DNA of 64,000 nt from Deltaproteobacteria bacterium (GCA_021162935.1 JAGGXR010000029.1:1-64000), one strand, 5' to 3'; shown: positions 1 through 64,000, numbered from the stretch's first letter. Program-made: numbers and translations. The notes: generated from the letters alone by a model not told the origin.

Positions 1-255
1 CGTGGTCTTCTTGACGGTCTTTTTAGCGGGCTTTTTGGCCGTGGACTTCTTAGCCGTGGTCTTCTTGACGGTCTTTTTAGCGGGCTTTTTGGCCGTGGAC
101 TTCTTAGCCGTGGTCTTCTTGACGGTCTTTTTAGCGGGCTTTTTGGCCGTGGACTTCTTAGCCGTGGTCTTTTTGGCCGTGGACTTCTTGGCAGGCTTCT
201 TAGCCGTCGCCTTCTTGGTGGTTGTCTTCTTCACTGTCTTTTTTGTTGTGGCCAT
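1..255 (-). CDS. Histone H1-like Lys/Ala/Thr-rich DNA-binding protein (3' end beyond window)
   Basis: The 85 visible codons, read from an ATG at 255, are almost entirely Lys, Ala, Thr, Val, Ser and Pro in KKPAKK / KKTTAKK / KKSTAKK units, the composition of the C-terminal tail of histone H1 and of bacterial H1-like proteins such as HctB/AlgP. Such proteins bind and compact DNA non-specifically. A strong ribosome-binding site (AAGGAGG, 264-270) supports the start and a sigma-70-like promoter lies at 300-328. The gene runs off the left edge, so its length and any folded domain are unknown. The internal 18-residue units are encoded by near-identical 54-bp tandem repeats. Confidence 0.8.
   Translation of the reverse strand, partial: MATTKKTVKKTTTKKATAKKPAKKSTAKKTTAKKSTAKKPAKKTVKKTTAKKSTAKKPAKKTVKKTTAKKSTAKKPAKKTVKKTT
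7..168. repeat. Three tandem copies of a 54-bp coding repeat
   Basis: Units beginning cttcttgacggtctttttag recur at 7, 61 and 115 (period 54 bp, 18 codons). They lie inside the H1-like gene and encode its Lys/Ala/Thr units. The near-absence of synonymous differences suggests recent expansion or gene conversion. Confidence 0.85.
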
Positions 256-636
256 CTCGGACCCCTCCTTTGTTAGGGAGTTTGTTGAAGTTGATGCGAA
301 GTGTATTTTGATTTTTTTGATATGTCAATACAAATAAGCTCAATTATGCTTAATTAATGTATTGTGCGATGAAATCAAAGGTAGTTGAGGAGAAAAGGAC
401 GGCAAATGATCGTCTTTTGGGCCCAGAAAGAGGGTTTGCGGCATTGGGGCCCCGCCCAAACAGGGACCATTGACGCGCGATTGTTGCAAGGAGAGACCGG
501 TTGGATGGAAACAAAACACGTGGAATCCTAACAGAACGTCTCGGTTCGATTGACAGTGGCAGGTGGGTCGTCTACTGTTGCTGCATTCTGTGGAAATGGG
601 TGTGTTTGGGTGGTTGGATGTAGTTAGAGGTGGTAG
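256..636. other. Intergenic region between divergent genes
   Basis: Holds the promoter of the H1-like gene (300-328) in an AT-rich stretch and, for the plus-strand gene, a weaker candidate TTGACA at 550-555 with TACTGT at 573-578 (17-bp spacer). I see no convincing gene; the 128-codon minus-strand frame over 340-726 has no recognisable product and overlaps the next gene. Confidence 0.5.
300..328 (-). promoter_or_regulatory. Sigma-70-like promoter for the H1-like gene
   Basis: On the minus strand, TTGACA (328-323), a 17-bp A-rich spacer and TACACT (305-300), 45 bp upstream of the ATG at 255. The -35 is consensus and the -10 matches four of six positions. Confidence 0.6.
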
Positions 637-1377
637 ATGAATTGGCTCTGGAAAATGATCTTCAGAGGGCGTCTGAGGCGATTGGACATGGCCCAACGGG
701 CTGCTGAGCAGCTCAACCAAGGCCATTTGGAGGAGGCGGAACGGCTTTTATCACTGAGTCGGCCAGGAGGGTTCCTTCAGGATGTCGCGGTCCATCACTT
801 CGTGCAGGCGCGATTGCTTATGGAGAGGCGTTTGTGGCGTGAGGCGGATGCCCACCTCGAGACGGCTCGAAGCTTGGGTTTGAACCGACCGTCGGTTCAC
901 CTTTGCCGTGCACTCGTGCTGGCGCGACTCCGTCGCCCAGATGAAGCGTCGGATGCCCTTGATGCCATCGGGGTCGAAGGAGAGGGCGCGGTCGCCCGTC
1001 AGGCAGACGCACTGAGGGAGTCCATCGAAGACATCGATAACGGGAAGGGCGAAGGGCGAATTCGGATCCAGGCAAAGGAGTATGCAGCTCGGTATCTTGG
1101 GATGAATCTATCCAAGGTACAGGACCCGGAGGGTGGGATTCGTCGGCTAGAAGGGCACCTGTCCGATGTGGATTCGAATCTGATCGACGTGCAAGAAGGC
1201 TGTGCGGCTGTGCTCGGAGAGTTGCTCATTCGAATGCACGGTGGCGGCTGGGTCCTTGGGTTGGAGATACAGGACCACTGCGTCACAGTGGATGGTCGGT
1301 GCGTCAGGCCTTGGCAGCTCGTCCAGGTGTTCATCGGCGGACAGAAGGATTCCCTGGAGCCTCGGCCGTCAGTCTGA
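637..1377 (+). CDS. TPR-repeat protein of unknown function
   Basis: 246 aa. Residues ~15-125 form paired helices with TPR-like spacing (the segments around 'AAEQLNQGHLEEAERLL', 'HHFVQARLLMERRLWREADAHL' and 'LCRALVLARLRRPDEASDAL'), a protein-interaction scaffold. Residues ~150-246 look like a separate mixed alpha/beta domain that I do not recognise. No signal peptide is evident, so it is probably cytoplasmic. A weak Shine-Dalgarno (AGAGG, 626-630) precedes the ATG. It is convergent with cheB, and its link to that operon is unknown. Confidence 0.7.
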   Translation: MNWLWKMIFRGRLRRLDMAQRAAEQLNQGHLEEAERLLSLSRPGGFLQDVAVHHFVQARLLMERRLWREADAHLETARSLGLNRPSVHLCRALVLARLRRPDEASDALDAIGVEGEGAVARQADALRESIEDIDNGKGEGRIRIQAKEYAARYLGMNLSKVQDPEGGIRRLEGHLSDVDSNLIDVQEGCAAVLGELLIRMHGGGWVLGLEIQDHCVTVDGRCVRPWQLVQVFIGGQKDSLEPRPSV

Positions 1378-1418
1378 CCGGCTGGCGTCTTCCCCTCGAT
1401 TTCGCAGGAGCTATCCGT

Positions 1419-2438
1419 TCATTTCATTTGTAAGAGGTGCCGTGGGAGTTCGTCGAGGGGAATAACGGAATCGACCACCCCTCGTTCGATGGCGGCTCGC
1501 GGCATCCCAAAGATGAGCGAGGAGGCCTTGTCTTGGGCAACCGTCGCTCCACCGGCCTGTTTGATGGCCACGAGTCCTGCGGTACCGTCGTGGCCCATTC
1601 CGGTCATGACGACGCCCACCACATCGCAGCCGAACACGGCTGCCGCGGATTTCATTGCTACATCGGCCGAGGGCCGACATCCATTGACCGGTTCGCTCGT
1701 AGAGAGGTGGATGCAGCCGTCCGGGGCAAATTCGAGGTGCCGGCCGCCCGGAGCCACGAGCGCCGTACCAGGTACGGGGCGGTCCCCTTCTTTGGCCTCT
1801 TGCACTTTGATCGTGGCGATTCTGTCCAGGCGCTCGGCCAGGGTTCCGGTGAAGGCGGCCGGCATGTGCTGAACGATCACCAGCGCCATGGCGGAGCGCC
1901 TCGGCAGCGCAGGCAGGAACGCACTCAGGGCTGCAGGCCCTCCGGTGGAGACGGCGATGACCACGACTTTCTTGCCAATGGCCGCGACCCGCGGGACCAA
2001 AATGGGTGCAGCGCGGGGCCTTGGGACCAATCGTTTGTGGTCCACCGAAGCGGCGGCCCAAACCCGTTCCACCAGGAGGTCGCCAGCGAGGCTGATGTCG
2101 GTGGAAACCTCGCCTGACGGTTTCGTGATAAAGTCCACGGCGCCTGCCTGAAGGGCATCGACCGTCTGCCTCGCGCCTTCCGTCGTGTGGGCGCTCACCA
2201 TGACGATGGGGATGGCGAGGTCGGCCACGATGCGCCGAACCGCCTCCACGCCGTTCAAGATAGGCATGTTGTAGTCCATGGTGATCACGTCGGGCAACAG
2301 ATTCGCAGCTTTTTGAATGGCCATTGCGCCGTCTGACGCCGTGGCCACGACCTCGAATCGGCCGTCGGCCTCCAGGATATGGCTGATGGCCCGTCTCATG
2401 AAGTGAGAATCATCCACGACGAGCACTTTGAATTTCAT
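1419..2438 (-). CDS. cheB: Chemotaxis response regulator protein-glutamate methylesterase CheB
   Basis: 339 aa, full length. An N-terminal receiver (residues 1-~120) with acidic pocket DD9-10 and phosphoacceptor Asp55 is joined to a methylesterase domain (~155-339). The catalytic triad is visible as Ser164 (AVSTGGP), His191 (QHMP) and Asp284 (GMGHDG). It removes methyl groups from, and deamidates, glutamates of chemoreceptors, opposing CheR, and is activated by phosphotransfer from CheA. Its ATG overlaps the cyclase stop by 4 bp (ATGA), so translation is probably coupled. It is the last gene of the chemosensory operon. Confidence 0.97.
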   Translation of the reverse strand: MKFKVLVVDDSHFMRRAISHILEADGRFEVVATASDGAMAIQKAANLLPDVITMDYNMPILNGVEAVRRIVADLAIPIVMVSAHTTEGARQTVDALQAGAVDFITKPSGEVSTDISLAGDLLVERVWAAASVDHKRLVPRPRAAPILVPRVAAIGKKVVVIAVSTGGPAALSAFLPALPRRSAMALVIVQHMPAAFTGTLAERLDRIATIKVQEAKEGDRPVPGTALVAPGGRHLEFAPDGCIHLSTSEPVNGCRPSADVAMKSAAAVFGCDVVGVVMTGMGHDGTAGLVAIKQAGGATVAQDKASSLIFGMPRAAIERGVVDSVIPLDELPRHLLQMK

Positions 2439-4276
2439 GATTGCTCCTGCTGCTTCCGCTGAGCGCTTGGGTCTGATTGGGTCTGTCCGCTCGTATGCGG
2501 ATCTCTGAGACCTGTGATCACGTATCCCTTGACCGGTCCATCGACCCCTTTGAGGTGGATGTCCGTTCGTGATTCCGCCAGCACGTACTCGGCGCAGGCC
2601 GAGTAGGTCACCTCGCTGACCAGCACACCACCAGGCGGAGCCTGGGATTCGAATCGTTGTGCCCGGTTCACCGTGTCGCCGATCACGGTGTAGTCTCGCC
2701 GCACGTGTCTACTCCCATAGTCCCCCCGCACGGCGAACCCACTGTTGATGCCAACCCGAGCGGTCAAGGTCACTCCGTTACTGGTCTTCCATCCGGCAAG
2801 GGCCTCCTGGAGTCGGACGCCAGCCCGGACCGCTGCCAAGGATTCCGCCGTCCGGTCGTCCTCGTCACTGGTGAACACGGCCATCACGGCGTCACCAATG
2901 AACTTGTCGATGTCGCCGCCTTCCTCGATGATGATGGGGCAGATGCGGTCGAAGTATTCATTGAGAATCGACACCACCTCTTCGGGGGCTTTTTGAGAGC
3001 TCATGTGTGTAAAGCCCTGCAGATCGACGAAAAGGACGGTCACCCATTGGCGACTCGCCCGAACGGCCCCAACCTGACCAGCTGCCGCCTGGGCCTCGGC
3101 GGCCTGAGCCGTCCCCTGGGACAGATAGTACTGGGATGCCTTTTTGTAGTCCAACAGACGGCGCTCCGCAAGGAGCCGTTCCACCACGGACACGCATTTG
3201 TCTGCGCTGAAGGGCTTGACGAGATACGCGGTTAGGCCGACGGCTCTCATCTTGGCCCGGTCTTTTCGGCCCTGTCGTGCGGTGAGCATCATGACTGGAA
3301 CGTCTGCGGTTCGAGCATCGTGCTTGAGGGCATAGGCAAGCTGGAACCCGTTTTTTCTGGGCATGTCGAAATCGGTCACCACGAGATCCGGCGGACGGTT
3401 TCTGGCCAAGTCGAGACCTTCCTGTCCGTCGATGGCCGTCACCACATCGAAACCTTGGCGCCTGAGGCTGTCCGCGACCATGTGTCGTACCGGAGCGCTG
3501 TCATCGACCACGAGAATGGTCTCTCGTCCTTCGAGCCGTACGCCGGCCAGAAGGTTCCGGACACGCGTCAGCAGGTCACTTCGATCCACGGGTTTAACCA
3601 GGTAATCGTCTGCGCCAGATTCGAAGCCGCGTTCCAGGTCCACCATGTCCCCGCGGGCGGAACAGATGACCACCGGCGTGTTTGCCGTCGAGTCGTCCTC
3701 CTTGATCTGGCCGCACAACGAGAAGCCGTCCATTTCGGGCATTTCCACGTCCGTCACCACGAGGTCTGGCTTTTCCGCCCGGACGAGCCCCATGGCCTGG
3801 CGACCATCCACGGCCTCGATCACGCTGTAGCCTGAGTCGGTCAGTGCGGAACAGATGTGGCGTCGTGCCACGGCACTGTCGTCCGCTACGAGAATGAGTG
3901 CCTGCTCGCGGACGAGGCGACGCAGCGTGTCCATCAACTCGTCGGCCGAGTAGGGAATCTCCAGATATGCAGCGCCCGGGACGGTCCGCGCCATGGCTCG
4001 ATGCTCGTCGTCCAGTCCAAGAAAGAGGATGGCTGGCCGTTTTTCCGTCGGACGCCCACGGAGTTTGTGTCCCAATTCCCAGGGGTCGAGTTCTGGGTGG
4101 ATGGCCGGCAAAATGGCCACCGCGCCCCGTCGCGAGTCGATGAGATCCTCGAATGTCTTTCCCGTCGAAGTCACCTCGACACGGAAGGGGCTTTCTTGAA
4201 GGTCTTGGCGAAGGGCCAGATCCAGCACCAAGCTTGGCGCGAGAGCTATGACCATGGTCTGTTGGGAAAGCGTCAT
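2435..4276 (-). CDS. Tandem-receiver class III adenylate cyclase (pseudo-REC-REC-REC-cyclase)
   Basis: 613 aa. Residues ~1-120 resemble a receiver fold without the acceptor Asp. Two intact receivers follow: ~125-245 with Asp176 (VVTDVEMP) and ~250-370 with Asp302 (VVTDFDMP). A class III nucleotide cyclase domain occupies ~408-595. The metal-binding aspartates are Asp418 (FVDLQGFT) and Asp462 (IGDAV), adenine-selecting residues are Lys458 and Asp528, and transition-state residues are Asn537 and Arg541, so the set expected for an active, ATP-specific cyclase is present. Its position between cheA and cheB, with ATGA overlaps on both sides, indicates that it is the output protein of this pathway. 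The layout recalls PleD with the GGDEF domain replaced. Phosphorylation by CheA is inferred. Confidence 0.93.
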   Translation of the reverse strand: MTLSQQTMVIALAPSLVLDLALRQDLQESPFRVEVTSTGKTFEDLIDSRRGAVAILPAIHPELDPWELGHKLRGRPTEKRPAILFLGLDDEHRAMARTVPGAAYLEIPYSADELMDTLRRLVREQALILVADDSAVARRHICSALTDSGYSVIEAVDGRQAMGLVRAEKPDLVVTDVEMPEMDGFSLCGQIKEDDSTANTPVVICSARGDMVDLERGFESGADDYLVKPVDRSDLLTRVRNLLAGVRLEGRETILVVDDSAPVRHMVADSLRRQGFDVVTAIDGQEGLDLARNRPPDLVVTDFDMPRKNGFQLAYALKHDARTADVPVMMLTARQGRKDRAKMRAVGLTAYLVKPFSADKCVSVVERLLAERRLLDYKKASQYYLSQGTAQAAEAQAAAGQVGAVRASRQWVTVLFVDLQGFTHMSSQKAPEEVVSILNEYFDRICPIIIEEGGDIDKFIGDAVMAVFTSDEDDRTAESLAAVRAGVRLQEALAGWKTSNGVTLTARVGINSGFAVRGDYGSRHVRRDYTVIGDTVNRAQRFESQAPPGGVLVSEVTYSACAEYVLAESRTDIHLKGVDGPVKGYVITGLRDPHTSGQTQSDPSAQRKQQEQS

Positions 4277-6900
4277 CGTTTATCGCCTCGCACGATTCGG
4301 GTCACGATTCTGGCGAGTTCTTCCTTGTCCACGGGCTTCGATAGGTAGGCGTCCACCCCGCTGTCGAAGCCGCGGATTACGTCGATACGGTCCTCCTTGG
4401 CCGAGATCATGACGATGGGAATCCGCCGGGTGTTCGGGTTCGAGCGGAGCGTTCGCGCAAGCTCGTACCCATCCATCACCGGCATGCGCACGTCTGTGGA
4501 CACGAGGTCGAAGGCTTGGTTTTGGGCCAGGTCGGCCGCTTCGTCGCCATCGGCTGCCTCCACGATTTCAAAGCCCAGGTCCTGATACATCCGGCCCAGT
4601 AGCGTTCTGGCTGGTGGAGAATCGTCCACTAGCAGGACAGTGCCCGCGGCCATGGTAGCGTTCTTGGTCCGTCGGGTCGGGCTGGTCGGTGCGGGGCCGT
4701 GCGGGTTCGTGCGGCCGTCGAGATGTGTCTGAATCAGAGCTGCCAGATCCAAAATGGGCACGACGCGTCCGTCTAGGATCGTGGCACCGCTTATGAACGG
4801 CGGCGCCACGAGCAAGGATCCCATGGTCTTGACGAGGACCTCCTGGCGTCCCACCAGTTCCTGGCATGCGAGTGCGAACAGGGTTTCCTGCTGCTCCACC
4901 AAAATGAGATGGTTGTTCGGTTCGCTTCTGGACGGCAGGCCCAAAATGGTCCCAAGCTGCACCACCCCAACCGGTGGGTCAGTACCATACACCGGCCGGC
5001 CAGCGAGGATGTCGATCGCATCCGGGTCGATCGTCATCGTGCGTTTGACCCAGTCCAGTGGCAGCGCACAGAGCCGACCAGCGACGCGCACGAGGAGGAC
5101 CTGGCGAATCGCTAGGGTCAAAGGGATCGTCAGCGTGAATACGGTGCCCTTGCCTGGGTGGCTGTCCACCGAGACCGATCCACGAAGACGATCCAGCACA
5201 GAGGCCACCACATCCAAACCCACACCGCGTCCTGAAATGTTCGTCACGATTTTTGCCGTGGAGAATCCCGGCTGAAACAGGAATTGGAGAATCTGCCGTC
5301 GGTCCATACGGCCGGCCTGTTCTTCGTCGATGAGAGATCGTTCGATGGCGCGGGCCCGAACGGTCTCTGGCTCGATGCCTCGGCCGTCGTCCTGCACCCG
5401 AACCAGGAGTTGGGCCCCACGGTGTTCCGCGCTGAGCGTCAACGTGCCCTGCTCGGGTTTGTTGACCGCTCTTCGGGCGGCCGGTTCCTCGATCCCGTGA
5501 TCGATCGCATTGCGGACGAGATGGAGGAGCGGTTCGTCGAGTTGTTCGACCATCAGCTTGTCGAGTTCGGTGTTTTGGCCCTCCAGGACGAGCCGGACCG
5601 ACTTTCCCAGCGATCGAGACAGATCTCGAACCGTGCGTTCCTGTTTGGTGAAGATCCGCGCCACGGGCACCATTCGGAGGGACATGACCTGATCGCGGAG
5701 ACGGGCAGCGGTGAAGTCGAGTCGCCCGAGGTGATCATCGAGGCTCCGGCTTACTTCCCGGGCGAATCGACTCATCCGGTCCGTTTCCTCGCCAAGGTCG
5801 TTTCGTCGAGCACCGGTTTTTCTGCCGACAGCCTGCCGTGCCGATCGGGCGAGGTCTGCCATGCTCTCGGACAAGGATTCACTGGATTGCTGAAGTACAT
5901 GAAGGTTGCCCTTGCTCACCACCAATTCGCCGACCAGGTTCAGGAGGACATCCAGCTTTTCGAAGCCCACACGAATGGTGTTCGAAGCGGCACCAATCGC
6001 CCGATGGGAAGGGTGGGCTACGGCCGGTGTTGACCTTTGGGCTGGTATCGCGTTTTCGTCCTGGTCCACAGGAGGCGGAGTGCCCACGCCATCCAAAGGA
6101 TGGTGCAGAATGAACATTGCCTGCTTCACGGTCTTGCCGGGTACCACTCCTCCTCTGAGGGCCAGGTCCAAGACGGCAGACATGGCGTCCTTGGCGTTCA
6201 GGAGCGCGTCGACCACGTTACTGTCCACCATCTTCTTCCCGCTCTTCAACTCTCCGACGAGATCCTCGGCCGCATGGGCGAGGTCATTGAGGGGCACTAG
6301 GGAAACGAAGGCGGCCGACCCCTTGAGGGTGTGGAGATCACGGAAGATCTCGTCCAACAGGGGAGCGGAGTCGTCGTTTTGCTCCAGGGTCAGGAGTTTG
6401 CCCGAGAGGTTTTCGATCCGCTCGGTGCATTCATCCACAAAGGCGGACAGCATCTGTTCGTCCACGGTGGGTGACCAGACAAAGTCGTCGGAGGACAATC
6501 CGTCCCTGTTCGGTTCATCCGCTGACGGTCCTTGCCAGGCGGCGAGCGTCTCGTCGAGCAACTGCGCGACGAGGGCCTCATCGGTGGTTGCCGGATCGTT
6601 GAGTTGCGCCAAGGCTGCTGCCAGTTTATTGATCGTTTCGAGGAGTCGTTTTCTGGCAGGATGATCTCCTAGGAGGCCTCGCAATCGCCGCAAGGCGGTC
6701 GCCAGGCCATCGCTACCGGCCATCCAGGCCGCCAGTTCAATGAGCGCGATTTCGTCGCGAACTCGTTGTGCCTCTTGTCGTTCGAGCTCGGTGGTCGCTG
6801 GTTGGTCGGGCTTTTCGGAGCAGCGATCCGAGAGGTGGTGGAGGTGTTCCATTGCCTCGGAGATGAAGACCTGCCATTGGTCCTGTCCAGAATCATTCAT
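4273..6900 (-). CDS. cheA: Hybrid chemotaxis histidine kinase CheA with C-terminal receiver
   Basis: 875 aa. Residues ~1-115 look like a degenerate HPt lacking the His. A true HPt follows at ~145-245 with acceptor His190 (LHTLKGSAAF). Then come a dimerisation helix pair around 300-400, the HATPase core (N box HLVRNAIDHG, G1 DDGRGI, G2 GRGVGL), a CheW-like coupling domain and a receiver from ~755 (STDVRMP acceptor Asp). This is the FrzE/ChpA-like hybrid type. It autophosphorylates under receptor control and passes phosphate to CheB, its own receiver and probably the cyclase. It overlaps the cyclase gene by ATGA. The 151-bp gap to cheR holds only a weak promoter-like pair (TTGCAC/TAGTAT, 7042-7014). 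Confidence 0.95.
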   Translation of the reverse strand: MNDSGQDQWQVFISEAMEHLHHLSDRCSEKPDQPATTELERQEAQRVRDEIALIELAAWMAGSDGLATALRRLRGLLGDHPARKRLLETINKLAAALAQLNDPATTDEALVAQLLDETLAAWQGPSADEPNRDGLSSDDFVWSPTVDEQMLSAFVDECTERIENLSGKLLTLEQNDDSAPLLDEIFRDLHTLKGSAAFVSLVPLNDLAHAAEDLVGELKSGKKMVDSNVVDALLNAKDAMSAVLDLALRGGVVPGKTVKQAMFILHHPLDGVGTPPPVDQDENAIPAQRSTPAVAHPSHRAIGAASNTIRVGFEKLDVLLNLVGELVVSKGNLHVLQQSSESLSESMADLARSARQAVGRKTGARRNDLGEETDRMSRFAREVSRSLDDHLGRLDFTAARLRDQVMSLRMVPVARIFTKQERTVRDLSRSLGKSVRLVLEGQNTELDKLMVEQLDEPLLHLVRNAIDHGIEEPAARRAVNKPEQGTLTLSAEHRGAQLLVRVQDDGRGIEPETVRARAIERSLIDEEQAGRMDRRQILQFLFQPGFSTAKIVTNISGRGVGLDVVASVLDRLRGSVSVDSHPGKGTVFTLTIPLTLAIRQVLLVRVAGRLCALPLDWVKRTMTIDPDAIDILAGRPVYGTDPPVGVVQLGTILGLPSRSEPNNHLILVEQQETLFALACQELVGRQEVLVKTMGSLLVAPPFISGATILDGRVVPILDLAALIQTHLDGRTNPHGPAPTSPTRRTKNATMAAGTVLLVDDSPPARTLLGRMYQDLGFEIVEAADGDEAADLAQNQAFDLVSTDVRMPVMDGYELARTLRSNPNTRRIPIVMISAKEDRIDVIRGFDSGVDAYLSKPVDKEELARIVTRIVRGDKR

Positions 6901-7051
6901 TCGGTTGCCCCGAGGTCAATGGATGGACGGGTCCTCGATGGATGTCCGCCTGCGTCGTCATCCCAATGTGCCTCTCTGTCCGGTCGTGCGTCCTCGCGTT
7001 CATGGCAGCACCGATACTATGCAGGGCCTTCATCGAGTGCAAGGCGCTCGG

Positions 7052-8260
7052 TTAGGCACGATCGTCGTCCGTCGGGTGTTCGGGGAGGTTCCACCGTTCG
7101 ATCCAATGGCGGACACCTGGTCTGGTGGCCGTGACTTCGAGCCGGCCGCCGAGTTGTTCCACGTGGGCCGAGAGACGAAGGAACAGATCCGCTGCCTCGT
7201 CGCAGAGGAACTCCACGTCGTCCAAGTCCACGATGAATCGCGCCGAGGGTCGTTCGACCAACTCGAAGAGTTCCTGTTTGAGCGCGTCGAGGCGTTCGGG
7301 CGGAAAAGTCCCCTTGATGCGGCGTACCGTGGGCTGAAACGGATCGATCGATCCTGGTTGCTTATCAAGAGTCCCGCTGGTCAGCGGCGACCGTGCGGGA
7401 TCGGGATCCTGGGACCAAGCCACATGTCGCCGATCGCCGCCCTCTGTCCTGGCTGGGAGTTGTTCGGCAGACGATGTTGTCCACAGGATTCCGTTCGCAG
7501 AGGGCAGCGGCGTGAAGACGTCTCGAACCAAGTGGCCCTCGGAGGGCCCGGTCACGAGGATGCCACCAGGAACCAGGACGGTCGCAAGGCGGTTGAGAAC
7601 GGTCCTCAAGGCCGAGGGCGCGAAGTACATGAGGACGTTGCGGACCACAATGACGTCTTGGGGCGTCGGCAGGGGGTCGGTCAGGAGATTGTGCACGCGA
7701 AAGGAGATGTGCCCTCGTAAGGCTTCGGTGGTCCTCGCCGCATCCTCGCTGAGATGCCAGAAGGCAGCAAGCAGCCTCGCTGGGATTCCGACCATTTCGT
7801 TCATTGGATACCGACCCTGCTTTGCCTGTGCAATGGCGTCTTCCGAGAGATCTGTACCCAGGACCGTGAAGTCGCGGGTTGGGTACGCGTCGGCAAGCAG
7901 CATGGCGATGGAGTATGCCTCCTGCCCCCGACCACAGCCAGCACTCCAGATGTGTGCTGCGCCGTTGCGGGAACCGATGATCGTCGTGAGGTCGTCGAGT
8001 TGGTCCTTATGGCGCATCCATGTCGTCTGGTCCACCCGCACGGCGGCTACGAGACGTGCAATTTCCTGTCGGGCCGAGGGTCCTGTGAGGAGCGCCAGAT
8101 ACCGACTTGGGTGGTTGAGCTCCAACGCTTGGGTGCGTTGGCGGATCCGACCTTCCAAGCGCCAGGCTCTCCGTGGCAGCGACGTGAGACCGCAGTGACG
8201 GACGATGATGGCGTCTATCGCTGTCAGCCATGCCGGTTGTCGGGTCGTGTCGCCGTCCAT
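7052..8260 (-). CDS. cheR: Chemoreceptor methyltransferase CheR fused to a STAS domain
   Basis: 402 aa, longer than the usual ~280. Residues ~10-290 are CheR: an N-terminal helical domain and a Rossmann methyltransferase with SAM motif SAGCGRGQEAYS and motif GTDLSEDAI. The usual 'FFR' segment reads WMR, so the catalytic Arg is kept but the aromatics differ. Residues ~305-395 form a STAS-like domain (FIVDLDDVEFLCDEAADLF), but the phosphorylatable Ser of anti-anti-sigma factors is replaced around 'LCDEA'. It methylates glutamates of the receptor encoded just upstream (10-bp gap). The STAS part probably mediates protein contacts, though its partner is unknown. Confidence 0.9.
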   Translation of the reverse strand: MDGDTTRQPAWLTAIDAIIVRHCGLTSLPRRAWRLEGRIRQRTQALELNHPSRYLALLTGPSARQEIARLVAAVRVDQTTWMRHKDQLDDLTTIIGSRNGAAHIWSAGCGRGQEAYSIAMLLADAYPTRDFTVLGTDLSEDAIAQAKQGRYPMNEMVGIPARLLAAFWHLSEDAARTTEALRGHISFRVHNLLTDPLPTPQDVIVVRNVLMYFAPSALRTVLNRLATVLVPGGILVTGPSEGHLVRDVFTPLPSANGILWTTSSAEQLPARTEGGDRRHVAWSQDPDPARSPLTSGTLDKQPGSIDPFQPTVRRIKGTFPPERLDALKQELFELVERPSARFIVDLDDVEFLCDEAADLFLRLSAHVEQLGGRLEVTATRPGVRHWIERWNLPEHPTDDDRA

Positions 8261-8269
8261 ATCGTCGCT

Positions 8270-10393
8270 CTATTCTTCCGAAAGGTCTCTTTCGTCGGGT
8301 GGCGCGAGCGCTGGTTGCTGCGGAACGGCGGCGAGTTGGGATTGAACCACGCGGAACCCTCGGACCGATTCTTCTAGCTTGAAAGCAAGTGCCGATAGCC
8401 GTTCGCCCTGAAGAACCGCATCTTCCGAGGAAGCGAGCACTTCCTGTGCAATGCGCTGAACCACGTCCATGTTCCGTGCGATTTCGTCGGAGGCCAAGGC
8501 CTGCTCCTGGACGGCTCTCGCTGTTTCCTGAAACACACTCACGATGCGTTGGATGTTTCCCAGCGTGTTTTTTACGAGCGACGTACCCTGCTCCACTTCC
8601 TGAATCGTCGCATTCATGGTTCGCACGGCGTTGGCCGTCTGATCCGTGATGGACGCGATCAATTCTTCGATATCATGGGCACTTTGGCCCACGCGCTTCG
8701 CCAGGGAACTCACCTCATCGGCCACGACGGCGAACCCCTTGCCGTGTTCTCCTGCATGGGCCGCTTCGATGGAGGCATTGAGCGCCAACAAAGACGTTTG
8801 CTCAGAAATCTGTCGGATGACCTCAACGATTTTGCCGATTCGATTCCCACTTTCTCCCAAGTGGGTGATCTGCGTTCCGACGTCTTCGACGCTCAGGCGA
8901 ATTTCGTTCATGCGCATCACAGCAGCAGACACTTCGTCTCCGGAGCGTTGCGCCACCTTAGTCGTCTCCATGGCGTTGTCCGCCACCTGTTGGATGGAGC
9001 TGCTCAGTTCGGTGACCGCCGCCGTGGAGCTTTCGGTCTTGAGGGCCTGTTCCTTGGCCCCGTCGAGCATGTTTTTCGATGCATTGCACAGTTGGGTGCT
9101 CGACGCACCGACCTGGAAGGAAGCCTGCTGCACCTGAGCCGTGATGTGTTCCAGTCGTTCGAAGAGTTGATTCAGGTTGCCTGCCAACTCTCCCAGTTCG
9201 TCCCCGGATCGCACGTCGATCCGTTTCGTGAGGTCTCCTTCGCCCTGAACGATTTCCCTGGTCGCGTTGGTGAATTTTCGGATTGGCGAGGCAATCCACA
9301 AGGACAGGACCCATGCCATTGCCAATGACGCAACGGCAATTGCGAGCGCGGCGGGCAACAACCATCCAACGAGTTGTTCGAAGACCTTTTCCTTCCTTCG
9401 GAGGCGAAGGACGTACAAGGTTCCAATCCGTTTCCGTTTGGGTCCTTGGTACCCCACGGCGGGAACGGAGAAGAAGTCATAAAAATGTCCCGCAAAGGAA
9501 ATGACAGGGATCTGCTTGCGCCCTTCCCACGCTTTGTGTCTGCGGTCCCGGCGAAGCGCGGTTCCCAGTGCCGCCCAGACATCCTTGGAGTACACCGAGG
9601 CCAAGACGTCGTTGTCCGTGGACAGGAGAACGAGACGATGCTGCATTCTTGGTCGAGAGTCTGACTGGCGACGGTACTGATCGTAGTATCGCCTCACGCG
9701 AATGCCAATGAGAACGGCACCCAAGACCCGGCCCGATGCGCTGGTGACCGGAGCGCCGGAGACCAGGTACGTGGTGCCCTCGACGAGCAAGAGGGCCCCG
9801 GAGACATACACCCGGTTCAACAGGTCGGTGATGACGCGTTGTTTGGCGCCTGAAACCCGTGGGGCCGAACGGGGGGCATTGAAGAGGCGGCGGCCCTGTG
9901 CGTCGACGATAGTGAAGAGATCCGGGCTGATGGATTCGTCGATCGCACGGGCCAAACGTTTCCAGAGCACGGCATCGTTGTTTTGTTTTCCGGTGGTAGG
10001 CGAAGTGGAAAGCGTGGGCCCCGAACGGCTCTGCCGCGCGCGGTTCCCGGTCGGCCTGCGGGTCGTGGTCGGCGGCTGGCCGGTCGGGATTTTGGCCGTT
10101 GTGCCTACCGACGCCGAAGTCTGCGGACCTCTTTGATCGTGGTCGTACAGAGCCTTCACGAGAGCCTGGTCGGAGGCGATCATCCTGCTGGCTGCCTGCA
10201 AGGCCTGACCGAGCCCTTTTTGGTAGTCCACATACCGCAACAGATGCTTTCGAAGAAAACGTCCACGATCCCGACGGCCCTTTTGGAGCATGACATAGGA
10301 CATGATGCCCGTCGCGGATACGGCCACGGTGGTGATGGCTGCGCAGGCGAAGAAAATTTTCGCCCAGAGTTTCAGTTTGAACGGACCTTTCAC
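8270..10393 (-). CDS. Methyl-accepting chemotaxis protein, transmembrane receptor
   Basis: 707 aa from a GTG at 10393. This start is chosen because AAAGGAG lies 8 nt upstream and the GTG overlaps the cheW stop (GTGA); the longer frame has no membrane-compatible N terminus. TM1 is near residues 10-35, followed by a ~300-residue periplasmic sensor with a Thr/Pro/Arg-rich insert, TM2 (LLPAALAIAVASLAMAWVL), HAMP, and a long signalling helix pair with the invariant hairpin tip (SLLALNASIEAAHAGE...FAVVADEV). It senses an unknown ligand and controls CheA through CheW. It is the only receptor in the operon, so it is probably dedicated. Confidence 0.95.
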   Translation of the reverse strand: MKGPFKLKLWAKIFFACAAITTVAVSATGIMSYVMLQKGRRDRGRFLRKHLLRYVDYQKGLGQALQAASRMIASDQALVKALYDHDQRGPQTSASVGTTAKIPTGQPPTTTRRPTGNRARQSRSGPTLSTSPTTGKQNNDAVLWKRLARAIDESISPDLFTIVDAQGRRLFNAPRSAPRVSGAKQRVITDLLNRVYVSGALLLVEGTTYLVSGAPVTSASGRVLGAVLIGIRVRRYYDQYRRQSDSRPRMQHRLVLLSTDNDVLASVYSKDVWAALGTALRRDRRHKAWEGRKQIPVISFAGHFYDFFSVPAVGYQGPKRKRIGTLYVLRLRRKEKVFEQLVGWLLPAALAIAVASLAMAWVLSLWIASPIRKFTNATREIVQGEGDLTKRIDVRSGDELGELAGNLNQLFERLEHITAQVQQASFQVGASSTQLCNASKNMLDGAKEQALKTESSTAAVTELSSSIQQVADNAMETTKVAQRSGDEVSAAVMRMNEIRLSVEDVGTQITHLGESGNRIGKIVEVIRQISEQTSLLALNASIEAAHAGEHGKGFAVVADEVSSLAKRVGQSAHDIEELIASITDQTANAVRTMNATIQEVEQGTSLVKNTLGNIQRIVSVFQETARAVQEQALASDEIARNMDVVQRIAQEVLASSEDAVLQGERLSALAFKLEESVRGFRVVQSQLAAVPQQPALAPPDERDLSEE

Positions 10394-11016
10394 GGAAATG
10401 ACTCCTTTCCCTCGACAGACGGACGGTCGTGCTGTTCTCGCTTGGTCAGAACAGGTGCCCGGCCCGCCGATCGAACCTCGTCCAGGGTGGGGCTTTGGGC
10501 GATCCGTGTCACGTCCACGATCGCCACGGGGCGCTCGTCGTGGTTCGCTACCCCGATGATCCATGCAGGGCTGCCAGGAGCTTGGGCCTCGCTGATCGCG
10601 GTCGGCGACAGGGAGAGGGATCCCAAGATCTCATCCACCAATAGGCCGAATCGAACCGATTCCGCCTGGACCACGATGAGTCTGGTTTGATCGAGGAGGG
10701 CCGTCTCACCGACTCCGGACAACTTCGCCAGATCCAAGACGGCCAGGATTTCGCCTCGGAGGCTGACGGCTCCGAGCACGAAGTCCGGCAAGCGGAAGAG
10801 TCCGGTGATCGGCGGGGGCTGAACGACTTCGGCCACCTGTGCGACGGAAATCGCCTGGAGTTGGCCGGCCACGGAGAAACACACCACCGCATGTTCTTGC
10901 ACGTCGTGGGCTCTCCGTTCGTCTTCAGTGGCGGAACGTTGCGGCGCGACCGTTTCCCGGCCGCCGGGTGCGGCAACGAGTCCGGCGCCCGGGTGGCTGT
11001 CCATTGTGCTTGTCAT
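10390..11016 (-). CDS. cheW: Chemotaxis coupling protein CheW
   Basis: 208 aa. The CheW fold spans residues ~40-180, with the typical beta-strands and the 'GAVSLRGEILAVLDL' and 'FGLLVDEILG' signatures. Both ends carry extra polar tails of ~40 and ~30 residues. It bridges the receptor and CheA in the signalling array. It is the first gene of the operon and its stop overlaps the mcp GTG. A promoter-like element ends just 7 bp before the ATG at 11016, so that codon may start a leaderless message or an inner ATG four codons later may be used. Confidence 0.92.
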   Translation of the reverse strand: MTSTMDSHPGAGLVAAPGGRETVAPQRSATEDERRAHDVQEHAVVCFSVAGQLQAISVAQVAEVVQPPPITGLFRLPDFVLGAVSLRGEILAVLDLAKLSGVGETALLDQTRLIVVQAESVRFGLLVDEILGSLSLSPTAISEAQAPGSPAWIIGVANHDERPVAIVDVTRIAQSPTLDEVRSAGRAPVLTKREQHDRPSVEGKESFP

Positions 11017-11022
11017 GGTGCC

Positions 11023-11050
11023 ATCTTATCCGATTCGTGGACTTTGTCAC
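11023..11050 (-). promoter_or_regulatory. Candidate promoter of the chemosensory operon
   Basis: Minus strand GTGACA (11050-11045), 16-bp spacer, TAAGAT (11028-11023). The predicted transcription start falls at or next to the cheW ATG (11016). Confidence 0.4.
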
Positions 11051-11169
11051 CCGGGCTGTGGTGTTTGCGGGGCTGTTTGATGACGGGCCACCTTGAGGAG
11101 CCATGGGCATGAGGGGCCCTTGGGTCCTGGCCTATGCTGGGCCGGCAGGGACGGTGCAGTTGTTCGTCA

Positions 11170-12666
11170 TCAGGATTCGGCATCGATTGGTGGGCCCGAG
11201 GCGGTTGTGGCCGATCGATAGGCCCGGTTCTGTGCCCAAACGGCCGCCAGATAGAACCCGGACAGGAGCGCGGCGGCGATACTCAGGGAGGAAAGGGTGG
11301 CGATCCCGGCCACGCTTTGGAGGACGGCGCTCGTGATCACTGCTGCTAGGGGAGAGACGACGCCAAGCACGACGGCTCTGGCACCGGCACGGTCCCCGAA
11401 GGGTTCGCCGTAGTAGAAGATCGCTGAAATCGGTGTCTTGATGGCCGACTTGAATTCGGCAATGAAGAATCGTGCCGTGAGAGCCGCGATCACGGTCGGC
11501 CACAGGGTGAAGGTGACGGCTCCTACGCCCAGACCGAGAGCAAAGGTCACGTTTGCCGCTTCGATCCCTTTCCGTTTGGCGATGGCCGGAGTGACGAAGA
11601 GTTGGAGAAGGAGTGCGGCCACGTGCGCCATGGCGGAATAGGTGCCCAACAGTTCTGCCAGCGCCCGTTCGTCCAAGCTGGCCCGTAGCTTGGTGAGCAC
11701 GACGAGGCGGATGGTCATCCGGATCGCCACGAGGAGCACCGTGGCCAGGGCGATGTTTCGGCAGAGGCGTGATCGACGACAGCGGGCCATTGCCGCGACG
11801 AGGTGAGGCTTTCGCCCGGAGGGCTGAGCGGTGTCTCGTGCGACGAGCGCCTGTTCGTCTGCCCAGACGGACTTGGTGACGAGGCCTTCGCCGGAGGGTC
11901 CGTCCTGAAGAAGGGGGTCCAGAGGCCGTTTGAGACGTCTGGTCGCGTCGTCGCTGGTTTTGCTGCCTGTTCGCAATCCCGCCGAGGTTGTTGGTGGCCT
12001 GGGTTTCATGAACGAATCTGCTTCGATGGTTCCTGGGGGCGCGGTTGGTTTGATGGGTACCTGTTTGCTGCTTCTGTTGCGTCTGGGTACGATGGTGGCG
12101 AAGAACAGGGCGGCAAGAGGCAAAGCTCCGGCTAGGATCGTCATGAGGATCGTGGGCAAGGCCAGCAGTCCCGAGAGTTCCCGCACCGCGGCGCCACCGA
12201 GGGCCCGGCCGACTCCCGCAGCAGTGAACAGAACAGGGAAGAGTCCTGCCGCCTCCGATGGTTGGTAGAGGTCCAGCAGGTAGACGCCCCAATGGATCTT
12301 GACCACGGTATCGGCGCCTTCGAAGATCCCGTAGAGCACCGCATAGGGCCACAGAGCCGGTGTGATGTGCGTTGCGGCAGCAGGAACGATCATGGTCAGG
12401 CCAAGGCCTGCAATGATTTCGACAAGGAGTCTGGTCGTCGTCGAGCGGCGGGCCAGGTGCAGGTAGCCCCACGATCCAGCGACACGGATTACGGCCTGAG
12501 CGGCAAAAATCATGGGGAGATAGGCCACACCCACCCGAGAAACGAACAGCGTTTCCGCCACGAGACGCGCTGTTTCGAGACCCAAGGACATGAGACCGTA
12601 GCCCGTCCAGAGTTGGGCGGTCCGACCCCATGGTACGCTATTGGAACGCCGAGCGCCCAGGTTCAC
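11170..12666 (-). CDS. MFS / ATP:ADP-antiporter-like membrane transporter
   Basis: 498 aa from a GTG at 12666, chosen because GGGGGGA precedes it and it overlaps the upstream stop as GTGA; a TTG 21 bp earlier is possible. About ten to twelve hydrophobic helices fall in two blocks separated by a ~90-residue hydrophilic, basic loop (roughly residues 200-290) and followed by a short polar tail. The pattern 'TARLVAETLFVSRVG...LPMIFAAQAVIRVAGS' resembles NTP/NDP exchangers and related MFS proteins, but no substrate can be read from the sequence. Translational coupling to the RtcB-like gene is the only functional clue. Confidence 0.65.
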   Translation of the reverse strand: MNLGARRSNSVPWGRTAQLWTGYGLMSLGLETARLVAETLFVSRVGVAYLPMIFAAQAVIRVAGSWGYLHLARRSTTTRLLVEIIAGLGLTMIVPAAATHITPALWPYAVLYGIFEGADTVVKIHWGVYLLDLYQPSEAAGLFPVLFTAAGVGRALGGAAVRELSGLLALPTILMTILAGALPLAALFFATIVPRRNRSSKQVPIKPTAPPGTIEADSFMKPRPPTTSAGLRTGSKTSDDATRRLKRPLDPLLQDGPSGEGLVTKSVWADEQALVARDTAQPSGRKPHLVAAMARCRRSRLCRNIALATVLLVAIRMTIRLVVLTKLRASLDERALAELLGTYSAMAHVAALLLQLFVTPAIAKRKGIEAANVTFALGLGVGAVTFTLWPTVIAALTARFFIAEFKSAIKTPISAIFYYGEPFGDRAGARAVVLGVVSPLAAVITSAVLQSVAGIATLSSLSIAAALLSGFYLAAVWAQNRAYRSATTASGPPIDAES

Positions 12667-13850
12667 AGATTTCCCCCCAGGGACCAACGGATGTTCATGG
12701 ATCCGATCACCTCGCCGAGGGCCAGGGCCACTGTCCGCTCGAGGACCTCCTGGCCACGGTATCCGTGCGGCAGGGTTTTGGGTGTCTCGAAGTGGACGTC
12801 ACCCACCGAGAAGAGCCGTCCGGTGGGCCGATCCTGGACCGAGATGTCGCCCTCCGCCAACAAGGCGGTTCCTCCGCCGTGAGGCAGTAGATTGGCGGAT
12901 AGGAGGCGGTCCAAGAGTCCAAGGCGGCTGGCGCGTTCCGCCCAGCCGAGCCGCACGATCGTTTCTTGGGCGAAGCTCGGTTTCGGGCGAAGAAGAAAGA
13001 TGGGCCGGTCCTCTGCCAGGGTCAGGGGAAACCATCCGCTGTCCCCACAGAGGCGCTTCGGCAGACCCGGTCCGTGAAGGTAGCTGCCGAGGGCCATGGA
13101 TCCGGGCCCCGTCATGCCCTGGTGCATGGCTTGGAACAAGACTTCGTGGTCGCCGAACAGGGCGGTTGCCATGGCCCGTCGTCGCCGCAACTGGAACTCA
13201 TGGACCTCGCGGAGGTGGCGGTGATACCGCTCGGCGTTTCGGCCGGTCAGGACGAGGAGGCGCCCCCAGGGCGTTTCGTGGCGAAGCGCCATCTTGCGGA
13301 GTGGTTCGGAAGCATCCCAGTAGAGTCCTGGGCCGTGCAGTGTGGGGCCCCTGTGTTCTGGGCCCGATGAGTGGATCAGAAAGACCGGGCCCCGCCAAGG
13401 CAGGGTCCATCCGGAGTTTTCTGGCTCAGCCACTTCGACGAAGTGATTGGAACGGTCCAGATCCCATTCGATATCGACCCCGTCGACACGGACACCCTGC
13501 CGAATGACACGTTCCAGCCTCTGTCGGATTTCGTGTTTGGGCGGCACGTGGGGCAGGCGGCCCATGAGCACTCCGCAGCCGTTCGGTTTGACGTCGAGGA
13601 CGGCGAAACCGCCACTCCATTCGAGTTTGCCTCCGTACGAAAAACCGGATTTCCACCGAGCGTCGTTCCTGGTCACGGTGGCGTCCGGAGCCCCAATGAA
13701 CGAGGCGTCTTCGGGGAGTCCGATAGAACGTTGAAAGTGGTGGATCTTGGCCAGGCCATATCGCATGTTGGTGCGGCAGAGGACCTCGGCCAGGTCACCT
13801 GTTCCGGCCAGGAAGATGTGTTCGTCGGCATATTCTAGGTGTTTGTCCAT
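12663..13850 (-). CDS. Divergent RtcB-like (RNA ligase fold) protein
   Basis: 395 aa. Overall similarity to RtcB is weak, but the order and spacing of its active-site segments are kept: Asp86/Cys92 in 'DVKPNGCGV' (RtcB FDINCGV), His136 in 'SNHFVEV' (GNHFIEI), His160 in 'FLIHSSG' (VMIHSGS), His243 in 'QAMHQGM', a 'GPGSMALGSY' block matching RtcB PGSMGTxSY, and His324 in 'PHGGG' matching the guanylylated-His HGAG motif. Pyrococcus RtcB uses D95, C98, H203, H234, H329 and H404 in the same order. The MPDVH motif is not recognisable and the N-terminal half is shorter. RNA 3'-phosphate ligation is therefore only a hypothesis. It is coupled to the downstream transporter by GTGA. Confidence 0.5.
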   Translation of the reverse strand: MDKHLEYADEHIFLAGTGDLAEVLCRTNMRYGLAKIHHFQRSIGLPEDASFIGAPDATVTRNDARWKSGFSYGGKLEWSGGFAVLDVKPNGCGVLMGRLPHVPPKHEIRQRLERVIRQGVRVDGVDIEWDLDRSNHFVEVAEPENSGWTLPWRGPVFLIHSSGPEHRGPTLHGPGLYWDASEPLRKMALRHETPWGRLLVLTGRNAERYHRHLREVHEFQLRRRRAMATALFGDHEVLFQAMHQGMTGPGSMALGSYLHGPGLPKRLCGDSGWFPLTLAEDRPIFLLRPKPSFAQETIVRLGWAERASRLGLLDRLLSANLLPHGGGTALLAEGDISVQDRPTGRLFSVGDVHFETPKTLPHGYRGQEVLERTVALALGEVIGSMNIRWSLGGNL

Positions 13851-13862
13851 GGTAACCTGAGA

Positions 13863-14927
13863 TCATTCGGCGTTTCGTAGTGTGTTCTGGTAGAGTCGCT
13901 GTATTTCCATGAATCGTTCGAGCGTCTCGTCGCCCGAACCGTTCAGATCTGGGTGGTACCGACGCGCCATTTTGTGCCACCAGAGCCTGAGCGCCGAGGG
14001 ATCCATGGGTGGTTGTTCGTCCGTGGCGACTCTGGATCCTGCCGGCTTCGTCGTACGCGGCCCCGGCCAGGAACCCGCGGAGGCCTCGTGGGGTGTGTTG
14101 TTCCTGGCCGATCGGGACGAGTCCACTGGGGATGCACCTGGATGGCTTTTGATTCGAGATGTGGTTGTCGACCTTTTGGGGCGAACAGAAGTCTGTCTGG
14201 ATGATCCTCGTCGAGTCCTCGTGCGTCGGTCCTGGAGGATGCCGAGAAAGGAGAGGGCGTACAAGAACTTGAGGGCCTCCTCGTCGGGTTGTCGGGAGAG
14301 TACGTCGGACAGGGTGTGGCCGTCCCGCAGGGCCTGGAGAAGGGTGTGGAGCGCCGGTCGGTTGGCGGCGAACCACGTGGAAAGTGGATTCGTCGGCGTG
14401 AATCGTTTTCCGCCGTGGAGGTGCATCCAATGCTGGAGCTTGGTTTGGCCGGTCCGTTGGATGATCCAGTTCGAGATGGCCTGGCGCAGATCGAGTGGGA
14501 CGCCGAGGGTCCGACGGATCGCGAGATGTTGGGTCGGCTGTAGGGCGACGGAGCCGCTTGCTCGGTCCAGGAGGCTCGCAAACCGCCTCGACGCCTGTTC
14601 GAAGAGGGCATCCCAGAGGCGATGCTGTGGCAGGCCCCAGGAGACGAGGATTTGCCCCTGAAGTCGGTCCTGTTTTCTTGCCGAGGTTGCGGCTGCCTCG
14701 ATGGTGTCGGGGTGCACCAGTCCACGGGCGACCAATAACTGGCCGAGCGAGAGGTCGTCGTCGGGAAGGGTCAACGCACGGATGCGGTGTCCATCGAGTT
14801 CCACCATCCATAGCGAGCCGATCCGTGTCTGTCCAGACCAGCCCTGTTGGGCGAGTCGGCAGAGCAAGGACGGCAGAACGATCGATCCGGCGTGAACCGG
14901 TTGGGGTTGGTGGATCGAATCACGCAT
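13863..14927 (-). CDS. DUF4388-type protein with C-terminal J domain
   Basis: 354 aa from the ATG at 14927. Upstream in-frame ATGs exist, but the sequence before this one looks non-coding; no strong ribosome site decides the choice. Residues ~10-130 resemble DUF4388/PATAN regions (GQLLVARGLVHPDTIEAAA, LWDALFEQASRRFASLLDRASG). A Ser/Arg/Pro-rich linker leads to a C-terminal J domain (~305-354) that keeps the HPD loop (RRYHPDLNG) needed to stimulate Hsp70/DnaK. Such proteins in this lineage are signalling adaptors. Only 12 bp separate it from the RtcB-like gene, so co-transcription is likely. Actual partner unknown. Confidence 0.7.
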   Translation of the reverse strand: MRDSIHQPQPVHAGSIVLPSLLCRLAQQGWSGQTRIGSLWMVELDGHRIRALTLPDDDLSLGQLLVARGLVHPDTIEAAATSARKQDRLQGQILVSWGLPQHRLWDALFEQASRRFASLLDRASGSVALQPTQHLAIRRTLGVPLDLRQAISNWIIQRTGQTKLQHWMHLHGGKRFTPTNPLSTWFAANRPALHTLLQALRDGHTLSDVLSRQPDEEALKFLYALSFLGILQDRRTRTRRGSSRQTSVRPKRSTTTSRIKSHPGASPVDSSRSARNNTPHEASAGSWPGPRTTKPAGSRVATDEQPPMDPSALRLWWHKMARRYHPDLNGSGDETLERFMEIQRLYQNTLRNAE

Positions 14928-15093
14928 GCTGTAAGAGTATGCGTTCGGGTGGTTCGCGCCAAGTTTTGGGATCATCCTGGTTGTCGGGCCTTCGGAGTGG
15001 AAAAGGGAAACGGAAAGGAGCAGTTGCGACTGGATCGAGAACGGAGAGATCATCGACGAAAGGCGATGAAGGAACGCAAGAAAGCGGGGAGGC

Positions 15094-15348
15094 TCAGTAC
15101 CGGCCGGAGAACGAACGGACGCTCATGACCTCCGCAATGTAGTCAGCAATGTTGGACCGGACGTCTTCGTTGAAGGAAACGAGCCCTTCGGCGATCTCGC
15201 GGAGGGCGGTGACAACCGGTTTGTTGTCACAGACGACCAGCGGCGGCGCCCCCTGGGCGAGTTGGCGTGCCCGCTTCGCAGCCAGGACCACGAGTGCGAA
15301 TCGGTTTTCCACATTTTCCAGGCAATCTTCGACAGTGACTCGTGCCAC
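15094..15348 (-). CDS. rpoZ: RNA polymerase omega subunit
   Basis: 84 aa, normal length. The conserved omega core is clear: '[20 protein letters not shown]', 'LAAKRARQL' and '[14 protein letters not shown]'. Omega assists assembly of beta-prime into RNA polymerase and contributes to the ppGpp site. The start is a GTG at 15348 with a strong site (AAGGAG) 8 nt before it and a near-consensus promoter at 15405-15433. It is followed by the DUF4388-J gene after 166 bp. Confidence 0.95.
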
Positions 15349-15404
15349 AGCTTTTTCTCCTTGGCGATTGTTGGAGAACCTGTTTGTGCATATAGCGAGG
15401 CGGA

Positions 15405-15433
15405 TATATACCCGTTGCTTGGGCCCTTGTCAA
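15405..15433 (-). promoter_or_regulatory. Sigma-70 promoter of rpoZ
   Basis: Minus strand TTGACA (15433-15428), 17-bp spacer, TATATA (15410-15405), 57 bp upstream of the rpoZ start. Confidence 0.75.
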
Positions 15434-15530
15434 ATGGAGGATTTTTCTTGAGTGGCAGGCCATTGCGTTTTGCGGTCTCTGTGGCATATAGCTAGGCCGG
15501 GGCGGGGGTGGAGGCCCGGGTTCGCTCTGT

Positions 15531-17078
15531 GTGGTGGTGATGTCTTATACGGATGTGACGCAAAAAGATGGTGTCATGAAGATCGAAGAGGAATATCCAG
15601 CCGATCCTGCATTGTCCGAGCGCATGCATCGCATGTTCTATCCAGGGACGGTGGCCCTCATCGGCGCCTCACATGATCCTCGCAAATGGGGGCATCGTGT
15701 CCTACACAGCCTCTTGTCCGCCGGATTCGAGGGGCGATGCATCCCTGTGAACCCCAAAGGTGGCACAATTTTGGGCCTGCCCGTTGCACGCTCCATCGCC
15801 ATGGTGGAGGGAAGTGTGGATCTCGCGCTCGTGGCGGTGCCCGCGCCGGTTGTGCAGGCGGCGATTGAAGCCTGTGTCGAGGCTGAGGTCGGGGCGATAT
15901 TTGTGATCACCGCTGGATTTTCCGAAGGTGACAGCTCAGGTATCGGACGTCGTGCCGAGGCGAGGATGCGGCAGACGGTGCATCGGGCGCAGATCCCGCT
16001 AGGGGGACCCAATGGACAGGGTTTGACCTGCACGCAGGCACGCCTTTGTGCCCAGATGTATCCCATCATGCCGCCCAGGGGCGGGATCTCGCTCGTGACC
16101 CAGAGTGGCAATGTTGGGGTGAGCATGTCCCATATGGCCGTCTATTACAATATTGGGCTGTCGAAAACGATCAGCGCAGGCAATGAGGCGGCCTTGACCA
16201 CGGCGCAGTACCTGGATTTTCTGGCAGAAGATCCCGACACGTCCGTCGTGGCCCTGTACCTGGAAGGCGCAGATGATGGCAGACACCTGCTGGCTGCCTT
16301 GCGGCGCACGAGTCGCCGAAAACCAGTGGTCATGCTCAAGTCGGGCAGGTCGGATGCCGGTGCCCGCGCAGCCGTGTCCCACACTGGGTCACTCGCCGGT
16401 TCGGATCGGGTCTACGATGCTGCGTTTCGTCAGGCTGGCGTGGTTCGGGTGTCCAATTTGGAGGAACTCTTCGACACTGCGGCAGGGTTCGCAACCCTAC
16501 CACTGCCCCGCGGAGACCGCATCGGGATCATTACGTTGGGTGGAGGATGGGGCGTGCTTGCCTCCGACGCTGCTGCTGCCGAGGGACTGGTGCTCCCGGT
16601 CCTACCCACGCACGTCCGGGCTGCTCTGGATGAGATGCTGCCAGCGCGTTGGAGTAAGGCAAACCCCATCGACTTCGTGGCTGCAGAAGAATCAGACACG
16701 CTGATCAGGACGCTCGATCTCCTTGTGGATTCAGGAGCATTTGACTCCATCGTGCTGTTGGGCCCGGGCCACAGTTCACTTGCTGCGCATTGTGTGGCAG
16801 ACTCGCGATTGGGTAAGGACCCGATGATCCAGGCCGGGGTGGCGCTGCTTCAGCAGGAGGACGAGGAGAAGATGCGCACGATTTTGGAGCGCTGTGATCG
16901 TTCGGACCGACCCATTGTCCTGGCGTCGGATGCAGCCCTGTCCGGGCAGGTGATCCACAACCCGGCAATGGCCATGGCAAGGGCGGCCGGAACCTATGTC
17001 TTCACGTCTCCGGAACGGGCAATGCGCGTGATTCGTCATCTTCGGGTCTATGCTGCCTGGCGCGAGCGCAACGACTGA
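15531..17078 (+). CDS. ADP-forming acetyl/acyl-CoA synthetase, alpha-subunit type (AcdA-like)
   Basis: 515 aa. CoA-binding Rossmann domain at ~30-165 (VALIGASHDPRKWGHRVL) followed by two succinyl-CoA-ligase-like flavodoxin domains (~170-510). The catalytic phospho-His sits in 'SHTGSLAGSD', and 'TQSGNVG' and 'SAGNEA' motifs are present. This matches the alpha subunit/half of NDP-forming acyl-CoA synthetases, which interconvert acyl-CoA + ADP + Pi and acid + CoA + ATP. The ATP-grasp beta half is neither fused nor adjacent, so a partner must be encoded elsewhere or the protein has another role. The GTG/ATG cluster at 15531-15537 has no good ribosome site; an internal ATG at 15576 is an alternative. 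Confidence 0.88.
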   Translation: MVVMSYTDVTQKDGVMKIEEEYPADPALSERMHRMFYPGTVALIGASHDPRKWGHRVLHSLLSAGFEGRCIPVNPKGGTILGLPVARSIAMVEGSVDLALVAVPAPVVQAAIEACVEAEVGAIFVITAGFSEGDSSGIGRRAEARMRQTVHRAQIPLGGPNGQGLTCTQARLCAQMYPIMPPRGGISLVTQSGNVGVSMSHMAVYYNIGLSKTISAGNEAALTTAQYLDFLAEDPDTSVVALYLEGADDGRHLLAALRRTSRRKPVVMLKSGRSDAGARAAVSHTGSLAGSDRVYDAAFRQAGVVRVSNLEELFDTAAGFATLPLPRGDRIGIITLGGGWGVLASDAAAAEGLVLPVLPTHVRAALDEMLPARWSKANPIDFVAAEESDTLIRTLDLLVDSGAFDSIVLLGPGHSSLAAHCVADSRLGKDPMIQAGVALLQQEDEEKMRTILERCDRSDRPIVLASDAALSGQVIHNPAMAMARAAGTYVFTSPERAMRVIRHLRVYAAWRERND

Positions 17079-17085
17079 GGAGTCT

Positions 17086-17218
17086 GATCAGAATAGAGTT
17101 GCCACCAGGAATACCGCCCCCCTCGTCTGGCTCTGTCGCTTCCCGCTCGCGTACAACCAGAACGCGATCTCGTCGCTTCGTGCCAGACGGACGCCTCCTC
17201 GTCCCCAAATGGCACCTT
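17086..17218. repeat. Dispersed structured repeat, copy 1
   Basis: About 135 bp with clear similarity to 54948-55090. Both begin 'gatcagaat' and share 'tctggctctgtcg/tggctttgtcg', 'accag.acgcg' and end 'cagacgg.cgcct...ccccaaatggc'. The 3' part folds as GGACG-cctcct-CGTCC here and GGGCGCC-tc-GGCGCCC in copy 2, so the stem is kept by paired changes. It lies just past the stop of acdA and of the convergent symporter gene. Confidence 0.7.
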
Positions 17219-17341
17219 CATTGTGAGCAGCCTCCTTCGTCTTCGCGTGATCAAGGTCTGTCCATTGCCTTGGAACAGAATTGGTTCCAGGGGGTATTCG
17301 CGCGGGCTCTTGCGCTTTTTTTCGGAGTGCTTTGTTGTCTG

Positions 17342-18733
17342 CTATGTCTGGTCGGCGGGGCCGCGTTTTTTGAAAGGGACCTGTCGGACGGCGAAGTAGT
17401 CCTTGGTCATTTGGACGATTTCTTTTCTCATCAGGAAGAGGGCGATGAGGTTCGGGATGGCCATGAAGGTGATCACCATGTCTACGAAGCTCCAGACGAG
17501 TTCCTGCTTCCAGATGGCGCCGATGAAGAGAAAAACCGTAAATGCAACGCGATACACTGTGACCGCATGGCGATTCTTGACCAGGAATTCGATACTTCGA
17601 TCGCCGTAATAGGACCAGCTGATCGCGGTGGAGAAGGCGAAGAGGACGGTGCCGATGGTGACGACGTGACGACCTGCCGCCGCCATACCGAGGGGCGCGA
17701 GACCCGTTGAAAACGCCTGGGAGGTCAGAGCGGCGCCCTTGAGGTGGAGATAGTCTCCGGCCAGGACGACCACGAGGGCGGTCATGGTGCAGATGAGCAA
17801 TGTGTCGATGAAGGGTTCTGTCATGGCCACGAGGCCTTCTCGGACGGGCCACTTCGTCTTGGCGGCCGCATGGGCGATGGGGGCCGACCCCTGGCCGGCC
17901 TCGTTGGAGAAGAGTCCGCGTCGGATGCCCCAGATCATGGTCCACAGGAACCCACCACCCACGGCGTGGCCCGTGAATGCGTCGGTCACGATCAGGGAGA
18001 ACACGGCCGGCACTCGATGGATGTTTGCCACGATCACGGTGAGGCCACCCAGGATGTAGAATCCAGCCATGAAGGGGACGAGTCGCGATGCCACCGCACC
18101 GATGCGGCGGATACCCCCCACGATGACAGCAAAGACCAGGACCGCGATCACCAGGCCGGAGATCATCGTTGGCACCCCGTAGGAAGCATGGAGCGCATCG
18201 GCCATAGAGTTGGATTGTGCCATGTTGCCCGTGCCGAAGGAACAGATCACCGCGGCGGTTGCGAACACGACGGCCATGACTTGTGCTGGTTTTCCGAATC
18301 GAGCACCCAGGGCCTTCTTCATGTAATACATGGGGCCGCCCGAGACGGATCCGTCCTCGTGGACGTCCCGGTACTTCAACGCAAGGCTGCATTCCGAGTA
18401 TTTGAGGGTCATGCCGAGCAGGCCGGTCACCCACATCCAAAACACGGCGCCCGGTCCCCCCAAATGGATGGCGAGTGCCACGCCGGCGATGTTTCCGATT
18501 CCAACCGTGGCGGACAAGGCGGCGCTCAGGGCTTGAAAGTGATTGATGTCGCCTGCGTCGTTGGGGTCGTCGTAGCGGCCGGACACGATCGCGAAGGCGT
18601 GGCCCAACTTTCTGAATTGGATGAACTTCAGGGCGACGGTGAACAGGATTCCAGTCGGCAAAAGGAGGCCTAGGAGCGCATAGGGTCCGATGTAGGCGTT
18701 ATAGAAGTGGATGAGACGCGCGAAGGTGCCCAT
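17342..18733 (-). CDS. Sodium:alanine (AGCS family) symporter
   Basis: 463 aa, typical AGCS length, about 11 transmembrane helices. Family signatures are visible: 'SAALSATVGIGNIAGVALAI', 'GGPGAVFWMWVTGLLGM' and 'WGIRRGLFSNEAGQGSAP'. It imports alanine or glycine with Na+ across the inner membrane. The 3' region to acdA (17219-17341) shows a short GCGC/GCGC hairpin followed by seven T on the plus strand, too weak to call a terminator. It lies 16 bp downstream of pilT on the same strand but is probably functionally unrelated. Confidence 0.93.
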   Translation of the reverse strand: MGTFARLIHFYNAYIGPYALLGLLLPTGILFTVALKFIQFRKLGHAFAIVSGRYDDPNDAGDINHFQALSAALSATVGIGNIAGVALAIHLGGPGAVFWMWVTGLLGMTLKYSECSLALKYRDVHEDGSVSGGPMYYMKKALGARFGKPAQVMAVVFATAAVICSFGTGNMAQSNSMADALHASYGVPTMISGLVIAVLVFAVIVGGIRRIGAVASRLVPFMAGFYILGGLTVIVANIHRVPAVFSLIVTDAFTGHAVGGGFLWTMIWGIRRGLFSNEAGQGSAPIAHAAAKTKWPVREGLVAMTEPFIDTLLICTMTALVVVLAGDYLHLKGAALTSQAFSTGLAPLGMAAAGRHVVTIGTVLFAFSTAISWSYYGDRSIEFLVKNRHAVTVYRVAFTVFLFIGAIWKQELVWSFVDMVITFMAIPNLIALFLMRKEIVQMTKDYFAVRQVPFKKRGPADQT

Positions 18734-18749
18734 GTGTGGTATCGGCTTG

Positions 18750-19877
18750 CTATCGTGGAGAGCGGTAGTCGCGGTCCTTGGGTATCGCCCCTCCCGCCGC
18801 GGTGATCATCGTCTTGAGTTCGTCTGGGTCCGTGCTGTGCCCAAGACATTCTTCCAACGTGATGGATCGGGACAGGAGCAGGCTCATGAGCGACTGGTTC
18901 ATGGTTTGCATGCCGTACTTGGATTGTCCAAGCTGCATCTGTGAATAGACTTGGTGCACCTTGTCCTCTCGGATGAGGTTTCTGATGGCGGCGTTCGGCA
19001 CGAGGATCTCGACAGACATCACCCGGCCGGGCCCGGTGGCTTTCGGCAGGAGTTGTTGGGAGATGACCCCTTCGAGAACAAACGACAGTTCCACTCGGAT
19101 CTGTGTCTGCTGGTGAGGGGGGAACACGTCGATGATTCGGTTGATGGTCTGAACGGCGTTGTTTGTATGCAGGGTCGCCAGGCAAAGGTGCCCGGTTTCG
19201 GCCGTGGTCAAAGCCGCCTGGATGGTTTCGAGATCGCGCATTTCGCCGATGAGGACAACGTCTGGGTCCTGGCGGAGGATATACTTGAGGGCTCGTTTGA
19301 AGCTCTTGGTATCAGCCCCGACTTCTCGTTGATTCACCAGGCAACCCTTGTGGGGGTGCAGGTATTCGATGGGGTCTTCGATCGTGATGATATGGCCACG
19401 TCGCTCCGTATTGATCATGTCGATCATGGCCGCCAGAGAGGTGGACTTTCCCGAGCCGGTAGGGCCGGTGACCAGCACGAGGCCGCGAGGTCTGCGGCAG
19501 AGATCCTGGACCACGTCCGGCAAGCCGAGTTCCTCGATGGTCCGCACCTTGAACGGGATGAGCCTGAAGGCTCCTGCCACAGCGCCGCGTTGCCAGTAGA
19601 TATTGGCGCGAAATCGAGCCAGGTTTTTCACGCCAAAACTCAGATCGAGTTCTTGTTCTTCTTCGAAACGCATTTTTTGGGCATCGGTCAGGATACTGTA
19701 ACAGAGCTGCTTGGTCTGCGTGGGGCCAAGAGGTGGCATCCTGAGCGGAATGAGTCGGCCGTCGATACGGAGTTGGGGCGGGCTACCGGACGTGACGTGG
19801 AGGTCCGATGCCCCCTTTTCCAACATGGCACGCAGAAGCTGATCGATCCGCGGCATGGCCATACCCTGTGAGTACAT
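18750..19877 (-). CDS. pilT: Type IV pilus retraction ATPase PilT
   Basis: 375 aa. N-terminal PAS-like domain, then the secretion ATPase core with Walker A GPTGSGKST, Asp box, Walker B (DPDVVLIGEMRD) and His box (TGHLCLATLHTNNA). The C-terminal tail is a little longer than Pseudomonas PilT. It drives pilus depolymerisation, hence twitching or gliding motility. It starts 16 bp after the pilB stop; GGA lies 12 nt before the ATG. pilC, pilD and pilin genes are not in the window. Confidence 0.95.
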   Translation of the reverse strand: MYSQGMAMPRIDQLLRAMLEKGASDLHVTSGSPPQLRIDGRLIPLRMPPLGPTQTKQLCYSILTDAQKMRFEEEQELDLSFGVKNLARFRANIYWQRGAVAGAFRLIPFKVRTIEELGLPDVVQDLCRRPRGLVLVTGPTGSGKSTSLAAMIDMINTERRGHIITIEDPIEYLHPHKGCLVNQREVGADTKSFKRALKYILRQDPDVVLIGEMRDLETIQAALTTAETGHLCLATLHTNNAVQTINRIIDVFPPHQQTQIRVELSFVLEGVISQQLLPKATGPGRVMSVEILVPNAAIRNLIREDKVHQVYSQMQLGQSKYGMQTMNQSLMSLLLSRSITLEECLGHSTDPDELKTMITAAGGAIPKDRDYRSPR

Positions 19878-19893
19878 CTGCTGATGGTTCCTT

Positions 19894-21588
19894 TCAATCG
19901 CCGGAGGTGACCCGAAGAATTTCTTCGGTGGTGGTAACGCCTTCGAGGATTTTTGCGAGCCCGGCGATCCGCAGCGTCCTCATGCCCAAGCGGATGGACT
20001 CTGCTTTGATTTCGGCGGTGGAGGCCCCCTGCAGCACGAGTTCCTTCAGCTCGTCTCCAAAGGTCATGACCTCGTACAGAGCGACGCGTCCCTTGTAGCC
20101 GGTGTTGTTGCAGTGTCGGCATCCGACCCCAGCGTAAACCTGCGCTTTGGTGGCGTCCTCGGGAGGTAGGCCCATGTCGATGAGGACTTGGGGGTTCGCT
20201 TCGACCGGGGTCTTACATTCCGGGCAGATTTTGCGAGCGAGTCGCTGGGCCAGGATGAGATTCACCGACGCCGTCACCAGGAAGGGCTCAATGCCCATGT
20301 TGAGGAGTCGTGTGATGGTAGACGGGGCGTCGTTCGTGTGGAGGGTGGACAATACGAGGTGGCCCGTCAGAGCTGCTTTGATGGCGATCTCGGCGGTTTC
20401 GTAGTCGCGGATCTCGCCAACCATGATGATGTCGGGATCCTGTCGCAGAAACGACCGTAGGGCGGCTGCGAAGTTGAGGCCGATGTCCTCGTGCATTTGG
20501 ACCTGATTGACGCCAGGAAGGTTGTACTCAACCGGGTCTTCGGCCGTCGAGATATTCTCGGAGGCTTTGTTGAGTTCCGTCAGGGCGCTGTACAACGTGG
20601 TCGTCTTTCCGGATCCGGTCGGGCCGGTCACGAGCACCAGACCGTACGGTTGATAAATGGCTTTTTTGAAGCCGGCCAGAGGTTTGGCCTCGAATCCCAA
20701 CTTGGTCATGTCGAGCTGGAGGTTCGACTTGTCCAGGAGTCGGAGAACCACCTTTTCTCCAAAGAGCGTCGGCAGGACCGAGACGCGGAAGTCCAACTCT
20801 TTTCCCTTGCCGAGTTTGAGTTTCATTCGGCCGTCTTGAGGAAGTCGACGTTCGGCGATGTCGAGTTGGCTCATGATCTTGAGTCGGGACGTGATGGCGT
20901 TTTTGAGCTTGAGCGGCGGGTTGAGTTCCTCGTAGAGGACGCCGTCGATTCGGTACCGGACACGGAAGCTTTTTTCGTATGGTTCGATGTGGATATCCGA
21001 GGCACCCTTTTTGATGGCGTTGAGGAGAATGTAGTTCACCAGCCGAATGACCGGAGCCTCCCCGGACTGTCGTTCCAGATCCACCACGTTGAGATCTTCT
21101 TCGGAGTCTCCGAAAGAGATGTCGGAATCTTCGAATTCCTCCATGACGTCGTCGTAGGAAACCTGCTTCGAATAATAGGTTTCGAGCGCTTCTTCGATGG
21201 CCACTTCCGAGGCGACCACGACCTGGATGTTGAGGCCTGTCAGGAACTTCAATTCATCAATGGCGAAGATGTTCGAGGGGTCGCTCATGGCAACGGTCAG
21301 CGATGCACCCTGTCGGTCGATGGGGATGGCTAAGTGTTTTCTGGCAACGTCCTCGGGAATCAGCTTGATGACTTCCGTGTCGATCTCGAATTCGGACAGG
21401 TTGACGGAGGGCACGCCATATTGCCGCGAGAGAAAATCGATGAGATCGTTTTCCGCAATGTAGCCGAGCTTCGTCAGGCTGTACCCCAGCCTCTTTCCGG
21501 TTCGCTTTTGCTCACCTTGTGCTCGTCTGAGTTGTTCCAGGCTGATGAGGCTCTCTCGAACGAGAAGCTCGCCGAGTCGACTACTCAT
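19894..21588 (-). CDS. pilB: Type IV pilus extension ATPase PilB
   Basis: 564 aa, normal length. N-terminal MshEN/T2SSE_N region (~1-155), linker, then the ATPase core with Walker A GPTGSGKTTT, Walker B (DPDIIMVGEIRD) and a tetracysteine zinc site (CPEC ... CRHC), characteristic of PilB/GspE rather than PilT. It powers pilin polymerisation at the inner membrane. In many relatives the N-terminal MshEN domain binds c-di-GMP, but I cannot confirm the full motif here. A good ribosome site (CAGGAGATGGTGCC) precedes the ATG. Confidence 0.95.
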   Translation of the reverse strand: MSSRLGELLVRESLISLEQLRRAQGEQKRTGKRLGYSLTKLGYIAENDLIDFLSRQYGVPSVNLSEFEIDTEVIKLIPEDVARKHLAIPIDRQGASLTVAMSDPSNIFAIDELKFLTGLNIQVVVASEVAIEEALETYYSKQVSYDDVMEEFEDSDISFGDSEEDLNVVDLERQSGEAPVIRLVNYILLNAIKKGASDIHIEPYEKSFRVRYRIDGVLYEELNPPLKLKNAITSRLKIMSQLDIAERRLPQDGRMKLKLGKGKELDFRVSVLPTLFGEKVVLRLLDKSNLQLDMTKLGFEAKPLAGFKKAIYQPYGLVLVTGPTGSGKTTTLYSALTELNKASENISTAEDPVEYNLPGVNQVQMHEDIGLNFAAALRSFLRQDPDIIMVGEIRDYETAEIAIKAALTGHLVLSTLHTNDAPSTITRLLNMGIEPFLVTASVNLILAQRLARKICPECKTPVEANPQVLIDMGLPPEDATKAQVYAGVGCRHCNNTGYKGRVALYEVMTFGDELKELVLQGASTAEIKAESIRLGMRTLRIAGLAKILEGVTTTEEILRVTSGD

Positions 21589-21624
21589 GGCACCATCTCC
21601 TGTTTTTTGTCCGGTACTCGTTGA

Positions 21625-22521
21625 TCAGGAACATTGTGGACAATCGCTCGGACAGGAGTCCGATGTTTCGGAGGGGTCGCATGTGCCGTTGCCGCAGAAG
21701 CAATCTTGAGCGCAGGAGCCTTCGTTTTCCCCTGGTTCGCACACGAGATTGCCGCAGAAGCTGTCTTGGCTGCAGTCGGATGCACAGCTTTGCGCCGTTT
21801 CGTAGGGGTCGCACGTGCCGTTTTGGTTACAGTTCATTGGGTTGAGGGTGAGCTGAAGCAGATAGTCGTTCAGGTCTGCGGGTCGGGTGACGTTTCCAGT
21901 TGGGTCGTACTGATCGGTGGAGTTCTTCGGACGAACCAGGATGTAGTAGAACCCTTCGATGTCGGCGGTGATCGTCATGTGCTCGTTGTCGTTCGTGGAA
22001 CGGGCTTCGCCGATCATTTGGCCGTCGATGCTGCGATAGGCCTCCATGTCGAGATCTCGTCCGACACCGTAGTCATAGGTGATGTCCACGTCGAGTACCT
22101 CGCCGGCGTAGAGGTAGAATTTGTAGAAATCGTTGTCTCCCGCTGGGCAAATGGCCAGACCGGTCAGCCCGTTGGTGTAGGACTTGCGGCGGTAGCCGGC
22201 TCTCGTGGGAATCGGCGGGCAGGAACAGGGGCCATAAGTGGGGCTGTTCGGATCGCCGCAAGGCAGTTCGTAGGCAGCGCCGGGATAATTGTTGGGCTCC
22301 ATGTCTCGGTCGACTGTGCCGTCGAATACGTACCCTGGCTGCATGCACTCGGGTTTCTTGTCCATGCAGATTCCACCATAGCAGGTGAATCCATCCGGGC
22401 AGGCACCGCCCACACCACAAAGGAATGGGGCCGGGGCCAGTTCAGGGTTGTAGCAAGAGGCTCCCAGAGCTGCTATCGCCACCACCGTCACTGCTGCTGC
22501 TGTCATCAAAAATCGTCTCAT
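21625..22521 (-). CDS. Cys-rich secreted/lipoprotein with PPC-like domain and CGNGTCDP repeats
   Basis: 298 aa. Signal peptide (residues 1-22, ending near 'ALGASC'; a lipobox is possible but Gly at -3 is atypical). A small Cys-rich segment with CPDGFTCYGGIC follows, then a beta-sandwich resembling the bacterial pre-peptidase C-terminal domain (~100-220; 'DNDFYKFYLYAGEVLDVDI...DLDMEAYRS...EGFYYILVR'). Three C-terminal repeats of the form C-G-N-x-x-C-D/E-P-x-E-x-x-x-S-C-x-x-D-C close it. These repeats are common in myxobacterial surface proteins. It is 36 bp upstream of pilB on the same strand; a role at the cell surface is inferred only. Confidence 0.75.
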   Translation of the reverse strand: MRRFLMTAAAVTVVAIAALGASCYNPELAPAPFLCGVGGACPDGFTCYGGICMDKKPECMQPGYVFDGTVDRDMEPNNYPGAAYELPCGDPNSPTYGPCSCPPIPTRAGYRRKSYTNGLTGLAICPAGDNDFYKFYLYAGEVLDVDITYDYGVGRDLDMEAYRSIDGQMIGEARSTNDNEHMTITADIEGFYYILVRPKNSTDQYDPTGNVTRPADLNDYLLQLTLNPMNCNQNGTCDPYETAQSCASDCSQDSFCGNLVCEPGENEGSCAQDCFCGNGTCDPSETSDSCPSDCPQCS

Positions 22522-22541
22522 GGCGTCTTACCTCGATTCTT

Positions 22542-23825
22542 TTAGAAGCTGCGACCATAGGTCAGGCCGACGGTCTTTCGGCCCAGTATCGGCGTCACGG
22601 AGGACTGCTGCTTGTCAGTCTTCTTGCCGCCAACCACCCCGAAATGGTGCAGCCACATGTAGACCGCACCGCCAGCGGCGCCGGCCGAAAGGACGTAGCA
22701 GATGATCGACCCGACCTGGTAGGACTTGCCCTGGTCCTGACTGCGTTGCAGGGATGTGTCGAATGCGGTTGAGGGAGGATATCCCCACGACCCCCCAATG
22801 CGCGGAGCGCCTTCGTTCGCCACTTCGATGGCCCGGTTGCGGGCCGTCACACCAAGGCCGACGCCGGCTGCAACCAGTGCGACCGTGGCGGCTGTTAGGC
22901 CAATGGCGCCATACAGGCTCCACTGCGACCGGTTTTTTTTGCCCGTTCCAGAGCCGCCATTTTGGGATCCGGAGCCAAACAGTGTCCCTTTTCGGCTCGC
23001 GGCTGTCCCTCCAATGGCTGGCTGGGCCGAGTCGTCCATCCGGCCTCCCGGCTGGAGAGGTGCGTCGTTGCTGAGCAGGACGATGTTGGGGCTCGTGGCG
23101 GTTCCAGAGCCAGCGATGCGTTTGCCGGTCCGACCCACGGCTTCGATGTAGTACTGCAGGGACTTGCTGTTCGAGTAGCTTCGGTGGATGAGGTAGCTGT
23201 AGACCCCACGGCGACCGGGCTTCATCAGCTGCTTGACAAATTGTTCCATGCCTGGCGTTCGGAAGTACAGATACAGCCGCGCCCATTCGATTTCATCGGG
23301 CAATTCGGCTTCGATCAGAAGCGGCAGATGCGGCCGGGCTTCCTCGATGACTTCGTGAATGATCTCTCCCGGTTTGACGTGTCGTTTGGGCCTTGGTCTC
23401 GGCCGAGCCGCGGGCGGCGCTGCCCTTGGCGTCGGTATGGTCGTCGTGGGGGCTGTTGCCGTCAGAGGCTTGGTGTTTCCCCCCATGGACTTGATGATCT
23501 GCTGCACCTCTTGGCGATGAGGGTCGGTGAGTCGGGCTTCGTCCAAGAATCGTTGGAAGTAGGTCAGCGCCTCTTCATTGATCTGTGCAGCCTTGTACGT
23601 CTTGCCGATGTAATAGAGCACGAGCGGCACAGGCCGAATGCGATAGGCCGCCTTCAGTTCGCGTACCGCCTGGAGATACTGGCCGGCCTGGTAATATGCG
23701 AACCCCTTGTTGAAATGCACCCGGGCCTGCTCTTTCGGCGTTTGCGCCTGGGCAAAGGCCGTGGTCGATGCACCAAGGAAACTCAGCAGGATTGCGACGA
23801 ACAACGTCTTGGTCTGTTTGTGCAT
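22542..23825 (-). CDS. Exported TPR protein with a C-terminal transmembrane helix
   Basis: 427 aa from the ATG at 23825, which has GAGGG 7 nt upstream; an ATG 12 bp earlier overlaps that site. A signal peptide (~1-26, ending 'TTAFAQA') precedes TPR helices at ~30-110 (HFNKGFAYYQAGQYLQAVRE). A Pro/Arg-rich linker, a beta-rich domain (~150-260; 'LPLLIEAELPDEIEWARLYLYFR', 'YYIEAVG') and a hydrophobic helix near residue 305 (LYGAIGLTAATVALVAAGVG) follow. This layout is frequent in myxobacterial envelope proteins of unknown function. Same strand and close spacing (20 bp) to the Cys-rich gene. Confidence 0.75.
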   Translation of the reverse strand: MHKQTKTLFVAILLSFLGASTTAFAQAQTPKEQARVHFNKGFAYYQAGQYLQAVRELKAAYRIRPVPLVLYYIGKTYKAAQINEEALTYFQRFLDEARLTDPHRQEVQQIIKSMGGNTKPLTATAPTTTIPTPRAAPPAARPRPRPKRHVKPGEIIHEVIEEARPHLPLLIEAELPDEIEWARLYLYFRTPGMEQFVKQLMKPGRRGVYSYLIHRSYSNSKSLQYYIEAVGRTGKRIAGSGTATSPNIVLLSNDAPLQPGGRMDDSAQPAIGGTAASRKGTLFGSGSQNGGSGTGKKNRSQWSLYGAIGLTAATVALVAAGVGLGVTARNRAIEVANEGAPRIGGSWGYPPSTAFDTSLQRSQDQGKSYQVGSIICYVLSAGAAGGAVYMWLHHFGVVGGKKTDKQQSSVTPILGRKTVGLTYGRSF

Positions 23826-23867
23826 GGTCACCCTCATTGGTTGGGTCGGTGTTTTCGGACCGATTTT

Positions 23868-24728
23868 CTAGAATGGATTCTGCCAGGAACCTCGGGTCCG
23901 CGGCCGAGCTCGATGTCGCGGTCTGGCATGATGTCGTCTGGTTGCCGACCTGGTTCGCGCATGTCGGGGATGATGGGTTCTGGCCTGAGGCCGGGGGGCC
24001 ATGGCCGACGTGGTCGGCTTGGCGGCCATGGGCGCGGCGACGGATGATGCGGCGGTGGGCGCCATGGAAGGCTGTGCTGCTACAGGCGCCATAGAAGCGG
24101 TCGTGCCGGGCGCCCCAGTGCGGGAGAGCGGCTGGACGCGATAGCCGGCTGGTTGCCGTGGCTGCGCAGGGGCAGCTTTTCGGGCAGGAGTTGCGGTCGG
24201 TGCCGGCTTGGTCGCCTGTGGTTGCTTGCTCTTTCCAATTTGCCATCCAAGATAGACCACGGCTATGGCAATGAGGGCTGCTCCAGCAAGAATGGCCCAG
24301 ACGCGGGTCTTGTCTTGGGCTTGGGGTGGAGGAACCGCGGCCCTCATCTCTTTGGATTCTCGTTTCCTGCTGGCTTTTTGCCGGGATTCCGTCTTTGCTT
24401 TTTTCTTCGCCTCGGCTTTTGCGGCCGCCTCGGCTTTTGCAGCCGTCTCGGCAGCCTTCCGTGCAGCGCGTTCTTCTTCGAGCTTTCTTTCGAGCTCGGC
24501 TTTTGCCTTGGCCTCGGTCTTGATCTGTGCCTTCAGCTCCGCTTCTTTGCGGGCCTGTTCCTGGGCTGCTGCCTGAGCCTTCTCCTGCTGCGCCTCCATC
24601 ACTTCTTCTTCGAACCAGGAATGCGCATCCTTGACGAAGGCATCCACGATTTCTTCCCCGGCGTCCTGAAGAATATCCAGATCCGGATTCTTTTCAGTCG
24701 TTCTTTTGTTCGCTTTTTCTTGTGTCAC
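23868..24728 (-). CDS. Membrane-anchored coiled-coil protein with Pro/Ala- and His/Arg-rich tail
   Basis: 286 aa from a GTG at 24728 preceded by GGAGGGTGA. Residues ~35-140 are a highly charged Ala/Glu/Lys coiled coil (KAQAAAQEQARKEAELKAQIK and further), followed by one membrane helix (~155-177, VWAILAGAALIAIAVVYLGW), a Pro/Ala-rich stretch and a C-terminal His/Arg-rich tail. No signal peptide, so the coiled coil is predicted cytoplasmic and the tail periplasmic, a TonB/TolA-like arrangement. I do not recognise a family; function unknown. Confidence 0.6.
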   Translation of the reverse strand: MTQEKANKRTTEKNPDLDILQDAGEEIVDAFVKDAHSWFEEEVMEAQQEKAQAAAQEQARKEAELKAQIKTEAKAKAELERKLEEERAARKAAETAAKAEAAAKAEAKKKAKTESRQKASRKRESKEMRAAVPPPQAQDKTRVWAILAGAALIAIAVVYLGWQIGKSKQPQATKPAPTATPARKAAPAQPRQPAGYRVQPLSRTGAPGTTASMAPVAAQPSMAPTAASSVAAPMAAKPTTSAMAPRPQARTHHPRHARTRSATRRHHARPRHRARPRTRGSWQNPF

Positions 24729-24803
24729 ACTCACCCTCCACTTCACCCAAGACCCAGCACGCCAGTCATCGGTATTTTCTTGACTGGTTTTTGCAAAGCC
24801 CAT

Positions 24804-24833
24804 TTTATAGGGCAATCAGTAAGACGAAGACAA
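24804..24833 (-). promoter_or_regulatory. Candidate promoter for the 23868-24728 gene
   Basis: Minus strand TTGTCT (24833-24828), 18-bp spacer, TATAAA (24809-24804), 76 bp upstream of the GTG. Confidence 0.4.
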
Positions 24834-24907
24834 GTGGTTTTTCATTGGTCTGGAGGCTGTCTTTTTTTGGGATGGCCCTTTGGATGATTTTCAAGAGGAG
24901 GATCTTC

Positions 24908-26155
24908 ATGCACGATCGCCGACCGGCAGGCCGGGGGAGACGTTCCAACAAGCCGGCCGGCCGAGTCTCGGTCCGTCGGGCTGCGGTCCGGGTGGACCGG
25001 CAGGCCGCGGATTGGGTGCGGCTCGGGCATCCCTGGGTGTTTCGGGCTGCGGTTCGTGCGGACACGGCACCCAAAGGTCTCGTGGATGTACTCGACCCAA
25101 GGGGTGACGTCGTGGGGCGTGGCTATTTCGTGCGCAGCGGCCCCATTGCCGTGAGGGTCTTGACGCGGGATCCTCGCATCGACCGACCAGCCGCCCTTGC
25201 GCGCCGAGTCGTGGGGCGGGCGCTTGACCTAAGACGAGATCTCCTTGCTCCGGACCTAACGGCCTATCGAGTGATCCATGGAGACGGGGAAGGGCTGTCC
25301 GGCCTCGTGGTCGAACGGTTCGGCCGTTTTGCCGTCTTGCAGCAATTCTGCGAGGAGGCAGAGTTCCTCGTGGAGCCAGTTTGTGAAGCGGTTGGTTCCG
25401 CCCTCGGTCTGTCGGGCCTTTACCTCCAGGAGCGATTTCGACCACCAGAGCCAGGCAAACCCAGGCAGGCGGCACGTCTCGTGTGGGGCCATAAGGCGGA
25501 CGTGGAGGAACTGGTGACCGAAGGCGGCTTACGGTTTTCTGTGGACGTGCGGGCGCCTCAGAGTGTTGGACTATTCCTGGATTTTCGACTGGTGCGATCT
25601 TATCTTAATCGTATCGCTGCAGGTCGTCGAGTCTTGAACTGTTTTTCCCACACGGGAGCCCTGTCCGTGGTAGCGGCTGCCGCCGGTGCTGCCGAGGTCG
25701 TTTCCGTCGACGTGTCCAGTCGGTATCAGGCCTGGGCACAGAAGAATTTTCGTCTCAATGGCTTGGATCCGGCTGCCTACCAATTCGAGGCGGCGGATGC
25801 GATTTCCGCGCTTCATCGGTGGGGCAAGAAGAAAGGCCCCTTGTTCGATGTGGTGATTCTGGATCCTCCGACTTTTTCTGCTGGTCGAGGCAAGCCCTTT
25901 TCCGTGGCCAAAGACTATCCGGAGTTGGTGGAAGCATCTGTGAATGTCCTCTCCCCCGGCGGCTATCTCCTGGCTGCGAGTAACACGGTCAAAATGAGCG
26001 ACGTGGAGTTTTGGCGCTTGCTGGCCGAAGGGGCAAAGCGGGCGCGCCGGGATCTCGTGCTCGTCCATCGCTTCAGTCTTCCTCCGGATTTCCCCATTCC
26101 TCCCGTGTTCGCCGAGGGGCAGTATCACAAGGCTGTCGTGGCCCGGGTGCTCTGA
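24908..26155 (+). CDS. Class I SAM-dependent rRNA methyltransferase, RlmI/RlmK family
   Basis: 415 aa from the ATG at 24908, which follows AGAGGAGG; the longer upstream frame has no support. An N-terminal PUA domain (~25-100; 'VRLGHPWVFRAAV', the HPWVF block typical of RlmI) and middle domain precede a Rossmann methyltransferase (~215-415) with motif I 'LNCFSHTGALS' and motif IV 'DPPTFSAGRG'. RlmI methylates C5 of cytosine 1962 in 23S rRNA using a Cys in 'SCS'. Here that segment reads 'AASNTVKMS' with no Cys, and DPPTFS plus SN-T match RlmK (N7-guanine) better. The exact target is uncertain. Its TGA abuts the aroC stop. Confidence 0.85.
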   Translation: MHDRRPAGRGRRSNKPAGRVSVRRAAVRVDRQAADWVRLGHPWVFRAAVRADTAPKGLVDVLDPRGDVVGRGYFVRSGPIAVRVLTRDPRIDRPAALARRVVGRALDLRRDLLAPDLTAYRVIHGDGEGLSGLVVERFGRFAVLQQFCEEAEFLVEPVCEAVGSALGLSGLYLQERFRPPEPGKPRQAARLVWGHKADVEELVTEGGLRFSVDVRAPQSVGLFLDFRLVRSYLNRIAAGRRVLNCFSHTGALSVVAAAAGAAEVVSVDVSSRYQAWAQKNFRLNGLDPAAYQFEAADAISALHRWGKKKGPLFDVVILDPPTFSAGRGKPFSVAKDYPELVEASVNVLSPGGYLLAASNTVKMSDVEFWRLLAEGAKRARRDLVLVHRFSLPPDFPIPPVFAEGQYHKAVVARVL

Positions 26156-27253
26156 TCAGATTTGCTCGGATGCTCTGTCCTTTCGTAGTTGCGCATCGAT
26201 CAGGACCATGGCAGCCATTGCTTCGGCTACGGGGACGACTCTGGGGCAGAGACATGGGTCATGGCGGCCGGTGACTCGAATTTCGCCCACCCGACCCTGG
26301 TCATCGATGGTTCGTTGGGGTTTGGCGATGGACGGAGTGGGTTTGACGGCCAGGCGAACCACGAGCGTGCTTCCCGTGGAGATTCCGCCGAGGGTGCCAC
26401 CACAACGATTCGTCATCAGGCCCTGTGGACCGATGGGATCGTTGGCCGAAGAACCGCGGAGTGCAGCCAAAGCGAAACCGTCTCCAATTTCGACCCCTTT
26501 GACTGCGCCGATGGACATCATGGCCCAGGCGAGGAGGGCGTCGAGTTTTCCAAAAACCGGATCTCCCAGGCCAACGGGGACTCCCACAGCACGCGCCTCG
26601 ACGATGCCACCGATCGAATCCTGATCGTTCTTCGCATCCAGGACGATTTGCTCCATGATGCGGCTCGCCTTCTCGTCGGGACAACGTACCGGACTGGCCT
26701 CGACGAGAGCCGCTGCGGCAGGAGGGTCCTCCTCGAATGCACGACGCCATGGATCGAGGTCTGCTCCTGCGGATCCAATATTGGCGACGGCGGCACCAAC
26801 GACTAGGCCCTGCCGGGCCAGGAGTTGCTTGGCCACGGCTCCGGCGGCGACCCGCGCTGCCGTCTCTCGTCCGGACAGCCGGCCGCCCCCCCGCCAGTCA
26901 CGGATGCCGTATTTGCGCTCGACTGTGTAGTCGGCGTGTCCTGGGCGATATTGCGACTTGATCGCCTCGTAGGCACCTGGCCGGGCGTCCTCGTTTCGGA
27001 TGAGGAGGCATAGGGGCATGCCTGTGGTGCGTCCCTCGAAGAGACCGGAGAGGACTTCGACGCGATCGCGTTCCTGCCTGGGCGAGGTCATGGCGGAGCG
27101 CCCGGGTCTGCGGCGATCCAGTTCGGCCTGGATATCGTCCATGTCCAGGGGGAGATTTGGCGGCACTCCATCAATCACGGTGCCGACGGCCGGGCCATGC
27201 GATTCTCCGAATGTGGTGACGTGAAACAGGGTTCCAAAGCTGTTTGGTTGCAT
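26156..27253 (-). CDS. aroC: Chorismate synthase
   Basis: 365 aa, full length. FMN-binding and catalytic signatures are clear: 'TFGESHG' near the N terminus, 'RRRPGRSAMTSPRQE', 'RPGHADYTVERKYGIRDWRGGGR' split across the middle, and 'TGRHDPC' near the end. It converts EPSP to chorismate with reduced FMN. It is the last gene of the aroDE-aroA-aroK-aroC run, 14 bp after aroK. The stop codons of aroC and the convergent methyltransferase gene form the palindrome TGATCA, with no intergenic base between them. Confidence 0.97.
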   Translation of the reverse strand: MQPNSFGTLFHVTTFGESHGPAVGTVIDGVPPNLPLDMDDIQAELDRRRPGRSAMTSPRQERDRVEVLSGLFEGRTTGMPLCLLIRNEDARPGAYEAIKSQYRPGHADYTVERKYGIRDWRGGGRLSGRETAARVAAGAVAKQLLARQGLVVGAAVANIGSAGADLDPWRRAFEEDPPAAAALVEASPVRCPDEKASRIMEQIVLDAKNDQDSIGGIVEARAVGVPVGLGDPVFGKLDALLAWAMMSIGAVKGVEIGDGFALAALRGSSANDPIGPQGLMTNRCGGTLGGISTGSTLVVRLAVKPTPSIAKPQRTIDDQGRVGEIRVTGRHDPCLCPRVVPVAEAMAAMVLIDAQLRKDRASEQI

Positions 27254-27267
27254 GAGGATGTTGCCTT

Positions 27268-27852
27268 TCAGGTCCCCTTGGGCTGTCGGGTTCGATCAAC
27301 CGCCGTGCGGTCTGCGAGCCAGATGTCCGTGATTGCTGCAACGATGTGGTCCACCGGCTCCGTGGCGTCCAGGACGAAGTCGGCAAGGTCCATGTACAAG
27401 GGGCGTCGTCGATCGAGTAGGACCGTGATTTCTTCGTCCAGGTTGAGCTTGAGGAGAGAAGGCCGCTGTGAGCCGCGGATTCTCCGGGTCAGTATTTGGG
27501 CTGGAGCGTCCAGGAATACGACCGTGCCCAATGCGGCCAGGATCCGTCGATTGCCGGGGTCGAGCACGGCCCCGCCCCCGGTGGCCACAACGAGGATCTC
27601 GTGCGGTTTTTCCAGGGAGGCGATCGCCTCCTGCTCGAGGGTGCGAAACACCGATTCTCCTTGGTCACGAAAGATGGCCTCGATGGACGTTGCGGCTCGT
27701 TCTTCCACCAGGTCGTCCGTGTCCACGAATGGCACGTCGAGTTTCAAAGCCAACATTCGGCCCACCGTGGTCTTGCCGCTGCCGCGCATGCCTACCAAAA
27801 TGAGGCTGAGTGCCTGGCTCGATCGGTTCTGTCGTTTCGATGGGGTCGGCAC
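27268..27852 (-). CDS. aroK: Shikimate kinase
   Basis: 194 aa. Walker A 'GMRGSGKTT', shikimate-binding 'FVDTDDLVE' and 'FRTLEQEAI', 'ATGGGAVL' and the lid/adenine region 'RRIRGSQRPSLL' are all present. It phosphorylates shikimate at the 3-hydroxyl. The start is a GTG at 27852 with AAGGA 9 nt upstream. It lies between aroA (11-bp gap) and aroC, so expression is operonic. Confidence 0.95.
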   Translation of the reverse strand: MPTPSKRQNRSSQALSLILVGMRGSGKTTVGRMLALKLDVPFVDTDDLVEERAATSIEAIFRDQGESVFRTLEQEAIASLEKPHEILVVATGGGAVLDPGNRRILAALGTVVFLDAPAQILTRRIRGSQRPSLLKLNLDEEITVLLDRRRPLYMDLADFVLDATEPVDHIVAAITDIWLADRTAVDRTRQPKGT

Positions 27853-27863
27853 GGCGTGTTTCC

Positions 27864-29048
27864 TTACCGTGGCCCGAATCGGTCGAGCATGGTCCAGAAT
27901 TCCGGGTAAGATTTAGACACACAGGGTCGGTCGGTGATCGTGATTCGCCGCACGCGGAGGGACAGCAGCCCAAAGCACATGGCCATTCTGTGATCTTGGT
28001 GTGGGTCGAGGTTGGCCGGGCCCGCCAATGTGGCGGGCTCGATCCGCCAGCCGTCTTCTCGTACGTGGATTTTGGCGCCAATGCGTTCAAGCTGCGATGC
28101 CAGGATAGTCAGTCGGTCGGTTTCCTTGATGCGGAGGTGCCCGATGCCGGAGATGATCGTTTCAGCTTTTCGGAATAGGGCGCAGACGGCCATGGTGGGC
28201 GCAATATCTGGGCTGTCGTTCAGATTCAGGGTCAGGTCACCCTCCTCGTCGAGACGTTGCAGGAGCCGCGCAAAGACCCGATCGGGTTGCTTCGAGTCAG
28301 GGTTCAAGTTGGGGATCTCAACGTCCGTGCCGGTCAGCCAGGAAGCGGCGAGCACGTAGGATGCACTGGAATGATCGCCTTCGACTCGGTACGAGGATGG
28401 ACGATAGGGAGACGGATGGACGACCAATCGGGTCGAGTCGCTCGTTTTCACCTCGGCGGAGAAGGCCTCCATCACTTCCACGGTCAGGTCGACGTAGGGC
28501 CTGGACGGCAGGTGGGAGGTGAGACGGATTTCCAGCCCTTCGTCGAGGTTTGGGGCTGCGAGCAGCAGGGCGCTGACCTGCTGGCTGGATCCAGCCGGGT
28601 CCAGGGCGACGGAATGCCTGATGGGGCCCTTGGCAGGATATAGGGTCACCGGAGGACATGCAGGACGTCCACTGCACGACCAGGACAGCCCCAGGGCGGC
28701 CAGCGCATCGAGGAGCCCCGGCATGGGCCTCCGCCGCATGGCCTCCACGCCGTCGATGGTCACCGCGCCGTCGGTGACCAGGGCTGCGCCGGTCAGAAAT
28801 CGCACGGCCGTCCCTGCATTGCCGAGCGTGAGTGGGTCGGATGGCGCCGACAGGGCCCTCCTCCCTCGAACAGTGACCGTCGTGCCGTCCCATTCGATGG
28901 CAACTCCCATCTGGCGCAACCCTCGGGTCAAAGCTTCCGAATCATCGCACCAAAGGGCGTCGCGGATTTCGGATTGCCCCTCGGCGAGGGCGGCTGCCAG
29001 GAGCGCTCGCTGGGTGACGCTTTTGGAGCTGGGCACCAGGACCTTCAT
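27864..29048 (-). CDS. aroA: 3-phosphoshikimate 1-carboxyvinyltransferase (EPSP synthase)
   Basis: 394 aa, slightly shorter than the usual ~425. 'VPSSKSVTQRALLAAALA' (PEP/phosphate binding Lys), 'LGNAGTAVRFL' (the TAxR-type motif), 'GVEAMRRRPM', 'GDHSSASYVLAA', 'RIKETDRL' and the final 'HRMAM' motif are visible. It transfers enolpyruvate from PEP to shikimate-3-phosphate. The glyphosate-site Gly of 'GNAGTA' is the sensitive, class I-like form. The ATG overlaps the aroDE stop by 4 bp. Confidence 0.97.
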   Translation of the reverse strand: MKVLVPSSKSVTQRALLAAALAEGQSEIRDALWCDDSEALTRGLRQMGVAIEWDGTTVTVRGRRALSAPSDPLTLGNAGTAVRFLTGAALVTDGAVTIDGVEAMRRRPMPGLLDALAALGLSWSCSGRPACPPVTLYPAKGPIRHSVALDPAGSSQQVSALLLAAPNLDEGLEIRLTSHLPSRPYVDLTVEVMEAFSAEVKTSDSTRLVVHPSPYRPSSYRVEGDHSSASYVLAASWLTGTDVEIPNLNPDSKQPDRVFARLLQRLDEEGDLTLNLNDSPDIAPTMAVCALFRKAETIISGIGHLRIKETDRLTILASQLERIGAKIHVREDGWRIEPATLAGPANLDPHQDHRMAMCFGLLSLRVRRITITDRPCVSKSYPEFWTMLDRFGPR

Positions 29049-30514
29049 TCTTTCCTCCGTTCGGTCGCGGCCAGGGCTTGGGCGGCCCGGTTGCGCATCC
29101 AGACAGGATCAGGTGCTCGGCCCATCCATTGCTGCATTTGGGCGATGCCCTGCCAGATCCACATTTCCAGCCCTGGTATGATGGCTCGTGCGCCCGCGTG
29201 TTTTGCTGCCCGTAGCAGGGGCGTGAGGGTCGGCGCCAAGATCATGTCCAGGACCACGGTGCCTTCGAGGTTGCCTGGGTTCGAAACCGGATTCGTGTGA
29301 CCGTCGCTGCCCATGGGTGTTGCCTGAACGAGGATGTGGAACCGCGAGTCTTCCAGGGCTGCGATGGGGCCGTTGGACACGGAGAACCGTTGGGCCAGGG
29401 CCGCGGTCCTGGCTTCGTTTCTGCCCAGGACCGTGACGGTCGAACCCATGTCGACCAGGGCGGAGACAGCCGCTGCCGCTGCACCCCCGCTGCCGAGGAC
29501 CACCGCGGTCTTGCCGGCTGCTGCGCCGCTTGCACGCAGGATCGCTTCGGTCACGCCGATGACGTCCGTGTTGGAGGCGTGCCAGCCCTGTTGGGTCCGT
29601 TTCAGGGTGTTGGCCCCCCCGACGTGGCTGGCCACGCGGTCCCTTTCGGTGGCAATCTCCAGGGCGGCGACCTTGTGCGGCATGGTCACCGAGGCGCCTT
29701 TGAGACCAAGGCGTTCCAGGACGGAGATGGCCGCCGGCGGATGGGCGGTCGGGGCGGAGAGGTACTGCGCTGCGATTCCGTTGCTCTTGAACCATTCGTT
29801 GTAGACAGTTGGGCCCGGAGAACCCTGGACTTGGTTTCCGCCGAGCAGGACGAAGAGGTCGGTTGGCTCCTCGATGCGAAGCACATCCGCTTGGTCCGCG
29901 TCGAGTTGTCCTGGTGCGGTTGCGTGCTTCGGGCTGCTCGCCACGTAGGTCCAGGAGCTTCCCAACTGGCGATACCGGACCCTTCCGATGCGCCCCGCTT
30001 GCCCCATGGGCACGAGAACGAGGCGGCGGTCGGAGACGTCGAGATCCAGGAATTCTGCCAAGTCGGTGACGTCTTCGGCCATGGCTGCCAGTTTGATGGT
30101 CGCAACTGGTAGACGGGTCATGTCGTTGGCGAGTCGCCGCAGTTCGCCTGGTTCCGGGCGGCGCCAGAGGTGGTGGGAGAGCACCATCCGGGTGGGGCCG
30201 GCCAGGTCCCAAAGGCCTTTTCGGTGGTGCGGCGCGCTGTCCCATTCCAAGTCCACGGCCCAGACTCCAGCGGCCAGTGCTTGTTTGAGCAGGTTGACGC
30301 GTCGCTGTTCATCACCGGAGAAACCACCCTGTTGTCGACTGGGCCGACAGGTGGTCAGGATGCGGGTTCTGCCACTGCGTCGTGCGACGACACGAAGGCA
30401 CGCGGCCCGATCGGTGCAGAGGTCGAGGCGTACCTCGTGGAGGGCGTCGGGGAACCGATCGAGCCGTTCAGCGGTCTGCTGGGCGGTGCTGTCTCGGGCG
30501 GTCATGCAGATCAT
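29045..30514 (-). CDS. aroDE: Bifunctional 3-dehydroquinate dehydratase (type I) / shikimate dehydrogenase
   Basis: 489 aa from the ATG at 30514, which overlaps the nrdJ stop (ATGA); an ATG three codons later is possible. The N-terminal half (~10-215) is type I dehydroquinase: 'EVRLDL', 'QGGFSGDE' and the Schiff-base Lys in 'ATIKLAAMAED'. The C-terminal half (~225-489) is AroE: 'VYNEWFKSNG', 'GASVTMPHKVAALE' (catalytic Lys), 'GGANTLKR', 'SNTDVIG' and Rossmann 'VLGSGGAAAAAV'. It catalyses steps 3 and 4 of the shikimate pathway. Similar fusions occur in plants and some bacteria. Both halves keep their key residues. Confidence 0.94.
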   Translation of the reverse strand: MICMTARDSTAQQTAERLDRFPDALHEVRLDLCTDRAACLRVVARRSGRTRILTTCRPSRQQGGFSGDEQRRVNLLKQALAAGVWAVDLEWDSAPHHRKGLWDLAGPTRMVLSHHLWRRPEPGELRRLANDMTRLPVATIKLAAMAEDVTDLAEFLDLDVSDRRLVLVPMGQAGRIGRVRYRQLGSSWTYVASSPKHATAPGQLDADQADVLRIEEPTDLFVLLGGNQVQGSPGPTVYNEWFKSNGIAAQYLSAPTAHPPAAISVLERLGLKGASVTMPHKVAALEIATERDRVASHVGGANTLKRTQQGWHASNTDVIGVTEAILRASGAAAGKTAVVLGSGGAAAAAVSALVDMGSTVTVLGRNEARTAALAQRFSVSNGPIAALEDSRFHILVQATPMGSDGHTNPVSNPGNLEGTVVLDMILAPTLTPLLRAAKHAGARAIIPGLEMWIWQGIAQMQQWMGRAPDPVWMRNRAAQALAATERRKE

Positions 30515-32571
30515 GGATGTTTTCGGTTCTCCGGTTCGTTGGCTCGGTTCAGGGTTGTCGGCGATCGGGGCGCTTCGTCGCAGCGGGACCACGCGCAATG
30601 CATGCACCAACGGCAGGGGCCGGTCATGTTCAGCGTCGTACCACATTCGGGGCAGGGGCCGGCCTTCTGTGTTCCGCCGGTCGGCTGTTGCATCTCGATT
30701 GGTTGGGTGAGCCCCTTTTCCAGGATCTGACCGGTCCTGGATCCGTCTCGGTATACGGTCACCCCTTTGCATCCGAGGCGGTCCGCCAACAAGAAGGCTG
30801 AATATACGTCGCGGGCCGTTGCTTGGCGAGGGAAATTGATGGTCTTGGAGACGGAGTTGTCCACGTATTTTTGAAAAGCGGCTTGGACACGAAGGTGCTG
30901 CTGCCAGGGGATTTCGTGGGCGGTTCGAAAGAGCGCCACGAATTCGGGCGGCAGGTCGTGGGCCTCGTCGAAGCTGCCGCTGTCCTGGACGCGTGCGACC
31001 ACGGATTCGGGGTCGATTCCGAAACGTGCGGCCATGGGTACAAGGAGCGGGCTGATCTCTTTTGTCTGTTGGTCGCCCAAGATAAGGCGTCGCATGGCCA
31101 AGGCGTACAGGGGTTCGATGCCGGACGAGCAGTCCGCTAGGATGCTGATGCTGCCCGTTGGGGCGATGGTGTTGGTGGTGGCGTTTCGGACGGGCGGGCC
31201 GGAGGCCAGGGTGGATCGCTCGAATTCTGGGAATGTGCCGCGCTTCTTGGCAAGTTCGTTCGACGCACGTTTCGATTCTTCGGCGACGAATCGCATGATC
31301 CGTTCCGCCCAGGTTCCTGCATGAGCGGATTGATACGGGACACCGAGGAGGATGAGCGCGTCGGCAAAGCCCATGACTCCGAGGCCCACCTTTCTGGTCA
31401 GCAGGGTCTGGCGTCGGACCTCATCAATAGGATACTGATTCGTCTCGATCACGTCATCCAGGAATCGAATGGCGAGGCGGACCACCTGCGCCAGAAACGG
31501 CCAGTCCAGATCTCCTGCTTCGGTCACGAACCGCGCCAGGTTGATGCTTCCCAGGTTGCAGGATTCGTAGGGCAGGAGCGGCTGTTCCCCGCAGGGATTG
31601 GTGGATTGGATGGTTCCCAGATGTGGGGTGGGGTTCGTCTCGTTGATCCGATCCAGGAACAACATGCCGGGTTCCCCCGTGAGCCAAGCCATCTGGGCCA
31701 TCAAGTGCAGGGCGCGGTCTGCGTCCAGACTCGTCACGATGTCTTTGGTCCTGGGATTGTGGAGATCGAATCGTCCGTGGTCCAGGACCGTCTGCATGAA
31801 GGCATGGGTCACTGCCACCGACAGGTTGAAGTTGACCAGTCGGGACGGATCCGTTTTGGCGGTCACGAACTGCAGCAGACTTGGGTGATCGACCGCGAGG
31901 ACCGCCATGTTGGCACCCCGTCTCAGTCCGACCTGTCGGATCGAGTCGGTTGCACGATCGAGGCGCGCGATCCAGGCCAAAGGGTCTTGGTCCTCGGTGA
32001 GGGTTGAGAAGCTGAAGCCGGTGCCGCCTCCGGAGCGCTGGATGAGGATGGTCTGGGCCTCGATCTGGTCCGACGTTTCGGATATCGGGAGGACGAAACA
32101 GGCCGAAAGCGCCCCCGAATCGGTGCCAGCGTTCATGAGGGTAGGGGAATTGGGCAGAAAGCAGCGGCTGCGCATCATGAGGGAGAAGGCATTGGCCACC
32201 TCGTGCCTCCTGCCTGCCGGTTCCGCCAAGGCCACGTGGTCGGCGACCCGCCCGAAGAGGTGTTCTGTCGATTCGGCGGCCCCGCTGTGCGGGTCCGGGC
32301 GTAGATAGCGCGCTTTTAGCAGGACTTGGGCCGTCTTGCTCGCCTGAAACGGGCCCATTGCGGTCAGTTTGTCCAAGAGATTCTTCATGGTTTTCGTACC
32401 TGGATCGGCCGCCTCTGCGATGGGGGCCTTCCATTGCGTCGCCACGTTTCGTTGGGTCACCTCATTTCTTGTATAGCCATTTGCGGCCAATTTGCCAGCA
32501 TTCGGCCAACAAGTGGCCAACGACGTGACAGGTTTCCCGACGGCCAAGGCGCTTGGACCTTCTTTTGCCAT
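30511..32571 (-). CDS. nrdJ: Adenosylcobalamin-dependent (class II) ribonucleotide reductase
   Basis: 686 aa from the ATG at 32571, chosen for its AGGA 7 nt upstream; the RNR homology begins only ~65 residues in, so an ATG at 32388 is the main alternative. Class II features: 'SACFVLPI' (redox Cys), 'QRSGGGTGFSFS', active-site 'NPCGEQPLLPYESCNLGSIN', 'TIAPTGSIS' and a C-terminal Cys cluster (CPECG ... CRWCMHC) that supplies electrons. No separate radical subunit gene is nearby, as expected for a B12 enzyme. It reduces ribonucleotides in the presence or absence of oxygen. It heads the aro operon and is coupled to aroDE by ATGA. Confidence 0.95.
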   Translation of the reverse strand: MAKEGPSALAVGKPVTSLATCWPNAGKLAANGYTRNEVTQRNVATQWKAPIAEAADPGTKTMKNLLDKLTAMGPFQASKTAQVLLKARYLRPDPHSGAAESTEHLFGRVADHVALAEPAGRRHEVANAFSLMMRSRCFLPNSPTLMNAGTDSGALSACFVLPISETSDQIEAQTILIQRSGGGTGFSFSTLTEDQDPLAWIARLDRATDSIRQVGLRRGANMAVLAVDHPSLLQFVTAKTDPSRLVNFNLSVAVTHAFMQTVLDHGRFDLHNPRTKDIVTSLDADRALHLMAQMAWLTGEPGMLFLDRINETNPTPHLGTIQSTNPCGEQPLLPYESCNLGSINLARFVTEAGDLDWPFLAQVVRLAIRFLDDVIETNQYPIDEVRRQTLLTRKVGLGVMGFADALILLGVPYQSAHAGTWAERIMRFVAEESKRASNELAKKRGTFPEFERSTLASGPPVRNATTNTIAPTGSISILADCSSGIEPLYALAMRRLILGDQQTKEISPLLVPMAARFGIDPESVVARVQDSGSFDEAHDLPPEFVALFRTAHEIPWQQHLRVQAAFQKYVDNSVSKTINFPRQATARDVYSAFLLADRLGCKGVTVYRDGSRTGQILEKGLTQPIEMQQPTGGTQKAGPCPECGTTLNMTGPCRWCMHCAWSRCDEAPRSPTTLNRANEPENRKHP

Positions 32572-32666
32572 GGGGACATCCTCGTTCCTCGTCGGTTGGT
32601 ATCCAGGTTGCATTCCAACGCAAAGAAAACGGTGTTCGATGACCTGCAGGAGAAGAGGGCGACAGC

Positions 32667-34025
32667 ATGGCGTTCTTTTGTCAGTTTGCATTGTTCGTTT
32701 GGATGGCTCCCATGCAGCGAGAAGGTTTGTGGATGGGCCGGCCGGGTCCGGCTTGTCGCGTTTTGACCGTGGTCCGCGCCAGGCACGACGGCCGGGGCAG
32801 TTTGGCCGTGGCCTGCGATCATGGCGTGTTTCTGTCCCGGGACGGGGCGACGACCTGGCAACGGATCCTTCCGGGACGTGCAGGGGGTGCGGTGGCCGCG
32901 GTCGTTTCAAGCACGGACGCCACGGCGCCGCGTGCGCTGGAATCGTCGTCTCGGCTGGGTGGGGTCACTGACATGGCCTTTTGGAACGGAAGGCTGGCTG
33001 TGGCCACCGACCAGGGGCTATTCGTGCAGCAGCGGATGGGCTCGTTCCTGGTACGTCCCTTTCTTGCGATTGGTCGTCATCGGGTGGCCAGGCTTGCCGG
33101 TGGGGGCAGGCAGCGGCTCTACGCTGCCGTGGGCCGTCGGATTTGGGTGAGCAGGAATGGAGGTGGTTGGGCGCGACTGGACTGGTTGGCTCCCGATCAC
33201 ATTGCAGCCTTGGCCGTGGGGCCGGGGCGGCGATCATGGTTGGTCGCCGGGCCGGGCCACTCGATCTGTGTCTCTCGGGATCTGGGGCGACATTGGCACT
33301 GTTTGTCCGTGGCGGGTCGTGTTTTGGATCTGGCCTGGTTCGGGCCGCAAGGACGGCGCCTTGCCGTGCTCACCACCTTGGGCTTGTTGTTCGTAGACCC
33401 AGTTTGGATGCAGGTGCGGGCGCGTTATCGAGCGGTCTGGGCTCAAAGGTTGGCGGTTTCTCTGGGGCGCCTTTGGGTGTTTGGTCCTGGGGCGTGGCTC
33501 TTGGGGCCGACTGGTCGTTGGCAGCAGATCGAGGCCGGGTTCGCCGGGCCGGTGCAGTCGATGACGAGCAATCGATCCGGACGAATGTGGGCGGTGGACG
33601 GGGCGGAACTCTATTCCTTGTCGCGAGTCGCTGTGCGGCGTGCGCCGGCACGTTCCCCCGGCTGGTGTCGGGAGGCCGTCTCTGGGCCGCCGGTGCGACT
33701 GCCCCGTTGGCGATCGACGTATTGGATGCCGGATCTGACTCTTGGTGCCTGGATGAGGAAACAGCCTAGGACCAGGGGACTACTGTGGGGGGTGCTCCTC
33801 TCCCTGCGATGGACCGCGCACCTGCATAGTGCGCAACAGAGCGTTGATGCCAGATGGCGGGTTCGTCTCTGGGCGCGACGAAGGCGGATGCGAAAGCAGC
33901 GATTGGTGACTGCCTGTCGGCGACTGGAGCGGTTGTGGGTCCTGGGCGACCTGTCGGTGTCGCAGCGGGTCTGGGTCCGCTCTCAGGCGCGACGGATTCG
34001 CGTCCTGATGCGTGGAGGGGCCTAG
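32667..34025 (+). CDS. Beta-propeller protein with basic helical C-terminal tail
   Basis: 452 aa. A hydrophobic N terminus (possible signal) precedes five to six BNR/photosystem-assembly-like blades ('GVFLSRDGATTWQRIL', 'RIWVSRNGGGWARLDWL', 'SICVSRDLGRHWHCLSV') over ~45-340. The last ~110 residues are strongly basic helices (LRWTAHLHSAQQ, RMRKQRLVTACRRLERLW) that resemble the protein encoded immediately downstream. It is divergent from nrdJ. The function is unknown; the propeller suggests protein or ligand binding in the envelope. Confidence 0.65.
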   Translation: MAFFCQFALFVWMAPMQREGLWMGRPGPACRVLTVVRARHDGRGSLAVACDHGVFLSRDGATTWQRILPGRAGGAVAAVVSSTDATAPRALESSSRLGGVTDMAFWNGRLAVATDQGLFVQQRMGSFLVRPFLAIGRHRVARLAGGGRQRLYAAVGRRIWVSRNGGGWARLDWLAPDHIAALAVGPGRRSWLVAGPGHSICVSRDLGRHWHCLSVAGRVLDLAWFGPQGRRLAVLTTLGLLFVDPVWMQVRARYRAVWAQRLAVSLGRLWVFGPGAWLLGPTGRWQQIEAGFAGPVQSMTSNRSGRMWAVDGAELYSLSRVAVRRAPARSPGWCREAVSGPPVRLPRWRSTYWMPDLTLGAWMRKQPRTRGLLWGVLLSLRWTAHLHSAQQSVDARWRVRLWARRRRMRKQRLVTACRRLERLWVLGDLSVSQRVWVRSQARRIRVLMRGGA

Positions 34026-34280
34026 GGCCCCCCATGCCGCGGGCCTTTGCCTTGGGACATGGGGACCGGGCTTCGCCACGGGCAGTCTTTCTGGACGGGC
34101 CCCACGTGCCTGCGGGGTATGGTTGGCCCTCGTCGCCTCGACGCACATCGTTTGGCGATGCGCGTGGGCCGTGGGAGCCTGCCGTCGCATCGGGTCGGTT
34201 CGGGGCTGGTCTTGAAGATCGATTCACGGTGGCACAGTGCGCGTGCGCCAGTTGACCACCATTGCCATAGGAGGTGGACC

Positions 34281-34973
34281 ATGAGGCATGAGACGATCAT
34301 GAACTGGGCAATTGTCATGTCGCTGGCAGGAGCCTGCGGGCTTGCGTCGGCAACCGAATCGGTCGGTACGACGGCAGAGCGGGTGGCTGGGGCCAACTCG
34401 ACCCGGGGAACCAGGCAGGATCCCCGACAGGTGGCGAGGGTCATGAAGCGGTTTTCCTGGGAGCCCTCGCCAGTGGAGGTGCATCGAGTGGCAGTGCGGT
34501 ATCATCGTTTGTCCGGTGTTGCTTTGAAGCGTTTGGCGCGGCGCATCCGGGCGAGGGGTGCGCTTCCCGAGTTGAAGCTCAGCCTCGATCGCGGGCGTGT
34601 GGACAGCGCCGTGGCCAGGGTCGAGGCGGGATCACCGTCCAGGATGACCAGGCAGAATGGAGCAGACATGACCTGGTCGGTCCAGGCGCGATGGGCCCTG
34701 TACCGCTTGATCTTCGATCCAAACGAGATTAAGGTACAAAATCAAAGGTATCGGCAGGCAGAGCTGAGACAGGAATTGCTCGCACAGGTGACCCGTCTGT
34801 ATTTTCTGAGGCGACGGATCGAGGTGTTATCGGTTCTGCGGCCTGCTCGAAATGTGAAGACGGCTGTGTACCGGCGGCTGCGTCTGGACCAATTGACTGC
34901 GGAACTGGATGCCCTGACCGGTGGCTGGTTTTCTCGGGAATTGGCCAGGCGCAGGTCCAAGCGGAAACGGTAG
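34281..34973 (+). CDS. Secreted helical protein, paralogous to the tail of the upstream propeller
   Basis: 230 aa from the ATG at 34281 with a strong AGGAGGTGG site 3 nt upstream. The signal peptide (~1-25) ends near 'GLASA'. The rest is alpha-helical and Arg-rich, with 'ALPELKLSLDR', 'VQARWALYRLIFD' and 'LLAQVTRLYFLRRRIEVLS', a motif I associate with uncharacterised periplasmic proteins of myxobacteria. The same order of motifs (P-D/E-L-x-L, W-rich helix, R/L-rich helix) ends the upstream protein. The 255-bp gap before it holds no gene I can support. Confidence 0.65.
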   Translation: MRHETIMNWAIVMSLAGACGLASATESVGTTAERVAGANSTRGTRQDPRQVARVMKRFSWEPSPVEVHRVAVRYHRLSGVALKRLARRIRARGALPELKLSLDRGRVDSAVARVEAGSPSRMTRQNGADMTWSVQARWALYRLIFDPNEIKVQNQRYRQAELRQELLAQVTRLYFLRRRIEVLSVLRPARNVKTAVYRRLRLDQLTAELDALTGGWFSRELARRRSKRKR

Positions 34974-35021
34974 GCGGCACTCTTTTGTGCGGTGTGTGAA
35001 GATTAGGAGAAAGAGACGGCA

Positions 35022-35462
35022 ATGTCCACGACCCAAGGTTTTACGAAGAGACGGGCGCATCCACGCTTCGCGGTGGACATGGATGCTCACGTGCTGGTGG
35101 ATGGACAGAGCCTGTCTGCCAGGACGCGCGACCTGAGTCGGGGCGGAATCTGCTTCATTCTCCCGGTGAGCATGAAGGTGGGGTCTAATTTTACCGTGCA
35201 GCTTTCCCTGGTTTTTGGGGAAAATGCCTTTTCAGAGCCACTCGTTCTCGTAGGAAAAATCATTTGGTCCACCAAGGTCGAGGATGGATTCCAGATCGGT
35301 GCGGCCTTTGTCTCTTTGGACGATGAGGTTCGGCAGTATTTGAATATGTTCTTGAACTTCCTGGAAAATGGCTTGGACGGAGCCGAAGCGTTCGAATCTG
35401 CTGGGGTCGAAGGCGCAGACGATGCGGATATTTTGGCCCGGGGGCCGGATTGGGTGGAGTGA
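35022..35462 (+). CDS. PilZ-domain protein
   Basis: 146 aa. A single PilZ domain (~8-110) with the c-di-GMP-binding motifs RxxxR ('RRAHPRF') and D-x-S-x-x-G ('DLSRGGICF') is followed by an acidic C-terminal tail. Both motifs are intact, so binding of c-di-GMP is expected. It is the first of two adjacent PilZ genes and may act on motility or on pilus assembly. Ribosome site AGGAGAAAGAG precedes the ATG. Confidence 0.9.
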   Translation: MSTTQGFTKRRAHPRFAVDMDAHVLVDGQSLSARTRDLSRGGICFILPVSMKVGSNFTVQLSLVFGENAFSEPLVLVGKIIWSTKVEDGFQIGAAFVSLDDEVRQYLNMFLNFLENGLDGAEAFESAGVEGADDADILARGPDWVE

Positions 35463-35470
35463 AACCTGGG

Positions 35471-35833
35471 ATGAATGACACACGAGGACGACCAGAGAAC
35501 ACAAGGGCACATCCTCGGTACGATATTCGAATCGGTGCCGATGTTCAGGCCGGCGATAAAGTGATCACGGCCATGACGAAGAACTTGAGCTTGGGGGGGG
35601 TGGGGCTGGTCCTGGACCGGGCCATACCGGAAGGCATCACCATCTTGGTCACGCTTTTCGTCGTCTTGGAGGACGTGGAAGATTCGGCCACTGAGCCGTT
35701 CGAGATCGGGGCTCGGGTTGCGTGGTGTCGACGCATGGGACCTGAGACCTACGAGGCCGGTTTGGCCTTCGAGGCCATGACTGCTGAGAGGCAGGTGTTC
35801 CTTGGTCGATACCTGGCTCTCCAGCCGGGGTGA
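35471..35833 (+). CDS. PilZ-domain protein
   Basis: 120 aa from the ATG at 35471. PilZ motifs are RxxxR ('TRAHPRYDI') and N-x-S-x-G-G ('NLSLGGVGL'), intact. It lies 8 bp after the first PilZ gene, so the pair is co-transcribed. Identity with its neighbour is low outside the motifs, so this is an old duplication or independent acquisition. An eight-G run (about 35594-35601) inside the gene is a possible slippage site. Confidence 0.88.
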   Translation: MNDTRGRPENTRAHPRYDIRIGADVQAGDKVITAMTKNLSLGGVGLVLDRAIPEGITILVTLFVVLEDVEDSATEPFEIGARVAWCRRMGPETYEAGLAFEAMTAERQVFLGRYLALQPG

Positions 35834-35855
35834 CTCGAGGAAAGAAGGTGTGGGC

Positions 35856-37235
35856 ATGAGAGCGTGGCTGGGGTTGTGGCTTGGGGTTGGTCTGGTGGTG
35901 ATGCCTAGGCCGGCGATGGCGAAGGAGTCCTGGACCCTCGATTATTCAAGTCCGGGACAGGACAACGCGATCTACAGCCTGTCGGCGATCGACGGCATGC
36001 ACGCTTGGGCGATTGGCGTCGACGGCGGGGGCGGCAATTCTCAGGCCGTTGGCCTGAGGACCTCCGACGGACACGCATGGAGCCAAATGGCGCTTCCTTC
36101 GGTCAGTGCCGGCCAGATGGAGTTCGTCATTTTTCTGCGCGTTGCTTTTGCAGATGACCAAAATGGCTGGATTGCCGGATCCAAGGTGTCCATGACCGGT
36201 GAGGAGCCGTTCCTGTGGAAGACGACCGACGGTGGAAGTTCCTGGACTCAGGTCTTTCAGTCATCCAAGAGCTTGGCTGATCTTCAGGCGTTGCCCTCGG
36301 GCCAAGTTTTTGGCGTGGGCGAAGGTATCGTCGTCTTGTCCCCGGACGGAGATCAGTACCAGGAGGTGACGCCCCAGTTGCCCGATGGAATGTCTCTCCA
36401 GTCCATTTCTATGTTGAACCCCAACTGTGGTGCTGCGGTGGCCACGACGGCAGCAGATTCTGGCACGGACAAGACGGCCATCCTGTGGACGGACGATGGC
36501 GGGCTGTCGTGGAAGGTACGTGCCGATTCACTCCCTGTCCGGGGTGACGGACTGTGGTTCGTCAACGGGAACCTGGGCTGGCTGGCGGCAGAAAAGGACG
36601 GTGCCGGTGTGGTCGCCTGGACGGACGATGGTGGTGCCACATGGACTGATGTTTCGGTTCCGGATCATTCTGCGGTCATGGGCAACGATCCCGTTCCCGT
36701 GACGAGCTGCAACGATGTTCGGTTCTTTGACGACAAGAGAGGTGTGGCCCTGTGTCTGTGCTGCACGGCGGAATGCGATGGCGGAGAAAATTCGCATCCC
36801 AGCTATTTGACTGCGTTGTTTTGGACCGACGACAGCGGTCGGACTTGGACCATGGATCCCGACTATGAACCTGTCATGAAGGCCGACCCCTTCGGGGACA
36901 TGGTCAAGTATTCGGGGATGGTGACCATGGCGTTCCCCAGCCCAAATCGAGGTTTTATGGCTGGGCAGAACAACCTCGTTCTTGGCTATGAAGCAGATCA
37001 ACCCGAGGCGGACGGCTGGGCGAGCTTTCCTTGCGACAACGGGAATCAGAACAACAACGCCAACCAAAACACCAATCAGAACGACAACGCGAACGGAAAC
37101 ACAAACGGGTCGGGAAACGGCTCCGGCGAGGATTTGGCGGGTTGCGGGTGCCGCCATACTGGCAGCGGAGGGGCCTGGTGGCTCGTGTTTGTCTTCGGGT
37201 TGGCAATATGGATTCGCCGCTTCGCAAGGGTGTGA
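35856..37235 (+). CDS. Secreted beta-propeller protein with MYXO-CTERM-like sorting tail
   Basis: 459 aa from the ATG at 35856 (GAAGG 8 nt upstream; the longer frame starts inside the PilZ gene). Signal peptide ends near 'RPAMA'. Blades with 'WKTTDGGSSWTQVF', 'LWTDDGGLSWKV', 'AWTDDGGATWTDV' and 'FWTDDSGRTWTMD' form a BNR/sortilin-like propeller, also carrying a Cys cluster (CLCCTAEC). A low-complexity Asn/Gly/Ser linker (~415-430) leads to a C-terminal Cys-containing motif 'GCGCRHTGSGG', one hydrophobic helix and Arg residues. This is the tripartite layout of MYXO-CTERM signals, which anchor proteins at the surface of Myxococcota. Confidence 0.8.
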   Translation: MRAWLGLWLGVGLVVMPRPAMAKESWTLDYSSPGQDNAIYSLSAIDGMHAWAIGVDGGGGNSQAVGLRTSDGHAWSQMALPSVSAGQMEFVIFLRVAFADDQNGWIAGSKVSMTGEEPFLWKTTDGGSSWTQVFQSSKSLADLQALPSGQVFGVGEGIVVLSPDGDQYQEVTPQLPDGMSLQSISMLNPNCGAAVATTAADSGTDKTAILWTDDGGLSWKVRADSLPVRGDGLWFVNGNLGWLAAEKDGAGVVAWTDDGGATWTDVSVPDHSAVMGNDPVPVTSCNDVRFFDDKRGVALCLCCTAECDGGENSHPSYLTALFWTDDSGRTWTMDPDYEPVMKADPFGDMVKYSGMVTMAFPSPNRGFMAGQNNLVLGYEADQPEADGWASFPCDNGNQNNNANQNTNQNDNANGNTNGSGNGSGEDLAGCGCRHTGSGGAWWLVFVFGLAIWIRRFARV

Positions 37236-37269
37236 CCGGTCTCCGTCGCGTCCCATCGTTGGATTTTTC

Positions 37270-38358
37270 ATGATGATGACATCCGTTGAGCAGGAAAATG
37301 CCGTCGTGCGTCGGCCGAGCCTCCGTGTTTTCGTTGGTGACGTCCGTATCGGCAACGGCGCTCCCGTCGTGATCCAGTCCATGATCCGCACGCCGTTGGG
37401 TCGGGTCGAAGCGGCACTCGACGAGATCCGTGAACTGGCCGTGGCCGGGTGTCAGGTCGTGCGAGCGGCGCTTCCGGACCCTTCGTTGCTGCATCAGTTT
37501 GAGCAGGTTGCGGCTGAATCACCCCTTCCCATCGTGGCCGATGTCCATGCCCCCATCCAATTGGCCGCGGACGGCATCCTGGCCGGTGCGGCTGCGGTCA
37601 GGGTCAATCCCCTGATGCCTGGTCCCTTGCGGGAATGGTCACGATTGGCTCATGTCGCAGCCGAGCACCATGCGGTCGTTCGTGTGGGGCTCAACGTCGG
37701 CCGTTGGCCGTCCGAGCGGACGCTGACCGCGGCGGCGTTGGTCGATGCAGTTGAGTTGGCCACTGAGCGGTTGGTGCAGGCTGGGCTCGAATCCATCAAA
37801 GTCTCGATCAAGGCCACGGATTCCTGGTTGACCATCGAGGCCAATCGGTTGTTGTCGCGTCGCGTTCCTTGGCCCGTGCATTTGGGGCTCACCGAGTCGG
37901 GGACCGCCTGGTCCGGGGCGATCCGGTCAGCCGCAACCCTTGGAATACTTCTGGTGGAAGGGATCGGTGACACCATCCGCATTTCTTTGAGCGGTCGGGC
38001 CGTGGACGAGGTTTTGGCTGCCAGGATCCTCCTTCGGACTCTGGGCCTGCGTGCGGATGGCGTGCGGGTGACTGCCTGCCCAGGCTGTGGCCGGGCCCAT
38101 CAAGACGTGGCCGCAGCGGCGCAGTGGGTGGAGCGGGAACTGGCAGATCTCGTTGTCGGTATCGACGTGGCTGTCATGGGTTGCGAAATCAATGGGCCGG
38201 GAGAGGCGCGTCATGCGGACGTGGGCATCGCTGCGACCAAGTCGGGATGGGTGCTTTTCAAGCAGGGTCGACAGGTGACGCAGCTCGGTCCGAATCAAGG
38301 GCCCGTGCGTCTCGTGGCCGAGGCACGACATTTGGCCCTCGCGAGGGAGCGTCGGTAG
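37270..38358 (+). CDS. ispG: 4-hydroxy-3-methylbut-2-en-1-yl diphosphate synthase (GcpE)
   Basis: 362 aa. It has the TIM-barrel start ('APVVIQSMIRT', 'GCQVVRAALPD', 'PIVADVH', 'AAAVRVNP') and the [4Fe-4S] domain with 'TACPGCGRA' and 'VMGCEINGPGEA', which supply the three Cys and the Glu ligand. It catalyses the penultimate MEP-pathway step to HMBPP. Three consecutive in-frame ATGs at 37270-37278 leave the exact start open; the ribosome site is weak. Length matches the short bacterial form. Confidence 0.96.
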   Translation: MMMTSVEQENAVVRRPSLRVFVGDVRIGNGAPVVIQSMIRTPLGRVEAALDEIRELAVAGCQVVRAALPDPSLLHQFEQVAAESPLPIVADVHAPIQLAADGILAGAAAVRVNPLMPGPLREWSRLAHVAAEHHAVVRVGLNVGRWPSERTLTAAALVDAVELATERLVQAGLESIKVSIKATDSWLTIEANRLLSRRVPWPVHLGLTESGTAWSGAIRSAATLGILLVEGIGDTIRISLSGRAVDEVLAARILLRTLGLRADGVRVTACPGCGRAHQDVAAAAQWVERELADLVVGIDVAVMGCEINGPGEARHADVGIAATKSGWVLFKQGRQVTQLGPNQGPVRLVAEARHLALARERR

Positions 38359-38388
38359 GTCAGGCTCTCCGGTGGTTTCGTCGGGGTT

Positions 38389-39240
38389 TTAGAAATACAG
38401 GAGACGATCGATGTTTGCGCGTTCCCACGTTTTCGCGTGTGGGTAGTATGGGAAGGCTCGTTCGTGGGCCCGGAATTCAGGAGTGTGGAACTGACGACGG
38501 CCGTCTTTGATGGGGATGGGATGCACGTGGTGGAGCATCTCGTGGTAGATGACCGTCTCGATGAAGTACCGAGGCACGAACGGCCGATCCAGAGCCGGGT
38601 GGATTCGAATGAGTTGGTCCTCCACCGAGTAGGAGCCCATCTTGATGCTGTGGTGCCGCTTCGGTCTCTTTTTGTTGGGCCGGCCCCAGGTGATGCCGAG
38701 TTCCAGGGCTCCGCCGAAGTAGACCAGGTTGAGTCGATCGAAGAGTTCCTGGAGATCCCAGACCTTCCCTTTCGTGTTCAGGGTGGGTTTGGGGGTCGAT
38801 CGCGCAGGCTTCGTTTTGATGCGGTCCTGATGGTCGTCGATGTATCGATCCAGCACGGCGGACGCCGCCGCGTCGCGTCCCACGATGTAGGCAGCCAGCG
38901 CGCGAACGACGTTTGCATCGGCCGTCAGAAACATGTGGTGGATGCGCACTTTGTACGAGTCACCCGAGCGGCGTACGGACAGGAGCGTGCAGCGATTGTC
39001 TGTGGCCACGAGCTCCACCTTGGCTGGCACATGTGCCTGGATGCGCCTCGTGAGTCGGTTCAGCATGGTTTCGTCGATGGGACCGGTCAGGGGGAGATTC
39101 GCTTGGGGTACGGGTTTGCGCGCCGTGCGTGCGGCATCGGACCGATTGCGTCGTCGCCTTGAGCGAACCGTGGGGCGCGAGGACGCAGAGCCTGGACTCC
39201 GTGCAAAGTCGAAGCTGATCTGTTTGGGTTCGTGTGCCAT
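38389..39240 (-). CDS. SprT-like zinc metalloprotease
   Basis: 283 aa from the ATG at 39240; frame upstream of it looks non-coding and a promoter lies at 39343-39371. The basic N-terminal ~60 residues are followed by an alpha region and a SprT-like domain (~170-283) with 'HEMLHHVHP' supplying two zinc His and the catalytic Glu, and 'RQFHTPEF' supplying the probable third ligand. SprT/Spartan proteins degrade DNA-crosslinked proteins, though bacterial relatives are little studied. Target unknown. Confidence 0.85.
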   Translation of the reverse strand: MAHEPKQISFDFARSPGSASSRPTVRSRRRRNRSDAARTARKPVPQANLPLTGPIDETMLNRLTRRIQAHVPAKVELVATDNRCTLLSVRRSGDSYKVRIHHMFLTADANVVRALAAYIVGRDAAASAVLDRYIDDHQDRIKTKPARSTPKPTLNTKGKVWDLQELFDRLNLVYFGGALELGITWGRPNKKRPKRHHSIKMGSYSVEDQLIRIHPALDRPFVPRYFIETVIYHEMLHHVHPIPIKDGRRQFHTPEFRAHERAFPYYPHAKTWERANIDRLLYF

Positions 39241-39547
39241 GGTTATCGAGCTACCGATAGCGTAATTGGTGTTTTTTCGGTCCGGAGACCTCATTGACAC
39301 GGACATTTTGAGTCCGTGGGTTTTGTTTTCCCAACAGACAAGAGTATAGCGGCGCCTGTGTGGATTGGCAAATTTGATGCCACCATGACGGCGTTTCTTG
39401 CGGTCTGAGGCTGGGCCGTCTACAAAGGAAGAGATACGTTTGTTTTTTTCGACCGAATGTCCGCAAGATGGCATGTCTGTCCCCTTCTCACGGCTTCGGT
39501 GCTGGTATCAGTCGTCTACGTGCGGGTCATAAGGAGCTTGTGAGGCA
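39241..39547. other. Intergenic region between divergent genes
   Basis: Contains the sprT-like promoter (39343-39371) and a 7-bp hairpin CACGGAC/GTCCGTG (39298-39318) followed on the plus strand by TTTTGTTTT. On the minus strand the hairpin would lie in the 5' untranslated leader of the protease mRNA. No gene seen. Confidence 0.5.
39343..39371 (-). promoter_or_regulatory. Sigma-70-like promoter of the SprT-like gene
   Basis: Minus strand TTGCCA (39371-39366), 17-bp spacer, TATACT (39348-39343), about 100 bp upstream of the ATG. Confidence 0.6.
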
Positions 39548-40477
39548 ATGATGATACGGAAGAGTTGGATCTCGGTGGCCGTGGTGGTCGGGTGTTTGTG
39601 TGCTGCTGCAGGGGCCAACGCCGAGGAACCCATGACCATCAGGGCGATGGGTATGGGTGATGCTTTGGGTGCAGCGGCCTCAGGCGACAACGCGTTGTTC
39701 CTCAATCCTGCCGGGATGAGCCTGGTGAACGCATATTCCCTGACAGGCTGGTATCAGTATGCGGTTCGTCGCGAGGGACACATTGCGCACGTGTCCGTGG
39801 TGGACGCTGTGACTTCTCGCAGGGTGCATGCGGGTCTTTACTACACGTTCCACTATTCTCGTCCCGAAGTGTTCGAGCCGCGACTCCAAAGGAGCATCAA
39901 GCTCAAGGTGCAGGGACATGAGACCGGTCTCGCCATTTCGGTCCCGATTGGCCAGTACGTTATATTGGGCGCTCAGGCGTCTTATGTGTTTCTGGAGCGG
40001 ACGACCCAGGTGCCTGGCGACGAGGAAGGAAAAACAACAGATGCGTCCACCAAGAAGAACACCACGGGGATCACCACCGGGATCGTGATTCGTCCGACCC
40101 AGTCCTTCAATATCGGCGTGGTGGGTCGGAATCTGGTTCCCACCCACACGATTGAAAATCCCACGGAACTCATCGTTGGTGCGGCTTATTCATTCAAACG
40201 CGTGGTTCTGGTGGATTGCGACCTGGTTCTGAACTTCGACACTCCGGAGCGTAAGCAGATGGTCGGCGTTCGCGGCGGACTCGAGGTGTTCATCAAAGGC
40301 CAGTTTTCGATTCGTGGTGGGACTTGGTATGCTGGTTATCCCGGGGCCACCTACGTGACGGCTGGATTCGGGTACATCTCGACGAAGGTCGCTGTGGATG
40401 TTGGGTTCGCTCAGCAGGTGGACGGCGGCGTGGAAACACGTTTTGGCCTTGGTTTGAGGCTGTTCTTCAATCAGTAG
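39548..40477 (+). CDS. Outer-membrane beta-barrel protein (PorV/FadL-like)
   Basis: 309 aa. Signal peptide (~1-25, CAAAGANA). It then has 'AMGMGDALGAAASGDNALFLNPAGM', reminiscent of PorV/UPF0164 and FadL-family barrels, and alternating amphipathic strands to a C-terminal aromatic-ending strand (GLGLRLFFNQ). About 14 strands are plausible. Substrate unknown. It ends 22 bp before the sigma gene and may share its transcript. Confidence 0.75.
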   Translation: MMIRKSWISVAVVVGCLCAAAGANAEEPMTIRAMGMGDALGAAASGDNALFLNPAGMSLVNAYSLTGWYQYAVRREGHIAHVSVVDAVTSRRVHAGLYYTFHYSRPEVFEPRLQRSIKLKVQGHETGLAISVPIGQYVILGAQASYVFLERTTQVPGDEEGKTTDASTKKNTTGITTGIVIRPTQSFNIGVVGRNLVPTHTIENPTELIVGAAYSFKRVVLVDCDLVLNFDTPERKQMVGVRGGLEVFIKGQFSIRGGTWYAGYPGATYVTAGFGYISTKVAVDVGFAQQVDGGVETRFGLGLRLFFNQ

Positions 40478-40499
40478 AATGGGACGGAGGAGACGTTTT

Positions 40500-41096
40500 T
40501 TGGGGCGTGACGAAGAAAGGCCACTCGTCGAGCGACTCTGGGCAGGCGAAGAGCTGGCCTTTGCCGAAGTGGTTCGTACCTACCAAAATCGGATTTTCAA
40601 CATCGTTTTTCGAATGCTTTCGAATCGGCAGGAAGCCGAGGATGTGGCCCAGGAAGTATTCGTCTCCTTTTACACGTCCATCCATCGTTTTCGCGGAGAC
40701 TGCAGCATCAGCAGTTGGCTGTACAAGATTGCGATCAATCAATGTCGGAATCGAATCAAATACCTTCGTCTTCGGCGGGTGACGCGCGACGACAGCTTCA
40801 ACGAACGTTCGCTGCGTGGTATTGCCCACGACGACGTGATCGGGGCGCCGGATTTTCAGGCACAAGTTCCTCGTCCCGACGATTTGGCCGAAGGGCTCCA
40901 GATGGAGCGATTCATTCAGGAGGCGCTCACGTCGCTCGAAGAGGATCAACGGACCCTCATCGTGTTGCGTGACATCGAGGGGCTAACGTATCAGGACATG
41001 GTCGAGGTGCTGGACGAGCCGCTTGGGACCATCAAGTCCAGGCTCCATCGTGCGAGGATGGCGCTCAAGGACAAGTTGGCCAGGCTCTTGAAGTGA
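40500..41096 (+). CDS. ECF-family RNA polymerase sigma factor
   Basis: 198 aa from a TTG at 40500 preceded by GGAGGAG at 7 nt; the ATG at 40479 adds seven residues but has no ribosome site. Region 2 (FAEVVRTYQNRIFNIVFRML, DVAQEVF) and region 4 (SLEEDQRTLIVLRDIEGLTYQDM, GTIKSRLHRAR) are complete. It directs RNA polymerase to an unknown regulon, and is overlapped by its anti-sigma gene as GTGA. Confidence 0.95.
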   Translation: MGRDEERPLVERLWAGEELAFAEVVRTYQNRIFNIVFRMLSNRQEAEDVAQEVFVSFYTSIHRFRGDCSISSWLYKIAINQCRNRIKYLRLRRVTRDDSFNERSLRGIAHDDVIGAPDFQAQVPRPDDLAEGLQMERFIQEALTSLEEDQRTLIVLRDIEGLTYQDMVEVLDEPLGTIKSRLHRARMALKDKLARLLK

Positions 41097-41611
41097 CGGA
41101 GCGGGAGGTGTCCGTGGACCACGAAGCAGTCAAAATGCTATTGAGTGATTACCTTGATGGTATGCTCGACGAGGACGAGCGACGCCAGGTGGATGAGCAC
41201 CTTGAGGCTTGTCCGTCCTGCCGAAAGGAACTCGACGATCTTCGCAAGACGGTCCAGGTGCTCGCGGGTCTTCCGTCGGTCGACGCCCCCGAAGGCTTCG
41301 TTTCTGCCGTGCGGAGTCGCCTGCGACGTCGGGGCCGTCTGCGACGTCGCGAGGAAACCAGGAGCCTGCTCAGGCAGAAGGTCCCGTTCGAGACCATTTG
41401 TCTGCTCATGCTGCTCGTTCTCGCAGCTCTCTATATCATGCTGTATCTTTTGCCTCAGATGGAGGTGACCATCCAGACGGAGCCGAATTTGGGAGTCAAG
41501 TCGATGTCTATGCCGAGGCGATCCATGGATACCCCCAAGCATCTACAATCACCGCCGGCCTCCAGATCCTCCGACAGGCCTCCAGCTTCCATGTCGGGTC
41601 CGAGTCGGTAG
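41093..41611 (+). CDS. Zinc-finger anti-sigma factor
   Basis: 172 aa from the GTG at 41093, overlapping the sigma stop. The N-terminal ZAS domain has the canonical H-x3-C-x2-C ('HLEACPSC') with an upstream His, binding the sigma factor and zinc. One membrane helix (~102-122, ICLLMLLVLAALYIMLYLL) separates it from a periplasmic Ser/Pro-rich tail of ~45 residues that probably senses the signal. This is a membrane-tethered ECF regulatory pair. Confidence 0.93.
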   Translation: MTEREVSVDHEAVKMLLSDYLDGMLDEDERRQVDEHLEACPSCRKELDDLRKTVQVLAGLPSVDAPEGFVSAVRSRLRRRGRLRRREETRSLLRQKVPFETICLLMLLVLAALYIMLYLLPQMEVTIQTEPNLGVKSMSMPRRSMDTPKHLQSPPASRSSDRPPASMSGPSR

Positions 41612-41715
41612 GAGTACCCCCGAACAACGAATCATCCAGAGCGTTTGGAGATCCTGCCCGGTGGCCTTCATGCTGCGTGGTTCAGGCGCAGCCGTTTGGC
41701 ACGAAACGGTAGGAC

Positions 41716-41922
41716 TCACAGAGGCTCGTTGTAGAAGAGCGTGATGGCGATGCAGTGGAACGCCTCATCGGATGATTGGGTGACCACGGTGTCCACGACC
41801 TCGATTTGGGGATTGTGTCTCACCCAGGCCGTGACCTTTTCGCCAAGGTGTTCCCGTTCCTGCGCCATGGTGGCGCTGAATACCTTCACGCCGTTGAATT
41901 GCTTCGTTTTTTCCGTCACCAC
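41716..41922 (-). CDS. Small conserved-looking protein of unknown function
   Basis: 68 aa from a GTG at 41922 (or the next codon, also GTG) with AGGAG 9-12 nt upstream. It shows alternating alpha/beta character ('GVKVFSATMAQEREHLGEKVTAWVRH', 'EVVDTVVTQSSDEAFHCIAITLFY'), compatible with a compact alpha/beta fold such as a dodecin-like strand-helix-strand. I do not recognise the family. No signal peptide. Confidence 0.55.
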   Translation of the reverse strand: MVTEKTKQFNGVKVFSATMAQEREHLGEKVTAWVRHNPQIEVVDTVVTQSSDEAFHCIAITLFYNEPL

Positions 41923-42083
41923 GCCATACTCCTATTCTTTGGCTTTGTGATCGGGGCGTTCATCCACCCGCATGCTTTGACTGGCTTTTACCTGGCTCCA
42001 TCGCACAAGTCAAATCTCCAAGAGTCCATAGAAGCCGCGGCGTCCTAGACGGATTCACAGGAGCCTGCCAGCGATGCGGACGA

Positions 42084-45000
42084 TCAGATCACCACAGACA
42101 GACCGAGTTGATCGCGGAGCGCCAGGAAATCGTCCGACAGTGCGAAACGGACCAGGCTCTGACGGAAGGCCGGATGAGTGGGCAGGCGGTCGAGCACGGG
42201 TTTCACGTCCCCCACCAGTAAGAGCGTTGCTCGGGCTGCCGTCGATTGAACACCGCGGATCCAGCGGCTTACGCTCAATGTCTTGTTTTTCTTGGTGAGT
42301 TCGACGAGCCGATCACGCAGTTCGGCCTTCGCCTGCTCGGGCAGGCCTTCGAGTTGCTTAACTCGATTTCGAATGGTTCCATTTGGGTCTTTGATTTTGA
42401 TCTTGGGAGCCACGAGCAGCATGAGGGCGCTGACCAGTTCTTTTGCCTGCTGGGATGTCATGGTGGCGGCGATGGCAAGGCCCGGCCGCGCCATCGGGAG
42501 GATGAGTGCCAGGTCTGCTGCTAGGACGCGATGGTCCTGTTCGGCGAAACAGTCTGGCGAGACGAGAATCCTGGGGTCACATGGTGATACGATGGTCGCC
42601 CTGCGATCGCCCAGGTCGGCCGAAACAGAAACCTTTGGCTCAGCCGCATTCGTGACCCAGCACAGATAATCGAGGACCCGCCCAAAATGATCCCGGTTTT
42701 CTTCGATGTCGGCTGGTTCGTGATCCTCGGGCTGCACGATGGCGAAATTCGCATCGGCCAGCACGGAGAAGACGGCGGCAACATTTTCTTTGTCGCCGGG
42801 ATGACGGAGGCGTCGCCATTTTCCTTCGTCGATGGAGACCTGCGCCCGCTGCAGGAAGCGAGGTCGATAACGACGATGGTAGGCGAGGACCTCCTGGTCG
42901 TGGGAAGCCAGAGCAGCCGCCACGGATGCAGTTACAAAGGCTTCATCGTAGCGATTGGTCTCGATGGCTCGATGGAAGAGTCGTTCAATGGGCGATAGGT
43001 CCTCGGGGTTCTCCATCCAGGTGGGCAGTACGGTGTTCCGCTCATGCTGCCAGGACAAGGGCTTTTGGGAGAGGCTGTTGAGCGCTGCGACGAGCGTAGG
43101 ATCGTCTGGGGCCAGCGTCAAAGCCATTTCGATGCAGGTTCGTGCCCCTTCTGGGTCCTGGAGACGATCACGGTGCAACGCTGCAAGGCTTTTCCACAGG
43201 GCGAGCACCCGATTCGGGGAACGGCCTTCGAGGCGCTGGAGCAGTTTTCGGTGGAGACGGTCCAGGCGGCCCCAGTCGCCCTGCTTGGCGAGGGTCTCGT
43301 AGACGACTTGAAAGGCCTCTTCGTGTTGGGGGTCGATTTCCAGAACGTGTTCCAGGTGGTTCACCGTCAGGGATGTGTCCGAGCGGGCAGCAGCGATTTT
43401 CCCCAGGAACAGGTGCGCCGAGATTGCCTCTGGGTCCATGGAAATTGCCTGATCGAGCAGGGGCATGGCCAGGACGATTCCTCGTTGGTCGTCCGGTGCA
43501 GAACGAAACGCCGCCCACGCGTAATAGGCGTAATAGTCGGGTACTTCCGGGTCGGTTTCCGCCGCTTGGCGGAAGCTCTCCATAGCCAGATCGAATCGGT
43601 TCTCTCGAAGGTGCTGTTCTCCTTCTCGAAACAGAAGTTCCCCTTCGAGGGGGTCACTGCTTTGGGGCCTGGTCTGCTGGGCGAGTCGGTTGTCGTAATC
43701 TCTGCGCAGGACCGGATCGGTCAAGACATGGTAGGCCTGGCTGAGTTCATGAACGATTTCTTCGAGTTTTGGGTGGTCTGTGCCGAGATCCAGATGCAGG
43801 AACTGCGCCGGATCGAAACGCGTCATGAGGTCCTGATAGGCCTGTTCGATGGCGCGAGGATCCGCCTTGGGGCCTACCCCCAAAAGTTCATAGTAGTTCT
43901 TCTGACGGAGGTCGAGATAGGCGGAAAGCACCATTTTGCGGGCTTCGGCAGCAGACCGGACGCCGTTTTTGGCCGGTATGGCGCCGATTTCGGGCGAGAT
44001 CGGTATTTCGATGACCTGGGAGTCTTCGGGTGTGCCGGCCTGTTGCTCCTCGACGGGAGAAATGTTGGTGACCACAGAGACTTCGTCTTCACCAAAGAGT
44101 TCTCGATAAAGGACCTGCTCCTGGCTGTCTTGGCTGTCCGTCCGAAGTTCGGTGGCTGCATGTTTGAGTTGCTCGAGCCCCAGTGGATCGATGGGCTCGG
44201 CCATGGGCCGGCTCTGTTCGCGCTGCTGCCCCAACGCGGCCATGCTGGTTTGGAGGAGCGCGTTGAGGTGGGTGTAGAGGATCAAGGGGTCGAGCCCCTG
44301 ATTGAGCAAGTCATCAGCCGTGCGCGTTCCCGAGATCCGTCGTAGGAGCGTGTCGCCGAAAACACGAACAAATGTTTCCTGGTAGCGCAGGCCCCGTTGG
44401 GTCAAGATGATGGGCCGCCCGCGTTTGTCCGCAAGATTTTCGGCCACGTCGTCGGGGTTCGTGACGCGTTTGAGTCCGAGCAGGACGATAGTGGGACCGT
44501 CGATGGTGCAGCCGGGCACCTGTTTGGCGAGGCTCTCTCCCGGCTCGAATCGGAACGTCCCTTCGCTCCAGCGCAGACTGTTGATGATGCGAATTTTCAC
44601 TAGGGCCGTGTAATGTCGTAAGACATCTTCTTCCGAGAGCCAACCCAAAGACACGAGGGTCTGCATGACCGTGGCGTTGTCCCGTTTCGCGACGCTGAGC
44701 AAACGGGCGTGCTGTTGTTCATCCAGAATGTGCTTGACCACAAGGTAGTGACTGAAAGATTCGTTCCGCACGTTGGATTCAGCGGCCACCGGGCTGCCCA
44801 GGACGAAAAAGACGGTCTTCGTGACCCGACCACGACGCAGGATGAGCTGCCCGCTTGCCAGTGTCTCCATCGCTTCGAACATGAGATCCGCTGGACTGTG
44901 CTTCGAGAGGTTGCCCTGCCAGGGTTCCTCTGGCTGTGCCTTGGGTGGTTGGTCCTCTGCCTTGCTGGGGCGCTGGCCTCGTTGTTCCAGCATGCGTTGG

Positions 45001-45368
45001 ACCCCTCGGAGCAGCTCGCGGATCTGAAACGGCTTGGCGAAAAATTCGACGTGCAGTTCGTCGCGCATCCTGTTGAGCAGGGCCGTTTCTTTGTAGATGG
45101 CGGACGTGACGATCAGGGGAACGTCCTCACCTTGGGGGAGCTTGCGGATGGCTCGGCAGAGGGCGAAGCCGTCGAGACGAGGCATGAGGAGGTCCGTGAT
45201 GACCAAGTCCGGACGCTCTTCTTCGAAGATCTTGAGCGCCTCTTCGCCGTCGGGGGCCAGGAACAACTTGATGTTCTTGTCCGCAAAATGAGGGTCCTTC
45301 GTGAAGATGTGTTCCAGGATGCGGCGGGTGTGCCGATCGTCTTCAGCGATGAGTATTTTCAGGGCCAT
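42084..45368 (-). CDS. Multidomain regulator: receiver - DUF4388 - degenerate J domain - TPR
   Basis: 1094 aa from the ATG at 45368 (GGTGGA upstream); a start 30 bp earlier is less likely. Receiver at ~1-125 (acidic 'EDD', acceptor Asp in 'VITDLLMP', Lys in 'AKPFQ'), DUF4388-type domain at ~145-340 (ADLMFEAMETLASGQLIL), then a J-domain-like region near 505-580 (YYELLGVGPKADPRAIEQAY) in which the HPD tripeptide is replaced by F-D-P, so DnaK stimulation is unlikely. TPR helices occupy ~600-800 and an unrecognised C-terminal domain ~850-1094. It probably links a phosphorelay to protein assembly. Confidence 0.88.
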   Translation of the reverse strand: MALKILIAEDDRHTRRILEHIFTKDPHFADKNIKLFLAPDGEEALKIFEEERPDLVITDLLMPRLDGFALCRAIRKLPQGEDVPLIVTSAIYKETALLNRMRDELHVEFFAKPFQIRELLRGVQRMLEQRGQRPSKAEDQPPKAQPEEPWQGNLSKHSPADLMFEAMETLASGQLILRRGRVTKTVFFVLGSPVAAESNVRNESFSHYLVVKHILDEQQHARLLSVAKRDNATVMQTLVSLGWLSEEDVLRHYTALVKIRIINSLRWSEGTFRFEPGESLAKQVPGCTIDGPTIVLLGLKRVTNPDDVAENLADKRGRPIILTQRGLRYQETFVRVFGDTLLRRISGTRTADDLLNQGLDPLILYTHLNALLQTSMAALGQQREQSRPMAEPIDPLGLEQLKHAATELRTDSQDSQEQVLYRELFGEDEVSVVTNISPVEEQQAGTPEDSQVIEIPISPEIGAIPAKNGVRSAAEARKMVLSAYLDLRQKNYYELLGVGPKADPRAIEQAYQDLMTRFDPAQFLHLDLGTDHPKLEEIVHELSQAYHVLTDPVLRRDYDNRLAQQTRPQSSDPLEGELLFREGEQHLRENRFDLAMESFRQAAETDPEVPDYYAYYAWAAFRSAPDDQRGIVLAMPLLDQAISMDPEAISAHLFLGKIAAARSDTSLTVNHLEHVLEIDPQHEEAFQVVYETLAKQGDWGRLDRLHRKLLQRLEGRSPNRVLALWKSLAALHRDRLQDPEGARTCIEMALTLAPDDPTLVAALNSLSQKPLSWQHERNTVLPTWMENPEDLSPIERLFHRAIETNRYDEAFVTASVAAALASHDQEVLAYHRRYRPRFLQRAQVSIDEGKWRRLRHPGDKENVAAVFSVLADANFAIVQPEDHEPADIEENRDHFGRVLDYLCWVTNAAEPKVSVSADLGDRRATIVSPCDPRILVSPDCFAEQDHRVLAADLALILPMARPGLAIAATMTSQQAKELVSALMLLVAPKIKIKDPNGTIRNRVKQLEGLPEQAKAELRDRLVELTKKNKTLSVSRWIRGVQSTAARATLLLVGDVKPVLDRLPTHPAFRQSLVRFALSDDFLALRDQLGLSVVI

Positions 45369-45427
45369 GGCGCTTTTCCACCAATTTGATTTGCGCATTT
45401 AGGCTTAGCATATCAGTAGGGATCATG

Positions 45428-46405
45428 TCACTGGTTTTTCGTGACATCGGCAAGGTGGCATGCCACGAGATGTCCTCTGCCGGCTTTTTCGAGAGGCGGT
45501 TCTGCGGCGAAGCAGGCTTTGGGTTTGTTCTTTTTGGGGCAGCGTGGGGCGAAGCTGCAGCCGGAGGGCAGGTCGATGGGGCTCGGAACGTCTCCTTCGA
45601 GACGACTGGGCGAGATGTCTGCGGCATCGATCTTGGGAACGGCATCCATCAGGGCTTTGGTGTAGGGGTGGACCGGATTGTTGCACAGTTCGCCGGTGGG
45701 GCCGCGTTCGACGATCCGTCCCAGATACATCACCGCCATGTCGCTGCAGACGATGCGAACCAATTCCAGGTTATGGGAGACGAGGAGCATGGCCAGATGG
45801 TGTTCCCGTTGCAGTCGTGCCAGGAGGTTCATCACCTGGGCCTGTACGGACACGTCCAGTGCCGAGGTTGGCTCATCGGCGATGAGCACGTCGGGTTTGC
45901 AGGCCAGGGCCCGGGCGATGGCGACGCGCTGCCGCTGCCCACCCGAGAGCTCAACAGGATAGGCGCGTGCCACTGAAGACGGGAGGCCGACCTGGTCGAG
46001 GAGGCCGCCGACTCGTTTGGCAAGGTCCTGTTTGGACAGTCGGCCTTCGTGAATCACGAGGGGTTCTGCCACGGCCCTTGCGATGGACATGGTAGGATTG
46101 AGGCTCGACCGGGGGTCCTGGAAGATCATCTGCATGCGTCGACGGGTCGTTCGCAGCGTACCTGCACTGAGCTTCGTGAGGTCGGTTCCATCCAGGACGA
46201 TCGAGCCAGAGTCGATGGGCGTCAGGAGCATGATGGCTCGGGCAAGGGTGGACTTGCCACAACCCGATTCACCAACCAGGCCGAGGGCCTGACCTCGGTT
46301 CAAATCGAGATCCACGTTTCTTACGGCCAGAAGGTTCTGGCGGCGCCCCCAGCCATGAGCGACCTGAAAAGAGACGGCCAGGTTTCGGACAGCCAGGAGG
46401 CTCAT
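45428..46405 (-). CDS. oppF: Oligopeptide-type ABC transporter ATP-binding protein OppF-like
   Basis: 325 aa from the ATG at 46405, which overlaps the oppD stop (ATGA). Walker A 'GESGCGKST', Q-loop 'IFQDP', signature 'LSGGQRQRVAIARALA', Walker B 'LIADEPTSALD' and the H-loop 'SHNL' are intact. The C-terminal 'GCSFAPRCPKKNKPKAC' Cys motif is that of the OppF/DppF extension, often an Fe-S or zinc site. Pairs with OppD. No permease or binding-protein genes flank it. Confidence 0.93.
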   Translation of the reverse strand: MSLLAVRNLAVSFQVAHGWGRRQNLLAVRNVDLDLNRGQALGLVGESGCGKSTLARAIMLLTPIDSGSIVLDGTDLTKLSAGTLRTTRRRMQMIFQDPRSSLNPTMSIARAVAEPLVIHEGRLSKQDLAKRVGGLLDQVGLPSSVARAYPVELSGGQRQRVAIARALACKPDVLIADEPTSALDVSVQAQVMNLLARLQREHHLAMLLVSHNLELVRIVCSDMAVMYLGRIVERGPTGELCNNPVHPYTKALMDAVPKIDAADISPSRLEGDVPSPIDLPSGCSFAPRCPKKNKPKACFAAEPPLEKAGRGHLVACHLADVTKNQ

Positions 46406-47415
46406 GTCTGCGCCCCCGTCAAGGGGTGGATGCAACGCACGAGGTGGTCCGACTCCCCGTCGATTGGCTCTAGGGGTGGTTCCTGTTCGCCGCATGCGGT
46501 ATCGGCCCATTGGCAACGAGGCCGAAACGCGCAGCCAGTGGGTCGATGGGCGGGGTCTGGGAGGAGGCCAGGCATCTCCGACAAGGGCTGCCCTGGTTGG
46601 TGTCCCGACGGAAGGCAGTCCAGGAGCCCTCGGGTATACGGATGGGCCGGATGGTGGAACAGGTCGACGACGGTACCAGATTCCACGATTCGGCCCGAAT
46701 AGAGAACGATCACCTTCTGGCAGACTTGGGATACCACCGCCAGGTCATGGGTGATGAAGAGAATCGTCAGGTTCATTTCTTGCTGCAATTCCCGAAGGAG
46801 GGACAGGATCTGAGATTGTACGGTGACGTCCAGGGCCGTCGTAGGCTCATCCGCAATGAGGAGTTTTGGCTTGCAGGCCAGGGCCATGGCGATGAGGACG
46901 CGCTGTCGCATGCCCCCCGATATTTGGTGGGGGTATTGGCGAAGCCGTCGTTCAGGATCCGACAGGCCCACACGCGCCAGCATGTCGGCCGCCAGTTTCC
47001 GCGTCGCTTTTCGGGAGACTCCTTGGTGGAGACGGAAGATCTCGGCGAGTTGATTCTCGATGGTCAGGACCGGGTTGAGCGCCGAAAGCGGTTCCTGGAA
47101 GACCATGGAAACCACTTTGCCCCGCATGGAGCGCAAGGCGGCTTCGGGCATGCCGATGAGATTGCGGTTCCCGATACGGACGATTCCGGAGACTTCGGCA
47201 TGATCGACGAGGCCCATCATGGCCAGGGCCGTGACACTCTTGCCACATCCGGATTCGCCGACGAGGCCCGTGATGCTGCCCCGATCCAATTTGAAACTGA
47301 CGTGGTCCACGATGGTGGTGGGGTTCTGGTTTCGGTTCGGAAACCGGACCGTCAGGTCCTCGACCACGACGTGTGGTGTTGGCTGGTGGGTTGCAGTGGC
47401 TTCGTTGGTCGTCAT
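46402..47415 (-). CDS. oppD: Oligopeptide-type ABC transporter ATP-binding protein OppD-like
   Basis: 337 aa. Walker A 'GESGCGKSV', Q-loop 'VFQEP', signature 'ISGGMRQRVLIAMALA', Walker B 'LIADEPTTALD' and 'THDL' are present, with the C-terminal OppD Cys motif ('GCAFRPRCQWADTAC'). It energises peptide or related import together with OppF. No ribosome site is obvious before the ATG at 47415. Permeases must be encoded elsewhere. Confidence 0.93.
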   Translation of the reverse strand: MTTNEATATHQPTPHVVVEDLTVRFPNRNQNPTTIVDHVSFKLDRGSITGLVGESGCGKSVTALAMMGLVDHAEVSGIVRIGNRNLIGMPEAALRSMRGKVVSMVFQEPLSALNPVLTIENQLAEIFRLHQGVSRKATRKLAADMLARVGLSDPERRLRQYPHQISGGMRQRVLIAMALACKPKLLIADEPTTALDVTVQSQILSLLRELQQEMNLTILFITHDLAVVSQVCQKVIVLYSGRIVESGTVVDLFHHPAHPYTRGLLDCLPSGHQPGQPLSEMPGLLPDPAHRPTGCAFRPRCQWADTACGEQEPPLEPIDGESDHLVRCIHPLTGAQT

Positions 47416-47614
47416 GGATGAATCGGCGAAACAATGGGAGCCGACATCGGCTTCTTTTCCCTCACTTTGTTTTACGGGATGCAGGGATGTTTCGCAATAA
47501 ACTAAGCGTCCGCACAGGTGAAGCAGTCAAGGTGACTTGTGGGCAGAGGATTCTTGGTTGCACTCTCGAATGGGCGATTGGCCGGGCAGGCCAGGAGCAG
47601 ATACCCGTGATGTC

Positions 47615-47899
47615 CTATTTCGGTGGAGAGGATGCTTTGTTGGGTGTGCTCTTGGTCGAGGCGGTGCTTTCCTTGGACGCAGACGAGGTCTTCGTGTTCT
47701 TTTTGCCGGTCTGGCCCGACTTGCCGTAGTCGGTTACGTACCAACCGGAGCCTTTCAGGTGGAAACTCGATGCCGAGATCACCCTTTTTAGGGTACGGTG
47801 TCCGCATTGGGGGCAGGTCTTGGTGGGCTTGTCCGTGATCTTCTGCCATAGTTCGATGTCGGTGCCACAGTGGTTGCAGTGGTATTCGTAGATCGGCAT
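47615..47899 (-). CDS. FmdB-type zinc-ribbon regulatory-like protein
   Basis: 94 aa from the ATG at 47899 (AGGAG 7 nt upstream). 'MPIYEYHCNHCG' and 'CPQCG' form the four-Cys zinc ribbon of the FmdB family, followed by 'SFHLKGSGWYVTDYGK' and a Lys/Ser/Thr-rich tail. FmdB-like proteins are widespread, often near metabolic genes, and mostly uncharacterised. Confidence 0.9.
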   Translation of the reverse strand: MPIYEYHCNHCGTDIELWQKITDKPTKTCPQCGHRTLKRVISASSFHLKGSGWYVTDYGKSGQTGKKNTKTSSASKESTASTKSTPNKASSPPK

Positions 47900-47955
47900 G
47901 TTTTTTCTCCTGCGAGGCTGCTCTGTATTTTTAGATAAGAATTCTTGAAACAAAG

Positions 47956-49773
47956 TCAAGATCCTTTCTTGGAACGACGCAGTCCACCACGAGGGATGCC
48001 AGAAGGCCAGCAGGCCGAAGTCCCCTTTTCACTCAGGTGTTGGACCATGCTTTCGAGGTTTTGGCCGTTCGCTCGAGATATCCGGCAGGGGTGGGCTGTT
48101 GCTCCCTGTGGTTTTTGGAAGGGCTTGGTGTCGGAGCAGGTCCGTACGGTCCCTGGAGGGCAGCCGATGGCAACGTGAACGGCTCCGGCGGCCGCGGTGC
48201 GGTCACCAGCGGTGACCACGATTTGGACCTGCGGCACGTGGAGGCTGGCGAGGCCATCGAAGGCGCGACGCAGTAAGGCGAAGGAGGTGGACCGGGAGGC
48301 AAACAGCGCCACGGCGCGATTGTTCCAACGGCCGGGCAGGCAGGCCCTGGCCACGGCACGCGCCTTCGTCACGAGGGCTTCGAGGCTTTGTCCGACCCCG
48401 CGGACTCGTCCTGGTGGGCTGACGGCCGTCCCAGGAAAGGAAAGTCCTTTCTTGGTCCCCAGGAGGATGGTCCGTTGATGGTCGATGATCCATGTGGGTT
48501 GGACGCAGACCCTCCAGTCGGAGCCCTGCAGGATGACTGCTACTGGTGCTGTCAGGGTTTGTGTTCGGGCTACAGAGGGAATCTCCAACCATTGGCCCGG
48601 GACGGATTGGTCCTTGATGTGGTGATTCGGTGGTGCGTGGTGAGGTCGACGTCCCGGCCGCTCGGCTTCATATGCTTGTTGCCGTTTTTGTACGAAGCTT
48701 GGATCGAAGGACCAATTGGTGACCCGTGGGTAGGGGCACGGCACGCGAAGCGACGAGGCCAGGGGCACAACCATGGCCACCAGGCCCCGTTCGAGGTGGA
48801 GGAGTGGATCGGTCCGTTGTTCTGAGAGCGTCCTGAGCGCCTGGGCGATGGTGCGCATCCGATGGGCTGCCACGAAAACAGGCGCGGACCAAAGGGCGAG
48901 GTCGGCCATGCGGGACATTCCCTGTGTCTCGAAGGGGCAGGTGGATCGAACCAATTTGGCCATGGCAACCGGAGACCTGGTGCCGTCGGCCGTCGAATCG
49001 GATCCATTCCGCGTAGACATGGAGACTCTTTTGGGAAGTTGCCGGCAGGGGTAGTCACAGTGACTCATGGATAGTTTGATGTTCAGGTTTGCTTCGGGCC
49101 GCTTTCGTGCGTCTGCGCAAGGGCCAGGAATGGAGCGAGTCAGCAGGGCGATGGCGCGCTCTGGTGGTTCGCCGCCTGTGCGGCCGTGGAGTCGCGATCC
49201 CCGGACGGCCACCAGAAGGCTGGCCCTGCTGCCGGCCGGATCTCTTTGCGGGACCAGGTCTGCGAGGTCTTGCTGGGCATTGGCGTCATTGGGATTCCGC
49301 AGGTAAGCGATCAGGCGCAGAAGTTTACGGCTAAGTCCGCCATATCCGCTGGATCCTGATTCCCGATCTGCTGCGTGACGAAATTCCTTGGACAGGCGAT
49401 CGAGCACCTGACCCCGACAGGACTGAGCCAGGCAATTTGGGCGACAGCAGGTTCTCGGTAGGTGCAAAGAGCCGAGCAGCGACCACATCGACTTGGCTTG
49501 CTGGTGGAGGTCGGCATGGATGAACCAGTCGAGATGGCCTCGCGCCAGCAGGAACCAGGCCTCCGCAGCGTCCTCGTCGTCTGTTCTGTGCGCAACGTAG
49601 GCAAGGTCGTCGAGCAGAGCCGGGGTCTGCCCTTGGAACTGGTATCGTTTCAACTGGGCTCGCAGTTTTTTCATGTCTCGGTTGGAAGCACCCGTTTGAG
49701 GCTTTTTGGTACAGCCAGTGATGAAAAAAACAGCGGCAAGGATGGCCACGATTCGCATCGATGATAATTGCAT
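47956..49773 (-). CDS. Large lipoprotein of unknown function
   Basis: 605 aa. Lipobox 'FITGC' follows a signal peptide (start ATG 49773 or five codons later, 'MRIVAIL'). The N-terminal part has TPR-like helices ('AEAWFLLARGHLDWFIHA', 'AYVAHRTDDEDA'), a Cys cluster (CCRPNCLAQSC), and the remainder is mixed with no domain I recognise. It is probably tethered to the inner leaflet of the outer membrane. No partner is suggested by context. Confidence 0.6.
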   Translation of the reverse strand: MQLSSMRIVAILAAVFFITGCTKKPQTGASNRDMKKLRAQLKRYQFQGQTPALLDDLAYVAHRTDDEDAAEAWFLLARGHLDWFIHADLHQQAKSMWSLLGSLHLPRTCCRPNCLAQSCRGQVLDRLSKEFRHAADRESGSSGYGGLSRKLLRLIAYLRNPNDANAQQDLADLVPQRDPAGSRASLLVAVRGSRLHGRTGGEPPERAIALLTRSIPGPCADARKRPEANLNIKLSMSHCDYPCRQLPKRVSMSTRNGSDSTADGTRSPVAMAKLVRSTCPFETQGMSRMADLALWSAPVFVAAHRMRTIAQALRTLSEQRTDPLLHLERGLVAMVVPLASSLRVPCPYPRVTNWSFDPSFVQKRQQAYEAERPGRRPHHAPPNHHIKDQSVPGQWLEIPSVARTQTLTAPVAVILQGSDWRVCVQPTWIIDHQRTILLGTKKGLSFPGTAVSPPGRVRGVGQSLEALVTKARAVARACLPGRWNNRAVALFASRSTSFALLRRAFDGLASLHVPQVQIVVTAGDRTAAAGAVHVAIGCPPGTVRTCSDTKPFQKPQGATAHPCRISRANGQNLESMVQHLSEKGTSACWPSGIPRGGLRRSKKGS

Positions 49774-49869
49774 AGGCGGTTTTTCCCTGGTTTTTCGTGG
49801 TTTTCCGCGTGATCAGTGATCCGGTTGTCCGTCTTTTTCGATGTGGCTTGAAAAGGCCCCAAAAAGCCA

Positions 49870-49897
49870 TTGACAGCCAAGTCGAACAAACTATCAT
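49870..49897 (+). promoter_or_regulatory. Sigma-70 promoter upstream of tRNA-Leu
   Basis: TTGACA (49870-49875), 16-bp spacer, TATCAT (49892-49897); about 100 bp of leader to the tRNA at 50006. Confidence 0.6.
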
Positions 49898-50005
49898 GCC
49901 TGGGCAAAGCCGAAAAGGCTTAAGAAAGCCCGCACAGTCTAAGGCCGAAACAGAACATCGGCACGAACGACGCTTTGTTTGGTCCTGGTGAATGGGATGC
50001 AGGCT

Positions 50006-50089
50006 GCGAAAGTGGCGGAACTGGTAGACGCGCAGGATTCAGGTTCCTGTGGGCGCAAGCCTGTAGGGGTTCGATTCCCCTCTTTCGCA
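50006..50089 (+). tRNA. tRNA-Leu (anticodon CAG)
   Basis: 84 nt class II tRNA with 7-bp acceptor stem (GCGAAAG/CTTTCGC), D arm, anticodon loop TTCAGGT, extra arm GGGCGCAAGCCTGT and T arm GGGGTTCGATTCCCC. No CCA is encoded. A terminator follows at 50097-50124. Confidence 0.96.
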
Positions 50090-50096
50090 TCGAGAC

Positions 50097-50124
50097 ACGG
50101 CCAGGTTGCTGGCCGTTTTTTTTT
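50097..50124 (+). terminator. Rho-independent terminator after tRNA-Leu
   Basis: 8-bp stem ACGGCCAG/CTGGCCGT with a 4-nt loop (gttg), followed by T9 (50116-50124). Confidence 0.9.
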
Positions 50125-50168
50125 GGTGCGTTTCGGTGGTCCTGTCTCGTGGCGATTCGAGGTCTGAC

Positions 50169-51422
50169 ATGAAGTTGCGACGAAAATTCCTCGCTTTTTT
50201 CCTTTCTTCTACGGTTCTTTTTGTCGGCTGCAGGGGCTCAGCGCTTCCCGGTGGACTTGGGCACGCATCGGACGATTCAACCACCACGATCGTGGTTGGT
50301 CCCTACGTCCAGGCACCAGGAGATGGGACCATGACCATTTTGTGGCACACGGATCTCGAGTCCACGAGCGAGGTCGAATACGGCTCGGGGCCCCAGTACG
50401 GGCATCTGGTTCGTGGCATCGTATATAAGCAGCAGCCCTCTATTGATGACGAGTTGTACGCCGGGGTGCTACCCGAGACGTTCAAGCACAAGGTCATCCT
50501 GACTGGTCTCGATCCAGGCCAGATCGTGCATTATCGCGTCTTGTCGGCTCCAGAGCCCACTCGGGACGCGACATTTCGGACCGTGCCTGATGACGACGAC
50601 CCCTTCGCATTCGTGATCTTCGGCGATACCCGAACGAACGACGACGACCATGCCATGGTCATTTCTACTATCATGGAAGAGGCGGGGGACGCGGTGTTTG
50701 TGGTGCATACGGGTGACATGGTTTCCGCCGGCGGCGTGCTGTCGCAGTGGCAGGATTTCTTTACTGTCGAGGCGCCGTTGATGCGGCAGATTCCACTCTT
50801 CGGTGTGATGGGCAACCATGAACTGATCGGAGGCAGGACCCTCGTCGAGAGCTACTTCGAGCCGCCGCCGTCATCGACTTCAGAGAGTTCTCTGCATTAT
50901 TCATTCGACCTGGGGCCCATCCATATCACTGTGCTCGACATCTATGAGATGGATTTCGATCCGCATCGGGATTGGGTCGAAGAAGACCTGGCCGACAGTG
51001 CGGCTCCCTTCAAAATCGTGGTGCTCCATCCACCGCTCTATACATTTTCGAAGCATTCGCCCGACACCGAGACGCGCGCTTGGCTTCTGCCCATCTGTGT
51101 GCAGACCGGGGTGCAGGCGGTTTTTTCTGGCCACAACCATGGCTACGAGCGGTTTTTTGGCTCAGGTATTCAGTTCGTGGTGACGGCGGGCGGTGGTGCT
51201 CCCCTATATGATGGGGTTGCCGATATGGATCACGATAACGAAGGCGCCCAGCGTGTGGCCAACGCCGCAGCCTTTCATTTTGTGAGTGGTCGGTATGATC
51301 ACGGGGTCATCACGTTCGATGTGATCGGCGCGCCGGACGGCAATGACCTGGATTGTTTCGTCCTGGATCCCGCGCGGGCGGGTGAAAATATATCATGCCA
51401 ACGGACCCGAAGCCTTCGGTGA
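50169..51422 (+). CDS. Lipoprotein metallophosphoesterase with N-terminal Fn3-like domain (purple acid phosphatase-like)
   Basis: 417 aa from the ATG at 50169; upstream frame overlaps the terminator. Lipobox 'LFVGC'. Fn3-like domain (~40-140; 'GPYVQAPGDGTMTILWHT', 'GLDPGQIVHYRV') precedes the calcineurin-like core with 'FGDTR', 'HTGDMV', 'GNHE', 'LHPP' and 'SGHNHGYER', i.e. all five metal-ligand motifs. Extracytoplasmic hydrolysis of phosphomonoesters or diesters; substrate unknown. Co-transcription with tRNA-Leu is blocked by the terminator. Confidence 0.9.
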   Translation: MKLRRKFLAFFLSSTVLFVGCRGSALPGGLGHASDDSTTTIVVGPYVQAPGDGTMTILWHTDLESTSEVEYGSGPQYGHLVRGIVYKQQPSIDDELYAGVLPETFKHKVILTGLDPGQIVHYRVLSAPEPTRDATFRTVPDDDDPFAFVIFGDTRTNDDDHAMVISTIMEEAGDAVFVVHTGDMVSAGGVLSQWQDFFTVEAPLMRQIPLFGVMGNHELIGGRTLVESYFEPPPSSTSESSLHYSFDLGPIHITVLDIYEMDFDPHRDWVEEDLADSAAPFKIVVLHPPLYTFSKHSPDTETRAWLLPICVQTGVQAVFSGHNHGYERFFGSGIQFVVTAGGGAPLYDGVADMDHDNEGAQRVANAAAFHFVSGRYDHGVITFDVIGAPDGNDLDCFVLDPARAGENISCQRTRSLR

Positions 51423-51496
51423 CCCCCCATGTGGTTAAAAAATCTAGTTGCCGAGGCGCAAAACCTGTGTAAAAATCACAATAAGCCTAAAAATCC

Positions 51497-51525
51497 CAGA
51501 CCCATCCGAAAAGGGCTGTCTTTTT
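51497..51525 (+). terminator. Possible terminator after the phosphoesterase gene
   Basis: CAGACCC/GGGCTG stem with one mismatch, 9-nt loop, then TCTTTTT. It lies 75 bp past the stop and before the next start. Confidence 0.4.
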
Positions 51526-51577
51526 GATCGTGGTATGGCCGTGGTGGATCGAGGGCAAGAAAGCAGGAAGACGAAAC

Positions 51578-52687
51578 GTGACGGACGATAGGCCGACACC
51601 AGACGCAGACCAGCATTTCACCGTTTTGCACCCGAGGGAACGGGAGTTGGTGGAGGACTTGGTCAAGCAGCTTTCCTTGAACGGAACGAGGGATGGGGTC
51701 GTGGCCATTGAGGAGGGGATCGAACGGCTGGAGGAGCTGTGGCAGGCCATCGATCGGTTTCCTTCTGTCTACGAAGCACAGCGATTGGGGTCGCGCTATC
51801 GCAATTTTGCAACCCTGATAGAAAAATTTGCGCACATCAATCCGTACGTGACGGAAGCATATCTGCCCACTAGAGCCGTGCTCGGTCGTGGTTATGCCAT
51901 GGCCAAGTTCAACTTTTGCCGCCTACTCGGGGTGGTCGTGGAGGAGTTTCTGCAGGACGAACCCGATGTGGATGACCTGATGGAGCGGGTCGACGATGTC
52001 ATGCGCGAGTCGGTCTGCACGATCATCGGCGAGGATCTCCTCATGTCCATCACGAGCGACGAACGTCTCGAAGAGGATGTGCGCAAGCTCGCCGTTTCCG
52101 CCATTGCCGGGCTGTGGGAGGAGCGAGAGGTCGGTGCCATGCGCGGGTTTTTCCACGTGCTCACTTCCATTTGGAGGGCCAAGGCCTCCATGACCATTAA
52201 TTATGGGACCCTGGGTGGCGTGGCGGAGCTGTTCTGCCTGGCGCGCGGTGGCTGTGACGAGGAGTTCCTTTCCTACTTCGGACGAGAGGACGTGGGCGCC
52301 GATGAACGGGCGGCCCTGCTCGAATTCATGTTCAACGCCACCTATGAAGAACTCGAAGTCATGCGGCGTTACATGCACGAGCACGGAGTCAAGGCCTTGG
52401 GGGCCGAGGACGTGGCCAAAATCTTCAACGTTCCCCTGACGCGTCTTCACCGCACGACCCATCGTCCCGAGGACATCTTTTTCACCTTCCGCGAACGTCA
52501 GATCATGGCGTCCCACAGGCGGGTGCGGAATCTGCCTGGACCAAAGAAGACTGCCGAGGAGTACGTGATGGTGTATCTCCTGCGCAGGCAGCTCGAGGGC
52601 CGCGATTCGGTGGACCCCGCCACAGATGAGCAGGATGGTCTGCCTGCTGGTTGGAGCATGCGGGGCTTGCGCCCCATCACCCATTGA
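51578..52687 (+). CDS. Conserved-looking helical protein of unknown function
   Basis: 369 aa from the GTG at 51578 (GGAAGA 6 nt upstream; an ATG 54 bp earlier lies inside a terminator-like sequence). Mostly predicted helix ('HPRERELVEDLVKQLSL', 'DVDDLMERVDDVMRESVCTII', 'ATYEELEVMRRYMHEHG'), with no signal peptide or membrane span. I recognise no domain. It ends 18 bp before the convergent lipoprotein gene, so no regulatory partner is implied. Confidence 0.65.
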   Translation: MTDDRPTPDADQHFTVLHPRERELVEDLVKQLSLNGTRDGVVAIEEGIERLEELWQAIDRFPSVYEAQRLGSRYRNFATLIEKFAHINPYVTEAYLPTRAVLGRGYAMAKFNFCRLLGVVVEEFLQDEPDVDDLMERVDDVMRESVCTIIGEDLLMSITSDERLEEDVRKLAVSAIAGLWEEREVGAMRGFFHVLTSIWRAKASMTINYGTLGGVAELFCLARGGCDEEFLSYFGREDVGADERAALLEFMFNATYEELEVMRRYMHEHGVKALGAEDVAKIFNVPLTRLHRTTHRPEDIFFTFRERQIMASHRRVRNLPGPKKTAEEYVMVYLLRRQLEGRDSVDPATDEQDGLPAGWSMRGLRPITH

Positions 52688-52705
52688 TGGTCTGGTGACC
52701 GGTTT

Positions 52706-53164
52706 TCAGGGGGCCGCGCGAACCGACGGTGTCTGCGGTTCGGTCTTTGCGAGCGTCAGGACGCACTGCGCAAACTGCTGACAGGAGTTTGTGGCGAGAC
52801 AACGATTCCATTCTTTGGCCTCGTCGCGGCGCCCTTTGGCGCCTGCCGTTGATCGTTGTCTGCCGGTGGTTCTGTTTTTTGCTTTTACAGCGATTTGGCA
52901 CTGTTGTGCCACCTGCCGACTGATGCGGATCCCAAGCCGACGCTGCTTCTTGTCGGAAAAGGTGTGGCCAGGCAGAGCCTGTACCAGAATCTGTTGGGAG
53001 CAAACGCGAAGTCTTGTGGCAATACGGGAACAGTCGAGTCCGGAGACACAGACGCCTTGCGCAGAGCAGGCCTGGCCGGAGGGACAGCCGTTCGGACATG
53101 TCGGCCTTCGACAGCCTGCCGACAACAGAACGGCCAGGAGGAGAAGGGCGGTCAGCGGTTTCAT
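52706..53164 (-). CDS. Small Cys-rich lipoprotein, paralogue of its neighbour
   Basis: 152 aa from the ATG at 53164, overlapping the upstream stop as ATGA. Lipobox 'LLSAGC' follows a short signal. A Cys-rich segment (CPNGCPSGQACSAQGVC) precedes 'LDCSRIATRLRVC' and a C-terminal 'CLATNSCQQFAQC', both matched by the neighbour's LDCARLGKKLATC and CLDKTSCSKFAQC. Unknown role at the outer membrane. Confidence 0.6.
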   Translation of the reverse strand: MKPLTALLLLAVLLSAGCRRPTCPNGCPSGQACSAQGVCVSGLDCSRIATRLRVCSQQILVQALPGHTFSDKKQRRLGIRISRQVAQQCQIAVKAKNRTTGRQRSTAGAKGRRDEAKEWNRCLATNSCQQFAQCVLTLAKTEPQTPSVRAAP

Positions 53165-53553
53165 GGTGTTCGTCCGGCGGCCTTCACAAAGCACTGGGCG
53201 AATTTTGAACAACTCGTCTTGTCCAGGCATTTCGCAAGGGCCTTCGATTGGGCATATCGTCCGTGGTGCTTGCGACATTGGGCCTCGATGCGGTCCGTCA
53301 ATCGAGTGGCTTCCTTGACCTTGCGATGTTTCCATTTGGCTGCGAGTTCCTGTCGTGCGGCCAGGGTCAGGGGGCTGGTCGGGGCAGTCATTTGGTCCAG
53401 AAACGTTTCGGCAGGGCCGCCGAGCCGTTCATAAACCTGCGTCTTGCATGTGGCGAGCTTCTTTCCAAGGCGCGCGCAGTCCAGTTGCGGGGTGCAGCCG
53501 AAGAGAAATAGGCCCACTGCGGTCGGGATCCCAATGGAACAAGTGAGTCGCAC
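53161..53553 (-). CDS. Small Cys-rich lipoprotein
   Basis: 130 aa from the GTG at 53553 (GGGAG 7 nt upstream). Lipobox 'LFLFGC', then 'LDCARLGKKLATC', a charged helix and a closing 'CLDKTSCSKFAQC'. Six regularly placed Cys suggest disulfide bonds in the periplasm. Coupled to its paralogue downstream. Confidence 0.6.
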   Translation of the reverse strand: MRLTCSIGIPTAVGLFLFGCTPQLDCARLGKKLATCKTQVYERLGGPAETFLDQMTAPTSPLTLAARQELAAKWKHRKVKEATRLTDRIEAQCRKHHGRYAQSKALAKCLDKTSCSKFAQCFVKAAGRTP

Positions 53554-53565
53554 GTGATGCTCCCG

Positions 53566-53592
53566 TTGAAAGTTTCCTGTGACACGTATAAT
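53566..53592 (+). promoter_or_regulatory. Promoter with perfect -10 for the 53601 gene
   Basis: TTGAAA (53566-53571), 15-bp spacer, TATAAT (53587-53592). The ATG is at 53601, so the predicted start of transcription is within one or two bases of it. Confidence 0.5.
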
Positions 53593-53600
53593 CTTCCGCT

Positions 53601-54941
53601 ATGACCTTGTCAAAGGACAACGCGATCCGTTCCGGCGTGCTTCAGCCGACCTTGGTGGCCGTCGCTCTGAGCCTATGCGTCTGCGTGTCCTGTCAAACCG
53701 CGGCATCGGGCCGCGGCGTCTCCGGCCCTTCGCGCGTCATGCGTCCGATTCATAGCGGCTCGCGGACCGATCGTGCGCCGCGTGTCCGTCCTGCCGTCAC
53801 AAGCCTAGAGCCGGTGCTGTTGGTCGCCGGACGGCCAGGGGCGATTCGTCCGTCCCTCTTGTTTCATCGTGGGCTCGACGCGCTTGCCAAGAATCGACCG
53901 GAACAGGCGCGACGTCTCTTTGATCGCATCGTTGCCCTCTTTCCCTGGTGGCGCAGTGCCCCAGTTGCGCGGTACAATGCCGCTGTGGCCAGTGAGCGTC
54001 TCGGAGCCTTTCTGGATGCAGCTCGTCGCTACCACGTTTATGTCCGGACCAGTCGATCGCCGCGAGATGCGGCGATCGCTCAGCTCCGACGTGGGTACTG
54101 TCTGCTGCGTGCACGCCGTTTTTCCGTTGCGGTCCGTGTCCTCCGAGTGCTGGAGCACCAAGCCGAGTTGGTGCCGAAGGAGCGACTCGAAGCGATTCTC
54201 TATCAGGCTCGGGCCCTGCTGGCGCAGAAGAAGAGCAAGGAAGCTCAAAGCGTGCTGCATCGAGGCCTGTGGCTGACCAAGGTGGCGGCTTCGTCGGCAT
54301 CCGTCAGGCCCTTGGCGGCCCAGGCGGCGTTCCTGCTGGGACGAGCCACGGAAATCGAAATGAACGAGGTGACACTCTCTCCTTGTCACCGGCCTTTTGG
54401 CAGCATCCTGTTCCGCAAGGGGGCCCTGTTGGACCGGGCAAGAAGGCGATACTATCAGGTTTTGGCCTTTGGTGTTCCGGTCTGGTCCTCCTCGGCTCTG
54501 AATCGCGTGGGGATCATGATCGAATCGTTCTATTGGGCCGTCATGAGAGGGCTCTTGCCTCGTTTTTCTCCGATTCTATTCTACGATGGGGCCTCGGGCC
54601 GATGGAAGCACCTCGGGATACAGAAGCAGCGAGCCGTCTACGCGCGGTATATCGTTCGTAGGCTTCGATCCTCGGTCAGAACGGCGCTTTCGATCTATGA
54701 ACATCGGGTCGAGGCAGCGGATCTGGCGCCCAGATGGCTTGCTGCAGCTCGGACTCGGATCCGAACGCTGCACAAGCGCGTCAGGGATCTGCAAGGTTTG
54801 CATTTCGGCGCGGGCCGGATCTGCCCGCAAGAGCCGGATTCGTCGCCTAGGCGGGTGACGCGAGATCCCCTGTGGCCGACCGGTTGCCCGGATCGGTTCG
54901 TGCCGTTTCTGGTTCGCCCTCCCGTGCCGTACGGGGGGTAG
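53601..54941 (+). CDS. Exported TPR protein
   Basis: 446 aa. Signal peptide (~14-31) ends near 'CVCVSC', possibly a lipobox. TPR-like helices over ~85-260 ('LLFHRGLDALAKNRPEQARRLFDRIVAL', 'ILYQARALLAQKKSKEAQSVLHRGL') are followed by a basic helical region and a Pro-rich end. The promoter suggests a leaderless message, as there is no ribosome site before the ATG. Function unknown. Confidence 0.7.
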   Translation: MTLSKDNAIRSGVLQPTLVAVALSLCVCVSCQTAASGRGVSGPSRVMRPIHSGSRTDRAPRVRPAVTSLEPVLLVAGRPGAIRPSLLFHRGLDALAKNRPEQARRLFDRIVALFPWWRSAPVARYNAAVASERLGAFLDAARRYHVYVRTSRSPRDAAIAQLRRGYCLLRARRFSVAVRVLRVLEHQAELVPKERLEAILYQARALLAQKKSKEAQSVLHRGLWLTKVAASSASVRPLAAQAAFLLGRATEIEMNEVTLSPCHRPFGSILFRKGALLDRARRRYYQVLAFGVPVWSSSALNRVGIMIESFYWAVMRGLLPRFSPILFYDGASGRWKHLGIQKQRAVYARYIVRRLRSSVRTALSIYEHRVEAADLAPRWLAAARTRIRTLHKRVRDLQGLHFGAGRICPQEPDSSPRRVTRDPLWPTGCPDRFVPFLVRPPVPYGG

Positions 54942-54947
54942 TCGCGC

Positions 54948-55090
54948 GATCAGAATGGATTTGCCATCTGAAACCGCGATCCATCCCGGCTGGCTTTGTC
55001 GTTCCTCAGTTGGGCCCTGAACCAACCAGTACGCGCCCTCGGCGTTTGGTGTCAGACGGGCGCCTCGGCGCCCCCAAATGGCTTACCCTT
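54948..55090. repeat. Dispersed structured repeat, copy 2
   Basis: Counterpart of 17086-17218, same strand orientation. The hairpin GGGCGCC-tc-GGCGCCC replaces GGACG-cctcct-CGTCC of copy 1. It fills the gap between the convergent TPR gene and the Ca/Na antiporter gene. Confidence 0.7.
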
Positions 55091-55104
55091 TTTGAATAGC
55101 CGAC

Positions 55105-56115
55105 TTAGGGTGCCACGGTACCCAGGTGGCCGGTGAAGAGCAGACCGAGGTATCCAAAATAAAGGATCAGCAGGAGGGCCCCCTCGGATCGACTCAACCG
55201 GGATCCCGTTCGCATGAGTGGCAGCAAGAGCGTGGAGATGATCACGACGGCGGGAAAGTCGAAGGTCAGTTGCCGATTGGCAACCGGGATGGGGCTGATC
55301 AGGGCAGCAGTGCCGGCGATAGCCAGTACGTTCATAATGTTGGATCCAACGATGTTTCCGATACAGAGGTCCGTTTCTCTGCGAAGGGCGGCCACGACGG
55401 ACGTGGCGAGTTCAGGCAGAGATGTGCCCAGTGCGACGAGGCTGAAGCCGATGATCTCCTGGGATATGCCGAGGCGACCGGCGATCATGACGGCTCCGCG
55501 GACGAGTGCCTCAGCGCCCACTACGAGGGTGATGGTGCCTACAAGGACCCACAAGGAAGCTCTCCGGGGAGATCGTTTGTTTGGCGCCGTGAGACTGAGC
55601 TGGCTTTCGGACCCGTCTAGAGTAGGTTCAGGAAGGGACGATTTCGCGAGCGCCGATTCCCGTCGTGCTTTTCTCCAGTAGGCGAACATGAGGAGGGGCA
55701 CGGATCCAAGTAGGAGGCCGCCGTCCAACCGGCTGACCGTACCGCTGCTGGCCATCCAGTACAACCAGGTGATAGATAGGACGAGGGCGGGCAGTTCGGT
55801 GCGGAACAGGGACAGGGTCACCTGGAGGGGGACGATGAGCGCGCTGATGCCCAAAATGAGGCCGATATTCGAAAGATTGCTGCCCAGAATGTTTCCGAGC
55901 ACGAGCCCGGATTGGTTTTGGACGGACGCGACGATGGAAACCAGGAGCTCGGGGCTCGACGTCCCAAACGCGACGACTGTGATCCCGATGACGAAAGGCC
56001 GGACGCCAAATGCCATGGCGAGATCCGACGCGCCGTCCACGAGCCATTCCGCTCCATAGTACAGGAACGCAAGACCGATGCCCACCAGGGCCGATGCAAT
56101 GAGATATGCTGCCAT
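55105..56115 (-). CDS. Calcium/sodium antiporter (YrbG family)
   Basis: 336 aa with ten hydrophobic helices in two homologous halves. Each half carries an alpha-repeat: 'GTSSPELLVS' plus 'LGNILGSNLSNIGL', and 'GTSLPELATS' plus 'IGNIVGSNIMNVLA', the ion-coordinating Glu and Asn signatures of the CaCA superfamily. A polar loop of ~50 residues separates the halves. It exports Ca2+ in exchange for Na+ (or H+). Confidence 0.94.
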   Translation of the reverse strand: MAAYLIASALVGIGLAFLYYGAEWLVDGASDLAMAFGVRPFVIGITVVAFGTSSPELLVSIVASVQNQSGLVLGNILGSNLSNIGLILGISALIVPLQVTLSLFRTELPALVLSITWLYWMASSGTVSRLDGGLLLGSVPLLMFAYWRKARRESALAKSSLPEPTLDGSESQLSLTAPNKRSPRRASLWVLVGTITLVVGAEALVRGAVMIAGRLGISQEIIGFSLVALGTSLPELATSVVAALRRETDLCIGNIVGSNIMNVLAIAGTAALISPIPVANRQLTFDFPAVVIISTLLLPLMRTGSRLSRSEGALLLILYFGYLGLLFTGHLGTVAP

Positions 56116-56302
56116 GGTTGCTTCCAGGTTTAATCTGACTCTTGTACGCGATTTCGAATCGAAAAGGAACCACCCAGATGGCTAGAGAGCCGATCTCCCT
56201 TTGCAAGCGCGGAACGGGGCTTGTACCAGCAAGAAATGGGCCGGGTTTCTAACTGCGGAAAAAAACACGAAAAAACGACCGGTATGGCAGCTCCAAAATT
56301 GC

Positions 56303-56331
56303 TTGACAGGTGGACACGACTTGTTTATATA
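56303..56331 (+). promoter_or_regulatory. Strong sigma-70 promoter of the tRNA-tuf operon
   Basis: TTGACA (56303-56308), 17-bp spacer, TATATA (56326-56331), 79 bp upstream of the first tRNA. The preceding 56116-56302 shows no gene. Confidence 0.8.
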
Positions 56332-56409
56332 GCTGCGTTCTCGCCCGTCTCGAAAAAACAAGGCGACGTTTCTTTTGACGAAAAGAGACTGAATGCTCGA
56401 GACATGGTG

Positions 56410-56482
56410 GGCTGGCGTAGCTCAATCGGTAGAGCAGCTGATTTGTAATCAGCAGGTTGCGGGTTCGAGTCCCATCGCCAGC
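56410..56482 (+). tRNA. tRNA-Thr (anticodon TGT)
   Basis: 73 nt; acceptor GCTGGCG/CGCCAGC, anticodon loop TTTGTAA, T arm CGGGTTCGAGTCCCA. No encoded CCA. First of four tRNAs before tuf. Confidence 0.96.
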
Positions 56483-56573
56483 TCCTCGCGGCAGCGTGCC
56501 GATTATTGTTGACTTTTTGGTTGACGAAGGAGTTTTTTTGAGCCAGTACACACGCGGTCGATAAAGACCCCTT

Positions 56574-56656
<83 letters not shown>

Positions 56657-56692
56657 CAGAGGCGACGGACGAAAGGCCGTCGCGTGGGCAAA

Positions 56693-56765
56693 GCGGGAAT
56701 AGCTCAGTTGGTAGAGCATCAGCCTTCCAAGCTGAGGGTCGCGGGTTCGAGCCCCGTTTCCCGCT
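56693..56765 (+). tRNA. tRNA-Gly (anticodon TCC)
   Basis: 73 nt; acceptor GCGGGAA/TTCCCGC, anticodon loop CTTCCAA, T arm CGGGTTCGAGCCCCG. No encoded CCA. Confidence 0.96.
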
Positions 56766-56778
56766 CTGGTTGAGCGGC

Positions 56779-56851
56779 GCCCACGTAGCTCAGGTGGTAG
56801 AGCGTCTCCTTGGTAAGGAGGAGGTCACCGGTTCAAATCCGGTCGTGGGCT
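56779..56851 (+). tRNA. tRNA-Thr (anticodon GGT)
   Basis: 73 nt; acceptor GCCCACG/CGTGGGC, anticodon loop TTGGTAA, T arm CCGGTTCAAATCCGG. It lies 50 bp before tuf. Confidence 0.96.
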
Positions 56852-56901
56852 CACGTTGGAGGAAGGCCCCTTGATTCGCCCCTGGTGGGCAGGAGGACAA
56901 G

Positions 56902-58086
<1,185 letters not shown>

Positions 58087-58116
58087 TGAGGGCGTAGTCC
58101 CCAAGGAGTTTCGGTC

Positions 58117-58272
58117 ATGGCAAACCGGATCATCATCACGCTGGAATGCAGTCAGTGCAAGCAACGGAACTACACGACGACGAAGAACAAGCGCCGGACC
58201 CCGGATCGGCTGGAGATGAACAAGTACTGCCCGTTTTGCAGGAAGCATACTCCCCACAAGGAGACACGGTAA
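58117..58272 (+). CDS. rpmG: 50S ribosomal protein L33
   Basis: 51 aa, zinc-ribbon (C+) form with 'CSQC' and 'CPFC' ligands and '[17 protein letters not shown]'. Ribosome site AAGGAG at 58103-58108. Its place between tuf and tRNA-Trp/secE is conserved in many bacteria. Confidence 0.95.
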
Positions 58273-58287
58273 GAAAAAATGATGGTG

Positions 58288-58310
58288 ACCCGGAGCGGTT
58301 GGCTCCGGGT
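58288..58310 (+). other. Hairpin between rpmG and tRNA-Trp
   Basis: 9-bp stem ACCCGGAGC/GCTCCGGGT with a 5-nt loop and no T-run. It could be an RNA-processing signal that releases the tRNA. Confidence 0.4.
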
Positions 58311-58316
58311 CCTTCT

Positions 58317-58390
58317 AGGGTAGTAGCTCGAATTGGTAGAGCGGCGGATTCCAAATCCGTAGGCTGGGGGTTCGAGTCCCTCCTACCCTG
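58317..58390 (+). tRNA. tRNA-Trp (anticodon CCA)
   Basis: 74 nt; acceptor AGGGTAG/CTACCCT, anticodon loop TTCCAAA, discriminator G. The next three bases are CCA (58391-58393), so the 3' CCA may be encoded, unlike in the other tRNAs here. Confidence 0.96.
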
Positions 58391-58404
58391 CCAGAGGTTG
58401 GTAT

Positions 58405-58761
58405 ATGGGCGAGCGCAAGTACGTACATTTGATGTTCCTGACGGGCGGCATGGTGCTGGCCTATGTGCTGATTCAGGCCACGGACTGGATCTGGGGCTTC
58501 TTTTACAAGCCAGAGGCCATGAAGGTCTTTTTGACGGCGATCGTGCTGGCTGGCGGGTCTACGTATGCGCTGTGGCGCTCGGAACGAGTGTTTCAGCTTG
58601 CGTCCGAGGTGGTGGCCGAACTGCGGAAAGTGACTTGGCCGACGAGGAAGGAAACCTCACAGGCTGCAGTGGTCGTGATCGTTCTCGTGATCATCGTGGC
58701 GATTATTCTAGGCGTCTTCGATCTGTTTTGGTCCTGGGCGACGAATCTGATATTGACGTGA
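58405..58761 (+). CDS. secE: Protein translocase subunit SecE
   Basis: 118 aa with three membrane helices (the longer, E. coli-like form), and the conserved cytoplasmic amphipathic segment 'ELRKVTWPTRKET' before the last helix. It clamps SecY in the Sec translocon. Confidence 0.96.
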   Translation: MGERKYVHLMFLTGGMVLAYVLIQATDWIWGFFYKPEAMKVFLTAIVLAGGSTYALWRSERVFQLASEVVAELRKVTWPTRKETSQAAVVVIVLVIIVAIILGVFDLFWSWATNLILT

Positions 58762-58782
58762 GCCGGAGTTGGGAGTCCAGCG

Positions 58783-59316
58783 ATGTCTGCTGAAATGAAG
58801 TGGTATGTGGTCCACACGTACTCCGGTCACGAGAATCGGGCGAAATATTCTCTGGCTGAACGGATCAAGGCAGCCGGTCTTCAGGACTATTTCGGTGAGA
58901 TTCTTCTTCCCACCGAAAGCGTGGTGGAGGTCCGTAAAGGACAAAAACGCACGTCGTCGAGGCGGTTCTATCCGGGCTACCTTTTCGTGCAGATGATACT
59001 CAATAAGGAGACTTGGCACCTGGTCAAGGCGACTCCGAAGATCACGGGGTTCTTGGGTGGTCAGAACCCGAGCCCCGTGCCCGAACGTGAGATCACCAAG
59101 ATTACGGAGCAGGTGGCCGAAGGCACGGCGAGACCGCAGGCCAAAATTTCTTTGGAAGAAAATGACAGTGTTCGGGTCACCGACGGCCCGTTTTCCGGTT
59201 TTTCGGGCGTGGTCGAAAAGGTGATGCCCGAGAAGCAAAAGGTGCGGGTGCTCGTGTCCATCTTTGGTCGTTCGGCACCCGTGGAATTGGACTTTGTGCA
59301 GGTCGAGAAGGCTTGA
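58783..59316 (+). CDS. nusG: Transcription termination/antitermination protein NusG
   Basis: 177 aa. NGN domain ('[19 protein letters not shown]', '[10 protein letters not shown]', '[10 protein letters not shown]') and C-terminal KOW ('[20 protein letters not shown]'). It binds RNA polymerase and couples to Rho or ribosomal S10. Confidence 0.98.
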
Positions 59317-59329
59317 AGGATTCGTTGCC

Positions 59330-59770
59330 ATGAAAAAGGTCATTGGGCTCATCAAATTGCAACTCCCAGCCGGCAAAGCGACACCGTCGCCTCCGGTTGG
59401 GCCGGCGCTGGGTCAGCACGGCGTCAATATCATGGAGTTCTGCAAGAGTTACAACGCCAAGACGCAGGGTCAGGAAGGCATGATCCTGCCGGTGTTGATC
59501 ACCGTGTATGCAGACAGGTCCTTTTCGTACGTCATCAAGACACCGCCGGCCTCTATCCTTCTGAAGAAGGAAGCGGGCTTGTCCACGGAGAAGAAGCCTG
59601 GATCTGGTTCGGCTGAGCCGAACCGAAACAAGGTGGGTCGGGTGACCAAGGACCAAGTTCGGAAAATCGCCGAGATCAAAAAGCCGGATCTGAACGCGAC
59701 GGATATCGAAGCCGCCATGCGTATCATCGAGGGTTCTGCGCGATCGATGGGGATCGACGTCATCGACTGA
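59330..59770 (+). CDS. rplK: 50S ribosomal protein L11
   Basis: 146 aa from the ATG at 59330, 13 bp after nusG. '[22 protein letters not shown]' and the C-terminal RNA-binding domain are conserved. It forms the GTPase-associated centre with L10/L12. The 20-residue upstream frame extension is not used. Confidence 0.97.
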
Positions 59771-59845
59771 GACGATCCAGGATGACCACGTTTCTGTGGG
59801 AGACGGTCGAGGCCATGCCGACGATCGTCGAAAGGAGTTTCGCAC

Positions 59846-60556
59846 ATGCCTAAGCACGGTAAGAAGTATGAGAAGGTCCGCAGTGACGTGGACCGAGCAA
59901 CGAAGTACACGCTGGAGGCAGCGGCCGAACTGGTGCCCAAGACAGCCGTGGCCAAGTTCGACGAAAGCGTCGAGATTGCTGCCAGGCTCGGGGTGAATCC
60001 CAGGCACGCCGATCAGATGGTCCGCGGCGCGGTGGTCTTACCCCACGGCACGGGCAAGAAGGTCCGTGTCCTCGTCTTCGCCAAGGGCGACAAGGCCGTC
60101 GAGGCCAAGGAGGCGGGAGCCGACTTCGTCGGGGCCGAGGATGTCGTGGAGCGGATCCAAAAGGAGAACTGGCTGGATTTCGACAAGACCGTGGCAACTC
60201 CCGACATGATGGCGATGGTCGGCCGGCTGGGCCGCATCCTGGGTGTTCGAGGTCTCATGCCGAACCCGAAGGTGGGCACGGTCACGTTTGACGTGGCGCG
60301 GGCAGTTCAGGAACTCAAAGCCGGGCGCGTGGATTTTCGGGTCGACAAGGCGGGGATCGTACATGCCGCCATCGGGAAGGTGTCCTTTGGGTCCGAGAAG
60401 CTCAAGGAAAATGCCACCGCCTTCCTGGAGGACCTGTTGAAGAGAAAGCCACAGAGCACAAAAGGGGCCTATTTCAAGAGCATCACCCTGTCGACAACCA
60501 TGGGGCCTGGCGTGAAGATCGACCCGGTGGATGTGCTGGCCACGCTTGCTGGCTGA
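59846..60556 (+). CDS. rplA: 50S ribosomal protein L1
   Basis: 236 aa. '[30 protein letters not shown]' region, '[10 protein letters not shown]' and '[22 protein letters not shown]' identify L1. It binds 23S rRNA at the E site and often represses its own operon. A strong AAGGAG precedes the ATG. Confidence 0.98.
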
Positions 60557-60608
60557 CGGTTATCAGGCTGGGGTTCTGTGAGGACCCACAGCCGTTGAGA
60601 GGCGAGAC

Positions 60609-61124
60609 ATGAACAGGACGCAAAAGGAACAATCGGTCGAGAGTCTCCGGCAGGAGTTGGGTGGGGTGGAAGCCCTGTACCTGGCAGACTATCGTGGCTT
60701 GACCGTTGAACAGGTGAATGAGCTTCGTTCGGCGTTCAAGGCCAAGGGCTGCTCGTATGCAGTCGTGAAGAATACGCTCCTCAAACGGGCCATCGAAGGC
60801 ACGCCACTCGAAGAGGTGAGCCCCCTTCTCGAAGGGCCGACAGCCATCGCCTATTCGGCGGAGGATCCGCTCGTGCCGGCGAAGTTGCTTGCGAAGTTTG
60901 CCAAGAGCTTTGCCCCGCTGGAGATCAAGGGAGCGTTCTTCGAAGGGTTCCGCAGCGGCCCGGACGTGGTGGCCCTGTCGAAGATGCCAGGCAAGGACGA
61001 ATTGCGGTCCACGGTGCTGGCGACCATGCTGGCGGTACCGCAGGGGCTGCTTCGGCTTTTCCTGGCGGCTCCACAACGATTGCTGTTGGTGCTCATGGCC
61101 CGGCAGCGTGAACTGGAAGGATAG
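60609..61124 (+). CDS. rplJ: 50S ribosomal protein L10
   Basis: 171 aa. 'LADYRGLTVEQVNELR', 'VVKNTLLKRAI' and the C-terminal helix that binds L7/L12 dimers are present. The 52-bp leader contains CTGTG/CACAG, too little to call a full L10 leader. Confidence 0.97.
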   Translation: MNRTQKEQSVESLRQELGGVEALYLADYRGLTVEQVNELRSAFKAKGCSYAVVKNTLLKRAIEGTPLEEVSPLLEGPTAIAYSAEDPLVPAKLLAKFAKSFAPLEIKGAFFEGFRSGPDVVALSKMPGKDELRSTVLATMLAVPQGLLRLFLAAPQRLLLVLMARQRELEG

Positions 61125-61227
61125 TCGGCATTTGGCCGGCATGAGCACGAAACCTAAGTGTTCGGAGACGAACTGAATCGAGCAAGAGATACGGGACGAC
61201 GCGATGTTGTCCGAGGAGGCAGGCGAG

Positions 61228-61602
61228 ATGTCTATCACAGAAGAACAAGTCATCGAATACCTCAGCAGCATGAAGGTCATGGACCTTGCAGCATTGGTGA
61301 AGAAGCTGGAGGAAACCTGGGGCGTGGAGGCTGCGCCTGTGGCCGTGGCGGCCGCGCCAGCAGCCGGAGCCGGTGAGGCGGCCGTGGAGCAGACGGAATT
61401 CGACGTCATCCTCAAGGACGTCGGAAGCCAGAAGATCAAGGTCATCAAGGCGGTCCGCGAGGTGACGAACATGGGCCTCAAGGAAGCCAAAGAGATGGTC
61501 GAGAGCGCCCCCAAGGCCGTCAAGGAAGCTGTGTCCAAGGAAGAGGCCGAAGAGGTTAAGAAAAAGATCGAGGAATCCGGAGCCACCGTCGAGATTAAGT
61601 AG
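61228..61602 (+). CDS. rplL: 50S ribosomal protein L7/L12
   Basis: 124 aa from the ATG at 61228 (GGAGG 11 nt upstream). N-terminal dimerisation helix pair, Ala-rich hinge (~38-55), and C-terminal domain with '[24 protein letters not shown]'. It forms the flexible stalk that recruits translation factors. Confidence 0.98.
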
Positions 61603-61669
61603 CGCTGTGGCCGCATGGGCATGTCTGCGGCGGGCAGCGACGCAAAGGCAAAACCATCGCCCTGAAGAG

Positions 61670-61716
61670 GCGGCGCCCGGGCTGGTCTGTCCTGGACCTG
61701 GCTGGACGCCGCTTTT
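61670..61716 (+). terminator. Attenuator-like hairpin between rplL and rpoB
   Basis: GCGGCG (61670-61675) pairs with CGCCGC (61707-61712) around a 31-nt loop, followed by TTTTG. A partial terminator here would lower rpoB relative to the ribosomal genes, as in enterobacteria. Confidence 0.55.
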
Positions 61717-61772
61717 GTATTCCGCAGAGCCGGCCTAAGTCGGCTCGGTGAGGCAGCAAGGAGAGGTTCGCC

Positions 61773-64000
61773 ATGGCTCCGATGATTCAGAAGAACTTTC
61801 GTGCCAGGAGAAACCTTGGCAAGATCGAGGCAATGGTTGGTTTGCCCAATCTGGTGGAACTGCAGAGAGCGTCGTATCGACGCTTTTTGCAGGAGGACGT
61901 ACCTCCGGATGACCGTGAGGACATTGGGCTTCAGGGAGTCTTCAAGAGTGTCTTTCCCATCCAGGACTACACTGGATCGTCGTCTCTAGAGATGGTGCGC
62001 TATTCGTTGGAAACGCCCAAGTACGACGTGGAGGAATGCCGCGAGCGCGGTATGACCTATGCTGCGCCGGTCAAGGTCGTCACGCGACTGTTTCTGTGGG
62101 ACACAAACGAAGAGACGGGCGCACGGACGATTCGTGACTGGAAAGAGCAGGAGGTCTACTTCGGCGAAATTCCCCTGATGACCGATCAGGGGACTTTCGT
62201 GATCAACGGCACGGAGCGGGTGGTGGTGAGCCAGTTGCACCGGAGTCCGGGAGTTTTCTTCGATCACGATCACGGCAAGACGCATTCTTCGGGAAAGCTG
62301 CTTTATGCCGCGCGGATCATTCCATATCGAGGGAGTTGGCTCGACTTCGAGTTTGATGCCCGAGACCGGCTCTTCGTGCGGATCGATCGCCGCAGGAAGC
62401 TGCTGGCCACGATCCTTCTCAGGGCGCTTGGATATTCGACTCAGGAACTTTTGGACTACTTTTACGAGAAGGAGACCGTTTTCCTGGAATCGGGCAAGAA
62501 ATACTACCGGAGCATCTCGTACGATTTGCTCGTCGGCCAGCGCGCCGATCGGGACATTCGGCATCCGCAGACTCGGGAAGTCATCGTCAAGAAGAATCGA
62601 AAATTTTCGGCGAGTTCGATTCGGAAGCTCAAGAATGCGAAAATTACTCGCCTTGCCGTGGATGCGAAGGACCTGGTGGGCCGGGTTGCTGCCGTCGACG
62701 TTGTGGACGAGGAAACGGGCGAGGTCCTGCTGGGGTGCAACGAGGAATTGACCGAGAGCAAGATCGAGGAACTGCGGGCCCGCAGGATTAAGACGTTCCA
62801 GGTCCTGTGCATCGACGGTCTCAACGTGGGGGGGTATCTGCGGGATACGCTCAACGAAGACAAGATGACGAGTCCCGAAGATGCGCTCATCGAGATTTAT
62901 CGTCGGATGCGGCCGGGCGATCCGCCCACCATCGAGGCGGCGAAGACCTTCTTCGACAATCTGTTCTTCAATCCGGACCGGTACGATCTGTCCAAGGTTG
63001 GGCGGCTCAAACTCAACTACAAGTTCAAGTTTGACGAGCCCCTGGACAACACGGTGCTCACTCGGAAAGACATTCTGGACACGGTCAAGTATTTGACCGG
63101 CCTGCGCAACGACCGTGGCAGCGTCGATGATATCGACCACCTGGGCAACCGCCGCGTCCGAGCCGTCGGCGAACTGCTGGAGAACCAGTATCGCATCGGT
63201 TTGGTTCGGATGGAGCGAGCCATCAGGGAACGTATGAGCATGTCCCAAGAGCTCGAAACCCTGATGCCCCACGACCTGATCAACGCGAAGCCTGTGTCCG
63301 CGGTGGTGAAGGAGTATTTCGGATCCAGTCAGCTCAGTCAATTCATGGACCAGACGAATCCGCTCAGCGAAGTGACGCACAAGCGTCGGCTGTCTGCCCT
63401 GGGCCCCGGTGGGCTAGCGAGAGAGCGCGCCGGGTTCGAGGTGCGCGACGTGCACGCTACGCACTACGGACGAATCTGCCCCATCGAGACGCCCGAAGGT
63501 CCGAACATCGGGCTCATCGCATCGCTTTCCACCTATGCGATGGTGAACGAGTACGGCTTCATCGAGACTCCGTATCGGATCGTGGAGAACGGCGTGGCGA
63601 CGGATAGGGTGGAGTATTTTTCCGCCTTGGAGGAGGAGGGGCATTACATCGCGCAGGCGAACACGAAGGTGGACGAGAAGGGTCGGATCAGGGAAAAGGA
63701 TGTCGAAGCGCGACACAACGGCGACTTCGTGATTCTTCCCCGGGAGGAGATTACCCTGATGGACGTCTCTCCGAGTCAGTTGGTCTCTGTGGCCGCATCC
63801 TTGATTCCGTTCCTGGAGCACGATGATGCCAACCGTGCGCTCATGGGCTCGAACATGCAGCGTCAGGCCGTTCCATTGGTCAGGACTTCGGCACCGCTGG
63901 TGGGCACGGGTATGGAGATGACCGTGGCTCGTGATTCGGGTGTGACAGTGGTGGCGAAGCGCAGTGGGACCGTCGAGTCCGTGGATGCCAGTCGGATCGT
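61773..64000 (+). CDS. rpoB: RNA polymerase beta subunit (3' end beyond window)
   Basis: First 742 codons from the ATG at 61773 (AAGGAGAGG upstream). The N-terminal lobes, fork and rifampicin region are clear ('[18 protein letters not shown]', '[16 protein letters not shown]', '[15 protein letters not shown]'). His, Ser and Asp positions that mutate to rifampicin resistance are wild type; one difference is Thr for Asn after 'MDQ'. The catalytic C-terminal half lies outside. Confidence 0.98.

Follow-up and report, generated by a model that had tools for sequence, protein, structure and literature searches.

A chemosensory operon with a candidate receiver-coupled adenylate cyclase as its response regulator

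The window analysed is a 64,000-nucleotide stretch of DNA from a Deltaproteobacteria bacterium (GCA_021162935.1 JAGGXR010000029.1:1-64000). On its minus strand, read from 11016 to 1419, open reading frames and Pfam matches define an operon in the order cheW, mcp, cheR, cheA, RR-cyclase, cheB, where RR-cyclase is a response regulator (RR) combining receivers and a nucleotide cyclase in one polypeptide. The first gene, cheW (10390..11016, 208 residues; Pfam CheW, E 2.6e-30), is followed, all on the minus strand, by the gene for a chemoreceptor (MCP; 8270..10393; Pfam HAMP and MCPsignal), cheR (7052..8260, 402 residues; Pfam CheR, 1.5e-39, and a C-terminal STAS_2, 9.5e-6), a hybrid kinase gene cheA-REC (4273..6900, 875 residues; Pfam Hpt, dimerisation, HATPase, CheW and C-terminal REC), RR-cyclase (2435..4276, 613 residues; two Pfam receivers and Guanylate_cyc, E 5e-26) and cheB (1419..2438, 339 residues; Pfam REC and methylesterase, with the receiver Asp and the S-H-D motifs present). 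The RR-cyclase gene overlaps cheA upstream (4273-4276) and cheB downstream (2435-2438) by 4 bp each. No single-domain receiver (CheY) is encoded in the operon or in the orthologous operons described below. An initial annotation of this DNA had listed cheW, one receptor, cheR, hybrid cheA and cheB without cheY, and had placed the RR-cyclase between cheA and cheB, overlapped by both; the open reading frames and Pfam matches agree. Of the span it gave for the operon, 2435-11016, the upper boundary holds, whereas the lower one leaves out cheB, which belongs to the operon.

Two details add to that earlier description: a likely GTG start for the receptor gene and the extra C-terminal STAS region of CheR. 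The MCP open reading frame occupies 8270-10564 at full extent; translation probably begins at a GTG (10393) that overlaps the stop codon of cheW, and the alignment with MCP orthologs begins at residue 58. The receptor has two predicted membrane helices, an extracytoplasmic Cache-like sensor of ~300 residues, a HAMP domain and a signalling domain; the sensor matches sCache weakly in the window copy and dCache_3 above the cut-off in one ortholog (L100). The STAS region of CheR is also found in four orthologs (L099, L103, L104 and L120), and CheR has no Pfam match to a TPR domain. CheA carries a single Hpt, an ATPase domain, a CheW-like domain and a C-terminal receiver; its phosphorylatable histidine, located by motif, is His190, as originally numbered.

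Three receivers precede the cyclase in the RR-cyclase. REC1 (3914..4258, minus strand; residues 7-121), defined by AlphaFold2 secondary structure and alignment, is a pseudo-receiver: the model displays the full (beta-alpha)5 pattern, and in the alignment the acidic pair, the phospho-Asp and the Lys are all missing. The set expected of a phosphorylatable receiver (acidic pair, Asp, Lys) is complete in both REC2 (3545..3901, minus strand; residues ~126-244), where Asp176 is present in 29/29 homologs, and REC3 (3152..3523, minus strand; residues ~252-375), defined by alignment and AlphaFold2, where the acceptor is Asp302. The AlphaFold2 model sets REC2 at residues 127-244 and REC3 at 253-384; the long last helix of REC3 continues as a linker into the cyclase. 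The model, built from ten homologs, has a mean pLDDT of 81 and a pTM of 0.41, so its domains are reliable and their mutual arrangement is not. The pseudo-receiver and two intact receivers proposed at the outset, with Asp176 and Asp302 correctly numbered, are thus recovered, the fold of REC1 now being visible in the model.

The C-terminal part (2507..3058, minus strand; residues 407-590) is identified as a class III (IIIb-type) adenylate cyclase domain by Pfam, by its match to CyaB (3r5g) and by its catalytic residues. Metal-binding Asp418 and Asp462 and the transition-state pair Asn537 and Arg541 are all present, as are Lys458 and Thr530; in these enzymes Lys at the former position specifies adenine, and Thr instead of Asp at the latter marks class IIIb. 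Among proteins of solved structure, Pseudomonas aeruginosa CyaB matches best by sequence (3r5g, E 1.9e-31). In Foldseek, the structures closest to the cyclase part are Spirulina CyaC and P. aeruginosa CyaB, the latter at a target-normalised TM of 0.86; the cyclase fold matches 1wc0-1wc6. Since the full catalytic set is present, in line with the complete class III cyclase noted at the outset, the domain is expected to be an active adenylate (class IIIb) cyclase.

The initial annotation had proposed looking for the same gene order in related genomes, and this order recurs in several families. RR-cyclase orthologs, 44-52% identical over the alignment, occur in several families of the phylum, probably Myxococcota. 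The complete arrangement cheW-mcp-cheR-cheA-RRcyclase-cheB is found in five loci (L099, L101, L103, L104 and L120), and the operon order is also evident on three contigs cut at one end (L100, L105 and L130); a further locus (L129) reads cheW-cheR-cheA-RRcyclase-cheB, with no receptor match. None of these orthologous loci contains another receiver gene. In three families (f14, f17 and f24) the RR-cyclase gene lies beside cheB or in its vicinity, and a separate locus encodes CheA. In f17 that locus comprises cheW-mcp-cheR-cheA without any other response regulator, the cyclase sitting with cheB. In one five-contig assembly (G151) cheA and the RR-cyclase gene are on different megabase contigs, which indicates that the split does not arise merely from a fragmented assembly.

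Co-occurrence was assessed in 379 genomes sampled from the phylum, with a CheA ortholog called at E <= 1e-85. The RR-cyclase was found in 24 genomes and the CheA ortholog in 16, all 16 of which also encode the RR-cyclase, compared with 8/363 genomes without this CheA; a CheA ortholog without the RR-cyclase was found in none of the 379. Fisher's exact test gives 1e-22, a value that is descriptive only, the genomes being related. More telling for the pairing are the 10/16 genomes in which the two genes are unlinked, together with the absence of both genes from the relatives sampled in f14, f15 and f17. Because the RR-cyclase is inherited together with CheA even when unlinked, their pairing is a strong prediction. 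The restricted distribution (24/379) would fit a fortuitous gene cluster or a system in decay, but the comparative data contradict such a reading, which is barely credible given the 4-bp overlaps, the order kept across families, the intact active sites and the co-inheritance of unlinked genes.

In a tree of 44 CheAs, a single clade (99/99) unites the sequences of seven linked and ten split systems and leaves 24 others outside; the linked CheAs of L105, L129 and L130 form a second, less well supported group. The CheA-paired clade of RRs has 23 members, comprising 20 with a CheA shown and three (L102, L122 and L128) for which CheA was undetected. The contigs carrying L122 and L128 measure 3 and 7 kb; the genome containing L102 (G038), 95% complete, may truly be without this CheA. 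REC2 and REC3 (Asp176, Asp302, the acid pockets and the Lys) are intact in 23/23 RRs of this clade. REC3 is broken in four of the six outgroup RRs, whose loci or genomes lack this CheA: Ala or Glu replaces Asp302, or a pocket residue or the Lys is lost. These four include close kin and count as two or three events. Across the 29 RR homologs, conservation of the predicted REC3 phospho-acceptor is seen to track CheA.

We consider it likely, on these comparative grounds, that CheA controls the RR-cyclase by phosphotransfer and that the cyclase is the operon's sole dedicated response regulator. The original proposal of a receiver-coupled adenylate cyclase as the output gains support from gene order, 16/16 co-inheritance, the single CheA clade and the tracking of REC3. 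Some points count against it. Three RRs of the paired clade, as noted, come without a detected CheA. Phosphate could end in CheA's own C-terminal receiver or in that of CheB, and CheA might actually act on a CheY encoded elsewhere, given that the genome (a 5.1 Mb draft in 168 contigs, 97% complete) encodes three CheAs, that is, two CheA clusters besides this one. CheY proteins encoded far from their CheA are common, and a 145-residue receiver protein adjoins the CheA on another contig (C44) of the same genome, so that the cyclase might be a side branch of a pathway ending in a single-domain CheY. However, the CheA on C44 falls in a different clade, the orthologous operons have no CheY, and in genomes with split genes it is the RR-cyclase that still accompanies the CheA of the operon type; we regard this alternative as very improbable.

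The three-receiver protein might instead act mainly as a phosphate sink or scaffold, with the cyclase governed otherwise, for example by bicarbonate, to which class IIIb cyclases can respond, and with cAMP not the main output. Multiple receivers, one of them a pseudo-receiver, together with a hybrid CheA, do resemble phosphate-buffering designs, and a distant homolog in Magnetococcales (L020) keeps both receivers with its cyclase catalytic residues lost. Set against this, the catalytic set is intact in 22/22 CheA-paired RRs that cover it (L105 ends before Thr530), and the operon encodes no other output protein. A sink or scaffold role thus seems quite unlikely.

Under the preferred reading, control of the RR-cyclase by CheA, the receptor and CheW would regulate CheA autophosphorylation at His190, and CheA would pass phosphate to Asp176 and/or Asp302. 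Receiver phosphorylation would change how the receivers pack in the dimer, and the long helix joining REC3 to the cyclase would determine how the two cyclase halves line up, similarly to PleD and WspR. CheB, competing for phosphate, and CheR would reset the receptor. The cell would gain a cAMP signal that adapts; some of its cNMP-binding proteins would probably read this signal, and a connection with type IV pilus function is possible. That phosphate switches the cyclase on, as for WspR, is a guess by analogy. The same coupling, in a form compatible with this explanation, could operate with phosphorylation inhibiting the enzyme or with cGMP as the product: the sign is unreadable from sequence, and solved relatives include a guanylate cyclase, Synechocystis Cya2 (2w01). 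We hold this version to be possible and on the unlikely side; Lys458 aligns with a Glu of Cya2 (IDKF versus IDEF) and, with CyaB as the best match, points to ATP as the probable substrate.

The genome encodes four class III cyclases and has 15 cNMP-binding domain matches. Outside the operon, pilT and pilB, encoding type IV pilus motor ATPases (18750..21588, minus strand; NCBIfam TIGR01420 and TIGR02538, both above curated cut-offs), form a pair that starts 7.7 kb upstream of cheW, close to the 8 kb first noted. Both genes also lie near the operon in two other families (L144 in G053 and L145 in G052), there on the opposite side. In L118 the RR-cyclase gene directly follows pilQ, and in five further loci (L113, L115, L116, L117 and L119) pilO/pilQ are several kb from it. 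This gene context suggests a link between the predicted cAMP system and pili; chance adjacency of pilB/pilT is weakened as a reading by recurrence in three families, despite the change of side.

Loci in other phyla come from a single-protein scan of genome contigs in which the matches listed are mostly receiver-only. Among the matches listed are chemosensory operons whose cyclase has a single receiver. A Ferrovum MAG (L022) has MCP-CheA-CheW-CheB-CheR-REC-cyclase and a Legionella MAG (L023) has CheW-CheR-CheW-MCP-CheA-CheB-REC-cyclase, both with no CheY; Polynucleobacter nymphae (L028) has cheB-cheR-REC-cyclase, and the others are from an uncultured betaproteobacterium (L031) and a Planctomycetia MAG (L063), the latter with CheD. 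The cyclases of Betaproteobacteria and Planctomycetia are class IIIa-like (KTIGD...YDLWG), and in the CheA tree the CheAs of the other-phyla operons do not group with that of the window. The differences in gene order, receiver number and cyclase subtype, together with the separate CheAs, make a separate origin of these operons likely. A Magnetococcales locus (L020) was ruled out as the same system, having no CheA nearby and a cyclase that has lost its catalytic residues.

The uniqueness implied by the initial annotation was therefore too strong: different REC-cyclases are encoded among chemosensory genes in Betaproteobacteria, in Planctomycetia and in a Legionella MAG, and a 2012 survey had already named mononucleotidyl cyclase among the RR output domains of cheR-TPR clusters, without follow-up (PMC3447774). 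A Myxococcus xanthus survey mentions adenylate cyclase only in a HAMP definition and a method reference (PMC3945109). A search of the open literature, with subscription journals mostly outside it, found no functional study in which CheA controls an adenylate cyclase.

Chemosensory arrays drive flagella, pili and, via WspR, c-di-GMP. If the proposed pathway holds, the present array would feed cAMP in one phosphotransfer step, made to the cyclase directly and adapting by methylation, so that a small and testable system would connect receptor state with a global second messenger. Relatives with linked genes, with split genes and without CheA, the last with broken REC3, would serve as natural experiments on receiver gating of a class III cyclase. 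We give about even chances to a broader proposal, in which a receptor-CheA-adenylate cyclase pathway, leading directly from an adapting array to cAMP, has been overlooked and evolved repeatedly: separately in Myxococcota (three receivers, class IIIb), in Betaproteobacteria including Polynucleobacter and Ferrovum and in Planctomycetia (one receiver, class IIIa-type), and in the Legionella MAG, serving type IV pili in Myxococcota without Pil-Chp proteins.

Among known systems, the alternative cellular function (ACF) type has CheA, CheW and an MCP encoded together and a multidomain RR in place of a single-domain CheY (the latter feature per PMC3447774), and the operon has both. With CheA compared with paralogs from related genomes, its best reading would be an ACF chemosensory type with Wsp-like logic, cAMP replacing c-di-GMP. 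The Pseudomonas wsp operon, which we take to encode one receptor, a CheA hybrid with a receiver, CheR and CheB, and no CheY, is like the present operon in all these respects and in its multidomain nucleotide-cyclase RR. In contrast to WspR (REC-GGDEF; PMC3447774), a diguanylate cyclase with one receiver, the RR here combines three receivers with a class III adenylate cyclase domain; Pfam gives Guanylate_cyc and no GGDEF. CheR also differs, having STAS and no TPR match, whereas Wsp CheR (WspC) has TPR. In chemosensory cluster 2 of Halomonas titanicae, two receivers likewise stand in tandem ahead of a cyclase (Hpt-REC-REC-GGDEF), but that enzyme makes c-di-GMP and the cluster also encodes CheY2 (PMC5907407).

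Caulobacter PleD (REC-REC-GGDEF), the best Foldseek match of the whole model, similarly has tandem receivers before a cyclase. Its output is GGDEF, however, and at a global TM of 0.22-0.32 domain order alone matches; moreover, PleD is presumably not under CheA control. The REC-cyclases of other clusters (PMC3447774; L022, L023, L028, L031 and L063) are also encoded with chemosensory genes, but with one receiver and another gene order, and are class IIIa-type in Betaproteobacteria and Planctomycetia. In cyanobacterial CyaC, as is proposed here, receivers govern a class IIIb adenylate cyclase, the domain fold matching 1wc0-1wc6. The histidine kinase of CyaC is, we assume, part of the cyclase protein, whereas here the kinase is a separate, receptor-coupled CheA. 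The Pil-Chp system of P. aeruginosa provides the precedent for chemosensory control of cAMP tied to type IV pili, and the cyclase is closest to its CyaB. No PilG/PilH-like CheY or multi-Hpt CheA was found in the operon, which has no single-domain receiver and one Hpt. In Pil-Chp, cAMP is raised by a PilG-CyaB route in which CyaB is a separate, PilG-activated protein (PMC12632253); here, in contrast, receivers and cyclase form one polypeptide, encoded between cheA and cheB.

The C-terminal ~90 residues of the window CheR (7052–8260) form a STAS domain, an unusual fusion partner for a receptor methyltransferase, and the fusion recurs in orthologous operons. Immediately upstream of cheW lie two genes (11170–13850) with no Pfam or NCBIfam matches, whose position is kept in the orthologous operons L099 and L104. 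Outside the operon, PilB (19894–21588) carries at its N-terminus a c-di-GMP-binding MshEN domain, so that the pilus motor adjoining the proposed CheA-controlled cAMP system may also respond to c-di-GMP.

A Magnetococcales homolog of the receiver-coupled cyclase (L020:9980–11734) retains three receivers, while its cyclase domain lacks one metal Asp, the Asn and the Arg; this sequence could possibly represent a regulator without enzyme activity. The receiver-cyclase relatives at L106, L125 and L126 have lost the phospho-acceptor Asp of the third receiver, no chemosensory genes were found near them, and they have possibly been re-wired to a different kinase. In genome G038, a protein of repeated ASH/HYDIN-like Ig domains (L102:7570–9807) is encoded immediately upstream of the cyclase.

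Class III cyclases with one receiver, unrelated to the window enzyme, occur within or adjoining chemosensory operons at five loci: in the Betaproteobacteria (L022:9926–11089, a Ferrovum MAG; L028:9941–11059, the cultured Polynucleobacter nymphae; L031:9920–11059, uncultured), a Legionella MAG (L023:11043–12338) and a Planctomycetia MAG (L063:10480–11778).
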